A stretch of 50,329 nucleotides of DNA from an uncultured Verrucomicrobiota bacterium (lineage in GTDB: Bacteria; Verrucomicrobiota; Verrucomicrobiia; Limisphaerales; UBA9464): the NCBI GenBank assembly GCA_903880005.1, contig CAIRNV010000418.1, positions 1 through 50,329 of the forward strand, written 5' to 3'. The position numbers and the translations under genes were made by a program. A model generated the notes under the pieces. That model did no database searches. It worked only from the letters and a program-made list of their open reading frames with translations, and had not been told where the DNA came from. Of the stretch, positions 1 through 50,329 are shown in pieces. Each line of letters starts with the position of its first letter. Positions within the stretch are counted from its first letter, which is position 1.

Positions 1-690
1 CCTCCCACCTCCGCGCCTCTGCGTCTCCGCGGGCGACTCCGCCTCATGAATTTGAAGGCGTTCGGTTTCGATGGGTCGGTCAGGTTTGTAGGCCGGGTGC
101 CCTCACCCGGCGCACGGGGATGCGACATCCTTCCCGCCGCGTGAGGTCACGCTCCCGACAGCCATGCAATTGGCTTGGCGAAGAACCTCCCGCAGAGCCG
201 CTGAGACGCGGAGATCTCAGACAGCAACACCTCCAACCTCCGCGTCTCTGCGTCTCCGCGGGCGACTCCGCCTCATAAATTTGAAAGCGTTCGGTTTCGA
301 TGGGCCCGTCAGGTTTGTAGGCCGGGTGCCCTCACCCGGCGCACGGGGATGCGGCGTTGTTCCCGCCGCGTGCGGGCACGCTGCCGACAGCCATGCAAAT
401 GGGTCGGAGAAGAATGGCCCGCAGAGCCGCAGAGCCGCTGAGCCGCAGAGATAATCAGACAGCAACATCTCCCACCTCCGCGTCTCCGCGCCTCTGCGGG
501 CGACTCCGCCTCATGAAGGAGATGGCGTTGTTCCCGCCGCGTGCGGGCACGCCGCCAACAGCCATGCAAATGGGTTGGAAAAGAATGGCCCGTAGGGCCG
601 CCGAGACGCGGAGCCTTCAGACAGCAACACCTCCAAGCTCCGCGTCTCCGCATCTCCGCGGGCGATTCCGCCTCATGCAAGAAACGGCGT
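1..690. repeat. Degenerate tandem array of intergenic repeats (family C type)
   Basis: The first 690 bases hold about four degenerate copies of one unit. The anchor CTCCGCGTCTC and its variants recur near 8, 237, 476 and 638, giving periods of about 230, 239 and 161 bp. The third unit is shortened and the fourth is truncated. Each full unit has a CTCCGCGGGCGACTCCGCCT block, then a block around GGCCGGGTGCCCTCACCCGG, then GTGAGG/GTGCGGGCACGC, then CAGAGCCGCTGAG. The middle block matches 42471-42563 and, in part, 14544-14600 and 37225-37280. Several frames are open on both strands, but none has a recognisable domain, so I treat the region as non-coding. The array continues off the left edge. Confidence 0.8.
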
Positions 691-758
691 TGGTTCCACC
701 CATTGAGGGCACGCCGCCATCCACCTTGACGGGGCCCTTCCAACGGACCCGCCTCGTC

Positions 759-2120
759 CTACCCCACCAGCTCCCGCATGGGCTGGATGCCGTTGTCCAC
801 CAGGAACTGGGGACGGCCGGTCAGGTCGGGCAACGTGACCTTGTTCACGTCGATGCCCATCGCCTGGTACACGGTGGCGTGGACCTCGCCGAACTGGACC
901 GGACGGCTCGCCGCCTCGCCGCCGAGGCGGTCGGTGGAACCGATGACCTGGCCGTGGCGAAGGCCGCCGCCGGCCAGCAAGGCGCAGCTCACCCGGGGCC
1001 AATGGTCGCGGCCACCGTCCTTGTTGATGGTCGGGGTCCGGCCAAACTCGCCCCAGACCAGCACGCTGACGTCCTTGTCGAGGCCGCGGTCATGGAGGTC
1101 GTCGATCAAGGCGCTGAGGCCTTGGTCCAGCAAGGGAAGGTCCTGGCGAAGGGCACCGAAGTTGTCGCCATGATGGTCCCAACGGCTGAAGGCCAGGGTC
1201 ACGCAACGAACGCCCGCCTCCACCAACCGGCGCGCCATGAGGAATTGCTCCATCAGCTTGGGGCCGCCGTCGTCACGGTTGCGCGGGTCGCCCTTGCCGT
1301 ACCGCTCCACGATGCGCGGGTCCTCCTTTTTCAGGTCCAGGGCCTCGACGAGGCGGCTGGACGTGAGGATCCCGAAGGCCTGCTGGTTGTACGCGTCCAG
1401 CCCATCCATCGCGCCGCTCTGGTCCACCGAACGGCGGAAGCGATCCATCGAGGCCAGCAGGGACCGTCGGTCGGACAACCGGTCCAGGGTGACGCCCTGC
1501 AACACCATGTCCTCCTGGCCCCCGCCCTTGTTGATCTCGAACGGCGCATGGGCCGCCCCCAGGAACCCGGCTCGCCCGTTGTCCGCCCAGGGCACGTGTC
1601 CCATCTTGGGGGCCAAACCCATGTACGCCGGCATGGCGGCGTCGCCCGGCCCCAGCAACTTGCCGAGGCACGATCCCATCGAGGGCCATCCGCCGGGGGG
1701 TTGGTTGCGCGGATGCCGGCCCGAGTGACACGTGATGGCGTCGTGGCGGTCCTCAGCGCCCACCATCGAGCGGATGATGGAATAACGGTGGGCCTGCTTG
1801 GCCACGCGCGGCAGGTGCTCGCAAATGCGGATGCCCGGGACGGACGTCGCGATGGACCGGAACTCGCCGCGCACCTCGGCCGGGGCCTCCTCCTTCAGGT
1901 CGAACATGTCCTGGTGGGAGGGGCCGCCGGGGAGGAAGATCATGATGACGGCCTTGTGGCCGCGCCCGGCGCTGCGAAGGCCCGAGGCCTGCTCCGCTTG
2001 CAACAACTGGGGGAGCGCCAGCCCGCCCATGCCGAGCGCGCCGATGCGCAGGAAGTTGCGACGCGAAACACCGTCACAATAACCCGAGCTGGGCGGACGT
2101 GGTCCAAGGAGCTTTAGCAT
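759..2120 (-). CDS. DUF1501 family Tat-exported protein
   Basis: This 453-residue protein belongs to the DUF1501 family, which has an alkaline-phosphatase/sulfatase-like fold and is very common in Planctomycetes and Verrucomicrobia. No biochemical role is established. The N-terminus carries a twin-arginine signal, SRRNFLRIG at about residues 19-27, followed by a hydrophobic stretch, so folded export is expected. Family blocks include FLPGGPSHQDMFDLK, GRHPRNQPPGGWPSMGS and VLVWGEFGRTPTIN. I start at 2120 because it puts the Tat motif about 20 residues in; an upstream ATG at 2183 would add 21 unlikely residues. DUF1501 genes usually pair with a DUF1549/DUF1553 cytochrome-like gene, but none is adjacent here: the next gene is divergent. 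Confidence 0.93.
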   Translation of the reverse strand: MLKLLGPRPPSSGYCDGVSRRNFLRIGALGMGGLALPQLLQAEQASGLRSAGRGHKAVIMIFLPGGPSHQDMFDLKEEAPAEVRGEFRSIATSVPGIRICEHLPRVAKQAHRYSIIRSMVGAEDRHDAITCHSGRHPRNQPPGGWPSMGSCLGKLLGPGDAAMPAYMGLAPKMGHVPWADNGRAGFLGAAHAPFEINKGGGQEDMVLQGVTLDRLSDRRSLLASMDRFRRSVDQSGAMDGLDAYNQQAFGILTSSRLVEALDLKKEDPRIVERYGKGDPRNRDDGGPKLMEQFLMARRLVEAGVRCVTLAFSRWDHHGDNFGALRQDLPLLDQGLSALIDDLHDRGLDKDVSVLVWGEFGRTPTINKDGGRDHWPRVSCALLAGGGLRHGQVIGSTDRLGGEAASRPVQFGEVHATVYQAMGIDVNKVTLPDLTGRPQFLVDNGIQPMRELVG

Positions 2121-2256
2121 GGGACACGCTTCTTCCGGAGGTTGACTTCCGCAACCTACCACGAGAGCGACGCAGCCGGTCAATCGCGCGTTTCATCGAA
2201 TCCGCTCTCCTCACGGAATGGGTGCATCCGGCGCGGTTGCTGGTAGGGTGGGCCGC

Positions 2257-2763
2257 GTGACGGAAACGGATGACACGCCGCCGATGCTGAAGAGGCTCTT
2301 CTGGGGATTCGTGGGGACCTTGTTCGTGTACGTGACGGGTTATGGTGCCTGCCAGGCCATGCGCGTGCGCGGCGGCCCGTGGAACGTCACCCATGCCTTG
2401 GGCAAGGACGGCGTGCCGGAGCTGCGCATCGAGCATCCCCGTCTCCTCGGCCCCCAGCCCGTCACCCTCCGGTTTCCCGGCGAGAAACCCTCCCGCACGG
2501 ACTTGCCCATCACGGCCGTCTTCAGCGTTCCCATCACCAACGCGATGCCCTTCGGGCGCGTCGTGTTCGTGGATACCACGCTGCTGCCCGGCACGGTGAC
2601 TCTGGAATGCTTCGGCCACGCCATCGAGATGGTGCCGCGCACGTTGTTTGTCGATTTCAAGGACGTGGGATGGGTGCCCGGCACCAACATCGTCCTCGAC
2701 GCCTCCAGCAAGCCGTCGCCCGAACGCCTGAAAAGCCCGGGCCAACAGTGGAAGGGCCGCTAG
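2257..2763 (+). CDS. Hypothetical membrane-anchored protein
   Basis: I do not recognise this protein of about 168 residues. It has one N-terminal hydrophobic segment, WGFVGTLFVYVTGYGAC, about 15 residues from the start, followed by roughly 130 residues rich in short beta-like stretches. It is probably anchored in the inner membrane with an exported C-terminal domain. A GTG at 2257 is preceded by GGTAGGG about 10 bases upstream; an ATG at 2284 immediately before the hydrophobic segment is the alternative and has no clear ribosome site. It is divergent from the DUF1501 gene and lies 68 bp before the M16 peptidase, so it may be co-transcribed with it. Codon use resembles its neighbours, supporting a real gene. 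Confidence 0.6.
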   Translation: MTETDDTPPMLKRLFWGFVGTLFVYVTGYGACQAMRVRGGPWNVTHALGKDGVPELRIEHPRLLGPQPVTLRFPGEKPSRTDLPITAVFSVPITNAMPFGRVVFVDTTLLPGTVTLECFGHAIEMVPRTLFVDFKDVGWVPGTNIVLDASSKPSPERLKSPGQQWKGR

Positions 2764-2831
2764 GAGGGGTGGCCCCCCTTGGCGCGCCCAAAGAACACAT
2801 CCTCAACCGTTCCCCCGCCCCTCTCGTCCCT

Positions 2832-5408
2832 ATGGAAAACAACCCCCCCTCATCGTCCGCCGCCGCCGCGACCGTTCACCTGCACCTGCCGCCGGGCGTG
2901 TCGTTGCACCGGCTGGAAAACGGCCTGGAAATCCTGGTGCGCGAGGATCGCTCGGCGCCGGTGGTCAGCGCCCAGGCCTGGTGCCGGGCGGGCTCGATCG
3001 ACGAGGGCCCATGGCTGGGCGCGGGGCTGTCGCACGTCCTCGAGCACATGTTGTTCAAGGGCACCACCACCCGCGGCGCCGGGCGCATCGACCAGGAGGT
3101 GCAGTCGGCCGGGGGCTACATGAACGCCTACACGTCGTTCGACCGCACCGTGTACTGGATCAACGTCCCCAACACCGGCGCCGTCACCGCCATCGACATC
3201 CTCTGCGACATCTTCCAGAACGCCACCCTCCCCGCCGACGAGCTGGTGAAGGAACTGGACGTCATCCGCCGGGAGATGGACATGGGACGGGACGACCCCG
3301 GCCGACGGGCCAGCATGGGGTTGTTCCAGGCCGCCTACTCGCGCAGCCCCTACCGCTTCCCCATCATCGGCCTGCCCGACCACTTCAACCGCGTGACGCG
3401 CGACGACCTCGTCGCCTATTACCGGGAGAAGTACGCCCCCAATAATTGCTTCATCGTCGTCGTCGGCGACGTGCGGGCCGAGGAGGTCGTGCGGCAGGTT
3501 CGCGAGGCCTTCGCGCGTTCACCCGGTCGCCCGGTGCCGTCCTCGGTCATCCCCGAGGAGCCCCGCCAGACCGCGCCGCGCGAGGTCATTGACGAGGCCC
3601 CCGTGGAGCTCGCCCACTTCAACATGTCGTGGCACATGCCCGGCATCCGTCATCCCGACGCGCCCGCCCTCGACGTCCTCTCCACGCTGCTGGGTTCCGG
3701 CCGGAGCAGCCGCCTGTACCAGGCCGTGCGCGAGCGGGCCGCGCTCGTGCATTCGGTCTCGGCGTGGATCTACACGCCGGGCCTCGCCGGGATGTTTGGC
3801 GTCAGCGGCGTCTGCGACGGCGACAAGTTCGCGGCCGCGCGCGACGAGGTGTGGGCCGAGGTGGAACGGGTGAAGACGGAGCGGGTGAGCTCGGCCGAGC
3901 TGGCGAAGGCGGTGAAGCAGTTCACCGCCGCCACGCTGGCGACGCGCAAGACGATGGAAGGCCAGGCCCAGGACCTTGGTGGCAACTGGATGTCCGCCCA
4001 AGACCCCGGGTTCAGCGAACGTTACCTCGCCGCCGTGCGTCGGCTCACGCCCGAGGACATCCGCCGCGTCGCCAACGAATACCTGGTGGACGCCCAGCGT
4101 ACCTTGCACGCCCTCGTGCCCGTCGGATGCGCGCCGCGACCGGACGTGGTCGTGGACGCGACGTCAGAGCACCCCGTGCATCGATGGGAGATCCCCAACG
4201 GCCTGCGCCTGCTGGTCCGCGAGGACCATCGCCTGCCCTTCGTCGAGTTCCGGATGGCGCTGGGCGGCGGGCTGCTGGCGGAGACGCCGGTCTCCAGCGG
4301 CATCACCCACCTCATGTCACGCCTCCTGATCAAGGGCACCACCCGGCGGACGGCGTTGCAGATCGCCGATGAAATCGAGGGGCTCGGCGGATCCCTGGAG
4401 CCCTACGGCGGCAATCACAGCTTCGGGGTGAGCGCCGAGGTGTTGTCGGGCGACTTCGCCCACGGACTCGACCTGTTGGCGGACGTGCTTTTGCGGCCGT
4501 CCTTCCCCGCCGAAGCCGTCGAACGTGAGCGCGAGGCACAGCTCGCCGGGATCAAGGGGCAGCGCGACCACCTCCTTTCGTGCGCCTTCAAGGCCCTTCG
4601 CCGCGGTCTCTTCGGCGACAACGGCTACGGCCTCGACGCCCTCGGGACGGAGGCCACCGTCCGCTCCTTCCATCACGGCACCGTCGCCGCGTTCCACCGC
4701 CGCATGGTCGTCCCCCACAACGCCGTCCTCGCCATCTATGGCGACATCCATGCGGACGCCGTCCGCGCCGAGGTCGAGCAGGAGTTTGCCTCGTGGCTGC
4801 CGGCGCCCCTGCCCGCCGGGCATTCCATGACCCAGCCCAACCTCGTGACGCCTCGCCTCTCCGAGGACCGAGACAAGGAGCAGGCGGTCATCGCCATCGG
4901 CTTCCCCGGGACGACCTTCGACCACCCGGACCGCTACCCGCTGGAGCTGTTGCAGGAGGCGTGCAGCGACATGGGCTCGCGACTGTTCATGCGCATCCGC
5001 GACGAGCTGGGTCTCGCCTATTACGTCGGCGCCAGCCACTTCATCGGCCGCACCCCCGGCTATTTCGCCTTCTACTGCGGCACCGCCCCGGAGGAGGTCG
5101 AGCGCGTGGAGGCGGAGCTTCGGGCCCAGGCTCGGCAATTGGCGGAGGGCGGCCTCACCGACGAGGAACTCGCCCGCGCCAAGGCCAAGGTCGTGGGACA
5201 ACGCAAGATCGCCCGGCAAGATCTCGGCCAACTCGCCATGCAGGCCGCGCTCGACGAACTCTACGGCCTCGGCCATGACCACGGTGACGGCGAGGCCGCC
5301 CGATACGAGGCCGTCACCGCCGAGCAGGTTCGCGACGCGGCGCGTCGATGCCTCGTTTCGGACCGCTGCGTCGTCTCCATTGTCCGCGGACGCAGCACCA
5401 AAGGGTAG
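2832..5408 (+). CDS. M16 family zinc metallopeptidase, two-domain
   Basis: This 858-residue protein has two tandem M16 (insulinase/pitrilysin-type) halves. The N-terminal half carries the inverted zinc motif HVLEH at residues 68-72, with a candidate distal ligand glutamate near 148 in VIRREMDMGRDDP. It should therefore be the catalytic half. The C-terminal half begins near residue 450 and has HLMSR where the zinc motif would be, so it is inactive and structural, as is usual for fused M16 proteins. The second-domain substrate motif is kept (LRDELGLAYYVGA-like, RDELGLAYYV). I see no clear signal peptide. The start at 2832 places LENGLEILVRED near the N-terminus as in the family; upstream in-frame codons belong to the preceding intergenic sequence. 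The substrate is unknown. Confidence 0.93.
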   Translation: MENNPPSSSAAAATVHLHLPPGVSLHRLENGLEILVREDRSAPVVSAQAWCRAGSIDEGPWLGAGLSHVLEHMLFKGTTTRGAGRIDQEVQSAGGYMNAYTSFDRTVYWINVPNTGAVTAIDILCDIFQNATLPADELVKELDVIRREMDMGRDDPGRRASMGLFQAAYSRSPYRFPIIGLPDHFNRVTRDDLVAYYREKYAPNNCFIVVVGDVRAEEVVRQVREAFARSPGRPVPSSVIPEEPRQTAPREVIDEAPVELAHFNMSWHMPGIRHPDAPALDVLSTLLGSGRSSRLYQAVRERAALVHSVSAWIYTPGLAGMFGVSGVCDGDKFAAARDEVWAEVERVKTERVSSAELAKAVKQFTAATLATRKTMEGQAQDLGGNWMSAQDPGFSERYLAAVRRLTPEDIRRVANEYLVDAQRTLHALVPVGCAPRPDVVVDATSEHPVHRWEIPNGLRLLVREDHRLPFVEFRMALGGGLLAETPVSSGITHLMSRLLIKGTTRRTALQIADEIEGLGGSLEPYGGNHSFGVSAEVLSGDFAHGLDLLADVLLRPSFPAEAVEREREAQLAGIKGQRDHLLSCAFKALRRGLFGDNGYGLDALGTEATVRSFHHGTVAAFHRRMVVPHNAVLAIYGDIHADAVRAEVEQEFASWLPAPLPAGHSMTQPNLVTPRLSEDRDKEQAVIAIGFPGTTFDHPDRYPLELLQEACSDMGSRLFMRIRDELGLAYYVGASHFIGRTPGYFAFYCGTAPEEVERVEAELRAQARQLAEGGLTDEELARAKAKVVGQRKIARQDLGQLAMQAALDELYGLGHDHGDGEAARYEAVTAEQVRDAARRCLVSDRCVVSIVRGRSTKG

Positions 5409-5451
5409 CCCGCGCGGCCCCGGCCCCGTGTCGCCCTCCGGAATCGCCTTA

Positions 5452-5617
5452 GCCGGGACGATTCAGTTGGGAGGGAAGTGATTGCGAAGCAGATGCTTGT
5501 GCAAGCCGAGGAGTGAGCGAGGCGCGGGCCGGTTCGAGGCCCGTAACGAGCGAAGGACGAAGGATTTGCGCAAGCAGATCGAGCAAGCACGACCGATCCA
5601 ACTGAATCGTTCCGGCT
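5452..5617. repeat. Family A inverted-repeat element, copy A1
   Basis: This is a 166-bp element bounded by inverted repeats: AGCCGGGACGATTCAGTTGG at 5452-5471 and its complement, with one mismatch, at 5598-5617. It fills the gap between two convergent genes, the M16 peptidase and the PQQ-propeller gene, whose stop codon begins 3 bp beyond it. A central GGGCC...GGCCC hairpin is visible. It matches the copies at 7841, 28871 and 40441; the last two are in the opposite orientation. No transposase gene is inside. Confidence 0.9.
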
Positions 5618-5620
5618 TCG

Positions 5621-7231
5621 CTACTCCACGTCGCCCAGGTCCCAGCAGGTGGCCTCGCGATCATTTCGCACCAGCAGGTAACGGCCCGCCACCACCGGGT
5701 GATTCCAGGTCTTGGACCCCAGCGCCTCGATGCGGCCCAGCTCGCGAAAGCCCTCCGGGCTTGCCGCGCAGACATGCACCGGCCCGGCCTCGTTCTGTAC
5801 CACGATCGTGTCGCCCACGATCAACGTCTGGCCCGATCCATAGCGACCGTCCTTCCACAGGCGACGCCCCGTCCCCGCGTCGATGCATGCCAGCAAGCCA
5901 TCGTCCAACCCGTACAAGTGGCCGTCGTGCAACGCCGCGCTGTTGAACTGCGTCTTCATCGTGACCCCCTTCCACAGCGTCTCCGCCACCCACTGCCTGC
6001 CGTCGTTAACCACCACGTGCACGACCTGGCAACCCATGCCGTAGCCGGCCGAGACGAACACGCGGTCGCCCGGCAACACCACCGGTTGCGACGCCCTCGG
6101 CCACGTGGCCGCACCCCACGGATGACGCATCCACTCGCGCCCCGTCGCCGGGTCATGCGCGGTCAGGTGGCGGGCGTTGCTGGATAGCACGACCCGGCGT
6201 CCCGCCAACGTGGCCAAGATGGGCGACGCATAGCTGGCGTCCTCCTCGCCCGCCTTCCAGGCCAGGCTTCCGTCCGCCACGCGATACGCCAGCAGGGTGC
6301 CGCCCGCACCCTTGCCTCCCGTCACCACCACAAGGTCGTCCACCACGAGCGGCGACGCGCTGGTGCCCCACGTCAGGTTCGACAACCCGTTCTCCTCCAA
6401 CACGGATCGTCGCCACGCCAAACGCCCGTCCCCCGCATCGAGGCACGCGAGGATGCCCGTGCCGCCCATCGCGAACACCCGGCCCCCGTGCACCGTCGGC
6501 GTCGCTCGCGGGCCGTCGCCCCCCTGCCATTCGGAGAACCGCGTCCGCTCCGCATGCGACCACAGCGTGGAGCCCGTCGCCACGTCGAGGCACGTCACTC
6601 GTTCCTCCCCGTCCACCTGCTCCTGCGTCCACGCCTGCCCGTCCACGATGGCAAACGAAGACCATCCCAACCCAATCGGCCTGCGCCAAATCTCCTTGGG
6701 CATGGACGCCGTCCAACGGGTGTTGATCCGCGCCCCGGCCAGAACGCCCCGTCGCTCCGGGCCCATGAACTGGGGGAAGTCCGCCAGGCCAGCAAGCCGG
6801 GGCGCACGGGTTGTCGCGCCGCCCGGGCGGATCTCGCCGACGGCACCGAGCGGCTTCGCGGGTCCATGCATTCGCCAAGCGAAACGTGGCAAGCCCGTCC
6901 CGTTCACCGTTCCATCCACCCGAAGCAACACGCCGGCCGCCGCGCCCAACAACAACACGCAGCCCAAGCCAGCCCACCGAACCCTCGCCGGGAATCGCCT
7001 AGTCGCGAGGAACCATCCCAGCAGCACCAAGAGGCCGGTCAACGGCAGCAAGGCCATCGTCCATGCCTTGAGGTTTCGCTCCCATTCCGGCTGCGCCCGG
7101 ACCCATCCCATGGCCAAGGCCACCACCACCGCCGTGATCCATGGAAACCATGGGATTCCCCGGACCGACGCCTTTACTCCAACGCGCTGGCCCGCCTCCC
7201 TTGCCGCCTCCTTCGACTGGTCTTCATGCAT
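5621..7231 (-). CDS. Membrane-anchored PQQ-like beta-propeller protein
   Basis: This 536-residue protein has three predicted membrane helices near the N-terminus (about 28-46, 59-76 and 84-102) and then a beta-propeller of PQQ/BamB type. Propeller-blade repeats recur, for example GRLAWRRSVLEENG, DGSLAWKAGEEDASYASPIL and TGRRLWKDG. Proteins of this build are frequent in Verrucomicrobia and Planctomycetes; I see no residues that prove bound PQQ or enzyme activity, so a scaffold or sensor role is equally possible. The propeller should lie on the periplasmic side. It is the downstream partner of the P-II gene on the same strand, about 93 bp away. The start at 7231 is the only good Met before the first helix. 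Confidence 0.85.
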   Translation of the reverse strand: MHEDQSKEAAREAGQRVGVKASVRGIPWFPWITAVVVALAMGWVRAQPEWERNLKAWTMALLPLTGLLVLLGWFLATRRFPARVRWAGLGCVLLLGAAAGVLLRVDGTVNGTGLPRFAWRMHGPAKPLGAVGEIRPGGATTRAPRLAGLADFPQFMGPERRGVLAGARINTRWTASMPKEIWRRPIGLGWSSFAIVDGQAWTQEQVDGEERVTCLDVATGSTLWSHAERTRFSEWQGGDGPRATPTVHGGRVFAMGGTGILACLDAGDGRLAWRRSVLEENGLSNLTWGTSASPLVVDDLVVVTGGKGAGGTLLAYRVADGSLAWKAGEEDASYASPILATLAGRRVVLSSNARHLTAHDPATGREWMRHPWGAATWPRASQPVVLPGDRVFVSAGYGMGCQVVHVVVNDGRQWVAETLWKGVTMKTQFNSAALHDGHLYGLDDGLLACIDAGTGRRLWKDGRYGSGQTLIVGDTIVVQNEAGPVHVCAASPEGFRELGRIEALGSKTWNHPVVAGRYLLVRNDREATCWDLGDVE

Positions 7232-7324
7232 CGCCCATGGCTACCCCGTGCCCGCGAAATGCAAAGCAACATTCCCGTGCGTTGACGCTCCAATGGAGGC
7301 CGTCGAAGGCGTCCCGTACGGGAC

Positions 7325-7705
<381 letters not shown>

Positions 7706-7732
7706 TCAATCCAGCCCAACCGGCCGCTCGGT

Positions 7733-7770
7733 ACATCCCGAAGTTGTGGGTGATCCCGAAAACATCGCGG
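7733..7770. repeat. Family B element, left-end fragment (B3)
   Basis: The sequence CATCCCGAAGTTGTGGGTG followed by ATCCCGAA matches the left end of the 150-bp element at 23384. Only about 38 bp are recognisable and there is no matching right end nearby. It lies 70 bp from a family A copy, so this intergenic region has collected more than one element. Confidence 0.75.
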
Positions 7771-7840
7771 ATCCCTCCATGCTCGGAACGCATCCCGCCC
7801 GTATGCCGCCACCACCGAGGCGCGAACTCTTTCCCGCCTA

Positions 7841-8007
7841 ATCCGGGACGATTCAGTGTGGATGTAAGTAATTGCGATGCAGATGCTTGCGCAAGACGAG
7901 AAGTGAGCGAGGCGCGGGCCAGTGCCAGGCCCGTAACGAGCGAACGACGAAGGATGTGCGGAAGCAGATCGAGCAAGCACGACCGATCCAACTGAAGCGT
8001 AACGGCT
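7841..8007. repeat. Family A inverted-repeat element, copy A2
   Basis: This is a 167-bp copy in the same orientation as A1. The left end reads ATCCGGGACGATTCAGTG and the right end ACTGAAGCGTAACGGCT, so both termini have diverged more than in the other copies. The interior keeps the ATTGCGATGCAGATGCTTGC and GCAGATCGAGCAAGCACGAC blocks and the central GGGCC...GGCCC hairpin. It lies upstream of glnB and of the dehydrogenase gene. Confidence 0.85.
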
Positions 8008-8009
8008 AA

Positions 8010-8610
8010 ATCCCCGCGCAAGGAGGACGGAAGCTATTGCTTCACAGCCCTCGAGAGGCAGCAGGCGGATTGCCTACACGCGATGGCAGCGGACGGGCGA
8101 CCCGGGCATCGGCTCGGGTGGGCTCATCCGACGTGATCTCGGCGTTCATCTGCCATGAAGCCGGAGGCCTCCCAGCCTATAGCCGTGGTCGAGGAGCGAG
8201 GCGACGACACCAGCGGGGACCCACGCAAAAGTGAACCCCCGCATTCCGGCAGGGATGCCAGCGCCGCGGGCCGGACTTGGCTGGCTACCCTCCAGGGTGT
8301 GGAGGGTGATGGGGATCGGCTAGCGGCGGTATCGCTTCGCTCAACCCCCGGCTACCTGCTGCGAAAACTTCGGTTCCGAGCAAGGGATCCCATGCGGCGC
8401 GTCCTTCAGGGGGGCGCAAGGCGTCATTCCCCTGCATTGGTATGCCCGGTTTTCGGAGAGGGTGAGCGGATGGGGGGCCTTGGGATCCATCCGTTTGCCA
8501 CTCCCTCCACGTCCAAGGCCGGACCTGTGAACCGACGAACTTTTGCGCGGAGAACATGGCAAACTCTTGGACCTTGACGAGCCGCGGCCTGTGCGTGTAG
8601 CCAATCGCCC
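8010..8610. other. Intergenic region without a supported gene
   Basis: About 600 bp separate the family A copy from the dehydrogenase/cytochrome gene. An open frame from 8155 to 8577 could encode 140 residues, but its composition is irregular, it has no recognisable domain, and overlapping frames on the other strand are equally open. It is more likely degenerate dispersed-repeat sequence. I see no RNA gene, and no convincing promoter or terminator. Confidence 0.5.
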
Positions 8611-11600
8611 GTGACGAACCGCGCCCGCTCGATATTCCTCACCTTGCAGATCATTGCATGGCTCGCCAGCCTCCTCGCAATCGCCCCTGCGGTGGAGGCC
8701 CAGCGAGTCCGGCCGAACGTGAACGTGCCTTTGGTGCCCCCAGCAGCCTCGGACTACGCGGCGGTCGCGGCGTTTCCAGGCCTAAAGTTCCCAGGCTTGG
8801 TGCATCTCGCCACGATCCCGGGCAACACCAATTCCCTTTTGCTCCTCGATCGCGTCGGCCGGGTCTTGATCATTCCCGACGTGTCGCGGCCAGCGATTCA
8901 AACCGTCCTCGACATTCAGGACCGGGTGTTCCAGTGGGAGGAGGGTGGTCTCCTCGGGATCGCCTGCCATCCCGGATTCCAGACCAACGGCTTCATGTAC
9001 CTCTACTACACGGCGAACACCAACAAGCCCAACGAGGTCCCGGCCTTCTTCGATCGCATCTCCCGCTTCCACGTCCACGATCGATCGTCGTGGATTTGCA
9101 GCGCGGGATCAGAGACTCCGATCATCAGCCAGCGCGATACCACGGGGCACCACAACGCCGGCGATCTGAAATTTGGCCCCGATGGATACCTGTACGCATC
9201 CTTCGGCGACGAAAGTCTGCCCGACTCCATATCCATCGATCGCAGTTTGTTCAGTTCCATCATTCGAATCGACGTGGACGGGCGGCCTGGCAACCTTGTT
9301 CCCAATGCTTGGCCCGGCAAAGCTGGTTCCTACTGGATTCCTGCCGACAACCCGTTTGTACAAACAACCCGGTTTTGGGGAAGGCAATTGGACAAGGCAA
9401 AAGTCCGCACGGAATTGTACGCGGTGGGCCTGCGTAACCCTGTTCGCTTTGGTTTTCACCCGGACGGTCGCCTGTTCGCGGGCGACACCGGGCAAATCAA
9501 GCGCGAGGAGATCAACTTGGTGCTCCCCGGCCGGCACTACGGATGGCGGCTTTGGGAGGGCACGATCCGCTATGATCCCGCAAAGATACCTGCGGGCCAA
9601 GAGATGGTCCCGCCGATTCATGAATGGGGAGGCGACGGGCTTCGCGGCTGCGCCATCGGCGGGATCGTGTACCGCGGGAATAGGCTGCCCGAACTCAATG
9701 GGCAGTTCCTCTTTGCCGACTGGAGCCGCGGCTTCGTCAAGGCGATCCGCCAAGCTCCGGACGGCACGTGGCCGGTCCAAACCGTAATTCCCCATTCCGC
9801 AAGGGCGGTTGCATTCGGGGAAGACCCGTCCAATCGTGACGTCCTCATCGTTGCAAGGGACACTGCCGGCACGGCCGTACTCCGCATTGTACGATCCACG
9901 CCGAGCGCCCAACCGTTCCCCGCAAGGCTATCCGATACCAAGGTCTTCCAAGACATGGCCTCGCTGACGCCCGCAGCCGGGCTCCGTCCTTACGATGTCA
10001 ATGTTCCCTTCTGGTCTGACGGCGCCATCAAGCGACGCTGGTTCTCCATTTTGGATCCCAACCAGAAAGTGACCTGGAGGGCGACAGCCAATTGGTTGTT
10101 TCCCAGGGGAAGCTTGTGGGTCAAGCACTTTGACTATGAGACCATCGCCGGGGATCCCGCGAGCCGTCGCCGTATCGAGACGCGTTTGCTGGTGAACGGC
10201 TCGGCGGGTTTCTATGGCGTCACCTACCGTTGGAATGCGGAGCAAACCGATGCCTTCCTGGTCGATCCATCCGGTGAGACGGAGGAGATTGGTACGACCG
10301 ATTCCTCTGGGAAGCCTGGCGTTCTGCGATGGCGGTATCCATCGCAGGCGCAGTGCATGACCTGCCATTACGAGGCTCCAGGGTTTGCCTTGGGGTTCAA
10401 CACGGCGCAATTAAACAAGGACGTGGCAACCCTCGATGGAACCCGGGCCAATCAACTCGCTTTGTTGCACCGGGAAGGATGGCTTAACTCGGCGCCAACC
10501 GACCCGGCCGGACTGCCCAAGCTGTATGACGCAGGCTCGGGGGATGTGACCGTGGAGGTGGCGGCCAGGTCGTTCCTAGCATCCAACTGCGCCTACTGTC
10601 ACCAGTGGTACAACGGTGGCGCTGGACGCGGGATATGGGATGCGAGAATCACGATGCCTCTTTCCCGCACACTCCTGACCCTTGGGAGACCGGCCGACAT
10701 GCTGGGGAACACCACCAACACCTATTTGGTTCCGGGCAACACTAACAATTCGCTCATCCACCGCCGCGTCGATGACATGACACCTATTCACATGCCGCCC
10801 TTGGCCGTGTCCGGGACCCCCTTGCGCAATGACGCCGGGGTCAGTCTCCTGGCACGCTGGATCGCCGGCACCTCCTTCGTGGTCCAGCGTTCAACGTTCT
10901 ACAACGGGTCGGTTTTCGACGGTTGGCGTTTGGCTGTTGATGATGCAGATGACAAGGCGATCGCCGCAGGCAAGACGGCGCTATTGCCCGGTGCTTCGGC
11001 CGTCTTCTCGAATGTGACCAGCTACGAGCGCGGCATCAACGGCGTCATCATCGACATCTCGCGGACTGCACCCGGGATTGGCCTTGGGGATTTCGCATTT
11101 TTCTCGAGCACCTCTGGCACCAATTGGCTCCCGACGTCGCCGCCCGACCAGTTCCTGGTGCGCCGCGGCGCCGGCTTCAACCAGTCCGACAGGATCATGT
11201 TTGGCTGGTCCACGAACGCCGTTCGAAATGCTTGGTTGAAGGTTGTGGCTCGTAGTTCACCCGGCACGGGCCTTGGCGCGGACGACGAGTTCTACTTCGG
11301 GAACAGCGTCGGTGAGACTGGAAATGATGCTTCGAGATGGTCCGTGGATCAGGCAGACCTTAATGCAGTGCTCGCGGCGGCTGGTTCGTCCGCGGCCAGC
11401 TCGGCTTCGATTCACGATATCAATCGTGACGGGATCGTGGACACCAAGGACTCCATCGTCATAAGCGGGCGGATTGCTTCGGGGTCCGCCGCACTCGCGG
11501 GCATCGCCCCTCAGTATGACGGCTTTGCGCCCCGCAAGGTGCTGGCCTACGGAGGGCCAAGCAGGCGATCGACCGTTGCTGGTGTCCATGACGACGTCGG

Positions 11601-11856
11601 CGCGAGCGTCTCCGCAGCTCGGGGCCCTCGTGGTGGATGGCTTCTTCGCGTCGATGGGACGCCTTTTCAGAGGTATTGGGTTGAGAGGTCGGACGTCGTC
11701 AAGTCCGGGACATGGCGATCTGTTTTGTCAGACCCGCTGGAAATCCCGGCGAGCGGATCGGCATGGGTCGAAGCCATGGAAGAAGCCGGCGATGTGGGGT
11801 TCTTCCGAGCGACCAAGCCTTCACCCGCTGTTTATCCGGGTGTGATTCGAGAATAG
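8611..11856 (+). CDS. Secreted PQQ sugar dehydrogenase / diheme cytochrome c fusion with dockerin-like segment
   Basis: This 1081-residue exported protein starts at a GTG followed by a signal peptide ending near VEAQ at about residue 31. Residues about 45-430 form a glucose/sorbosone dehydrogenase (GSDH) beta-propeller, with blocks such as GIACHPGFQTNGFMYLYY and DLKFGPDGYLYASFGDE. Residues about 440-720 resemble the SO_2930-type diheme domain: KVFQDMASL and VPFWSDGAIKRR precede two heme sites, CMTCH at 582-586 and CAYCH at 660-664. The C-terminal third is poorly defined but contains DINRDGIVDTKDS at 936-948, a dockerin-like calcium loop. The inference is a sugar oxidase that passes electrons straight to its own hemes in the periplasm. 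The epimerase and SMP-30 genes follow on the same strand. Confidence 0.88.
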   Translation: MTNRARSIFLTLQIIAWLASLLAIAPAVEAQRVRPNVNVPLVPPAASDYAAVAAFPGLKFPGLVHLATIPGNTNSLLLLDRVGRVLIIPDVSRPAIQTVLDIQDRVFQWEEGGLLGIACHPGFQTNGFMYLYYTANTNKPNEVPAFFDRISRFHVHDRSSWICSAGSETPIISQRDTTGHHNAGDLKFGPDGYLYASFGDESLPDSISIDRSLFSSIIRIDVDGRPGNLVPNAWPGKAGSYWIPADNPFVQTTRFWGRQLDKAKVRTELYAVGLRNPVRFGFHPDGRLFAGDTGQIKREEINLVLPGRHYGWRLWEGTIRYDPAKIPAGQEMVPPIHEWGGDGLRGCAIGGIVYRGNRLPELNGQFLFADWSRGFVKAIRQAPDGTWPVQTVIPHSARAVAFGEDPSNRDVLIVARDTAGTAVLRIVRSTPSAQPFPARLSDTKVFQDMASLTPAAGLRPYDVNVPFWSDGAIKRRWFSILDPNQKVTWRATANWLFPRGSLWVKHFDYETIAGDPASRRRIETRLLVNGSAGFYGVTYRWNAEQTDAFLVDPSGETEEIGTTDSSGKPGVLRWRYPSQAQCMTCHYEAPGFALGFNTAQLNKDVATLDGTRANQLALLHREGWLNSAPTDPAGLPKLYDAGSGDVTVEVAARSFLASNCAYCHQWYNGGAGRGIWDARITMPLSRTLLTLGRPADMLGNTTNTYLVPGNTNNSLIHRRVDDMTPIHMPPLAVSGTPLRNDAGVSLLARWIAGTSFVVQRSTFYNGSVFDGWRLAVDDADDKAIAAGKTALLPGASAVFSNVTSYERGINGVIIDISRTAPGIGLGDFAFFSSTSGTNWLPTSPPDQFLVRRGAGFNQSDRIMFGWSTNAVRNAWLKVVARSSPGTGLGADDEFYFGNSVGETGNDASRWSVDQADLNAVLAAAGSSAASSASIHDINRDGIVDTKDSIVISGRIASGSAALAGIAPQYDGFAPRKVLAYGGPSRRSTVAGVHDDVGASVSAARGPRGGWLLRVDGTPFQRYWVERSDVVKSGTWRSVLSDPLEIPASGSAWVEAMEEAGDVGFFRATKPSPAVYPGVIRE

Positions 11857-12167
11857 TTTGGCTCCGTACCGACCCCATCACCATCAGGAGGGCCGTCGCT
11901 GCCGCAGGATGCTGCGGGATGCATTCACTCATCTTGAATCCTAGAGCCAGTCAAGTCTCGTTGGCACGGTAAGCCGATAACTCGGGCCTCGCGGTGCAGC
12001 CGGCTTCATGCAAGGTGCGCTGCAAAAAATGAGCTAACGAGCCAGGCAAAGGAGAGCAATCACGATGGATGCAATGGATCCAGATGCGACGGGCGCGATG
12101 CACCGCGCGCGAACGCCTTCGCACGACGCCCATTGACCCCGTCGCCTGCTCCAACCCAACCTCGGTC
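11857..12167. other. Intergenic leader region upstream of the epimerase
   Basis: These 311 bp separate the dehydrogenase fusion from the epimerase start. The first half shows nothing I recognise. Near the end lies AAAGGAGAG (12048-12056), one of the strongest ribosome-binding sites in the window, placed 8 bases before an ATG at 12065. That ATG opens only a 23-codon frame, listed separately. Confidence 0.5.
12065..12136 (+). CDS. Possible short upstream ORF (leader peptide)
   Basis: A 23-codon frame starts at ATG 12065, 8 bases after AAAGGAGAG, and ends at TGA 12136, 31 bases before the epimerase ATG at 12168. The peptide is MDAMDPDATGAMHRARTPSH plus three residues, with no hydrophobic stretch and no obvious attenuator run of one amino acid. 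It may be a leader controlling the epimerase. Alternatively the ribosome site serves the in-frame ATG at 12069, which would add 33 residues to the epimerase. Confidence 0.3.
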   Translation: MDAMDPDATGAMHRARTPSHDAH

Positions 12168-13298
12168 ATGGCCTCGCGCTCCGTGTTCCTCCTGGTCCTC
12201 GCCTTGATTTGGGCGGGGTGCTCGTCCGTCTCGACCCCGCCCCGCCCCATTGCCCAGGGGCCTCGCGTCCAGTCGGCGTCCTTCGGGCGCCTGCCGGACG
12301 GTCGCGAGGTGCGGATCCACACGCTCGTCAACGCCCGCGGCATGCGTCTTCGCGCCATGGACCTGGGGGCCACCCTCACCGAGGTCCTGGCCCCCGACCG
12401 CGCCGGGGCCATGACCAACATCCTGCTCGGCACGGAGTCGCTGGACGCCTACCTGAAGGGCTTCCCGGGCGCCGCCTCGGCCATCGGTCGGTACGCCAAC
12501 CGCATCCGCGACGGTCGCTTCACGCTCGACGGCCGCGTGGTCCAGGTGACTCGCAACAACGGCCGGCACCATCTGCACGGCGGCAACCAGGGTTTCGCCG
12601 CCAAGCTTTGGTCGGCCACCACCGGCTCCTCGGCCTCGTCTTCGTTCGTGCGCTTCACCTACCGAAGCCCCGATGGCGAGGAAGGCTACCCCGGCAACCT
12701 GGACGTCTCCGTCACGTACACGCTCACCGACGCCAACGAGGTGCGCATCGACTACCACGCCTCCACCGACGTCGCCACGGTGGTCAACCTGACCAACCAC
12801 GCCTACTTCAACCTCGCGGGCGGCGGCGACGTCCTGGATCACCTGCTCCAGATCCACGCCCGGGCGGTCTCCAAGGTGGATCGCGACCTCATTCCCTTGG
12901 GTCCTGCCCTGCCCGTGGCCGGAACCGGCCTCGACTTCACCCGGCATCGCCCCATCGGCGAGCGCATCCGGGACGACTTCGGGGGCCCGAATGGCTACGA
13001 CCACAACTACCTGCTGGAAGGCATGCCCGGGCGCCTGCGATTGGTGGCACGCGCCGAGCACCCGGGCTCCGGCCGCGTGATGGAATGCCTGACGACCGAG
13101 CCCTGCCTCCAGCTCTACACGGCGAACCACTTTGGCGGCGGCCCCAACGACCCGCCCGCCTGGCGCAAGCACCCGGCGTTCTGCCTTGAGACCCAGCACG
13201 CGCCGGATTCGCCCAACCACGCCGACTTCCACTCCACGACGCTTCGGCCGGGCACCGCCTTTGACTCCACCACGGTCTATCGGTTTTCAACCCTGTGA
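12168..13298 (+). CDS. galM: Aldose 1-epimerase (mutarotase), lipoprotein-like
   Basis: This 376-residue protein is a galactose mutarotase-family aldose 1-epimerase, interconverting alpha and beta anomers of aldoses. The family signature NLTNHAYFNL contains the catalytic histidine; GRYANRIRDG, NGRHHLHGG and NGYDHNYLL are the substrate-binding blocks, and the catalytic glutamate is in CLETQHAPDSPNH. The N-terminus is a signal peptide ending in a lipobox-like WAGC with Cys18; Trp at position -3 is not typical, so lipidation is probable but not certain. I start at 12168 because this gives a clean signal peptide; ATG 12069 is the longer option. An exported mutarotase fits next to the secreted sugar dehydrogenase and the SMP-30 lipoprotein. 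Confidence 0.93.
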   Translation: MASRSVFLLVLALIWAGCSSVSTPPRPIAQGPRVQSASFGRLPDGREVRIHTLVNARGMRLRAMDLGATLTEVLAPDRAGAMTNILLGTESLDAYLKGFPGAASAIGRYANRIRDGRFTLDGRVVQVTRNNGRHHLHGGNQGFAAKLWSATTGSSASSSFVRFTYRSPDGEEGYPGNLDVSVTYTLTDANEVRIDYHASTDVATVVNLTNHAYFNLAGGGDVLDHLLQIHARAVSKVDRDLIPLGPALPVAGTGLDFTRHRPIGERIRDDFGGPNGYDHNYLLEGMPGRLRLVARAEHPGSGRVMECLTTEPCLQLYTANHFGGGPNDPPAWRKHPAFCLETQHAPDSPNHADFHSTTLRPGTAFDSTTVYRFSTL

Positions 13299-13377
13299 AG
13301 CGCCCCGCAATGGGCGCAACGCCGGGGTCCCGGCACGGGTGGGGTTGAACCGCGGAGCGGGCCGCCCTGCCTGGATT

Positions 13378-13426
13378 GCGAGGCAGATCAAGCAAGCACG
13401 ACCGATCCAACTGAATCGTCCCGGCC
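13378..13426. repeat. Family A element, right-end fragment (A3)
   Basis: About 49 bp match the right end of family A, from GCAGATCAAGCAAGCACGAC through the terminal repeat CCAACTGAATCGTCCCGGCC. The left terminus and most of the interior are missing, so this is a decayed copy. It sits 80 bp behind the epimerase stop and 57 bp before the SMP-30 gene. Confidence 0.85.
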
Positions 13427-13483
13427 AAGTCGGGATCGGAGCGCAGCCTCGCGTTCCAGCCCGGGACATGGGATGACCACGCC

Positions 13484-14398
13484 ATGCAATCAATTCCCCG
13501 AAGGCACGGATGGATGGGATGGGCGGCGGCCACCTTGGCCATGGCTGCGAGCGCATGGGTGGGGTGCGTCTCCCGGCCCGGGGCGTCATCGCCGACGCAG
13601 GCGGTGGCGTTGACGTCGGGCGGGTTCACCGCCGGGATCGAAGGCCCGGCCTGCGACGCCGACGGCGTCCTGTATTGCGTGAGCTACGGGACCGCGCCGG
13701 TGATCGGGCGCGTCACGATGGACGGGCACGCCGAGGCGTTCGTCACGTTGCCCCAAGGCAGCACGGGCAATGGCATCCGGTTCGCACGCGACGGGTCCCT
13801 GTTGGTGGCGGACTACACGGGTCACAACATCCTCCGCGTGAATCCCTCCACGCGGGTCGTGTCCGTCATGGCCCACGACGATCGCATGAACCAGCCGAAC
13901 GACCTGGCCTTGGCGCCGGACGGCACCGTCTATGCCAGCGACCCCAACTGGGCCAACGGCACGGGGCAGCTCTGGCGACTGGATCGCGAGGGGCGACTGC
14001 ACCGGGAGGCCGAGGGCATGGGGACCACCAACGGCATCGAGGTCAGCCCCGACGGCCGCCGCCTGTACGTCAATGAAAGCGTCCAACGCAACGTCTGGGT
14101 CTTCGACATCCGGCCGGACGGCTCGCTCGGCACGAGGCGGCTCTTCCGGAAGTTCGACGACCACGGCTTCGACGGCATGCGCTGCGACGTGGATGGCAAC
14201 CTGTACATCACGCGGCACGGCAAGGGCACCGTGGTGGTTTTGGACCCCGATGCCCGCGTGGTCCGCGAGGTGGACGTGCTCGGGAAGCACCCCACCAACC
14301 TCACCTTCGGCGGCAAGGACCGGCGCACCGTCTTGGTCACCGAGGCCGAGCACCGGCGCGTCGTCATGTTCCGCGCGGACCGGCCCGGTCGTGAGTAA
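13484..14398 (+). CDS. SMP-30/gluconolactonase-family lipoprotein
   Basis: This 304-residue protein is a six-bladed propeller of the SMP-30/gluconolactonase/LRE family, which hydrolyses sugar lactones with a divalent metal. Family blocks are seen at GPACDADGVLYC, MNQPNDLALAPDGTVYASD and GTTNGIEVSPDGRRLYVNES, where conserved Asn and Asp residues normally bind metal. The N-terminus is a signal peptide with a lipobox-like WVGC (Cys28), so it is probably a lipoprotein. Lactones are the products of PQQ sugar dehydrogenases, so with the dehydrogenase fusion and the mutarotase upstream it could complete an exported sugar-oxidation set. This pathway link is inferred from position only. Confidence 0.9.
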   Translation: MQSIPRRHGWMGWAAATLAMAASAWVGCVSRPGASSPTQAVALTSGGFTAGIEGPACDADGVLYCVSYGTAPVIGRVTMDGHAEAFVTLPQGSTGNGIRFARDGSLLVADYTGHNILRVNPSTRVVSVMAHDDRMNQPNDLALAPDGTVYASDPNWANGTGQLWRLDREGRLHREAEGMGTTNGIEVSPDGRRLYVNESVQRNVWVFDIRPDGSLGTRRLFRKFDDHGFDGMRCDVDGNLYITRHGKGTVVVLDPDARVVREVDVLGKHPTNLTFGGKDRRTVLVTEAEHRRVVMFRADRPGRE

Positions 14399-14415
14399 GG
14401 CGGGACGATTCTGGG

Positions 14416-14660
14416 TCCCGTCCAGCGGCAGGATGCCGCTGCAACCTTCCATGAAGGCCGGGTGAAAGTGGAAGCGGCTTCCAGCCGCTTGCCCAGCATG
14501 CACCAGCGGCAGGATGCCGCTGCCACTCTGCCCGAGAGTCGCTCGGAGGTTCGGCATCCTTGCCGCCGCGTGAGGGCACGCGGCCTACAGCATGGGCCAT
14601 GCCTTTGGCTCCACCTGAAGGCATGAGTGATCCCTACACCCTCTGCTGTTTTTAGGCCGA
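14416..14660. repeat. Family C composite repeat between convergent genes
   Basis: The hairpin CAGCGGCAGGATGCCGCTG occurs at 14423-14441 and 14504-14522 (8-bp perfect stem, GGA loop). Between them is another, AAGCGGC/GCCGCTT at 14472-14490. The following 14544-14656 contains GCCGCCGCGTGAGGGCACGC, CGGCCTACAGCATGGGCC and CCTTTGGCTCCACCTGA, and matches 37225-37340 closely. The block lies between the convergent SMP-30 and PfkB genes and could help end transcription from both sides. The remaining bases to 14773 show nothing recognisable. Confidence 0.85.
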
Positions 14661-14773
14661 ATCCTTATGGCTAGGCGAGGCGTTCCTCGGACGAGGTGTG
14701 ATGCGCAAAGGACCCAGGATCCACGGAAGCAGAACGGGCCTGCACGGCCGACCGAAATGGCCGGGGCGATGGC

Positions 14774-15682
14774 CTAGTCAAGACCCGCGATCGACTCCAA
14801 TTCGCGGACGCGGGCGTCGATGTCCTCCCGCGAGACCTTCGTGGTCACGGTGAGGCCGAAGCCCTCGCAGCAGAACGACGCCACCACCGCCCCGTGGACG
14901 ATGGCGCGACGGAGATTGGAGTCGATGGAGCCGGACTTGCGGCTGGCGAGGTAGCCCATCAAGCCGCCCACGAAGGAATCCCCGGCGCCGGTAGGATCGA
15001 CGACCTTCTTGAGCGGGTAGGCCGGGGCCACGAACAGGCCCTTGGGCGAGGACAAGATGGAGCCGTGCTCCCCCTTCTTGATGATCACGTAGCGGGGCCC
15101 CATCCGGTGAATCTTCGGGAGCGCCGACACGACGTTGTCGTCCTCGGTCAACTGCCGGGCCTCGGAGTCGTTGAGGACGAGGCAGTCGATGCGCTTGAGC
15201 AGGCGCATCACGTCGTCCAGCGCGATGTTGAGCCACAAGTCCATGGTGTCGGCCACGACGAACTTGGGGCGGGCGACTTGGTCCAGGACGCGGAGCTGGA
15301 CGGCCGGCGCGATGTTGGCGAGGAGGACGTAGGGACAGGACTCGTAGTCGCCCGGGATCGCGGGCTGCCAATGCTCGATGACCCCCAGCACGGTCTCCAG
15401 CGTGCGGCGGTTGTTCATGTTGACCTCGTACTCGCCCGACCAATGAAAGGTTCGGCCGTCCTTCACCCGATCGAGCCCCTTCAGGCAGAGCCCGTGCTTT
15501 TCATACAGGCGGATGTACTTGGCCGGAAAATCGCCGCCCACCACGCCCACGAGCCGCGTGGGCGCGAAGAACGACGCCGCCACCGCCGCATGGCTGGCGG
15601 AACCCCCGAGGAGCTTGGGGTTCTCCTTCTTCGGGGTCTTGATGGAATCCAGTGCCGTCGTGCCAACAACCAATACGCTCAT
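14774..15682 (-). CDS. PfkB-family carbohydrate kinase
   Basis: This 302-residue cytoplasmic protein belongs to the PfkB (ribokinase) family of ATP-dependent sugar or nucleoside kinases. The signature near the C-terminus reads DPTGAGDSFVGG, with catalytic Asp235. LLGGSASHAAVAASFF near the N-terminus is the substrate-side glycine motif, and FVVADTMDLWLN and LVLNDSEARQL are core blocks. The substrate cannot be read from the sequence. I start at 15682 because MSVLVVGTTALDSI is the usual first strand of the family; an ATG at 15751 would add 23 residues and run into the upstream gene. It lies 65 bp downstream of the zinc-ribbon gene, likely in one transcript. Confidence 0.93.
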   Translation of the reverse strand: MSVLVVGTTALDSIKTPKKENPKLLGGSASHAAVAASFFAPTRLVGVVGGDFPAKYIRLYEKHGLCLKGLDRVKDGRTFHWSGEYEVNMNNRRTLETVLGVIEHWQPAIPGDYESCPYVLLANIAPAVQLRVLDQVARPKFVVADTMDLWLNIALDDVMRLLKRIDCLVLNDSEARQLTEDDNVVSALPKIHRMGPRYVIIKKGEHGSILSSPKGLFVAPAYPLKKVVDPTGAGDSFVGGLMGYLASRKSGSIDSNLRRAIVHGAVVASFCCEGFGLTVTTKVSREDIDARVRELESIAGLD

Positions 15683-15747
15683 GAGATCAAGGGGGAGGCC
15701 CGCTTCATGCAGGCGACGGCGAGGGAACCGATTCAAGGCCTGCCAAG

Positions 15748-15948
15748 TCAATCAAAGTCCGAGCAACTCATGAAGTAGTGGCAACGCGGGCATCGCAGCT
15801 TGCATCGCTCGTTGTGCAACTCGTGGCTGCATCGCGGGCACCAACGCCAGTGCTCGCCCGGCGTTTCCCCGGCCTCGTCCGACGACCGTCCCGATCCTTC
15901 CCGGCCATCCTCCCTCCCCGCGCCCGGCTCGTTCAAGCTACCCGACAT
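15748..15948 (-). CDS. Small zinc-ribbon protein
   Basis: This 66-residue protein has a charged, probably disordered N-terminal half and a compact cysteine-rich end: WCPRC, then CKLRCPRC and a final CSDFD. The pattern is a zinc ribbon or rubredoxin-like knuckle, and resembles small CPRCG proteins of Verrucomicrobia. Its function is unknown; zinc binding is inferred from the cysteine spacing. I start at ATG 15948, which has AAGG about 10 bases upstream; the frame is open to 16101, but that extension has a different composition. It is directly upstream of the PfkB kinase on the same strand, and divergent from the Ser/Thr kinase gene. Confidence 0.7.
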   Translation of the reverse strand: MSGSLNEPGAGREDGREGSGRSSDEAGETPGEHWRWCPRCSHELHNERCKLRCPRCHYFMSCSDFD

Positions 15949-16145
15949 GCGCCCGACCTTGCCGCAGCCAACGAAAAATCCAGCCCTCATTTTGACGGTC
16001 ACCCCGAGACGGTCCGCCGGGGCCGCAGGCCAGGTTTCGCATCCCATGGCGCGGTTGGAAGCCGTGTCTCCCCATGAATCCACAGGCTGACCTTTTTTCA
16101 TTCGGCCTGTAATTCCTTCGACGGGATCTCCCAGTTGCCTGGTGC

Positions 16146-18758
16146 ATGAGTGTTGAAACAGAAAGGTCCGGTCGTGTTTGTCCCCACTGCGCTACCCCCA
16201 TCCCGGCAGAGGCTCCCGGGCAGCTCTGTGCGCGTTGCCTGCTCCGCGCCGCCGCCACCGAAACCGACGCGATCCCGTCGCAGCAGCGCCCCTCGCCCCC
16301 TTCGATCGCCGAGGTGGCCGCCGCGTTTCCGGGCTTCGAGGTCCTCAGCCTTGCCGGCGTCGGGGGCATGGGATTCGTGTATCGCGTCCGGAACCGGATC
16401 GATGGCCGTGAATCAGCGCTCAAGCTCCTGCCTGCGGCCCTCGCCGGCACGCCGGCCTTCGTCGAGCGCTTCGAGCGCGAGGCCCGGACCCTCGCTCGCC
16501 TCCACCACCCCAACATCGTGGCCGTCCACGGGTTTGGCCGCGCGGCGGGCTTTTGCTACCTGCTCATGGAGTTCATCGACGGCGCCAACCTCCGGCAGGC
16601 CATGCGTTCATCGCGGTTCAACCCCGCCGAGACCCTCGCGCTCGTCCCCCAGCTCTGCGACGCCCTCCAATACGCCCATTCGCAGGACGTCCTGCATCGC
16701 GACATCAAGCCCGAGAACATCCTGCTCGATCCCCGCGGCATCCCGAAGATCGCTGACTTTGGCATCGCCAAGCTGCTGGGCGATCGCGCGTCGCTCGACC
16801 ACCTCACGCTCACCCAGACGGGCCAACGCGTCGGGACGCCCCACTACATGGCCCCGGAGCAAATCGAGCGGCCGGACTCCGTCGATCACCGCGCGGACAT
16901 CTACTCGCTCGGCGTGGTGCTCTACGAGTTGCTCACGGGCGAGCTGCCGCTTGGGCGTTTCCCCGCGCCGTCGCTGAAGGCCGCGCTGGATGCGCGCATC
17001 GACGACATCGTGTTCCGTGCGCTCAGCAAGGAACGCGAGCTCCGGCAACAGTCCGCCAGCCAGGTGCGCCATGAGGTCGAGTCTCTCGAATCGACGCCGC
17101 CCACGCCTCCGCCCGCGTCGCCATCGCGCACCTCGGCTTGCTGCGTCACCACGCCCGCCCATCTCCAATCCTGGAAGGGACACTTCCATGCGTTCCCCCA
17201 TCACGGCAGCCTGCGGCTGGAAGCGGGCCAGTTGGTCTTCGCCAGCCCGAATCAATGCTGGACCGTCACGCTGGACCGCATCACCGGGCTTTCCCTCGGG
17301 CAGCTTCCATGGTTTGTGAACCCTGGAATCGAGTACGTCGCCGTGCGCTTCGTCATGGCCGGGAACGAGCAATGCCTCCTGCTGACACCTCACGAATCCA
17401 ACCGGGGTCTCGCGCAAGCCCGGGGGCTCGCAAAGGAATGGGAAACCGCCATACGGGACGCGGTCGCGGCCGCCGGCCTCCCGGAGGTCCCGGCCATCGA
17501 CCGGGCCCGGCTCGGCGAGGGCCCGCGCCAAAGGCTTCGCACCCTCGCACTCGCACTCGTGTTCCCGGCCATCGGTGTGACGGCCGTCGCGTATGCCAAC
17601 CACCGCGCCACCGCAGACATCCCCGGGGGCGAACTCCAGTCCATGGCCATCATCATCGCGAGTGGCCTGGTCGGTTTCGTCCTCCTCATGCTGCTCGTGG
17701 GGCTGCTGGTGAAGGTCCTCCATTACTTCCGCTCCAGATCCAAAGGACAGCGCCGCGTGCTTCGCTCCATCCTGGTCTGGAACGTCCTGCCCCTCATTCT
17801 CGCGCTGCTTCCCTACCTCTTCTTCAAGTCCAAGCCGATGGCCAGTCCACACGACCCTGAGGTGTCGGCGGGCACCCAGCTCCGGCTGTTGTTCCGCTTG
17901 ATCAACACCGCCTCCAATCGGGTGGGCGTCCTCCCCCCCAGCCTCCAGGCGTTCGGAGAGACCGCCATCGACCCAGGCTCCGGCGTAATCTTTTCCTACA
18001 CCGGGCATGAGGCCGAGCCTTCGTCGCAGGTCCTCGCCTTTTCCGAGCCCTTTCGAGGCACCGACCTGCGCGCGGTCCTGTTCCGTGACGGCTCCGTCCA
18101 GCACCTCCATGACGGGGCGTTCTGGCAGGTTTACCGCGGTGACCCCATCACCGAGGTGGGCCGCACGCTGCCGCCCGATGCATTCGCCGCCGAGATCGAC
18201 CGCGTGCTGGCGCAGGGGCGCACCGTTGCCCGGCAAGGGAATCCCCCGGCGCTCCTCGTGCTTCCCGTCTCGATGGCCGAGGTCTTTTGGATGGCCGCCC
18301 ACGAGGCCAGCGCGGAGGGCAAGCCGCACATGGCCTTGCAGATCATGGATGCCGTCGGTTGGGATGACGCCGGCATGGCCCTGGGCGGCGGGGGCCCCTT
18401 CGAGGTGGAGTTCGCATTCGCCGGACATCGTTACCGGATGTCGCGGGCAGGGGTCATTGGGGTGCGCATCATGCTCGCCGCCCATGCCGGGGACGTCGCC
18501 CGGCTGCAACGAGCGCAATCGCTCCTCCGCAACGAGGCCGAACCCGATCCACGGGAAGACCGGGTCCTCCGATTGTTCGAGCGATCCCGGCCCGGCGATG
18601 CGCCGGACGCCGCCGAGATCTTCGAGGTCAGGCTGGGGGAATTGCTCCGCGCCGTGCCCTCGCAACAGGTGCGGGCCCATGTCCTCCGCCGAATCCCTGG
18701 CAACCCGACCGCCAACGCGTCGAGCGAGACGTTTTTGCCGTGGACGCCCCGGCTGTGA
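16146..18758 (+). CDS. Transmembrane Ser/Thr protein kinase (PknB type) with N-terminal zinc ribbon
   Basis: This 870-residue protein begins with a CPHC...CARC zinc ribbon (Cys 12, 15, 28, 31). A complete Hanks-type kinase domain follows at about 65-320: glycine loop GVGGMGFV at 71-78, Lys93, Glu112, HRD at 184-186, Asn191, DFG at 204-206. It should be active. A region of about 130 residues of unclear fold comes next (about 340-460), then three hydrophobic segments near 465-482, 499-525 and 541-560, and a C-terminal domain of about 300 residues that I do not recognise. The sigma-factor gene starts 5 bp after its stop. In this phylum such kinases are often encoded with ECF sigma factors, suggesting signalling through phosphorylation. 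Confidence 0.95.
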   Translation: MSVETERSGRVCPHCATPIPAEAPGQLCARCLLRAAATETDAIPSQQRPSPPSIAEVAAAFPGFEVLSLAGVGGMGFVYRVRNRIDGRESALKLLPAALAGTPAFVERFEREARTLARLHHPNIVAVHGFGRAAGFCYLLMEFIDGANLRQAMRSSRFNPAETLALVPQLCDALQYAHSQDVLHRDIKPENILLDPRGIPKIADFGIAKLLGDRASLDHLTLTQTGQRVGTPHYMAPEQIERPDSVDHRADIYSLGVVLYELLTGELPLGRFPAPSLKAALDARIDDIVFRALSKERELRQQSASQVRHEVESLESTPPTPPPASPSRTSACCVTTPAHLQSWKGHFHAFPHHGSLRLEAGQLVFASPNQCWTVTLDRITGLSLGQLPWFVNPGIEYVAVRFVMAGNEQCLLLTPHESNRGLAQARGLAKEWETAIRDAVAAAGLPEVPAIDRARLGEGPRQRLRTLALALVFPAIGVTAVAYANHRATADIPGGELQSMAIIIASGLVGFVLLMLLVGLLVKVLHYFRSRSKGQRRVLRSILVWNVLPLILALLPYLFFKSKPMASPHDPEVSAGTQLRLLFRLINTASNRVGVLPPSLQAFGETAIDPGSGVIFSYTGHEAEPSSQVLAFSEPFRGTDLRAVLFRDGSVQHLHDGAFWQVYRGDPITEVGRTLPPDAFAAEIDRVLAQGRTVARQGNPPALLVLPVSMAEVFWMAAHEASAEGKPHMALQIMDAVGWDDAGMALGGGGPFEVEFAFAGHRYRMSRAGVIGVRIMLAAHAGDVARLQRAQSLLRNEAEPDPREDRVLRLFERSRPGDAPDAAEIFEVRLGELLRAVPSQQVRAHVLRRIPGNPTANASSETFLPWTPRL

Positions 18759-18763
18759 GACCC

Positions 18764-19516
18764 ATGCAACCCGACGCACCCAGCCCCTACTTCGCACCCA
18801 CCCGCTGGTCCCTGGTCCTCCGGGCGCGCGGGCCGTCACCGGAGGCACGAACCGCACTCTCCGACCTTTGCGGCGCCTACTGGAACCCCGTGTTCCGACA
18901 CCTCAAGTCCCAGGGCACGGACGACGACACCGCCCGCGAGTGGACGCAGGCGTTCTTCACCCACGTCCTGTCCGGCGACCGCATCGCGCAGGCTGATCCC
19001 GAACGCGGGAGGTTTCCCTCCTATCTTCTGGTGGCGCTGCGGCGCTTCCTGAAGGACCGGCGCCTCGCCGAGACGCGGATGCGGCGTGGCGGTGGAATCG
19101 CCCATGAACCGATCGAGCCGGGGACGCCCAACGAGCCCGCGTTTCCGGACACAGGCTCCGATACCGCGCGCTTCGACCACGATTGGGCGCTCACGGTCAT
19201 TGCGCGCAGCCTGGACGCCGTCGCCGCCGACTACGCCGCTTCGGGGCGTTCCAGCGTGTTCGACCACCTCAAGCCATGGCTCGAAGGCCATGCCGGGAAC
19301 CCCACCTCCGCCGCGCAAGCCCTGGGACTCTCTGAAGGAGCCCTCAAGGTGGCCATCCATCGACTTCGACGCCGCTTCCGCGAGGCGGTGCTGCTCGAAA
19401 TCCGTCACACCTTGCCCGAAAACGAAGACCCGGCCGCCGAACTCCAGTACCTGATCGAGGTCCTCTCCTCCGCCGGCACCGCGCCGTCCCACACGGGACC
19501 GGCCTCCGATCGATGA
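18764..19516 (+). CDS. RNA polymerase sigma factor, ECF-like, kinase-associated
   Basis: This protein of about 250 residues has an N-terminal sigma region 2-like part, with TRWSLVLRARGPSPEA, LCGAYWNPVFRHLKSQG and GRFPSYLLVALRRFLKDR. The C-terminal region 4 helix-turn-helix is TSAAQALGLSEGALKVAIHR. This build is typical of the planctomycete/verrucomicrobial ECF groups linked to Ser/Thr kinases. I use ATG 18764, 5 bp behind the kinase stop; GTG codons at 18755 (4-base overlap) and 18740 are possible. The close junction suggests translational coupling. No anti-sigma factor gene is adjacent, so control by the kinase is the likely model. The C-terminal extension of about 25 residues after region 4 is short. 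Confidence 0.9.
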   Translation: MQPDAPSPYFAPTRWSLVLRARGPSPEARTALSDLCGAYWNPVFRHLKSQGTDDDTAREWTQAFFTHVLSGDRIAQADPERGRFPSYLLVALRRFLKDRRLAETRMRRGGGIAHEPIEPGTPNEPAFPDTGSDTARFDHDWALTVIARSLDAVAADYAASGRSSVFDHLKPWLEGHAGNPTSAAQALGLSEGALKVAIHRLRRRFREAVLLEIRHTLPENEDPAAELQYLIEVLSSAGTAPSHTGPASDR

Positions 19517-19560
19517 CGTCCCACCGGCGGGGCGCACGGCACGGCATGCCCCATCCCCGT

Positions 19561-19710
19561 GCATCCCGAAGTTGTCGGCGGGATCTGGGACGGGCAGCGG
19601 AGAGCTGACCGGTCCCGCCGGCAAGAGCATCCAGTGGCGGCCGGGGACGGCCGCGCTCCCAGGGATGAGCGCCCACGACGCCTTCGAGATCACCAACAAC
19701 TTCGGGATGC
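19561..19710. repeat. Family B inverted-repeat element, copy B1 (150 bp)
   Basis: The element is exactly 150 bp and is bounded by perfect 15-bp inverted repeats, GCATCCCGAAGTTGT on the left and its complement ACAACTTCGGGATGC on the right. Inside is a GCGGCC/GGCCGC hairpin. Its reverse complement aligns along its whole length with 23384-23533. It lies between the sigma-factor and RidA genes and may block readthrough between them. No protein is encoded. Confidence 0.92.
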
Positions 19711-19779
19711 AACGGCCCCATCCTTCCCCCAAACGCAGGCTCGCGTCGGGCGCGTCCGCCACGGCATGCTGATGGCCTC

Positions 19780-20241
19780 ATGAGCGCTGAATCACGTCTT
19801 GCCGAGCTGAAGCTCGTCCTGCCGCCCGCCCCCAAGCCCGTGGCGGTGTACAAGCCCCTCGTCGTCTTCAACAACGCCGCCTACGTCTCCGGCCACGGCC
19901 CCGTCTGCACGGACGGCTCCCTGATCCGGGGCGTCGTGGGCCGCGAACTCGACCTCGCCGCCGGACATGCCGCCGCACGCCAGGTCGGCCTCGCCATCTT
20001 GTCCACCCTGCGCAGCCATCTCGGCTCCCTCGACCGCGTCCGCCGCGTCGTGAAGATCCTCGGCATGGTCAACACGGCCCCCGACTTCTACGACCATCCC
20101 AAGGTGATCAACGGTTGCTCCGAGTTGTTCGCCGAGATCTGGGGGCCCGAGCATGGCATCGGGGCGCGTTCCGCCGTCGGCATGGGCCCGCTCCCGGGCA
20201 ACATCGCCGTCGAGATCGAGGTGATCTTCGAGCTTGCCTAG
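19780..20241 (+). CDS. RidA (YjgF/YER057c/UK114) family protein
   Basis: This 153-residue protein belongs to the Rid family. RidA itself is a deaminase that hydrolyses reactive enamine/imine intermediates released by PLP enzymes. Family blocks include VVFNNAAYVSGHGPV and, near the C-terminus, GARSAVGMGPLPGNIAVEIE, where the arginine matches the residue that holds the substrate carboxylate in active RidA proteins. The protein is longer than classic RidA (about 130 residues) and fits the YjgF-like subgroup of about 150. It lies 15 bp upstream of a D-serine dehydratase-like gene, giving a clear functional reason for the pairing: the dehydratase would make 2-aminoacrylate. Activity has to be taken from the family. 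Confidence 0.93.
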   Translation: MSAESRLAELKLVLPPAPKPVAVYKPLVVFNNAAYVSGHGPVCTDGSLIRGVVGRELDLAAGHAAARQVGLAILSTLRSHLGSLDRVRRVVKILGMVNTAPDFYDHPKVINGCSELFAEIWGPEHGIGARSAVGMGPLPGNIAVEIEVIFELA

Positions 20242-20256
20242 GCTCCCACGCGCGCC

Positions 20257-21375
20257 ATGCCCGTGACCCTTCCTTGGGACGCCCTCCGCAACGCGGGCGA
20301 CCTGCCCTCGCCCGCCCTCCTGATCGACGATGCCCGGCTTGAGTCCAACCTCGCCGCCATGGTGCGCGTGGCCGGGGACGTCCGTCGGCTAAGGCCCCAC
20401 CTCAAGACGCACAAGCTGCGCCCACTGGTCCGGCGCCAAGCCCAGCTCGGCATCACCAAGGCCAAGGTCGCCACCGTCGCCGAGGCCGAGATGGCCGCCG
20501 CCGCCGGAGCCCGCGACATCCTCCTCGCCCTCCAACCCGTGGGGCCCGCCGCCACCCGCCTCGCCCGCCTCGCCCATCACTTTCGCGACACCGTGTTCTC
20601 CGCCGTGTTCGACGCGCCGGAGCCCCTGCGCGCCATGGCTGCGGCCGTGGCGGAGACCGGCGCGCCCGCCGTCGGCGCATGGATCGACCTCGACATCGGC
20701 CAGCACCGGACCGGCATCGCCCCGGGCGCGGGCGCCGTGGACCTGGCCTGCGAGATCCTGCGCCACCCGGGCCTTTCGTGGCGTGGGTTGCATGCCTACG
20801 ACGGCCACCTCGGCATCACGGACGTCGCCGAGCGCACGCGCGCCTGCGACGAGGCCTTCGCGGGCGTCGAGGCGCTCGCCCGGCAACTGAAGGAGCGAGC
20901 CATCGCCGTCCCGGCCATCGTCGCCGGCGGATCGCCCACCTTCGCCATCCATGCGCGCCGTCCCGATGTCGAGCTCAGCCCCGGCACCACGGTGTTCTGG
21001 GACGCCGGGTACGGGACCAAGCTGCCGGACCTCCCCTTCGCCCCGGCCGTCGTGCTGCTGGCCCGCGTGGTGAGCCGGCCCGGCCCCGACCTGGTCTGCC
21101 TTGATCTTGGCCACAAGGCCGTCGCCGCGGAGATGCCGCAGCCACGCGTCGTGTTCCCGGCCCTTCCCGACGCCGTGCCGGTTTCCCACAGCGAGGAACA
21201 CCTCGTTCTCCGGACGTCGCACGCCGCCAGCCTGCCGCCCGGGGTGGAGCTGTACGGCATCCCGTGGCACGTGTGCCCCACCGTTGCCCTGCACCAGGAG
21301 GCATGGCTCGTCCGCGACGGCCGCGCCGTCGAAGCCTGGCCCATCGAGGCCCGCGCCCGCCGCCTCTCCATGTGA
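20257..21375 (+). CDS. Fold-type III PLP enzyme, D-serine dehydratase/D-threonine aldolase family
   Basis: This 372-residue protein has the alanine-racemase-like barrel and metal-binding C-terminal domain of the DSD1/D-threonine aldolase family. The PLP lysine is in RPHLKTHK (Lys50). The C-terminal motif WHVCPTVALH has His338 and Cys340; a His-x-Cys pair binds zinc in eukaryote-type D-serine dehydratase, whereas D-threonine aldolase has His-x-Asp. I therefore favour D-serine dehydratase (D-serine to pyruvate and ammonia) over the aldolase, without certainty. The gene begins 15 bp behind the RidA gene, which would clear the enamine product. Codon use is like its neighbours. Confidence 0.9.
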   Translation: MPVTLPWDALRNAGDLPSPALLIDDARLESNLAAMVRVAGDVRRLRPHLKTHKLRPLVRRQAQLGITKAKVATVAEAEMAAAAGARDILLALQPVGPAATRLARLAHHFRDTVFSAVFDAPEPLRAMAAAVAETGAPAVGAWIDLDIGQHRTGIAPGAGAVDLACEILRHPGLSWRGLHAYDGHLGITDVAERTRACDEAFAGVEALARQLKERAIAVPAIVAGGSPTFAIHARRPDVELSPGTTVFWDAGYGTKLPDLPFAPAVVLLARVVSRPGPDLVCLDLGHKAVAAEMPQPRVVFPALPDAVPVSHSEEHLVLRTSHAASLPPGVELYGIPWHVCPTVALHQEAWLVRDGRAVEAWPIEARARRLSM

Positions 21376-21376
21376 G

Positions 21377-21411
21377 GTGTCAGGCGTCAGGTGTCAGATG
21401 TCAGAGATCAG
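21377..21411. repeat. Short 7-bp tandem repeat
   Basis: TCAG recurs every 7 bases at 21380, 21387, 21394, 21401 and 21408, giving five imperfect units of NNGTCAG. It starts two bases after the stop codon of the PLP-enzyme gene. It could be a simple-sequence tract; no function is apparent. Confidence 0.7.
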
Positions 21412-21492
21412 GCGTGAATAGCGCATCGTAAAACGTCCAGGCCGTCCCTCATTCTCCACCGCCCACCGCCCCCTGCACCGCGTTCGCCACCC

Positions 21493-23352
21493 ATGATCAC
21501 CGCCCGCGACATCGTCCTGCGTCACAACACCCGCACGTTGCTGGACCACGCCTCCATGGGGTTGCTGGCGGGCGAACGCGTGGGGTTGGTGGGCCGCAAT
21601 GGATCGGGCAAGTCCACGTTCCTGCGCATCCTCATGGGCGAGCTGCCACCGGACGGCGGCGAGGTCATTCGCCAGCGGGACCTGGTGATGGGCTACCTGC
21701 CGCAGGAGTTCGCCCTGGACGAAGGCCTCGACGTCCAGTCCAACGTCCGCATGGGGGCGCGCCACGTGCTCGCCTTGCTGGATGAGTTTGAGCGCCTCCC
21801 CGGCGACTCGCCCCGGCACGCCACCTTGGAGGAGCGCATCCGACACTTCGACGGCTGGGGGCTTGAGCACCGCATTAAGTCGGCCCTGACGGAGCTGGGT
21901 TGCCCGCCGGCGGACGCCCCGGTGGCCCGCCTCTCGGGCGGCGAGAAGCGCCGCGTCGCCCTCGCCCGCGCCATCGTGTCGCGCCCGGACGTGCTCGTGC
22001 TGGACGAGCCCACGAACCACCTCGACACCGGCAGCATCGAATGGCTCGTGGGCTACCTCCGCGACTACCCCGGGGCCCTGCTGGTCGTCACCCACGACCG
22101 ACACTTCCTCGACGAGGTGACCAATGGGATCGTCGAGCTGCGCAACGGCATCTTCGAGCGATACGAGGGCAACTACACCGAGTACCTCGTCGCCCGGGCG
22201 GACAAGCTCGCGGCCGAGGAACTCTCCGAGCACAAGCGCCAGATGTTCCTGCGGCGCGAGATCGAATGGGTCCGGCGACGTCCCAAGGCCCAGACCAGCA
22301 AGTCCCGCGCGAGGCTCGACCGCTTCCATGAGGCGGATTCCAAGGCTCCCCCGCCCTCCGAGGGCGAGATGGACCTGGTCATCCCGCCCCCGCCTCAACT
22401 GGGCAACCGGATCGTGGACCTTGCGGACGTCGGGCTCGTCCTCGGCGGCCGTCGCCTCTTCTCCCACATCTCCCTCTCGTTCGCGCCGGGCACGCGCGTC
22501 GGCGTCACCGGCCGCAACGGCATGGGCAAGACCTCCTTGCTCCGCGTCCTCCTCGGCTCCCTCCCGCCCACGGAGGGCGAGGTCCGCGTGGGACCGCTGA
22601 CGCGCTTCAATTACGTGGACCAAGGACGCCTCCAGCTCGACGACAGCCGCACGCTGCTGGATGCGGTGGGTGACGGGCCCGACTGGGTGCAATGGGGCGA
22701 GGAGCGGCTGTCCCTGCGCGCCTACCTGCGTCGGTTCCTGTTTCCCGAGGACCGTATGAGCACGCAGGTGCGGCTGCTGAGCGGCGGGGAGCGAAGCCGC
22801 CTGCTGCTGGCCCGCATCCTCAAGAACGGGGGCAACTTCCTGGTCCTGGACGAACCCACGAACGACCTCGACCTGCCCACGCTGCGCGTCCTTGAGGAGG
22901 CGCTGATGGGATTCCCGGGGTGCGTCGTCGTCGTCAGCCACGACCGATACTTCCTGGACCGGGTCTGCACCCACACCATCGCCTTCGAGGGCGACGGCCG
23001 CGTCGAGGTCGTCGTGGGCAACCCCACGTACCATCTCGAGAAGCAACGACGCGCAGCAGCCGCCGTCGGCGCGGCCTCCCAAGGGTCGGCCGCCACGGCC
23101 GCCGCCGCCCCGGCCGCACCCACGCGCAAGCGCAAGCTGTCGTACAACGAGCAACGCGAACTGGCTGGGATCGAGGAGGTCATCCTCGCCGCCGAGGCCA
23201 AGGTCGCCGACATGGACGCCTCCCTGGCGTCCCCCGACTTCCAGAAGTCCTTCGGCCCCCGCATCCCCGATTTCCTCGCGTCCCACGAGGCCGCCAAGGC
23301 CGACGTGGCCCGGCTGTACGCGCGGTGGGAGGAGTTGTCGGCCCGGGCTTGA
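21493..23352 (+). CDS. uup: ABC-F family ATPase, Uup type
   Basis: This 619-residue cytoplasmic protein has two ABC ATPase domains and no membrane segment, the layout of ABC-F proteins that act on ribosomes. Domain 1 has Walker A GRNGSGKST, signature LSGGEKRRVALARAI and Walker B VLVLDEPTNHLD. Domain 2 has GRNGMGKTS, LSGGERSRLLLARIL and LVLDEPTNDLDLPT. The linker between them (about 225-290) is the P-site tRNA-interaction motif region. The C-terminus KLSYNEQRELAGIEE and the following coiled coil with SPDFQKS are characteristic of Uup, whose C-terminal domain binds nucleic acid. All catalytic motifs are intact. I start at ATG 21493 because MITARDIVLRH is the normal first strand. Confidence 0.95.
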   Translation: MITARDIVLRHNTRTLLDHASMGLLAGERVGLVGRNGSGKSTFLRILMGELPPDGGEVIRQRDLVMGYLPQEFALDEGLDVQSNVRMGARHVLALLDEFERLPGDSPRHATLEERIRHFDGWGLEHRIKSALTELGCPPADAPVARLSGGEKRRVALARAIVSRPDVLVLDEPTNHLDTGSIEWLVGYLRDYPGALLVVTHDRHFLDEVTNGIVELRNGIFERYEGNYTEYLVARADKLAAEELSEHKRQMFLRREIEWVRRRPKAQTSKSRARLDRFHEADSKAPPPSEGEMDLVIPPPPQLGNRIVDLADVGLVLGGRRLFSHISLSFAPGTRVGVTGRNGMGKTSLLRVLLGSLPPTEGEVRVGPLTRFNYVDQGRLQLDDSRTLLDAVGDGPDWVQWGEERLSLRAYLRRFLFPEDRMSTQVRLLSGGERSRLLLARILKNGGNFLVLDEPTNDLDLPTLRVLEEALMGFPGCVVVVSHDRYFLDRVCTHTIAFEGDGRVEVVVGNPTYHLEKQRRAAAAVGAASQGSAATAAAAPAAPTRKRKLSYNEQRELAGIEEVILAAEAKVADMDASLASPDFQKSFGPRIPDFLASHEAAKADVARLYARWEELSARA

Positions 23353-23383
23353 GGCGAATAGCGGACTGAAGCGGCGGGCCCGT

Positions 23384-23533
23384 GCATCCCGAAGTTGTGG
23401 GTGGTCCCGAAGACGTCGTGTGCGCTCAGCCCTGGGAGCGCGGCCGTCCCCGGCCGCCACTCCATGCTCCCGCCCTGCGGGACCGGTCAGATCCCCGCTG
23501 CCCGCTCAGATGCCACCCACAACTTCGGGCTGC
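23384..23533. repeat. Family B inverted-repeat element, copy B2 (150 bp)
   Basis: This 150-bp element is inverted relative to B1. The ends are GCATCCCGAAGTTGTGGGTG and the complement of GCAGCCCGAAGTTGTGGGTG, which differ at one base. The interior keeps the CTGGGAGCGCGGCCGTCCCC block, which folds on itself through GCGGCC/GGCCGC. It fills most of the 249-bp gap between the ABC-F gene and proC. Confidence 0.92.
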
Positions 23534-23601
23534 ACCGGCGGCGGGCCGGCCCGGGATTTCCCAGTCGCGGCGCGGGCGTGGGTTCTGGTAGGAAGGCGGG
23601 G

Positions 23602-24399
23602 ATGGAAACACTTGGCTTCCTGGGTGCGGGCAAGATGGCGACCGCCATGGCGCGGGGCTTCGTGGCTTCGGGCACGATTGCGGCGACGGGCGTGGTGGCG
23701 AGCGACCCGGTTCTGGCGGCGCGCGATGCCTTCGCCCGGGAGACGGGGGGACGCGTGGTCGGGACGAACGCCGAGGTGGCGGCCGCAGCCCGCGTGGTTT
23801 TCGTGGCCGTCAAGCCGGACCAGTTGGTGGACGTGCTCGGCGGGCTCGCGGGCAGCCTGGGGCCGGGACACCTGGTGGTCTCGATCGCGGCGGGCGTCCC
23901 GTTGTCGCGGATTGAGGCGGCATCGCATGGCGCACGATGCATCCGCGTGATGCCCAACACGCCGGCTTTGGTGGGTTCCAGCGCCTCGGCCTTCGCCGTC
24001 GGAGGCACCGCGACCCGCGAGGACGCGGCCTTGGTGCAGTCGTTGTTGTCCGCCGTGGGGATCGCGATGGAGGTGAAGGAGAAGCTGCTGGATGCCGTGA
24101 CCGGCCTGAGCGGGTCAGGCCCGGCGTACGGGTTCATGATGATCGAGGCGCTGGCGGACGGCGGGGTTGCGGCGGGGCTGCCCCGGGACGTGGCGCAGCG
24201 CCTCGCGGCGCAGACGTTGCTGGGTGCGGCGCGCATGGTCCTCGAGACGGGTCAACACCCGGGCGCGTTGAAGGACGCCGTGTGCAGCCCGGGCGGCACC
24301 ACCATCGAGGCGGTGCACGAGCTGGAGAAATCCGGGCTCCGCGCGGCGCTCATCGGGGCGGTGCGCGCGGCGTCGGACAAGGCACGTCGGCTGGCCTGA
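23602..24399 (+). CDS. proC: Pyrroline-5-carboxylate reductase
   Basis: This 265-residue cytoplasmic enzyme catalyses the last step of proline synthesis, reduction of pyrroline-5-carboxylate with NAD(P)H. The dinucleotide fold begins at GFLGAGKMATAMARG, VMPNTPALVGSS follows in the middle, and the C-terminal block GLSGSGPAYGFMMIEALADG and signature VCSPGGTTIEAVHELE are intact. Length is normal. The start at 23602 has AGGAAGG about 5 bases upstream and gives the standard N-terminus. A permease gene follows after 18 bp, with its own AGGAGG, and a CPBP protease gene after that, so the three may be one operon. Confidence 0.97.
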   Translation: METLGFLGAGKMATAMARGFVASGTIAATGVVASDPVLAARDAFARETGGRVVGTNAEVAAAARVVFVAVKPDQLVDVLGGLAGSLGPGHLVVSIAAGVPLSRIEAASHGARCIRVMPNTPALVGSSASAFAVGGTATREDAALVQSLLSAVGIAMEVKEKLLDAVTGLSGSGPAYGFMMIEALADGGVAAGLPRDVAQRLAAQTLLGAARMVLETGQHPGALKDAVCSPGGTTIEAVHELEKSGLRAALIGAVRAASDKARRLA

Positions 24400-24417
24400 G
24401 GCCGCCAGGAGGACACC

Positions 24418-25728
24418 ATGAGATCGTTGCCACCGCCGACGCCACAACAGGCGAGGATCATTTGGTTTGCGTTGACGGCGCTGGCCGTGGGCGCGCTCGG
24501 AGGGGTGGTTGCCGGGGTGGTGTGGGGCCTTGGCCGCGTGCTGCACCTGCTGGCGCCGGTGTTGTGGCCGTTGGCCCTCGGAGGCGTGCTGGCCTACCTG
24601 CTGGACCCGTTGGTGGACCGCTTGGAGGCGCTGCGCGTCCCGCGGGCGCGGGCGATCGGGCTGGTGTTCGCCTCGGCCTGTGCGTTGGTCGCCGGGGTGT
24701 TCCTGAGCTTCGTTCCCCAGGTGGTGGGCGAGGCCCGTCAATTCGGGGAAAGGGTCCCGGCGTATTCATTGAGACTGAAGGGGCAACTGGACGCATGGGC
24801 CACGAACCCGCCCGCCGTGGTCCAACGCGTGCTGGCCGCGCGTGACCTGTTCGTGCGCCCAACCAACGCACCGGCGGGCGCCGCCGGGTCCACGGCGCCG
24901 GACGGCTCCTCCGGATCCACGGCCGATGGCAACGCCCGTCGCCCGCTGGCCGGCGGGATCAGCCCCGAGACGCTGCGATCCTTCACGACGTGGATGGGCA
25001 ACCTCCTGCCTTCCGTCGGGGGCTGGATCGGCGACCAAGTCGGGCGCGTGACAGGCTGGGTGGGCGTCCTGGCTGGCCTGTGCCTGGTGCCCATCTACGC
25101 GTTCTATTTCCTCCTCGAAAAACGCGGCATCCAAATGCAATGGACGGAATACCTCCCGGTCCGGACGTCCTGGTTCAAGGACGAGCTGGTGTTCTGCCTG
25201 AGGGCGGTCAACGACTACCTGATCGTGTTCTTCCGGAGCCAGGTGCTGGTGGCGTTGTGCGACGGCCTCCTGTACACGACGGGCTTCCTGGTCATCGGGC
25301 TTCCCTACGCCTTCCTGCTGGGGTTGCTGGCGACGGCGTTGACCATGATCCCGTTCATTGGCGCGGCGGTGAGTTGCACCACGGCATTGGTCGTGGCCTT
25401 TGGGGCGTCCGGGGGCTGGCATCTGCCCGTGGCGGTGCTGGCCGTCTATGGCGTGGTCCAGGCGTTGGAAGGGTTGGTCATCTCGCCCAAGATCATGGGC
25501 GACCGCGTGGGGCTCCATCCGCTAACCATCATCGTGGCGGTCATGGTGGGCACGCAGTTGCTGGGTGGGTTGCTGGGTGGCGTGCTCGCCATCCCGGCCA
25601 CGGCCGCGCTGCGAGTCATCATGTTTCGATACGTGTGGAAACGCCGCCAATCCAGCGAGGTGGCTCCGGCGAGCAGCGCCGGAAATGACGCCCCGCCCGC
25701 GCCCAGCACGACGCCTGCGGGTTCCTAG
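24418..25728 (+). CDS. AI-2E family transporter (PerM-type permease)
   Basis: This 436-residue protein is an integral membrane protein of the AI-2E/PerM family. Three hydrophobic segments lie in the first 90 residues, a long soluble part with an inserted Ala/Pro/Ser-rich stretch spans about 110-210, and four or five helices follow. Family blocks are LCLVPIYAFYFLL, NDYLIVFFRSQVLVALCDG and VISPKIMGDRVGLHPLTIIV. The name comes from E. coli TqsA; other members move Na+/H+ or unknown substrates, so the role here is open. AGGAGG lies 6 bases before the ATG. It is 18 bp behind proC and 42 bp before the CPBP gene. Confidence 0.93.
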   Translation: MRSLPPPTPQQARIIWFALTALAVGALGGVVAGVVWGLGRVLHLLAPVLWPLALGGVLAYLLDPLVDRLEALRVPRARAIGLVFASACALVAGVFLSFVPQVVGEARQFGERVPAYSLRLKGQLDAWATNPPAVVQRVLAARDLFVRPTNAPAGAAGSTAPDGSSGSTADGNARRPLAGGISPETLRSFTTWMGNLLPSVGGWIGDQVGRVTGWVGVLAGLCLVPIYAFYFLLEKRGIQMQWTEYLPVRTSWFKDELVFCLRAVNDYLIVFFRSQVLVALCDGLLYTTGFLVIGLPYAFLLGLLATALTMIPFIGAAVSCTTALVVAFGASGGWHLPVAVLAVYGVVQALEGLVISPKIMGDRVGLHPLTIIVAVMVGTQLLGGLLGGVLAIPATAALRVIMFRYVWKRRQSSEVAPASSAGNDAPPAPSTTPAGS

Positions 25729-25770
25729 CCCAAGGCATCGTCCCCGCCCACGAAGCAGCGCGCCGAACCC

Positions 25771-26517
25771 ATGAACTGGCTTTCCCACCCGCCCCGGCTC
25801 CATGCGCGACATTGGCGACTGGAATGGGTGACGATGTTGGTGGTGGGGATCCTCGTGGCGACCATGATGGCGGGGATCGTGGGACAACTCCTCCTCGACG
25901 GGACCAGCGCAGGCTCGGGTCCGCACGCCACGTTCCTGCGCCTGCTCATGGGATTGCTGGGCTTGCAGGTGTCCGGGCTGGGATTGATCCACGTCTTCCT
26001 GCGCCAGCACGGGCATGGGTGGGCGTCCGGATTCGGCCTGCGGATGGAGCCCCGCGCGATGGCCTGGGGCGTGGCGGTGGCGGCGGCATCGGTCCTGGTG
26101 GCCTACCCGATGGAGGAGGGCATCGTGTGGCTGCTGAAGGCGGCGGGAAGGACGCCGGAACCGCAGGCGTCTGTTCGGTTCCTCCAGTCGGCCCCGGCAT
26201 GGCAGCAGGCGTTGATCGGCTTCCTCGCGGTCGTCCCGGCGGCGCTGGTGGAGGAGGCGTTGTTCCGGGGGGTGTTGTACTCGGCGGGGCGCGATGCGGG
26301 ATACCGGCGGCTGGCGTTGGTGGGGTCGTCGCTCCTCTTCGGGCTGGCGCACGGGCATGTTCCCACGCTGCTGCCGTTGACCCTGTTCGGGGCGGCGTTG
26401 GCGTGGACCTATGAGCGGACGGGCAGCCTGCTCGCCTGCTGCATCGCGCACGCAGGCTTCAACTTGGTCGGGCTCATGGTCGCGATCACCGGCATGGGAT
26501 TGCCCAAGCCGGGGTGA
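25771..26517 (+). CDS. CPBP family intramembrane metalloprotease
   Basis: This 248-residue protein has about six hydrophobic segments and the three motifs of the CPBP (CAAX protease and bacteriocin-processing) family: EEALFR at 161-166 (Glu161, Glu162, Arg166), FGLAH at 190-194 (His194) and HAGFN at 227-231 (His227, Asn231). All metal-binding and catalytic residues expected for an active Abi/Rce1-type protease are present. Substrates of bacterial members are mostly unknown. It is the last gene of the proC cluster and ends 19 bp before the convergent UlaG-like gene; that gap is too short for an obvious terminator. Confidence 0.93.
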   Translation: MNWLSHPPRLHARHWRLEWVTMLVVGILVATMMAGIVGQLLLDGTSAGSGPHATFLRLLMGLLGLQVSGLGLIHVFLRQHGHGWASGFGLRMEPRAMAWGVAVAAASVLVAYPMEEGIVWLLKAAGRTPEPQASVRFLQSAPAWQQALIGFLAVVPAALVEEALFRGVLYSAGRDAGYRRLALVGSSLLFGLAHGHVPTLLPLTLFGAALAWTYERTGSLLACCIAHAGFNLVGLMVAITGMGLPKPG

Positions 26518-26536
26518 TCGACGGAGGGCGCGCCCG

Positions 26537-27397
26537 TCAACGCGCGGCCGTCCAACCTTCGCCCGCTCGCAACACCCGGCAGGGTTGCCCCAACCGCGCG
26601 CACTCGGACGCGAACTCGTCGGGGGATTCCGTGTTGAACTCGAACATCTCAAAGTGCCCGGGGATCGCCATGCGCACGCCGACGGATCGCGCCAGCGACG
26701 CAGCCTCCCGTCCCCAGAGATTTCCGGAGACGCGCCGTTCCGGACGACGGCCATTGATGGGCAGGAAGGCCACGTCTGGGTGATGCATCCCCACGCGGGC
26801 CTCCATGCCCGGCCAAGGGACGGTGTCGCCCGCATGGTACCAACACCAACCGCCGCACCGCACCACGAAGCCCAGGTACAGCATCCGCCCCTCGCGATCC
26901 CGCTCCATGGCCTCGTGAGCCGCCGGTACGGCCTGCACGGACCATCCTTCCCCCTCGAACGCCGACGGGATCGACCCATCGCCATCGACATCCAGCCCAA
27001 CGACACGGTGGGCGGGCAGGCCTGAACGCTCCATGGCGAGACCCCGGATGGACTCGGGACACACCAGGATCATGCGCGGGTTGGAGGCCGCCAGGGGCTT
27101 GAGCGTCTCGGGGTCGAGGTGGTCGGTATGACCATGCGACGCCATCACAACGTCGATGCCGCGAAGCCGGGCAGGATCCACGACGCGCCCAGTCATCCGC
27201 ACGTGCGGCCGATCCGTTCCGGCGTACTTCCGCGTCAACGAGTCGGACAAGTAAGGATCCATGACGAAGCGAAGGCCACCGGCCCGAACCAGGAAGCCCA
27301 TCTGGCCCAGCCACCAAGCGTGGAGGCCCACATCGCCCTTGGGGACAGACTCCACGGCGTCCAACCACGCGTCATCGCTCAAGTGGGGCTCGATCAT
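26537..27397 (-). CDS. UlaG-like metallo-beta-lactamase fold hydrolase
   Basis: This 286-residue cytoplasmic protein has the metallo-beta-lactamase fold. The metal motif is SHGHTDHLDP (His88, His90, Asp92, His93), with further ligands in AAHEAM, YHAGDT and the terminal IPGHFEMF. FLPINGRRPERR and FNTESPDEFA resemble L-ascorbate-6-phosphate lactonase UlaG and its COG2220 relatives, some of which are phospholipase D-like. The substrate cannot be read out: there is no ula gene cluster here. No signal peptide is seen. It is convergent with the CPBP gene and divergent from the sugar dehydrogenase gene, with about 100 bp between the two starts. Confidence 0.92.
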   Translation of the reverse strand: MIEPHLSDDAWLDAVESVPKGDVGLHAWWLGQMGFLVRAGGLRFVMDPYLSDSLTRKYAGTDRPHVRMTGRVVDPARLRGIDVVMASHGHTDHLDPETLKPLAASNPRMILVCPESIRGLAMERSGLPAHRVVGLDVDGDGSIPSAFEGEGWSVQAVPAAHEAMERDREGRMLYLGFVVRCGGWCWYHAGDTVPWPGMEARVGMHHPDVAFLPINGRRPERRVSGNLWGREAASLARSVGVRMAIPGHFEMFEFNTESPDEFASECARLGQPCRVLRAGEGWTAAR

Positions 27398-27497
27398 GAA
27401 TCAAGGGTGCCTCGACCCCGCCCCCCATGTCCACTGCCCCGCCCCGCCCCTTGCTCCTTGAACGCGCCGCGCTTCGTCCCTAGCAAGGTGGCGAACG

Positions 27498-28871
27498 ATG
27501 CGCCGCATGAAGAAGAACTCCTCCTCCGCCATGGCCGCGATGACCGCCACGGCCCTGCTCTCCCTCACCCTGGCCGCCCAGACCAACGACCCACTTCGCC
27601 TCTCGCTGCAACTCGTCGCCGACGGTCTCGTCTCGCCCCTTTCCATGATCGTCTTGCCGGACGGCCGCAGGTTGGTGGCCGACCAGGTGGGGGTCGTGCG
27701 CGTGCTCAAGTCGGACGGCGGGTTGGAGGACGGCGCGGCGCTCGACCTGTCACCGCGGTTGTCGAAGGTGAACCACGGGTCTTTCGACGAGCGCGGCCTC
27801 CTTTGCATGGCCTTGGACCCCGCCTTTGCCAGCAACCGGCACGTGTTCGTCTCCTATACAGCGCCCCGCCGCGAATCGGCCCCGGCCGACTGGGACTGCA
27901 CGCTCCGCATCAGCCGCCTCACGCTGCCCGACGCCTCCCCCGTGCGCTTCGACCTCGCGTCGGAAAAGGTCGTGCTCGAGATCGACAAGCCCTACTTCAA
28001 CCACAACGGCGGCCGCCTAGCATTCGGACCCGACGGTTTCCTCTACGTCACCGTGGGTGATGGCGGCGGGCCGCAAGGATGCGACCTCGGCAACGGGCAT
28101 GCCCCCGAGGGCAATGGCCAGAACCTCGGCACCCTCCTGGCCAAGGTCCTCCGCATCGACGTCTCGAACCCGGGCCAGGACGGGTATCGCATCCCTGCGG
28201 ACAACCCGTTCGTGGGCGTCGCCGGCGTGCGCCCGGAGATCTGGGCTTACGGCGTCCGCAACCCGTGGTCCATCAGCTTTGATCGCGCCGGCGATCGGAG
28301 CCTCTTCATCGGGGACGTGGGCCAGATGCGCTGGGAGGAGGTCAACATCGTGCGAAAGGGGGGCAACCACGGATGGCCGGAACGCGAGGGCATGGAGGGC
28401 TTCGACCGGCAACATCCGGAGAAGGCCGCCGAACGTATCCCGGCCGCCGGCCGGCGCGGCGAGCCCTTCGTGGACCCCGTGGCCGTTTACAAGAACGTGG
28501 GGGCATTCAACGGCCAACCCGACGCCCTCGGGACCAGCATCACGGGCGGCTACGTTTATCGGGGCAAGGCCATCCCCGCGCTCGCGGGCCACTTCGTCCT
28601 CGGCGACTGGACCGGGGCCTGGGGCGCGCCGCAAGGCCGCCTCATGTACGCACGGCGCCCCTCGGGTCCCACCGCGCGCTGGTTCATCGAGCCCATCCGC
28701 ATCGACGGCCCAGGCAAGATGTTCGGAACGGTGTGCGCGTTTGCCGAGGACCGCGACGGCGAGTTGTACGTCCTCACGAACGGGTCCACGTCGCTGGCCG
28801 GCAGCCGGGGCAAGGTTTGGAAGCTCGTTCCCAAGGCGTCCGCCGCGCGCGATGCTGGGACGGGCAATTAA
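27498..28871 (+). CDS. Secreted PQQ-dependent sugar dehydrogenase (GSDH family)
   Basis: This 457-residue protein has an N-terminal signal peptide (MAAMTATALLSLTLAAQ) and a GSDH/sorbosone dehydrogenase propeller. Blocks include DGRRLVADQVGVVRVL, RGLLCMALDPAFASNRHVFV, RLAFGPDGFLYVTVGDGGG and EIWAYGVRNPWSISFDR. In the family PQQ and calcium bind at the top of the propeller; some members are only HHIPL-like binding proteins. It is the second GSDH protein in the window, without the heme domain of the one at 8611. An ATG at 27507 is an alternative start. Its TAA stop is completed by the first base of a family A element. Confidence 0.93.
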   Translation: MRRMKKNSSSAMAAMTATALLSLTLAAQTNDPLRLSLQLVADGLVSPLSMIVLPDGRRLVADQVGVVRVLKSDGGLEDGAALDLSPRLSKVNHGSFDERGLLCMALDPAFASNRHVFVSYTAPRRESAPADWDCTLRISRLTLPDASPVRFDLASEKVVLEIDKPYFNHNGGRLAFGPDGFLYVTVGDGGGPQGCDLGNGHAPEGNGQNLGTLLAKVLRIDVSNPGQDGYRIPADNPFVGVAGVRPEIWAYGVRNPWSISFDRAGDRSLFIGDVGQMRWEEVNIVRKGGNHGWPEREGMEGFDRQHPEKAAERIPAAGRRGEPFVDPVAVYKNVGAFNGQPDALGTSITGGYVYRGKAIPALAGHFVLGDWTGAWGAPQGRLMYARRPSGPTARWFIEPIRIDGPGKMFGTVCAFAEDRDGELYVLTNGSTSLAGSRGKVWKLVPKASAARDAGTGN

Positions 28872-29037
28872 GCCGGAACGACTCAGTTGGGTCGGTCGTG
28901 CCCGCTCGATCTGCTTCCGCAAATCCTTCGTCGTTCGCCCGTCACGGGCCTCGTGCCGTCCCGCGCCTCGCTCACCCCTCGGCTTGGGGAAGTATCTGCT
29001 TCGCCATCACTTCCCTCCCAACCGAATCGTCCCGGTT
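28871..29037. repeat. Family A inverted-repeat element, copy A4
   Basis: This is a 167-bp copy in the opposite orientation to A1. The ends are AGCCGGAACGACTCAGTTGG and the complement of ACCGGGACGATTCGGTTGG. The left end begins on the last base of the sugar dehydrogenase TAA stop. The element separates that gene from the CBM9-repeat gene on the same strand and could uncouple their transcription. Confidence 0.9.
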
Positions 29038-29134
29038 AAGGGTTAATTGGCGCGACCCGGGAAGAATGAACTTGAAAAACGTCGTCTTGGGTTCCCCCAT
29101 GAACAGGTTCCAACGGAAAGTTACACACAGTAGC

Positions 29135-32100
29135 ATGAAAACATCCATCCAGAGAAATCTCTCGTCGAGGGCGTTGTCCCTCTTCGAAGCGTGGGCGATG
29201 GCGCTGCTCCTATTCGGATTCAGCGCGTCGGCCAATGACATCGAGCCAGGCAAGGACAAGTACTCCGTCGTCTTCGCGCCCAAGAGCATCGTGCTCGACG
29301 GCGACTTGGGCGAGTGGGGCGGCGTGCCCGTCTTGGCTGACCCGAAGTTCGCCATCCCCAAGGGATCCGGCGAGAATGGCAAGTACGTCCTGTTCGAGGA
29401 ATACGGCGGCGGCACGTGGAGTGGCCCGGACGACCAGACGTCCGCCGTGCAGATCGTGTACGATGCCGAGAACGTGTACTTCGGCTTCGTCGTGACCGAC
29501 GACTACCACGAGAACGCCGCGAAGAGCGCGTGGAACGGCGACTCCATCCAGTTGATGATCGCCAGTGCGGATCGCACGCAGCAGGTGGCCCTCTACAACT
29601 ACGCCCTGGGCGGCGTGGAGGGTGACCTGGCCGACGTGATCGTGATGCACGAGGCCGGCCCCGGCGGCACGGAGGCCATTGTCACCCGCAATGGGACCAC
29701 CAAGAAGACCATTTATGAGATCAAGCTCCCCAAGGCCGCGCTGGGCCTCGAGAAGCTCGAAGGTGGGGTGAAGTTCGGCCTCGGCATGGCCATCAACGAC
29801 GGCGACGCCGGCCCCGGCCAGAATGGCCAAAAGGGTTGGGGCGGCCTCGGTGCCCACGCCATCGTGTTCGGCAAGACGCCGAGCCAGACCGCCGAGATCA
29901 CCTTGCTCAAGAAGAATGACATCGAGCCCGGCAAGGAGTTCTACACCGTCAACCGTGCACCCCGCGCCGTCTCCGTGGACGGCAAGCTGGACGAGTGGAC
30001 CGGCGTCCCCGTCCTCGCGGACCCGAAGTTCTCCATCCCCAAGGGCTCCGGCCCGAACGGCAAGTACGTCCTCTTCGAGGAATACGGCGGCGGCACGTGG
30101 TCCGGCCCGGATGACCAAACCTCGGCTGTGCAGGTGATCTTTGACACCGACAACGTTTATTTCGGCATCGTCGTCACCGACGACTACCACGAGAACGCCG
30201 CACGCAGCGCGTGGAACGGCGACTCCATCCAGTTGATGATCGCCAATGCGGACCGTTCCCAGCAGGTGGCCCTCTACAACTACGCCCTGGGCGGCGTGGA
30301 GGACGACCTGGGCGACGTGATCGTGATGCACGAGGCCGGCCCTGGAGGCACGGAGGCCGTCGTGACCCGCAACAGCACCACCAAGAAGACCACGTATGAG
30401 ATCAAGCTCCCCAAGGCATCCTTGGGCCTGGATGTGCTCGAAGGCGGCGTGAAGCTCGGCCTCGGCATGGCCATCAATGACGGCGACGCCGGCCCCGGCC
30501 AGAACGGCCAGAAGGGCTGGGGCGGCCTCGGTGCCCACGCCATCGTCTTCGGAAAGACCCCAGGCGAAACCGCCTTGCTCACCCTGAGCTCGGTCGTCCC
30601 CAACGACATCGAGCCCGGCAAGGAATACTACACCGCCAGCGCGGTCACCCAACCCGTCGTCGTGGACGGCCAGTTGTCGGAGTGGGGCGGCGTGCCCGTC
30701 CTCTCGGACCCCAAGTTTTCCATCCCCAAGGGCTCCGGCGTGCTGGGCACCGGCAAGTACGTCCTCTTCGAGGAATACGGCGGCGGGACCTGGTCCGGCC
30801 CCGACGACCAAACCTCCGCCGTGCAAATCGTCTATGACGCCGAGAACGTCTATTTCGGCTTCGTCGTGACCGACGACTACCACGAGAATGCCGCGCGCAG
30901 CGCGTGGAACGGCGACTCGGTCCAGTTGATGATCGCGACGGCCGACCGCCAGCAGCAGGTCGCCCTCTACAACTACGCCCTCGGTGGCGTGGATGGCGAC
31001 CTCGGCGACGTGATCGTCATGCACGAGGCCGGCCCTGGTGGCACGGAGGCCGTCGTCACGCGTGATTCCGTGGCCAAGAAGACCTACTACGAGATCAAGC
31101 TCCCGGCCGCGGCCATCGGCAAGACCCCGCCGCTCAGCCTCGGCACTCAATTCGGCCTCGGCATGGCCATCAACGACGGCGACGCCGGCCCCGGCCAGAA
31201 CGGCCAAAAGGGCTGGGGCGGCTTGGGCGCCCACGCCATCGTCTTCGGCAAGTCCCCGAAGGAGACGGCCCTGATCTCCCTCGGCACCGCCTCGACGGGC
31301 TCCGACCGCCTGTTCCTCTCCGCCGTCAACCCCGGCATCGTCACGTTCAGCTTCCGTGCCAACGACCTCGGCAGCTCCATCGTGTCGCCCACCGGGATCA
31401 AGCTCACCATCGACGGTGCCTTGGTGCCCGTGACCGTTGCCCCCAAGAAGGGCGACGCCACCGACGTCACCCACACCCGTGCGCTGCCCTTCCCCGCCGG
31501 CGAACACACCTACCGGATCGAGGTCAAGGACACCCAGGGCAACACGGTCGTGGACTCGGGCCGGTTCACCTCGGCCGCGGTCGGCGTCCTCACGGCCGCC
31601 CATCAGGCGGTCTCCGTGGACAAGACCAAGCCCGGCTTCACCTGGCGCATCGTCCAGAACGAGGCCATGACCAGCACGTCCTTGGATGACGCCGAACTCG
31701 CCCTCCTCGGTACCCTCAAGGACGAGACCGGCGCGGTGATCAACAACCTCGCCGATCCTTATGGGACCGGTAACGCCCTGGATGTCGGTGTCGTGGACGG
31801 CGCGACCGTCAAGTTCCAGGTCGCCGGCACCTTCAACGTCAACTCCATCGGCGGAAACAACGGCGGCACCTTCGCCCCCGACGACCAGATGCCCGGCGTG
31901 CCGGGCGGCAGCGGCGGCGACTTCGGCATCGTCGCGGAGCTGACCACGTTCATGGAGTTGCCCTCCGGCGTCGTCACCTTGGCGATCGCCTGTGACGACC
32001 GCTTCCGCGCCCAAGGCGGACCCATCGGCAAGCCTGCCGACGGCGTGCTCCTCGGCGTGGGTGATCGTGAACTCAACGGCGCGACGTCCACCGGCCTCAT

Positions 32101-32476
32101 CCGGTTCTTCGTCCAAGACGCCGGCATCTACCCGATCCGCATCGTGTACCAGGACAACGGCGGCGCGGCCCACATCGAGGTCGCCAGCGTCCTCGCCAAC
32201 GGCGACAAACTGCTCGTCAACGACCTCGATAACGGCGGCCTGAAGACCTACCGCTCGGGCGTCGCCCCGGCGAAGTCCACGCTCGCCGTCGTGGGTGCCG
32301 TCCCGGCTCCCCTCAGCGGCTCCGCCTTGACCGGCGTGACCGTGTCCGAGGCCACCAAGACCATCACCGCCGACATCCCCGCCACCGGGTCCGCCGGCTT
32401 CTTGACCATCGCCCCGGGCGTCAAGATCAACTCGATCACGCGCGAGGGCAGCAAGCTGGTCATCAAGTACCAGTAA
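29135..32476 (+). CDS. Secreted protein with three tandem CBM9-like domains
   Basis: This protein of about 1113 residues has a signal peptide (ALSLFEAWAMALLLFGFSASA) and three repeats of about 227-229 residues beginning at about 34, 261 and 490. Each starts NDIEPGKD/E and resembles a family 9 carbohydrate-binding module (VDGQLSEWGGVPVL, NVYFGFVVTDDYH, WNGDSIQLMI). The core blocks are identical or nearly so in all three. An Ig-like part follows (about 725-800), then a C-terminal module from about 834 shared with the protein at 47966. No catalytic domain is seen, so a multivalent glycan-binding or surface role is likely. Start codons at 29066 and 29099 are also possible; 29135 gives the best signal peptide. 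An intrinsic terminator follows. Confidence 0.88.
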   Translation: MKTSIQRNLSSRALSLFEAWAMALLLFGFSASANDIEPGKDKYSVVFAPKSIVLDGDLGEWGGVPVLADPKFAIPKGSGENGKYVLFEEYGGGTWSGPDDQTSAVQIVYDAENVYFGFVVTDDYHENAAKSAWNGDSIQLMIASADRTQQVALYNYALGGVEGDLADVIVMHEAGPGGTEAIVTRNGTTKKTIYEIKLPKAALGLEKLEGGVKFGLGMAINDGDAGPGQNGQKGWGGLGAHAIVFGKTPSQTAEITLLKKNDIEPGKEFYTVNRAPRAVSVDGKLDEWTGVPVLADPKFSIPKGSGPNGKYVLFEEYGGGTWSGPDDQTSAVQVIFDTDNVYFGIVVTDDYHENAARSAWNGDSIQLMIANADRSQQVALYNYALGGVEDDLGDVIVMHEAGPGGTEAVVTRNSTTKKTTYEIKLPKASLGLDVLEGGVKLGLGMAINDGDAGPGQNGQKGWGGLGAHAIVFGKTPGETALLTLSSVVPNDIEPGKEYYTASAVTQPVVVDGQLSEWGGVPVLSDPKFSIPKGSGVLGTGKYVLFEEYGGGTWSGPDDQTSAVQIVYDAENVYFGFVVTDDYHENAARSAWNGDSVQLMIATADRQQQVALYNYALGGVDGDLGDVIVMHEAGPGGTEAVVTRDSVAKKTYYEIKLPAAAIGKTPPLSLGTQFGLGMAINDGDAGPGQNGQKGWGGLGAHAIVFGKSPKETALISLGTASTGSDRLFLSAVNPGIVTFSFRANDLGSSIVSPTGIKLTIDGALVPVTVAPKKGDATDVTHTRALPFPAGEHTYRIEVKDTQGNTVVDSGRFTSAAVGVLTAAHQAVSVDKTKPGFTWRIVQNEAMTSTSLDDAELALLGTLKDETGAVINNLADPYGTGNALDVGVVDGATVKFQVAGTFNVNSIGGNNGGTFAPDDQMPGVPGGSGGDFGIVAELTTFMELPSGVVTLAIACDDRFRAQGGPIGKPADGVLLGVGDRELNGATSTGLIRFFVQDAGIYPIRIVYQDNGGAAHIEVASVLANGDKLLVNDLDNGGLKTYRSGVAPAKSTLAVVGAVPAPLSGSALTGVTVSEATKTITADIPATGSAGFLTIAPGVKINSITREGSKLVIKYQ
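29234..31282 (+). repeat. Three in-gene direct repeats of about 681-687 bp
   Basis: The units start at 29234, 29915 and 30602 (periods 681 and 687 bp) and the third ends near 31282. Long DNA stretches are shared, for example AAGTACGTCCT and TACGGCGGCGG, and most differences are at third codon positions. The third unit has a small insertion before GTGLKYV-like sequence (VLGTGKYV) and another near KTPPLSLG. The pattern indicates fairly recent duplication or ongoing gene conversion. Confidence 0.88.
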
Positions 32477-32509
32477 GCCGAGCCATCCCGGCTAGGCTGA
32501 ATTCAACGC

Positions 32510-32540
32510 AGGGGGATGACCTTCGGGTCATCCCCCTTTT
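32510..32540 (+). terminator. Intrinsic terminator with TTCG tetraloop
   Basis: AGGGGGATGACC (32510-32521) pairs perfectly with its complement GGTCATCCCCCT (32526-32537) around a TTCG loop closed by C-G, followed by TTT. This is a 12-bp stem with an exceptionally stable cUUCGg tetraloop, 34 bp after the CBM9-repeat stop. It should end that transcript strongly and is the clearest terminator in the window. Confidence 0.95.
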
Positions 32541-32597
32541 CATTGCCCGAGCCTCCCAAACGCCTCGCTGCCCCATGCCCCGCGCCTCCCACACGAA

Positions 32598-35500
32598 ATG
32601 GGCGAGACGCCCGCTGCAACTTTGGGTTCAATCCACCCCGTGAACGCTTGGAAGACCATCAAGGACCTCGGCGCGCCCGTGCACGGGCCAAGGCGCTCCC
32701 CTTTCCAGGGTCTTCCATGGTTCTTGGCTGCCACCACCCTCTTCCTCGCTGCCGCCCGGTTGCTGGCCTCCTCATCCCCTGTCGCGACCCGCTCCGTCGC
32801 GCCGTCCGCCACCGACAAGGTCGGGTTTCGCCCCATGCCTCCCGCCGATACGGGCTTGGCGTTCACCAACTCCATGACGGGCGACCTCTACCTGACCAAC
32901 GCCGTCGCGCACAACGGCGCGGGCGTCGCCATCGGCGACGTGGACGGCGACGGATGGGCCGACATCTACCTCTGCAACCTCGAAGGGCCCAACCAGTTGT
33001 TCCGGAACCGCGGCCAGTGGCGCTTCGACCGGATGGATCAACCGCAGGTCGCCTGCGCTGACCAACGCTCCACCGGGGCCGCGCTCGTGGACGTGGATGG
33101 GGATCGCGACCTCGACTTGCTGGTCAATGGCATCGGCGTGGGCACCCGCCTCTTCCTCAACGATGGCCTTGGCCACTTTGCCGAGAAGACCGGCTCCGGC
33201 CTCTCCACCACGGCCTCGGCAACGTCGATGGCCCTCGCCGACATCGACGGGGATGGCGACCTCGACCTCTACTGCACCCATTTCATCGACGTCATGCGGC
33301 TGGCCGACCCCTCGACCCGGTTCGCCCTCACGCGGAAGGGCGATGGCTGGGAAGTGTCCAAGATCAACGGCGAGTCCACGCGGTCGGCCAAGTGGAAGGG
33401 ACGATTCGAGGCGACCCCGGACGGCAAGGTCCGCGAGTTGCCCGAGATCGATGGGTTTTATCGCAACGAGGGCCAGGGACGGTTCACGCCCATCGAGAAC
33501 GAGGCAGGAACATTTTCCGACGCGGCGGGCAACCCCATCCCGCCTTACCGCGACTGGGGCCTTGCCGTGATGTTCCGTGACATCAACGGCGATGGGCTGC
33601 CTGACCTGTACGTGTGCAATGACAACACCTCGCCGGACCGCATCTGGATCCAGCATGCGCCCGGCCGGTTCAAGGAACTCGAAACCACCCGGCTCCGCCA
33701 CACCAGCCGGTCGGCCATGGGCGTGGACTTCGCGGACGTGGACCGGGATGGACGGGATGATTTCTTCGTCGTGGACATGCTCGCGCGCGAGCATCGGTTC
33801 CGGATGACGCAGTTGGTTCGGGATCGCCCCACGCGCGCGGAGATCGAGGCCGCCGAGGGCCGCCCTCAATTCAATCGCAACACGCTCTTCCTGGGACAGC
33901 CCGGCGGCTACTTCGCCGAGGTGGCGTGGATGGCCGGGCTCGCGGCCTCGGACTGGACGTGGTCCACGTTGTTCCTCGACGTGGATCTGGACGGGCTGGA
34001 GGACCTGTTGGTCACCAATGGGTTTGAGTTCGACGTCATGGACCAGGACAGCCACAACGAGATCAAGGACGGCGGTCGCCGGCTCGGCGAGGCGCAGCTC
34101 AAGCGCTCGATGCAAATGCACCCCCGCTGGCGAACCCGAAACGCCGCGTTCCGCAACCTGGGCCACGCACGCTTCGAGCCCGCACCTCAATGGGGTTTTG
34201 ACCTCGAGGGCATCTCCTACGGCATGGCGGCCGGCGACCTCGACAACGACGGCGACCTCGACCTGGTCATCAACAACCTGAACGCCGCGGCTGCCGTGTA
34301 CCAAAACACCGCACCCGCACCACGCGTGGCGGTTCGCCTCCGCGGCCAATCGCCCAACTCCGCCGGGATTGGCGCACGCATCTCCATCGTCTCCCCGCGC
34401 ATGACCCAGAGCCAGGAGATGATTGCTGGCGGCCGTTACCTGTCGTCGGACGAGCCCCTGCGCGTGTTTGCCTTCGATCCCAAGCTGGACGCTGGCGCCC
34501 GCCTCCAGGTCCGCTGGCGCTCGGGACGCGAGACCGTCGTCGATGGCTTGCAAGCCAACCACATCTACGACGTCGCCGAACCCAACGCCCCGGCCCCCGT
34601 GGCTCCCCCTCCCCCGCCGCCAGCAACCGCTCGATTCGAGGACCTTTCCCACACGCTCAACCACCAGCACGCGGACGAGGAATTCGACGACTGGGCACTC
34701 CAAGCCACCCTGCCCCGTCGCTTGAGCCAACTCGGGCCAGGCGTCGCATGGTTCGACGTGGACGGCGACGGTTGGGAAGATCTCCTGGTCGCCGGAGGAC
34801 GCGGCGGATCCCTCGGATTCCTGCGCAACCAGCAAGGCCAGTCCTGGGTGGCCGTGCCTGGCATGCCGCAGGCCTCGGGAGACCAGTGCGCCATCCTCGG
34901 CTGGCACGACGGACGCGGCGGTCGTCACGTTTTGGCCTCGGTTTCCAACATGGAATCGCCGCCAGGCTCGCCCTCCCGGATCGATGTCCACCCCGCCACG
35001 TCCATGACGCGCCCCGAAGGCCTCGCCATCGGATCCCATGCGCCCGGGGCCATGGTGACCGCCGACGTGGACGGCGACGGCGACCTCGACGTTTGGGTCG
35101 GGGGCCGAGGTCGCGCCGGGCGTTATCCCGAGCCAGCCCCGTCGCAATGGTGGCTCAACGACGGCGGCCGACTCGTCCTCGATGCTCGACGCAGCGCCGC
35201 TTTCTCCTCCCTGGGCATGGCCACGGGAGCCTGCGCCGTGGACCTCGACCGCGACGGCGACCCCGACCTCGTCGTGGCGACCGACTGGGGGCCCATCCGC
35301 GTCTTCATCAATGACGGCGGCGGGTTTGCCGACGCCACCGAGGCGTGGGGCTTGAAGGATGGAACCGGGCTCTGGACGGGCATTGCGACCGGCGACTTCG
35401 ACGGCGACGGCCTTCCAGACCTGGTCTGCGGCAACTGGGGACGGAACACGCAGTACGAGTTGTACCGACCTGCGGACATTCGCCTCTATTACGGGGATTG

Positions 35501-36353
35501 GACCGGGGACGGCGTGATCCAAATCCTGGAGGCGTGGCGTTCGGGTGCGGATTGGCGGCCGGTCCACGACCGGACCTGGCTGTCACAAGGCCTGTCCAAG
35601 GTGGCATCCGAGTTCAAGACCCACGGCGAATTCTCCCAGGCCACCGCGCCCGCCCTCCTCCGGCAAATCGGTGCCACCAACCCCCCATGGGTCGGGGCCA
35701 CCGAGTTCTCGTCGATGGTCCTTCTGAATCGCGGCGGAAAGTTTGCCTCCATGCCCCTGCCCCCGGAGGCACAGCGAGCCCCCATGTTTTCCGTCAACGT
35801 CGGCGACCTCGATGGCGATGGCATCCAGGACCTGTTGTGCACCCAGAACTTCTTCGGGACGGCGTCGGACATCACCCGCGAGGACGGAGGCTTCGGGCTC
35901 GCCTTGCGCGGTCGGGGCGACGGCACGTTCGTCGCGTGGGACGCGGAGGCGCTGGGCATCCGTGTGCTGGGTGAGCAACGAGGCGCGGCCCTCGGGGATT
36001 TCGACCACGACGGCCGCCTCGACGTCGCGATCACGCAAAGTCGCGGTGCGACCCGCCTTCTTCGCAATCGATCGGCGATTCCCGGATGGCGCGTGGCATT
36101 GAAGGGCGGCCCGGGCAACCCGGATGGCGTCGGCACGGAATTGAGGGCCGAGGACGAGGGCGGTCGCCTCGGGCCGGTCCAGACCGTGGGCGCCGGCAGC
36201 GGCTACTGGTCGCAGGATGCACCCGTTCGCATCCTGACCAGCCCCAACAAAGCGGTTGCCCTGCGTGTACGTTGGCCAAATCGTCCCGAGGTGCGCCTTC
36301 CCTTGAATCCCTCGGACCGCTTGGTGGACGTCCCGATTTCCCCCGCACCATGA
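32598..36353 (+). CDS. Secreted FG-GAP/VCBS repeat protein with two UnbV-like domains
   Basis: This protein of up to 1251 residues has a hydrophobic export segment (WFLAATTLFLAAARLLA) and two similar halves. Each half is a propeller of FG-GAP calcium loops (such as IGDVDGDGWADIYL, DIDGDGDLDLY, DVDGDGDLDVW) followed by an ASPIC/UnbV-like domain: the first at about 575-660, with TQSQEMIAGGRYLSSDE, the second at about 1163-1250, with GAGSGYWSQDAP. Such proteins are exported, and some are linked to carbohydrate use, but the function is unknown. GTG codons at 32640 or 32679 would give a more usual signal peptide. Its TGA stop overlaps the next ATG (ATGA), so the SUMF1-like gene is translationally coupled. 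Confidence 0.92.
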   Translation: MGETPAATLGSIHPVNAWKTIKDLGAPVHGPRRSPFQGLPWFLAATTLFLAAARLLASSSPVATRSVAPSATDKVGFRPMPPADTGLAFTNSMTGDLYLTNAVAHNGAGVAIGDVDGDGWADIYLCNLEGPNQLFRNRGQWRFDRMDQPQVACADQRSTGAALVDVDGDRDLDLLVNGIGVGTRLFLNDGLGHFAEKTGSGLSTTASATSMALADIDGDGDLDLYCTHFIDVMRLADPSTRFALTRKGDGWEVSKINGESTRSAKWKGRFEATPDGKVRELPEIDGFYRNEGQGRFTPIENEAGTFSDAAGNPIPPYRDWGLAVMFRDINGDGLPDLYVCNDNTSPDRIWIQHAPGRFKELETTRLRHTSRSAMGVDFADVDRDGRDDFFVVDMLAREHRFRMTQLVRDRPTRAEIEAAEGRPQFNRNTLFLGQPGGYFAEVAWMAGLAASDWTWSTLFLDVDLDGLEDLLVTNGFEFDVMDQDSHNEIKDGGRRLGEAQLKRSMQMHPRWRTRNAAFRNLGHARFEPAPQWGFDLEGISYGMAAGDLDNDGDLDLVINNLNAAAAVYQNTAPAPRVAVRLRGQSPNSAGIGARISIVSPRMTQSQEMIAGGRYLSSDEPLRVFAFDPKLDAGARLQVRWRSGRETVVDGLQANHIYDVAEPNAPAPVAPPPPPPATARFEDLSHTLNHQHADEEFDDWALQATLPRRLSQLGPGVAWFDVDGDGWEDLLVAGGRGGSLGFLRNQQGQSWVAVPGMPQASGDQCAILGWHDGRGGRHVLASVSNMESPPGSPSRIDVHPATSMTRPEGLAIGSHAPGAMVTADVDGDGDLDVWVGGRGRAGRYPEPAPSQWWLNDGGRLVLDARRSAAFSSLGMATGACAVDLDRDGDPDLVVATDWGPIRVFINDGGGFADATEAWGLKDGTGLWTGIATGDFDGDGLPDLVCGNWGRNTQYELYRPADIRLYYGDWTGDGVIQILEAWRSGADWRPVHDRTWLSQGLSKVASEFKTHGEFSQATAPALLRQIGATNPPWVGATEFSSMVLLNRGGKFASMPLPPEAQRAPMFSVNVGDLDGDGIQDLLCTQNFFGTASDITREDGGFGLALRGRGDGTFVAWDAEALGIRVLGEQRGAALGDFDHDGRLDVAITQSRGATRLLRNRSAIPGWRVALKGGPGNPDGVGTELRAEDEGGRLGPVQTVGAGSGYWSQDAPVRILTSPNKAVALRVRWPNRPEVRLPLNPSDRLVDVPISPAP

Positions 36354-37138
36354 AGAGTCCCATGCATCACATCGCGGTTGCCGGAGCACTGGCCTTGGTC
36401 GCAACCGCCACCGGCTGCAACCGGGACGCCAACCCGAACCCACCGACGGGCCCCGCGCAGACCTTGGTGCCCCTTACCAACATGGTTCGCATCCCTGCCG
36501 GGACGTTTCAGCGCATCCGCTACCCCGTGACGTTGACGCGGGATTTTTGGATGGGGCGATACGAGGTCACCCAGGGCGAGTTCCAACGGGTGATGGGCAC
36601 CAACCCCAGCCATTTCGCCGGCCTGAGCAACCATCCGGTCGAAAAGGTCTCCTTCATCGCCGCCAGCAATTACTGCGTGCGCGTAACCCAAGCCGAGCGC
36701 GAGCAAGGACGCTTGCCGGCGCCCTTTGAGTATCGCCTCCCCACCGAGGCCGAATGGGAATACGCGTGCCGGGCCGGCAATACGAATCGGTTTCACTTCG
36801 GGCACGACGTGGCCGAGGGCGACGCCTACGCGTGGACGGCGGAAAACTGCGAGGCCACCACGCATCCCGTGGGCCTCAAGAAACCCAACGCATGGGGCTT
36901 GCACGACATGCACGGCAACGTTTGGGAATGGTGCTCCGACTGGTTCGAGCCCTATCCCCCCAAGGCGCTGACCGACCCGACCGGCCCCGCCAACGTCGGC
37001 ACCAACAAGTACAAGGTTTTCAAGGGTGGCGGATGGAACCAAGACTTGGTCTATGGCGGTGCTTCGAGCCGCTTCATGATGGCGCCGTCCAACAGCATCC
37101 ATTTTGTTGGGTTCCGCATGGTCCTCGCCCCGCGTTGA
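36350..37138 (+). CDS. SUMF1-like (formylglycine-generating-enzyme fold) lipoprotein, probably non-catalytic
   Basis: This 262-residue protein has a short signal peptide ending in ATGC (Cys23, lipobox-like), then a SUMF1/FGE-sulfatase-modifying domain. Blocks are MVRIPAGTFQRI, FWMGRYEVTQGEFQRVMG, YRLPTEAEWEYACRAGN, GLHDMHGNVWEWCSDW and the end FKGGGWNQ...FVGFRMVL. True FGE enzymes carry two copper-binding cysteines in the C-terminal block; here that block (about residues 228-262) has none. It should not make formylglycine and is better seen as a binding or scaffold domain. Start 36350 overlaps the stop of the FG-GAP gene by 4 bases, so the two are made together and may form a complex at the envelope. 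Confidence 0.92.
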   Translation: MKSPMHHIAVAGALALVATATGCNRDANPNPPTGPAQTLVPLTNMVRIPAGTFQRIRYPVTLTRDFWMGRYEVTQGEFQRVMGTNPSHFAGLSNHPVEKVSFIAASNYCVRVTQAEREQGRLPAPFEYRLPTEAEWEYACRAGNTNRFHFGHDVAEGDAYAWTAENCEATTHPVGLKKPNAWGLHDMHGNVWEWCSDWFEPYPPKALTDPTGPANVGTNKYKVFKGGGWNQDLVYGGASSRFMMAPSNSIHFVGFRMVLAPR

Positions 37139-37157
37139 CCCCGTGCGGACAGGTGTC

Positions 37158-37340
37158 GGAGCCGTCTCGGCTCCGGGTGGGTCACGTCCAGCGGCAGGAT
37201 GCCGCTGCCACTCTATCCCAGAGATGCTCGGAGTGCGGCAGCATGGCCGCCGCGTGAGGGCGCGCGGCCTACAGCATGGGCCAAGCCTTTGGCTCCACCT
37301 GAGGGTCTGACGGATCCCCACACCCACTGCCGTTTTTAGG
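37158..37340. repeat. Family C composite repeat
   Basis: The block starts with the hairpin GGAGCC/GGCTCC at 37158-37174, then the CAGCGGCAGGATGCCGCTG hairpin at 37189-37207 and the GCCGCCGCGTGAGGGCGCGC and CGGCCTACAGCATGGGCC blocks. It matches 14504-14656 along its length. It lies between the SUMF1-like and NupC genes. The remaining bases up to the NupC start at 37464 are in frame with NupC but show no coding signature. Confidence 0.85.
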
Positions 37341-37463
37341 ATAATGGTGGCGACGCTGGGGCAATCTCATGCCCAACGGCCGTTTCCAGGACAACACCCG
37401 CCCACAACGGCGCATGTGGAATGTCGGCTTCACGTCGGAGCCCAGTCCAAGCAAGCTGCACGC

Positions 37464-38708
37464 GTGCATCCGAAGCTGGTCAGCGTGCTGGGGTTGTTTT
37501 GCTTCCTTGGATTGGCGTGGGTGCTCTCGGAGGGGCGACGTCGGTTCCCGTGGCGCGCGGTCTTGTGGGGCCTGGGTCTTCAAGTGGCCTTGGCCGCCCT
37601 CATCCTCCGCACCACCGGCGGACGCGCATTGTTGGATGGGTTCCAGTCCGGCGTCTCGCGATTCATTGGATTCGCTGGCAAGGGCAACGAGTTGGTCTTC
37701 GGCGCCCTGGGGCAACCTTCGCTGCTTGAATCCAAGCTTGGCCCCGGCACGGGAGTCGTCCTCGCGATCACCGTGACCGGCACCATCATCCTGATCTCGG
37801 CCGTGTCGTCGTTCCTTTATCATTACGGAATCCTCCAGTGGGTCGTGCGCGGGATGGCATGGGCGATGCGTCGAGCCATGGGAACGAGCGGTGCCGAGAC
37901 ATTGTCGGCGGCGGCCAACATCTTCATGGGACAAACCGAGGCACCGTTGCTGATCAGGCCTTATCTCGCCCGCATGACCCGCTCGGAGATCTTCGCGATG
38001 ATGGTGGGCGGGATGGCGACGATCGCCGGGGGCGTCCTCGCGGCGTACGTGTCCTTTGGAATCGACGCCGGGCACCTGCTCACGGCGTCGGTGTTGTCCG
38101 CCCCGGCCGGCCTGCTGGTCGCCAAGGTGATGGTGCCCGAGACGGAGGTTTCGGAGACGGCCAAGGGCGGGACTGCGGACATCCCGAGGGAGACAGTCAA
38201 TGGCCTGGATGCCCTGTGCCACGGCGCGGCGGACGGGATGAAGATGTCGTTGAACGTGGTGGCGATGTTGCTCGCGTTTGCCGCCGTGATCGCGGCGGCG
38301 AACTGGCTCCTTTCAACGGGCCTGGGCTGGGCGGGGCTCACGGTGGAGTCGCCACTGCAACGGGGCTTGGGTTGGTTGAATGCCCCGTTCGCGTGGCTCA
38401 TGGGCGTGCCATGGAAGGACTGTGAGGCCGTCGGCGCGTTGCTGGGCGAGCGCATCGTCCTGAACGAGTTCGTCGCCTACCTCCGGCTCCGCAACCTAAC
38501 GGACGCCATCGACCCGAGGTCCAAGGCGGTGGCCACCTATGCGTTGTGCGGGTTTGCCAACATCGGGTCCATTGCGATGCAGATCGGCGGGATCGGCGGG
38601 CTGGCCCCGGGACGACGGCAGGACCTCGCACGCCTGGGGCTCCGTTCCATGCTGGGCGGGCTCCTCGCCTGCTACATGACGGCGTGCATCGCGGGTTGGT
38701 TCCTCTGA
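37464..38708 (+). CDS. nupC: NupC-family concentrative nucleoside transporter
   Basis: This 414-residue inner-membrane protein belongs to the CNT/NupC family, which imports nucleosides with Na+ or H+. The N-terminus VHPKLVSVLGLFCFLGLAWV with LSEGRRRFPWR is typical. The core blocks GTSGAETLSAAANIFMGQTE and APLLIRPYLARMTRSE hold the conserved Gln/Glu substrate residues. The C-terminal CGFANIGSIAMQIGGIGGLA is also conserved. I choose GTG 37464 because it gives the family N-terminus; an ATG at 37344 would add 40 residues that extend into the repeat-rich gap. Ion preference cannot be read. No nucleoside catabolic genes are adjacent. Confidence 0.93.
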   Translation: MHPKLVSVLGLFCFLGLAWVLSEGRRRFPWRAVLWGLGLQVALAALILRTTGGRALLDGFQSGVSRFIGFAGKGNELVFGALGQPSLLESKLGPGTGVVLAITVTGTIILISAVSSFLYHYGILQWVVRGMAWAMRRAMGTSGAETLSAAANIFMGQTEAPLLIRPYLARMTRSEIFAMMVGGMATIAGGVLAAYVSFGIDAGHLLTASVLSAPAGLLVAKVMVPETEVSETAKGGTADIPRETVNGLDALCHGAADGMKMSLNVVAMLLAFAAVIAAANWLLSTGLGWAGLTVESPLQRGLGWLNAPFAWLMGVPWKDCEAVGALLGERIVLNEFVAYLRLRNLTDAIDPRSKAVATYALCGFANIGSIAMQIGGIGGLAPGRRQDLARLGLRSMLGGLLACYMTACIAGWFL

Positions 38709-38940
38709 CTGGCATCCACCCCCTGGCGCGGTCCGGGGTGTTGGATCGACAAATGGCTCCGCGAGAACGCCGGCGCGGGTCCCAATCGTTTGAGCGACGT
38801 CACGCGTGCGTAACGCAAGGGGGGGGCGTTTCCGCAACGTTGCTGGAAGCGCGGCGGTCGCGGCGACCAACCTAGGGCTCGTGCAACAAGTTAGCAGCGA
38901 GCCTGTCGTGTCTTCGCAACGATCCCTTGGGACTGCCTCG

Positions 38941-39687
38941 ATGGCCGGCCGCATCCTGGGCACGGGACGGGGAACGGAGCGTTACGTGCTGAGGCTGGCC
39001 CGGACCACCCGCGACCTTCACGCGGCGCAGGAACTTCGGTTCCTGGTCTTCAATCTCGAGTTGAACGAGGGCTTGGAACGATCCTTCGACACCCTCCGCG
39101 ACGCCGATCCGTTCGATGCCTACTGCGACCACCTGCTCGTCGAGGACGAGCAGACGGGGACGGTGGTGGGCACCTATCGGATGCAAACGGGGCGTCGCGC
39201 GGCGGCGGGCATTGGATATTACTCCGCGCAGGAGTTCGACCTGTCGCCCTTCGAGCCCGACCGGGCCGAGGTCGTGGAATTGGGCCGGGCATGCGTGCAT
39301 CGGGAGCACCGCAACCTTGCGGTCATCTCGATGTTGTGGCGCGGGGTCATCGCCCATGCGCGGAACCAAGGTTGCCGGTATCTCATCGGCTGCGGCTCGT
39401 TGCCGACGGTGGATGAGGCGGAAGGCGCGGCGGCGTTTCGATCCTTGGCGGAGCGCCACTTGGCGGAGCCGCGGCATCGAACACGACCGCTTCCGGGATG
39501 GGCATGCCAGATTGAAGGCGGGACGGATCGACGCGCCAAGATTCCGGCTTTGATGCGTGCTTATCTGTCGTTGGGGGCCAAGATTTGCGGGCCGCCGGCG
39601 CTGGACCGGGCCTTCGGGACGATTGATTTCCTCACCCTGTTGGACCTCGATGCCATGGACGCCGGGGCAAGGCGTTTCCTGGCATGA
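38941..39687 (+). CDS. olsB: OlsB-like ornithine N-acyltransferase (GNAT family)
   Basis: This protein of about 248 residues has the acyltransferase fold of OlsB and related hemolysin-type proteins (Acetyltransf_5). OlsB acylates ornithine with a 3-hydroxyacyl-ACP, the first step of ornithine lipid synthesis. Family blocks are AAQELRFLVFNLEL, FDAYCDHLLVED, GTVVGTYRMQTGR, YYSAQEFDLSPF, VVELGRACVHREHRN and LIGCGSLP. I start at ATG 38941; the frame is open to 38806, and GTG 38908 or 38881 are alternatives. The stop overlaps the PlsC-like start by 4 bases (ATGA), an OlsB-OlsA arrangement. Other amino-acid acceptors are possible for this family. Confidence 0.88.
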   Translation: MAGRILGTGRGTERYVLRLARTTRDLHAAQELRFLVFNLELNEGLERSFDTLRDADPFDAYCDHLLVEDEQTGTVVGTYRMQTGRRAAAGIGYYSAQEFDLSPFEPDRAEVVELGRACVHREHRNLAVISMLWRGVIAHARNQGCRYLIGCGSLPTVDEAEGAAAFRSLAERHLAEPRHRTRPLPGWACQIEGGTDRRAKIPALMRAYLSLGAKICGPPALDRAFGTIDFLTLLDLDAMDAGARRFLA

Positions 39688-40442
39688 CACAAAACATCGT
39701 CAATGGATGGCTCCGATCACGGAGGTTGGGGTCTTTCGCGGCGGTGTGCATGGGGGCGGGTTTGGACCGCCCAGGAAGCGAGGCTCCCAGCAAGGCGCAT
39801 TGGCTGCACCGTCACGCCAGCGGCGTGCTGCGAGCCGTGGGGCTCGAAGTCAAGGTCAGCGGCCACCCTGGCGATGCCAGGGCTTGGGTCGGCAACCACC
39901 TCGGATACCTCGACGTCATCGGGCTCGGCTCCGTTGCGCCGGTCGCCTTCGTGGCCAAGTCCGAGGTGGCGAGCTGGCCCCTCCTGGGTGCCTTGGCCAC
40001 GCGCGGGGGCACCATCTACGTGGACCGCAGCCGCCGCATGGCGGTGGGCGCCGTGGTGGACGACATGAAGCGCCGGGCGGAGACGGGCGTGCCCGTGGTC
40101 TTCTTCCCGGAAGGCACCAGCAGCTCCGGGTCCGGCGTGCTGCCGTTCCACGCCTCCTTGTTCGCGCCCGTCGTGGACTTGGGATGGAAGGTGGCCCCGT
40201 TTGCCATCCGGATGGAATCGAGCGCGGGGATCGACGCGGCGTATTGGGGCGACATGACGTTTGGCCCGCATTTCCTGAGGTTGATGGGGCATCGCCGGCT
40301 GGTGATGCACCTGCGCTTTGGGGAACCCACCACGCTCGAGGGAGACCGCAAGTCCGTGGCCGCCGCCTGGCGCGACCGCGTGGTCCAGTTGCACTCGGAA
40401 ATCCAGACGCACCACGGGCTGGCGTCCGCAGGGCCGGCTTAG
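39684..40442 (+). CDS. olsA: PlsC-family 1-acyl acyltransferase (OlsA-like)
   Basis: This 252-residue membrane-associated protein has the glycerol-3-phosphate/lysophosphatidate acyltransferase (PlsC) fold. The catalytic HX4D motif is HLGYLD (His72-Asp77) and the phosphate/acceptor motif is FPEGTSSSGSGVLPF from 141. As the coupled partner of an OlsB-like gene it is most simply OlsA, which esterifies lyso-ornithine lipid. A general lysophosphatidic acid acyltransferase cannot be excluded. The start overlaps the previous stop by ATGA. Its TAG stop shares its last two bases with a family A element. Confidence 0.88.
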   Translation: MTQNIVNGWLRSRRLGSFAAVCMGAGLDRPGSEAPSKAHWLHRHASGVLRAVGLEVKVSGHPGDARAWVGNHLGYLDVIGLGSVAPVAFVAKSEVASWPLLGALATRGGTIYVDRSRRMAVGAVVDDMKRRAETGVPVVFFPEGTSSSGSGVLPFHASLFAPVVDLGWKVAPFAIRMESSAGIDAAYWGDMTFGPHFLRLMGHRRLVMHLRFGEPTTLEGDRKSVAAAWRDRVVQLHSEIQTHHGLASAGPA

Positions 40443-40607
40443 CCGGGACGATTCAGTTGGATCGGTCGTGCTTGCTGGATCTGCTTGCGCAAATCCTTCG
40501 TCGTTCGCTCGCTAGAGGCGTGTTGCTGGCCCACGCCTCGCTCACTCCTCGGCTTGCAAAAGCATCTGCTTCGCAATCGCTTCCCTCCCAAGTGAGTCGT
40601 CCCGGCT
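40441..40607. repeat. Family A inverted-repeat element, copy A5
   Basis: This is a 167-bp copy in the same orientation as A4. The ends are AGCCGGGACGATTCAGTTGG and the complement of AGCCGGGACGACTCACTTGG, 18 of 20 matching. The element starts inside the TAG stop of the PlsC-like gene and fills most of the gap to the glycosyltransferase. Including the flanking TT and AA the termini read TTAGCCGGGAC...GTCCCGGCTAA. Confidence 0.92.
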
Positions 40608-40637
40608 AAGCCGGGCGAATGCAGCATTTCCATTCCT

Positions 40638-40660
40638 GCCGCATGCTATAGCATCGCGGC
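40638..40660. promoter_or_regulatory. Near-perfect palindrome just before the glycosyltransferase start
   Basis: GCCGC + ATGCTATAGCAT + C + GCGGC: the central 12 bases (40643-40654) are a perfect palindrome and the flanking 5-mers pair as well, with one extra C. It ends three bases before the GTG at 40664, where a ribosome site would sit. It could be an operator or an RNA hairpin that controls translation. Confidence 0.5.
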
Positions 40661-40663
40661 ATC

Positions 40664-41413
40664 GTGGCCGTTGAGATTGCAATCGTGGTGCCGCTCTACA
40701 ACGAGGCGGACAACGTGGACCCGTTGGTGGATGAATTGGTGCGCGTGTTCGGGGATGTAACCACCCCATGGCATGTCGTGCTCGTGGACGACGGAAGCCG
40801 GGACGCAACGTGGGATCGGGTGAGGTCGCGTGCGGCCTTGGATCCAAGGGTTCGGGGACTGCGCCATGTCGAGAACCGGGGGCAAAGCGCCGCCGTATGG
40901 ACCGGCCTGACCGGCACGAGCGCGGCGTTGCTGTGCACGTTGGACGGGGACTTGCAGAACGACCCGTCCGAGTTGCCTCGCATGCTCGGCATGCTGGGGC
41001 CCGACCTCGACTTCGTGTGCGGCCATCGCGTGGCACGCCAGGACAACTGGGTTCGCAAGGTTTCGTCGCGGGTCGCGCGCTGGGCGCGCAAGGCGGCGTT
41101 GGGACACGACTTTGCCGACACCGGCTGCGCGTTGCGGGCGTTCAAGCGCGAGGCCTTGGACGGCGTGTTTTGCTTCAACGGACTGCATCGTTTCCTGCCC
41201 ATCCTCGTGGCGGGCAACGGCAGCCGATGCCGCGAGGTGCCGGTGCGTCACCGCCCACGGGTCGCCGGCGTCAGCAAGTACGGGGTCTGGAATCGCCTCG
41301 GGCGCGGGATTTTCGACCTGGTGGGCGTGGCCTGGTACCAACGACGCCGAATCCGCCGCGTTGGCGTTGAGGCCACGGGCCCGGCCCCAACGCGTCCTTT
41401 GGGAGGAACGTGA
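40664..41413 (+). CDS. Family 2 glycosyltransferase (dolichyl/undecaprenyl-phosphate sugar transferase-like)
   Basis: This 249-residue protein has a GT-A fold: IVVPLYNEADNV at the first strand, VLVDDGSRDATW as the nucleotide motif, TLDGDLQNDPSELP as the metal-binding DxD region and GCALRAFKREAL/NGLHRFLPIL as acceptor-side blocks. These match the DPM1/Pgl-type enzymes that put a sugar onto polyprenyl phosphate. There is no C-terminal membrane helix pair, only a basic tail. The GTG at 40664 is the only reasonable start, since the first strand follows at once. No lipid A or O-antigen genes are close, so the product is unknown. Confidence 0.92.
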   Translation: MAVEIAIVVPLYNEADNVDPLVDELVRVFGDVTTPWHVVLVDDGSRDATWDRVRSRAALDPRVRGLRHVENRGQSAAVWTGLTGTSAALLCTLDGDLQNDPSELPRMLGMLGPDLDFVCGHRVARQDNWVRKVSSRVARWARKAALGHDFADTGCALRAFKREALDGVFCFNGLHRFLPILVAGNGSRCREVPVRHRPRVAGVSKYGVWNRLGRGIFDLVGVAWYQRRRIRRVGVEATGPAPTRPLGGT

Positions 41414-41500
41414 CGGCGCGGCCGATGCTTCCTCGCGACAGGGCGTGAGCGAGGCGCGCATCGCTCGCCAGCCCACCAAGGGTCGTGGCAAGCTCCGGCC

Positions 41501-42424
41501 ATGAAGTTTTCATCCCTTGCCTCACTGGGACTCGTGGCGTGGTCGGCGCTGGCTCCGATGCCCGTCGCCTTGTCTCAGGTGTACGACCAACGAAAGGACA
41601 TCGTCTTCGCCGAGTCGCACGGCACCGGCTTGCTCATGGACATCTTCGTCCCCAAGGGCGCCAGCAATGGACTCGCCATCGTCGATGTCGTCAGCGGCGC
41701 CTGGTACTCCGACCGCGGCAAGATCCGCGACCACACCCTTGCCGGGATGTACGACATCCATTGCAAGCGCGGCTACACCGTGTTTGCCGTCCGGCCCGGC
41801 TCGCGCACGCGCTACACGGCCTCGGAGATGGACCAGCACGTCAAGACGGGCATTCGGTGGGTAAAATCCCATGCCGCTGAGCACGGCATCGACCCCGAAC
41901 GCATTGGGTTGACCGGTGCCTCCGCCGGCGGGCACCTCGCCACCCTCGCCGCCTTGACCCCGGACGCCGGATCGCCCGACGCCAAGGACCCGCTCCAGCG
42001 CCTGTCCACGCGGGTCCGAGCCGTGGGCGTCTTCTTTCCACCCACCGACTTCCTGGACTGGAAGGACGGGCAACGCGGTGACCCCAAGATCCTGGGGGCG
42101 CTCTTGTTCGTGGGCGGGACGGAGGGACGCAGCGAGGGGGAAATCGTCTCCCAGGCGCGGTCCATCTCGCCGTTTCATCGCGCGAGCAAGACGGACGTCC
42201 CATTCCTATTGATCCATGGCGACGCCGACCCCGTGGTGCCGATTCGGCACTCGGAAAAGCTCCGCGACGCCATCAACGCCGCGGGTGGACGGGCCGAGTT
42301 GATCGTGAAGAAGGGCGGCGGCCATCCATGGCTCACGTTACCCGTCGAGGTCGGCGTCTTGGCGGACTGGTTCGACCGTGAACTGGGAGCCAAGGCGCGG
42401 GCCGTAACGGAGCGACAGCATTGA
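41501..42424 (+). CDS. Secreted alpha/beta hydrolase (esterase/acetylxylan-esterase-like)
   Basis: This 307-residue protein has a signal peptide (SLASLGLVAWSALAPMPVALS) and an alpha/beta-hydrolase fold. The nucleophile elbow is GASAG in LTGASAGGHLATLAAL, the acid is in HGDADPVVPIRHSEKL and the histidine in KKGGGHPW, so the triad is complete. VTFA-type oxyanion sequence is replaced by IVDVVSGAWYSDRG. Relatives are BD-FAE-like carbohydrate esterases, and an exported esterase that removes acyl groups from polysaccharides fits the other secreted proteins here. The natural substrate is unknown. It is 87 bp behind the glycosyltransferase and convergent with the aldo/keto reductase. Confidence 0.92.
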   Translation: MKFSSLASLGLVAWSALAPMPVALSQVYDQRKDIVFAESHGTGLLMDIFVPKGASNGLAIVDVVSGAWYSDRGKIRDHTLAGMYDIHCKRGYTVFAVRPGSRTRYTASEMDQHVKTGIRWVKSHAAEHGIDPERIGLTGASAGGHLATLAALTPDAGSPDAKDPLQRLSTRVRAVGVFFPPTDFLDWKDGQRGDPKILGALLFVGGTEGRSEGEIVSQARSISPFHRASKTDVPFLLIHGDADPVVPIRHSEKLRDAINAAGGRAELIVKKGGGHPWLTLPVEVGVLADWFDRELGAKARAVTERQH

Positions 42425-42470
42425 ACCCGGCGACGGCGGTTGAAGAGTCCGCGAAGGCAAGGCGAGGCCC

Positions 42471-42563
42471 GGTCAGGATTGCAGGCCGGGTGCGCCCTCA
42501 GCCGGCGCACGGAGGTTCGGCATCCTCGCCGCCGCGTGAAGGCACGCGGCCCACAGCATGGGC
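42471..42563. repeat. Family C repeat between convergent genes
   Basis: GGTCAGGATTGCAGGCCGGG, then GCCGCCGCGTGAAGGCACGC and CGGCCCACAGCATGGGC, match the middle block of the array at 85-165 and part of 14544-14600. It lies in the 244-bp gap between the esterase and the convergent aldo/keto reductase. The remainder of the gap shows nothing else. Confidence 0.85.
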
Positions 42564-42668
42564 GGATGCGACGGCCCTCCCCCCTTCAACCGCTGCTTCT
42601 CGATTCACCCATCCACCCCGCCTGCGTGGCTGTCGCAGGGACGTGGCATGCATGGATTGCCGCCAGTC

Positions 42669-43850
42669 TCACGTCTGGCTGAGGCGCTGCACCGGGGCGT
42701 CATGGTACAGGGCATGCGCCTCCCGCAGGATTGCGGGGATGCGGTCTGCGAAGGGGCTCCGGGACACGGCGGAGGCCAGGCCGGAGGGGTCCATCCGCCC
42801 GACATGCTCGCCGGGAAACCAGTGGTCCGCGTTGCCGAGCATGTTGTAGCGAAACTTGGCCCACTCGGTGAGCCCCAACGCCTTCGCGTAGGTCCAGATG
42901 CGGAGGATTTCCACGACGTTGACCTCGCCCGGGACGTCGAAGTATTCCGGAAGGCCGGCCCACCAACGACGGCACCATTCGGCCCCGTGCACCTCCTCCA
43001 ACCGCTGGCGAAGGCGGCGTTCAAGGGGTTCCACGACGTCCGCCGCCCGCTCGTAGTGCTCCAGCGCGGCCACGTGCTCGTCGAAGTCCGACGGCCGTGC
43101 CGCGCCCAGCGACAACGTGTGCACCTCGGGCCTGGCGAGGCAGTAAAGGTCGTTGAATTGCATCGGGGACAACGGCGCGCACAACGGGCGCATCTCCGGG
43201 AGTTCCAGGTAGAGCTTACCGCCCTTGTCATTCGGGCTGATGATGAACACGCCCATGTCGCGCTGCGCCGCCTCGGCGATGCACGGGCGGTTCAGGTCGT
43301 TCACCAGGTACCAGTGCAGGTTCACGTAGTCGAACTCGTCGCTCCGGATCGCCTCCGAGATGACCCCGGGCGTCGCATGGGTGCTGAAGCCCACGAATCG
43401 CACCCGGCCCTCGCGTTGCAATTGGCGGCAGACCTCCAGGCAGCCGCCCCGGCGCAGCGTCTCGTCCAGGTGCCCCCGGTGATTGATCCCGTGGATCGAC
43501 AACAAGTCCACGTGGTCCAGCCCGAGGTTCCTCATCGACGTCTCGAAGGTGTCCAGGAACTCACGGGCGGTCGGCTTGGGCATCACCTTGGTCTGCACGA
43601 TCAAGGACTCCCGACGGAACCTCGCCAACACGGGGCCCAACTGCATCTCCGAGGAACCGTAGCCACGCGCCGTCTCGATGTGGTGGATCCCCAGCTCGAC
43701 GGCCCGCGCCACCGTGGCCTCCAGGTTGGACTGCACGTCCGGTTGCACCGTCTCCCACGGGACATCCGACCATGACTGCTGGAACCGCATGCCCCCGCAC
43801 GAGAAGACCGGCATGCGAAGGTTGGTGCGCCCGAAACGACGATACTTCAT
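42669..43850 (-). CDS. Aldo/keto reductase family protein with C-terminal extension
   Basis: This 393-residue protein has an aldo/keto reductase barrel in its first 260 residues. Tyr64 in ARGYGSSE, Lys88 in IVQTKVMP and His120 in LLSIHGINH are the catalytic residues; the fourth, normally Asp, is Glu59 in IHHIETARGYG. NADPH-binding blocks are less clear. The C-terminal 130 residues include EEVHGAEWCRRWWAGLPEY, with one Cys only, so the ferredoxin-type iron-sulfur end found in related long members is absent. I start at 43850 (MKYRRFGRTNLRMPVFSCGG), the usual family N-terminus; an ATG at 43940 would overlap the divergent promoter region. Substrate unknown. Confidence 0.9.
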   Translation of the reverse strand: MKYRRFGRTNLRMPVFSCGGMRFQQSWSDVPWETVQPDVQSNLEATVARAVELGIHHIETARGYGSSEMQLGPVLARFRRESLIVQTKVMPKPTAREFLDTFETSMRNLGLDHVDLLSIHGINHRGHLDETLRRGGCLEVCRQLQREGRVRFVGFSTHATPGVISEAIRSDEFDYVNLHWYLVNDLNRPCIAEAAQRDMGVFIISPNDKGGKLYLELPEMRPLCAPLSPMQFNDLYCLARPEVHTLSLGAARPSDFDEHVAALEHYERAADVVEPLERRLRQRLEEVHGAEWCRRWWAGLPEYFDVPGEVNVVEILRIWTYAKALGLTEWAKFRYNMLGNADHWFPGEHVGRMDPSGLASAVSRSPFADRIPAILREAHALYHDAPVQRLSQT

Positions 43851-43963
43851 GGACCTTGCTTGCCATGTCCCAACGCCCAAGGACAGCGGATTGCTGCGCT
43901 CGCCCGCCCGGGATTTGTGCTCGCCACGCAACAACATCACGGCAGCATCTTAGCGAAATCCCC

Positions 43964-46228
43964 ATGAAGTCGCCGCGCGCAGCCTTCGCCGTCGCCCTTG
44001 CCACGGCCGCCTCCGTCCACGCCGAGCTCCCCGTCGTCGCCGTCCCCGAGTGGCAGCCCTTCCGCGCCCAGGTCTTGCGCGTGGCGGACGCCCTCGATGT
44101 CATCGGCGCGCCACTTGCGCCGGAAGAACGACGGGCGCTCGACGCGGCGCTGGCGGAGCCCACGGCGGCCCTCGCCGCGGCCAAGGTCCAGGCCATCCTC
44201 GATCGCCACGCCGTGCTCGGCGTGCACGTCAACCCCGAGATGCGGGTCAAGGTCCAACCCGGCGACGCCGCGCCGCGCCTGGTGGAGAACGGGTGGCGCG
44301 CCTTCCTCGTCAAGGTCCACAACGAGGCAGGCACCACGGCCGTGCTCCGCCTCAGGAGCCCCCAGGCGGGCGCCGTGGCCGGTTCCACCGCCGCCGACGT
44401 CCCGGACCGCTGGCTCGCGCTCGAGTCGTTCTCGGCCCAGCCCCTTCGCCCCGAGCTGGGCGGCCTCCCGCTCGAGTACCGCGTCGTCCAGCTCTACTCG
44501 CGCGACCGCGGCCAACGCGAGGCCAAGATCGCCGCCGACGTCGGCCAAGGAACCCAGGACCTCGGGTTCCGCGGCGAGGCGAGCATCCTGTTCCAGTCCG
44601 CCCCCGCCCATCCCGTGCGGCTCCGGGTACGCGACGAACACGGCAAGCCCACCACCGCCGCCTTCCACGTCACCGACGCCCAAGGCCACGCCTACCCCCT
44701 CCAGTCGAAGCGCATCGCCCCGGACTTCTTCTTCCACCCCCAGGTCTATCGCGCCGACGGCGAGGAACTCCGGCTGCCGGACGGCGCCTACACCGTGGTG
44801 TTCCAGCGAGGGCCCGAGTCCGTGCCCGAGAAGCGCGCCTTCGAGGTCCGCGGGGGTGGGCAGGAGCTGGACTTCCAGGTCCGGCGCTGGATTGACCCGT
44901 CCCGGATGGGCTGGATCTCCGGCGACCACCACATCCACGCCGCCGGCTGCGCCCATTACAGCAAGCCCACCGAGGGGGTCCATGCCGACGACATGATGCG
45001 TCACGTGCTCGGCGAGGACCTCAAGGTGGGGGCCAACCTCACCTGGGGCCCCTGCTTCGACTACCAGAAGCAGTTCTTCCGCGGAGTCGATGACCCCGTG
45101 TCCCGCTTCCCCTACCTGCTGCGCTACGACGTCGAGGTCAGCGGGTTCGGCTCCCATGACTCCGGGCACCTGTGCCTCCTTCGGCTTCGCGAGCAAATGT
45201 TCCCCGGCGGGACCTCCATGCACCACTGGCCCAAGCTGGGGCTCAACACGCTCCGCTGGGCCAAGCGCCAGGGCGCCTTGGTCGGGCCCGCCCACTCCGG
45301 CTGGGGACTCGAGGTGAAGACCAAGGAGCTTCCCAACCACGAGCCCGCCCCGTTCAACGGCATCGGAGCCAACGAATACATCGTCGATGTCACCCACATG
45401 GTCCCCGGCCCCGACGGCCAACCCGTCCCCGCCGTGGACTTCCTCTCCATGGTGGACACGCCCAGCGTCTGGGAACTCAACGTCTGGTACCACACCCTCA
45501 ACGCCGGCTACCGGACGCGCATCAGCGGCGAGACCGACTTCCCCTGCATCTATGGCGAGCGCGTCGGACTGGGCCGCAGCTACGTCAAGCTCCCAGCCCA
45601 ATGGACCTACGAGGATTGGTGCGAGGGCATCCGGGCCGGACGCAACTACGCCTCCGACGGCTTCTCCCACCTCCTGGACTTCAAGCTCGAATTCCAAGGC
45701 AAGTCCGTCGCGATGGGTGAGGACGGATCCGAGCTCGCCCTCCAACGCCCCGGCATGATCAACGCCCGCGTTCGCGTCGCCGCGCACCTCGACGACCAAC
45801 CCGACGCCTCCATCGCCTCGCGGCCCTATTGGGAAAAGCCCTACTGGCACCTTGAGCGCGCCCGGCAAGGGACGTCCCGCGAGGTCCCCGTCGAGCTGCT
45901 CGTCAACGGCCTGCCCGTCGCCCGCCGCATGATCGTCGCCGACGGCACCGTCCGCGACCTCGCCTTCGAGACGGAGGTCGAGGTCAGCTCCTGGGTCGCC
46001 ATCCGCATTCTCCCTAGCTCCCACACCAACCCCATTTGGGTCACCGTCGGAGGCAAGCCCGTCCGCGCATCCCGCAAGTCCATCCAGTGGTGCCTCGACG
46101 CCGTGGACCGTTGCTGGAAGAACAAGGAACGCTTCCTCAAGGGCGACGAACACGCCCAAGGCGTCGCGGCCTACGACCACGCGCGCGCCGCCTACAAGGC
46201 CCGCCTCTCGGAAGCCGTCGCCGACTAG
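43964..46228 (+). CDS. Secreted CehA/McbA-type metallohydrolase
   Basis: This 754-residue protein has a signal peptide (AAFAVALATAASVHA). About 300 residues of beta-rich sequence follow, and then a PHP-like metallohydrolase domain of the CehA/McbA kind. The metal motif is GDHHIHAAG (Asp321, His322, His323, His325), followed by HYSKPTEGVHADDMMRHV, VGPAHSGWGLE and TDFPCIYGERVG. CehA and McbA hydrolyse carbaryl, but the many verrucomicrobial and planctomycete relatives are exported and have unknown substrates. The sulfatase gene begins 11 bp behind it, so the two are one operon. The divergent gap of 113 bp to the aldo/keto reductase should hold both promoters. Confidence 0.9.
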   Translation: MKSPRAAFAVALATAASVHAELPVVAVPEWQPFRAQVLRVADALDVIGAPLAPEERRALDAALAEPTAALAAAKVQAILDRHAVLGVHVNPEMRVKVQPGDAAPRLVENGWRAFLVKVHNEAGTTAVLRLRSPQAGAVAGSTAADVPDRWLALESFSAQPLRPELGGLPLEYRVVQLYSRDRGQREAKIAADVGQGTQDLGFRGEASILFQSAPAHPVRLRVRDEHGKPTTAAFHVTDAQGHAYPLQSKRIAPDFFFHPQVYRADGEELRLPDGAYTVVFQRGPESVPEKRAFEVRGGGQELDFQVRRWIDPSRMGWISGDHHIHAAGCAHYSKPTEGVHADDMMRHVLGEDLKVGANLTWGPCFDYQKQFFRGVDDPVSRFPYLLRYDVEVSGFGSHDSGHLCLLRLREQMFPGGTSMHHWPKLGLNTLRWAKRQGALVGPAHSGWGLEVKTKELPNHEPAPFNGIGANEYIVDVTHMVPGPDGQPVPAVDFLSMVDTPSVWELNVWYHTLNAGYRTRISGETDFPCIYGERVGLGRSYVKLPAQWTYEDWCEGIRAGRNYASDGFSHLLDFKLEFQGKSVAMGEDGSELALQRPGMINARVRVAAHLDDQPDASIASRPYWEKPYWHLERARQGTSREVPVELLVNGLPVARRMIVADGTVRDLAFETEVEVSSWVAIRILPSSHTNPIWVTVGGKPVRASRKSIQWCLDAVDRCWKNKERFLKGDEHAQGVAAYDHARAAYKARLSEAVAD

Positions 46229-46239
46229 CCGCCCAGCCC

Positions 46240-47832
46240 ATGACCACCGGTTCCCTTCTGGTCCTTGCAGCACGGCGCGTTCGCGCGGGCGCGTTGCTCC
46301 GCCGGATGCTTGGGCTTCTGGCCGCGCTCGCCTTGCCCGCGCTCGCCGAGGCTCCTCGTCCCAACGTCCTGCTGGTGCTCGCGGACGACATGGGGATCGG
46401 CGACATCAGCGCGTTGAACCCGTCCAGCAAGTGGCGCACGCCCGCGATCGATCGGCTGGCAAGGGAGGGACGCATCTTCACCGACGCCCACTCGGCGTCC
46501 GGGGTCTGCACGCCCAGCCGTTACGCGTTGTTGACGGGACGCTACCCATGGCGCGGCCGCCTCAAGGCGAACGTGCTCAATGGGTACGACGGGGCCTTGG
46601 TCGAGCCCGGGCGCATGACGTTGGCCCGGCTGTTCAAGGACGCCGGGTACGCCACGGCCATGGTGGGGAAGTGGCACCTCGGTCTCGAATGGGCGCGACG
46701 CTCGACGAACCAGGTGGACGTGGACTACTCGCGGCCGTTCTCAGGCGGGCCGCTGGACCACGGCTTCGAGCGGTACCACGGCATCAGCGCGTCGTTGGAC
46801 ATGCCCCCATACGTGCACCTCGTGGACGACCGCGTGCCAGTCCCGCCCTCGGGCAACATCGCCCACAACACCGGTCTCCAGATGTGGCGCGCCGGGGCCG
46901 TCGGGCCGGACTTCCGGCACGAGGACGTCCAGGGGCGGTTCTTTGGGAAGGCGCGGGAATTCTTGGGACAACGGGCGGCCAGCCAGGACGGGCGCCCCTT
47001 CTTCCTTTACCTCGCCTTGGCGTCGCCCCACACACCGATCCTCCCCTCGCCCGCGTACCGGGGCCGGTCCGGGGCGAATGCCTACGGCGACTTCATGCTG
47101 GAGCTGGACGACGAGCTGGGGAGGCTCCTGGGCCTGCTGGACCAGACCGGGCAGGCCAGCAACACGATCGTGGTGTTCACGTCCGACAACGGATTCGCGC
47201 CCGTTGCGGACTGGAAGGGCTTGAGGGCGATGGGACACGACCCGAGCGCGGGGTTCCGCGGCCACAAGGCCGACCTGTTCGAGGGAGGGCATCGCATTCC
47301 ATTCATCGTTCGATGGCCCGGGCGCGTGCCCGCCGGCAGCCGGTGCGCGGCGACGATCGGGCACGTGGACTTGCTGCGGACGTTTGCCGCGATGTTGGGG
47401 AGGAAGTTGCCGGATGGCGTAGGCGAGGACAGCGGCAATATCCTCGCCGCGCTGACGGGTGCAGAGGCCAACGCCGAGGGCCGGGCGTTCCTGGTCAGCC
47501 AGTCCAGCAACGGCTCGTTTTGCATCCGCGACGGGCCATGGAAGCTGGCGTTGGCACCCGATTCCGGCGGATGGAGCGAGCCCAAGCCCGGGAGCGCGGA
47601 GTCCGCCGCCCTGCCGCGGCTTCAGTTGTACCGACTGGACACCGACCCCGCCGAGCGAACGAACCTCGTGGAGGCACACCCGGCCGTCGTTGCGCGCATG
47701 AGCCTCGCCCTCAAGCAGTCCATGCAAGACGGACGCAGCACCCCGGGCCCACGGGGGGCCATGGTTTGGCCCGCCTCATGGCCCCAAGCCTCATGGACGA
47801 ACCACATGCCAGGACCACGCCCCGCATTGTGA
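46240..47832 (+). CDS. Secreted sulfatase (arylsulfatase family)
   Basis: This 530-residue protein has a signal peptide (MLGLLAALALPALAEA) and the alkaline-phosphatase/sulfatase fold. RPNVLLVLADDMGIGD supplies the metal-binding Asp49-Asp50, and VCTPSRYALLTGRYP holds the formylglycine site, CTPSR with Cys90, a consensus for aerobic Cys-type sulfatases. VGKWHLGLEW and FTSDNGFAP are further catalytic blocks. Activation needs a formylglycine-generating enzyme, and the SUMF1-like protein at 36350 lacks the required cysteines. The start 46240 is 11 bp behind the metallohydrolase stop; an ATG at 46306 is an alternative. Substrate likely a sulfated glycan or ester, from the family. Confidence 0.94.
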   Translation: MTTGSLLVLAARRVRAGALLRRMLGLLAALALPALAEAPRPNVLLVLADDMGIGDISALNPSSKWRTPAIDRLAREGRIFTDAHSASGVCTPSRYALLTGRYPWRGRLKANVLNGYDGALVEPGRMTLARLFKDAGYATAMVGKWHLGLEWARRSTNQVDVDYSRPFSGGPLDHGFERYHGISASLDMPPYVHLVDDRVPVPPSGNIAHNTGLQMWRAGAVGPDFRHEDVQGRFFGKAREFLGQRAASQDGRPFFLYLALASPHTPILPSPAYRGRSGANAYGDFMLELDDELGRLLGLLDQTGQASNTIVVFTSDNGFAPVADWKGLRAMGHDPSAGFRGHKADLFEGGHRIPFIVRWPGRVPAGSRCAATIGHVDLLRTFAAMLGRKLPDGVGEDSGNILAALTGAEANAEGRAFLVSQSSNGSFCIRDGPWKLALAPDSGGWSEPKPGSAESAALPRLQLYRLDTDPAERTNLVEAHPAVVARMSLALKQSMQDGRSTPGPRGAMVWPASWPQASWTNHMPGPRPAL

Positions 47833-47965
47833 CGAGCCCGTGGCCCCGCCGAAACGGTCCCGCGCAACCGCGCAACGGCACCGCAAAGAATCCGGCATGC
47901 CCTAGTTCGTGGATTGCCCGACGACCCCGGTTCTCGGTAGAACGACAGTCGAAAGTAAGCAACAC

Positions 47966-50329
47966 ATGAGCACAAACTCCCAAAGTCTGACGGGGCACGG
48001 TCGCACCATGGTGCGTTCCGCCGCCATCGCGGCCTTGCTGGGCGCGGCCCTTTCGGCCAACGCCCAGAAGGTCTTCTTCGAAACCTTCGAGGGCGTCACC
48101 CTCGGCACCAGCAAGGAAGAGGCCGCCGGCTCGGTGGGCGTCTGGACCAAGACGCCCCCGACGGGCTGGACCCTGGACGACTCCCAGATGCCCGGGATTG
48201 GCAATCCTGCCACCGACGGCGTCGTCGAGTGGGCCGGGTGGAGCTTCGCCAACAAGGACTGGTGGGTTCGCGTCGCCGGCGACCAACGCCGCGCCGACTT
48301 CACCTTCGGCACCGGCACCGTCCTCATCGCCGACCCGGACGAATGGGATGACGCCGCGCACGCCAAAGGTCTTTTCACCAGCTTCATCTCGACGCCCGAA
48401 ATCGACCTCACCGGCGTGGCCGCCAACTCCCTCGTCCTCGCCTTCGACTCGTCGTGGCGTCCCGAGGGCAAGGACGACGCCGGCGCCAGCTTCCCCACCG
48501 CCGAGGACGGCTCGCCCATCAACAACCAAACCGGCCTCGTTCGCGTCACGTTCAACGCCGGCTCCACCAACGAGATCGTCCGCTTCGAGTCCACCCGGAC
48601 CCTCGATGACGGATCGGACAACCCTTACTTCAAGGAGGACAAGACCAAGTCCGACGCGTCCAACCCGGACGAGATCTCCAACACCAACGAACCCTTCATC
48701 GTCCCCCTCGGCAACCCCGCCGGCGGCAAGGTCAAGCTCACGCTGGGCATGATCCTCGGCGCCAACGACTGGTGGTGGGCCGTCGATAACATCGCCATCG
48801 GCGTTCCCCCGCTCGTCACGGGCGTCTCCGGCAACGGCGTCAGCGCCCGCGCCCGCATCTCCGAGGCCCTCGGCAAGAACGTGGACGACACCAAGCCGGT
48901 CACGCTGAGCATCGACGGCGCGGTGGTCCCCGGAGCCCAGATCTCCCGTGACGGCAGCCTCGTCTATGCCGGCGCCAGCCAGGCCCCCAAGGTGTTCACC
49001 CCGGGCTCCAAGCACACGGTCTCGGTGACCTTCAGCACCACCGACGGCCGCACCCTCACCGACGGCGGCGAGTTCATCGCCCCCAGCTTCACGACCGTCG
49101 CCAGCACCCCCGCCGTCATCACGGCCACCGTCACCAGCCCGTCGTACTTCACCGTGGATGCCTCCAAGGCCCCCACCTTGAAGCTCAATGGCACCTCCGT
49201 GACGCCCACCTCGGTCACCCCGTTCACCACGGACACCACCTCCGGCCTCACCATCCGCTACGGCGTCGCCAATCCGTTGCCGCCCGGCTCGGCCAACACC
49301 TTCGAGGTCACCTTCACCACCACCGACAACGTCCAGGTCGTCGATGCCGTGAAGTTCGTGGCCGCCAACTACAAGACCCTCGACGCCCAGTTGGCCACCG
49401 CCCTCGGCACCGCCTCCCAGCCCGGCATGCGATGGCGCACCCACCAGCTCGCCACCGGCCGTGACAACAACACCGCCTTGGTCGAGGAACAATTGAAGGG
49501 CGCGCTCGGGCCTTCCATACACGATACCACGGGCCAAAACACCCAGGGGTACTTCGACATCAACGTCGTTAACTTCGAGCAGAATGGCGCCGCAGCCGGC
49601 ATCTTCAGCTCCAATGGCCTCGACGACCTGTACGCCCCCGAGGACGTCATCCCGGGCATCCCGGGCATCCTCCCCGATGGCAACACCAGCACCGACAACA
49701 TCGGCGGCGAGGCCCTCACCTTCGTCGAGATCCCCGCAGCCGGCATCTACACGATGGTCGTGCGCTCCGACGACGGCTTCCAAGTCTCGGCCGGCATCCT
49801 GAGCAACCCTGTCTTCCAAGTCCTCGGCGAGTTCAACGGCGGACGTGGCGACGCTCCCACCGAGTTCTACTTCCAAGCCACCAAGGCCGGCGTCTATCTC
49901 TTCCGCCTCCTCTGGTACGAAGGCGGCGGCGGAGCCTCCGTCGAGTGGTACACCGTCAATGCCAGTGGCACCCCCGCCCTCGTCGGCGGCAGCCAGACCG
50001 GCGCCCTCAAGGCCTTCAAGTCCCGCCCCGGCGGCGAGCCGACCCTCACCTCCATCCCCGCCACCGTCGCGGCCCAACCCAAGGGCGCCGAACTCTTCGA
50101 GGGTGAGTCCACCACGCTCGTCGTGGCCGCAAACGGCGACAACCCGATCTCCTATCAATGGAACAAGAACGGGGTCGCCATCCCCGGTGCCACCAAGGCC
50201 ACGCTGACCCTCTCCAAGGTCACCGCCGCCAGCGCCGGCAGCTACACCGCCACCGTCTCCAACGCCGGCGGCACCAACACCTCCCTCGCGGCCGTCATCT
50301 CGGTCGTCGCACGCTCCCGCTCCAAGGTC
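47966..50329 (+). CDS. Secreted multidomain protein, partial (runs off the window)
   Basis: The frame is open from ATG 47966 to the last base: 788 codons, no stop. A signal peptide (VRSAAIAALLGAALSANAQ) is followed by a jelly-roll-like domain (VFFETFEGVTLG, FISTPEIDLTGVAANSLVLA, about 35-275), then Ig-like segments (about 285-480). A module at about 487-687 (GMRWRTHQ, PGIPGILPDGN, RSDDGFQV, FRLLWYEGGGGASVEW) is shared with the CBM9-repeat protein. The last 95 residues are an Ig domain (SYQWNKNGVAIPGATKATL, SAGSYTATVSNAGG). A catalytic domain could follow outside the window. It starts 134 bp behind the sulfatase stop. An ATG at 48008 is an alternative start. Confidence 0.9.
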   Translation, partial: MSTNSQSLTGHGRTMVRSAAIAALLGAALSANAQKVFFETFEGVTLGTSKEEAAGSVGVWTKTPPTGWTLDDSQMPGIGNPATDGVVEWAGWSFANKDWWVRVAGDQRRADFTFGTGTVLIADPDEWDDAAHAKGLFTSFISTPEIDLTGVAANSLVLAFDSSWRPEGKDDAGASFPTAEDGSPINNQTGLVRVTFNAGSTNEIVRFESTRTLDDGSDNPYFKEDKTKSDASNPDEISNTNEPFIVPLGNPAGGKVKLTLGMILGANDWWWAVDNIAIGVPPLVTGVSGNGVSARARISEALGKNVDDTKPVTLSIDGAVVPGAQISRDGSLVYAGASQAPKVFTPGSKHTVSVTFSTTDGRTLTDGGEFIAPSFTTVASTPAVITATVTSPSYFTVDASKAPTLKLNGTSVTPTSVTPFTTDTTSGLTIRYGVANPLPPGSANTFEVTFTTTDNVQVVDAVKFVAANYKTLDAQLATALGTASQPGMRWRTHQLATGRDNNTALVEEQLKGALGPSIHDTTGQNTQGYFDINVVNFEQNGAAAGIFSSNGLDDLYAPEDVIPGIPGILPDGNTSTDNIGGEALTFVEIPAAGIYTMVVRSDDGFQVSAGILSNPVFQVLGEFNGGRGDAPTEFYFQATKAGVYLFRLLWYEGGGGASVEWYTVNASGTPALVGGSQTGALKAFKSRPGGEPTLTSIPATVAAQPKGAELFEGESTTLVVAANGDNPISYQWNKNGVAIPGATKATLTLSKVTAASAGSYTATVSNAGGTNTSLAAVISVVARSRSKV

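Follow-up and report, generated by a model that had tools for sequence, protein, structure and literature searches.

The question raised by this locus is what kind of domain is shared by two secreted proteins, P0001 and P0002, that are encoded in a 50,329-nucleotide stretch of DNA from an uncultured Verrucomicrobiota bacterium. This stretch, referred to here as the window, is a complete contig, C418, in the fragmented draft genome G000. An earlier note had described the shared segment as a C-terminal module built of ordered sequence blocks, could place it in no named family, and suggested that it might be a PA14-like, lineage-specific sorting or binding domain. The domain is real and was correctly spotted, and it is a divergent branch of a kind already known, the PA14/DcisD lectins. 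We consider it highly probable that the segment is a divergent lectin module of this type, carried on secreted proteins and specific, or nearly so, to one bacterial order.

Two homologous segments in multidomain proteins

The features of the two proteins are collected in Table 1. Residues of P0002 are counted there from the start of the ORF 28373..32476; residue 834 of the earlier note was counted from Met255.

Table 1. Features of P0001 and P0002 (positions in the window; the two block rows give residue numbers)
Feature	Position	Strand	Basis or remarks
P0001, secreted multidomain protein, 788 aa	47966..50329	+	ATG at 47966, open at contig end
Two Ig-like domains preceding P0001 module	48869..49375	+	blastp segments from residues 302 and 411
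PA14-like module of P0001, residues 487-688	49424..50030	+	blastp, family profiles
Blocks of P0001 module			GMRWRTHQ 487, PGIPG 563, SDDGF 601, AGVYLFRL 641, GGGGAS 653
Asp602-Asp603, P0001	49769..49774	+	aligned with DcisD pair D136-D137 of MhPA14
Glu652-Gly-Gly-Gly-Gly-Ala657 loop, P0001	49919..49936	+	aligned with MhPA14 Ca1 loop D181-Q-G-G-A-A186
Ig (I-set) domain after P0001 module, residues ~702-775	50069..50290	+	Pfam I-set/Ig_2/Ig_3
P0002, CBM9-repeat protein	29135..32476	+	likely Met is residue 255 of ORF 28373..32476, start chosen by eye
Three CBM9-like repeats, P0002	29234..31252	+	PF06452, 93.3 bits, 3 stretches; outer limits by eye
Ig-like domain preceding P0002 module	31367..31585	+	blastp
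PA14-like module of P0002, residues 1088-1296	31634..32260	+	blastp, family profiles
Blocks of P0002 module			GFTWRIVQ 1088, PGVPG 1174, CDDRF 1207, AGIYPIRI 1250, NGGAAH 1262
Asp1208-Asp1209, DcisD-like pair, P0002	31994..31999	+	alignment
Asp1261-Asn-Gly-Gly-Ala-Ala1266 loop, P0002	32153..32170	+	differs from MhPA14 Ca1 loop in Asn for Gln alone
Extreme C-terminal tail of P0002, conserved, ending LVIKYQ	32288..32473	+	candidate sorting/anchoring domain

A check of the sequence finds the shared blocks in place and in order in both proteins, although the NxAxxExxLxG-like block, which is present, is alike between the two only loosely. In blastp the proteins align over 295 aa at 87.0 bits (E=2e-21, 28% identity), a span that includes the Ig-like domain ahead of the module. 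The local alignment score of the segments is 207, the mean for 2000 residue shuffles of one of them being 39.0 (sd 6.3, maximum 79). A leave-out family profile was made by removing from 65 modules the 15 with at least 45% identity to a window copy, the window copies included, and the remaining 50 modules recovered both window copies at E<=7.3e-52 (for 5000 sequences), with 188 bits for P0002 and 177 bits for P0001 (best domains 187.5 and 174.5); the same profile reported no match among 704 reversed ORFs. Chance similarity is ruled out by the shuffles and the leave-out profile, and the two window segments are homologous.

The description of the segment as C-terminal needs correction, as the shared segment is real but not strictly C-terminal: in P0001 an Ig domain lies between it and the end of the contig, and in P0002 a tail of 62 residues comes after it. 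P0001 is incomplete, because the window is the whole contig and ends at 50329. Its N-terminus is signal-peptide-like by eye, and an N-terminal domain, two Ig-like domains, the module and the last Ig domain follow in that order. The two Ig-like domains ahead of the module have no Pfam match, and both of them align in blastp with the Ig-like domain of P0002. The homologue of P0001 in genome G006 (L046, 72% identical) continues past the P0001-like part with a second domain of the N-terminal type (by eye), a LamG domain and an LVIRY tail. P0002 has three CBM9 repeats, the Ig-like domain, the module and the tail; the three repeats are closely similar to one another, which suggests recent duplication.

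Distribution of the family and its probable place among PA14 domains

Modules of this family are about 210 residues long, and G000 has 11 of them in 9 proteins by our count from the profile-search listings. An insert interrupts the module of the C376 protein and the third module of the C259 protein, and the closest sister module in this genome is that of C325 (59% identical). Searching verrucomicrobial genomes with a profile built from both segments, which the earlier note had proposed as a check, gave matches in 31 of 39 genomes (G000 and relatives) at E<=1e-3 with this two-row profile. In a sample of 196 genomes from the order, a 39-row profile at E<=1e-15 found the module in 125, and in 64 of the 111 good genomes of that sample, as against 3 of 240 in a phylum-wide sample; G000 is counted in the 31, the 125 and the 3, and no more than 15 or 12 candidates per genome were scored in these searches. 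In the phylum sample G088 had one match, which lacks the N-terminal part and has an internal stop, and G042 had nine, seven of them without the N-terminal part. No relative was found on viral contigs and no match in the plasmid collection; a scan of genome contigs gave one relative, L015. The family is almost confined to one bacterial order in the samples searched, and the suggestion that it is lineage-specific has held up well.

Near restriction to one order is also what might be expected of a lineage-specific sorting or anchoring domain, the proteins looking secreted and the module often lying just ahead of a C-terminal tail. The position of the module is against this. Modules are internal, with up to three per protein, and in some cases lie hundreds of residues away from both ends; after them come Ig or LamG domains or a separate tail; it is this conserved tail that occupies the extreme C-terminus, and the only frames ending in a module are those cut by a contig end (C492). 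A role as C-terminal sorting domain was rejected on this internal position, and as the profile similarity of the module to lectins, given below, also argues against sorting or anchoring, we find that role hardly credible.

With regard to named families, the earlier view that there is none holds for each window sequence alone. Pfam PA14 (PF07691) has a gathering cut-off of 24 bits, which neither window copy reaches: P0001 scored 13.7 bits as whole protein, 15.7 in the genome search and 16.1 as segment, where the match covers the second half of the module only, and P0002 had no match at E<=1. NCBIfam gave no match to either window protein at E<=1. Single-sequence searches of solved structures gave a monobody as best match for the P0001 module (E 0.46) and nothing at E<=10 for that of P0002; in such searches PA14 comes into view with the profile only.

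For the family as a whole that view fails. Of 39 modules, 22 match Pfam PA14 at E<=1 (best 2.1e-6) and 17 do not, and 16 match GLEYA (PF10528, cut-off 26.2) at the same threshold (best 2.3e-4). The C325 sister module has 27.6 bits with PF07691 in the genome search and 23.9 bits in the whole-frame scan. The three-module C259 protein is above both cut-offs, with 28.5 bits for GLEYA and 43.7 bits for PA14, the latter being a sum in which no single stretch passes E 0.01. When 28 family proteins were compared with NCBIfam, 3 matched the fimbrial model TafC (best 4.9e-9) and 5 an M36-peptidase model (best 1.1e-16), the latter presumably through the inserted protease-associated (PA) domain that is common to those peptidases.

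Among solved structures the 39-module profile matched MhPA14 of the Marinobacter hydrocarbonoclasticus Lap adhesin (PDB 6m8m, 5.1e-7), MpPA14 of the Marinomonas primoryensis adhesin (PDB 5j6y, 6x7j and others, about 1e-5) and the RTX protein 36gk (0.0088). A window-free profile of 23 rows was also used; its 16 omitted rows are the window copies, the majority of their close relatives, and six copies that are split or degenerate, and one of the rows kept, L022, has at least 45% identity to a window copy. The best solved match of this profile was MhPA14 (9.8e-8), followed by MpPA14 in the second half of the module (7.8e-6 to 1.1e-5), the next fold being at 0.32, and the similarity to solved PA14 lectins is significant. 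The yeast Epa/Flo lectins (Epa1, flocculin) were matched weakly by the 39-row profile over the Asp-Asp region (0.27-1.1, not significant) and are absent at E<=1 from the window-free profile matches. Comparison by hhalign of the family with six classical PA14 domains of G000 gave a probability of 91.2% (E 9.8e-7), the maximum for 30 column shuffles being 0.55%; the six come from eight tried of the ten over-cut-off places in G000 besides C325, with L104 and L109 left out. The likeness to PA14 suggested in the earlier note holds up at the level of the family. The classical PA14 domains above the Pfam cut-off are in contigs C29, C45, C369, C50, C74, C376 and C422, and one of them sits in the C376 protein alongside a divergent module.

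AlphaFold models made from three-row alignments (the two window copies and L015) had pLDDT of only 40.8 and 38.5, and a Foldseek search of the PDB with the first of these (40.8) had a best E of 0.18, with no PA14 named among the best 50 of 634 matches. Because of the low pLDDT we rest the fold assignment on the profiles, which point to a predicted beta-sandwich, with a putative cis peptide between the two aspartates, that would carry an exposed Ca2+. The N-terminal PGFxWRxxQ block (profile positions 1 to about 33-36) lies outside the best matches to solved structures, and one could therefore think of a distinct beta-sandwich family that acquired its Asp-Asp/Gly-rich metal site by convergence and shares no descent with PA14. 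Yet from profile position 34-37 onward the family aligns with MhPA14 over about 150 positions, the significant matches are PA14 lectins, and some members are near or above the Pfam PA14 and GLEYA cut-offs, so that convergence is in our judgement quite improbable.

The candidate calcium and sugar site

According to PMC6650083, MhPA14 holds Ca1 through Asp136-Asp137 and Asp181 and through the backbone of Gly183 and of Ala185, with Gln182 in contact with the sugar. For MpPA14, PMC8092209 gives a Ca2+ site of Asp110-Asp111 with Gln156, Gly157 and Asp159, and this DcisD site binds fucose and glucose-type sugars. Profile alignments place D602-D603, E652, G654 and G656 of P0001, and D1208-D1209, D1261, G1263 and A1265 of P0002, at the Ca1 ligand positions as described for MhPA14. 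Judged by sequence, both window copies have the two consecutive aspartates on the putative Ca2+-binding loop and, on the opposite loop, an oxygen-donor side chain (E652 or D1261) with Gly/Ala backbone carbonyls.

There are differences in detail. The loop of MhPA14 is D-Q-G-G-A-A and that of P0002 D-N-G-G-A-A, with Asn1262 in the place of the sugar-contacting Gln182 of the published account. By our own mapping from the profile alignment, the published sugar-contact residue Gln156 of MpPA14 is Gly in P0001 and Asn in P0002. The third-place residue of P0001 is Glu and not Asp, and about half of the 65 modules (Glu in 33) have an E-G-rich loop of this sort, which with the N-terminal part of the module distinguishes the family from MhPA14. 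A further residue of MhPA14, D113, listed as a structural ligand in PMC6650083, aligns with D577 of P0001 in the 39-row profile and is one place off in the 23-row profile, and because of this discrepancy the match is uncertain.

The 65 modules are distinct and cover more than 80% of the profile. Since they are related and come from loci that are mostly best matches, the counts and the Fisher p that follow are generous. The consecutive Asp pair is present in 57 and D, E, N or Q at the third place in 58, the two occurring together in 54; of the rest, 3 have the pair only, 4 the third place only and 4 neither. Losses go together, the third place being missing in 4 of the 8 modules without the pair and in 3 of the 57 with it (Fisher p 0.003, relatedness ignored). 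The majority of copies thus seem capable of binding, and a smaller number seem degenerate.

It is at this point that a purely structural role has to be weighed, in which the PA14-like fold would mediate protein-protein contact or form a stalk or spacer of a surface fibre, bind no sugar, and use Ca2+ for stability only. Tandem copies with Ig-like neighbours do resemble a stalk, the Asp pair is lost in 8 of the 65 modules, and two of the three Ca2+ of MhPA14 are structural according to PMC6650083. But the residues conserved in the family are those of the sugar-side Ca1 site, and the full set is retained in more than four fifths of copies, as counted above, which for us makes the structural role unlikely. 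The module probably binds glycans. In such a lectin the Ca2+ would be held by the two consecutive aspartates together with the side chain and backbone carbonyls of the Gly-rich loop, and would grip two neighbouring hydroxyls of the sugar. With the family profile and the metal-site residues at hand, sugar binding can be put to a direct test.

Gene context, the nested PA domain and the C-terminal tails

PMC6650083 places MhPA14 distally in an RTX adhesin, whereas the module described here has Ig, CBM9 or LamG domains as neighbours. Directly upstream of P0001 is a sulfatase gene (46036..47832), and farther upstream an FGE-sulfatase-type gene (36086..37138). This agrees with the account of Verrucomicrobia sulfatase neighbourhoods in PMC5615132, which counts PA14 as a carbohydrate-binding module in PSCyt proteins and proposes freshwater Verrucomicrobia as degraders of sulfated polysaccharides. 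The gene context suggests a role in polysaccharide use for the proteins concerned, and on secreted proteins with Ig-like, CBM9, LamG and tail regions the module may let the cell, its surface or extracellular proteins hold polysaccharides. As single-sequence Pfam searches miss this branch of PA14 in both window proteins and in 17 of the 39 modules, the glycan-binding capacity of the order is probably under-counted. For the 818-aa ORF (43772-46228, +) that comes directly before the sulfatase gene, Pfam gave nothing at E<=1e-5.

Two features of these proteins, the nested PA domain and the C-terminal tail, are perhaps more novel leads than the module itself. A PA domain is present in 4 of 28 family proteins. 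That it is nested in the module follows from coordinates for the C259 and C376 proteins and from reading for L033 and L035; it takes up residues 1019-1108 of L039 and residues 882-974 of L038, and is placed after the SDDGF strand and ahead of the strands of the second half. By reading, the site is about at the sugar-contacting loop L9 of MpPA14, as that loop is described in PMC8092209. In a partial literature search we found no paper on a protease-associated domain inserted into a PA14 domain.

The tail of P0002 belongs to a conserved type of about 60 residues that closes with LVIKY or a similar sequence at the stop codon and is also found in L039, L041, L045, L046, L047 and L040. Among 27 distinct tails from the fetched loci, 7 of which built the model, 26 reach to 3 residues or fewer from the stop codon, and one to 4. 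The tail occurs at 8 places in G000 and in 26 of 39 genomes, G000 included, and has no convincing match in Pfam, NCBIfam or the PDB (best Pfam 0.0057, NCBIfam 0.1). Ten further tail-bearing stretches include 6 with a Pfam domain (LamG, CBM9, Ig-like, PKD, DUF1349) and 4 without. It is a better sorting candidate than the module, and offers a way to approach what may be an unknown route of export or anchoring. The SprA model for type IX secretion had no match in G000, and as the control genomes were likewise without match this absence carries no weight.

More tentatively, and with doubts that outweigh our confidence, we can picture the order as carrying its own large set of surface glycan receptors, diverse in sequence and derived as an offshoot of PA14 with many copies in each genome, some with a PA insert near the place of the sugar-contacting loop that would act as lid or specificity element, and many exported by way of the LVIKY tail as an undescribed sorting domain and an unnamed route.

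Other module proteins (L048-L055 and L038) have at their C-termini an alternative tail, approximately GTL..A..V.GP(F/Y).PV.GA.SP....FYR. A number of divergent matches to the LVIKY tail seem to stand between the two kinds of tail, which may for this reason be related.
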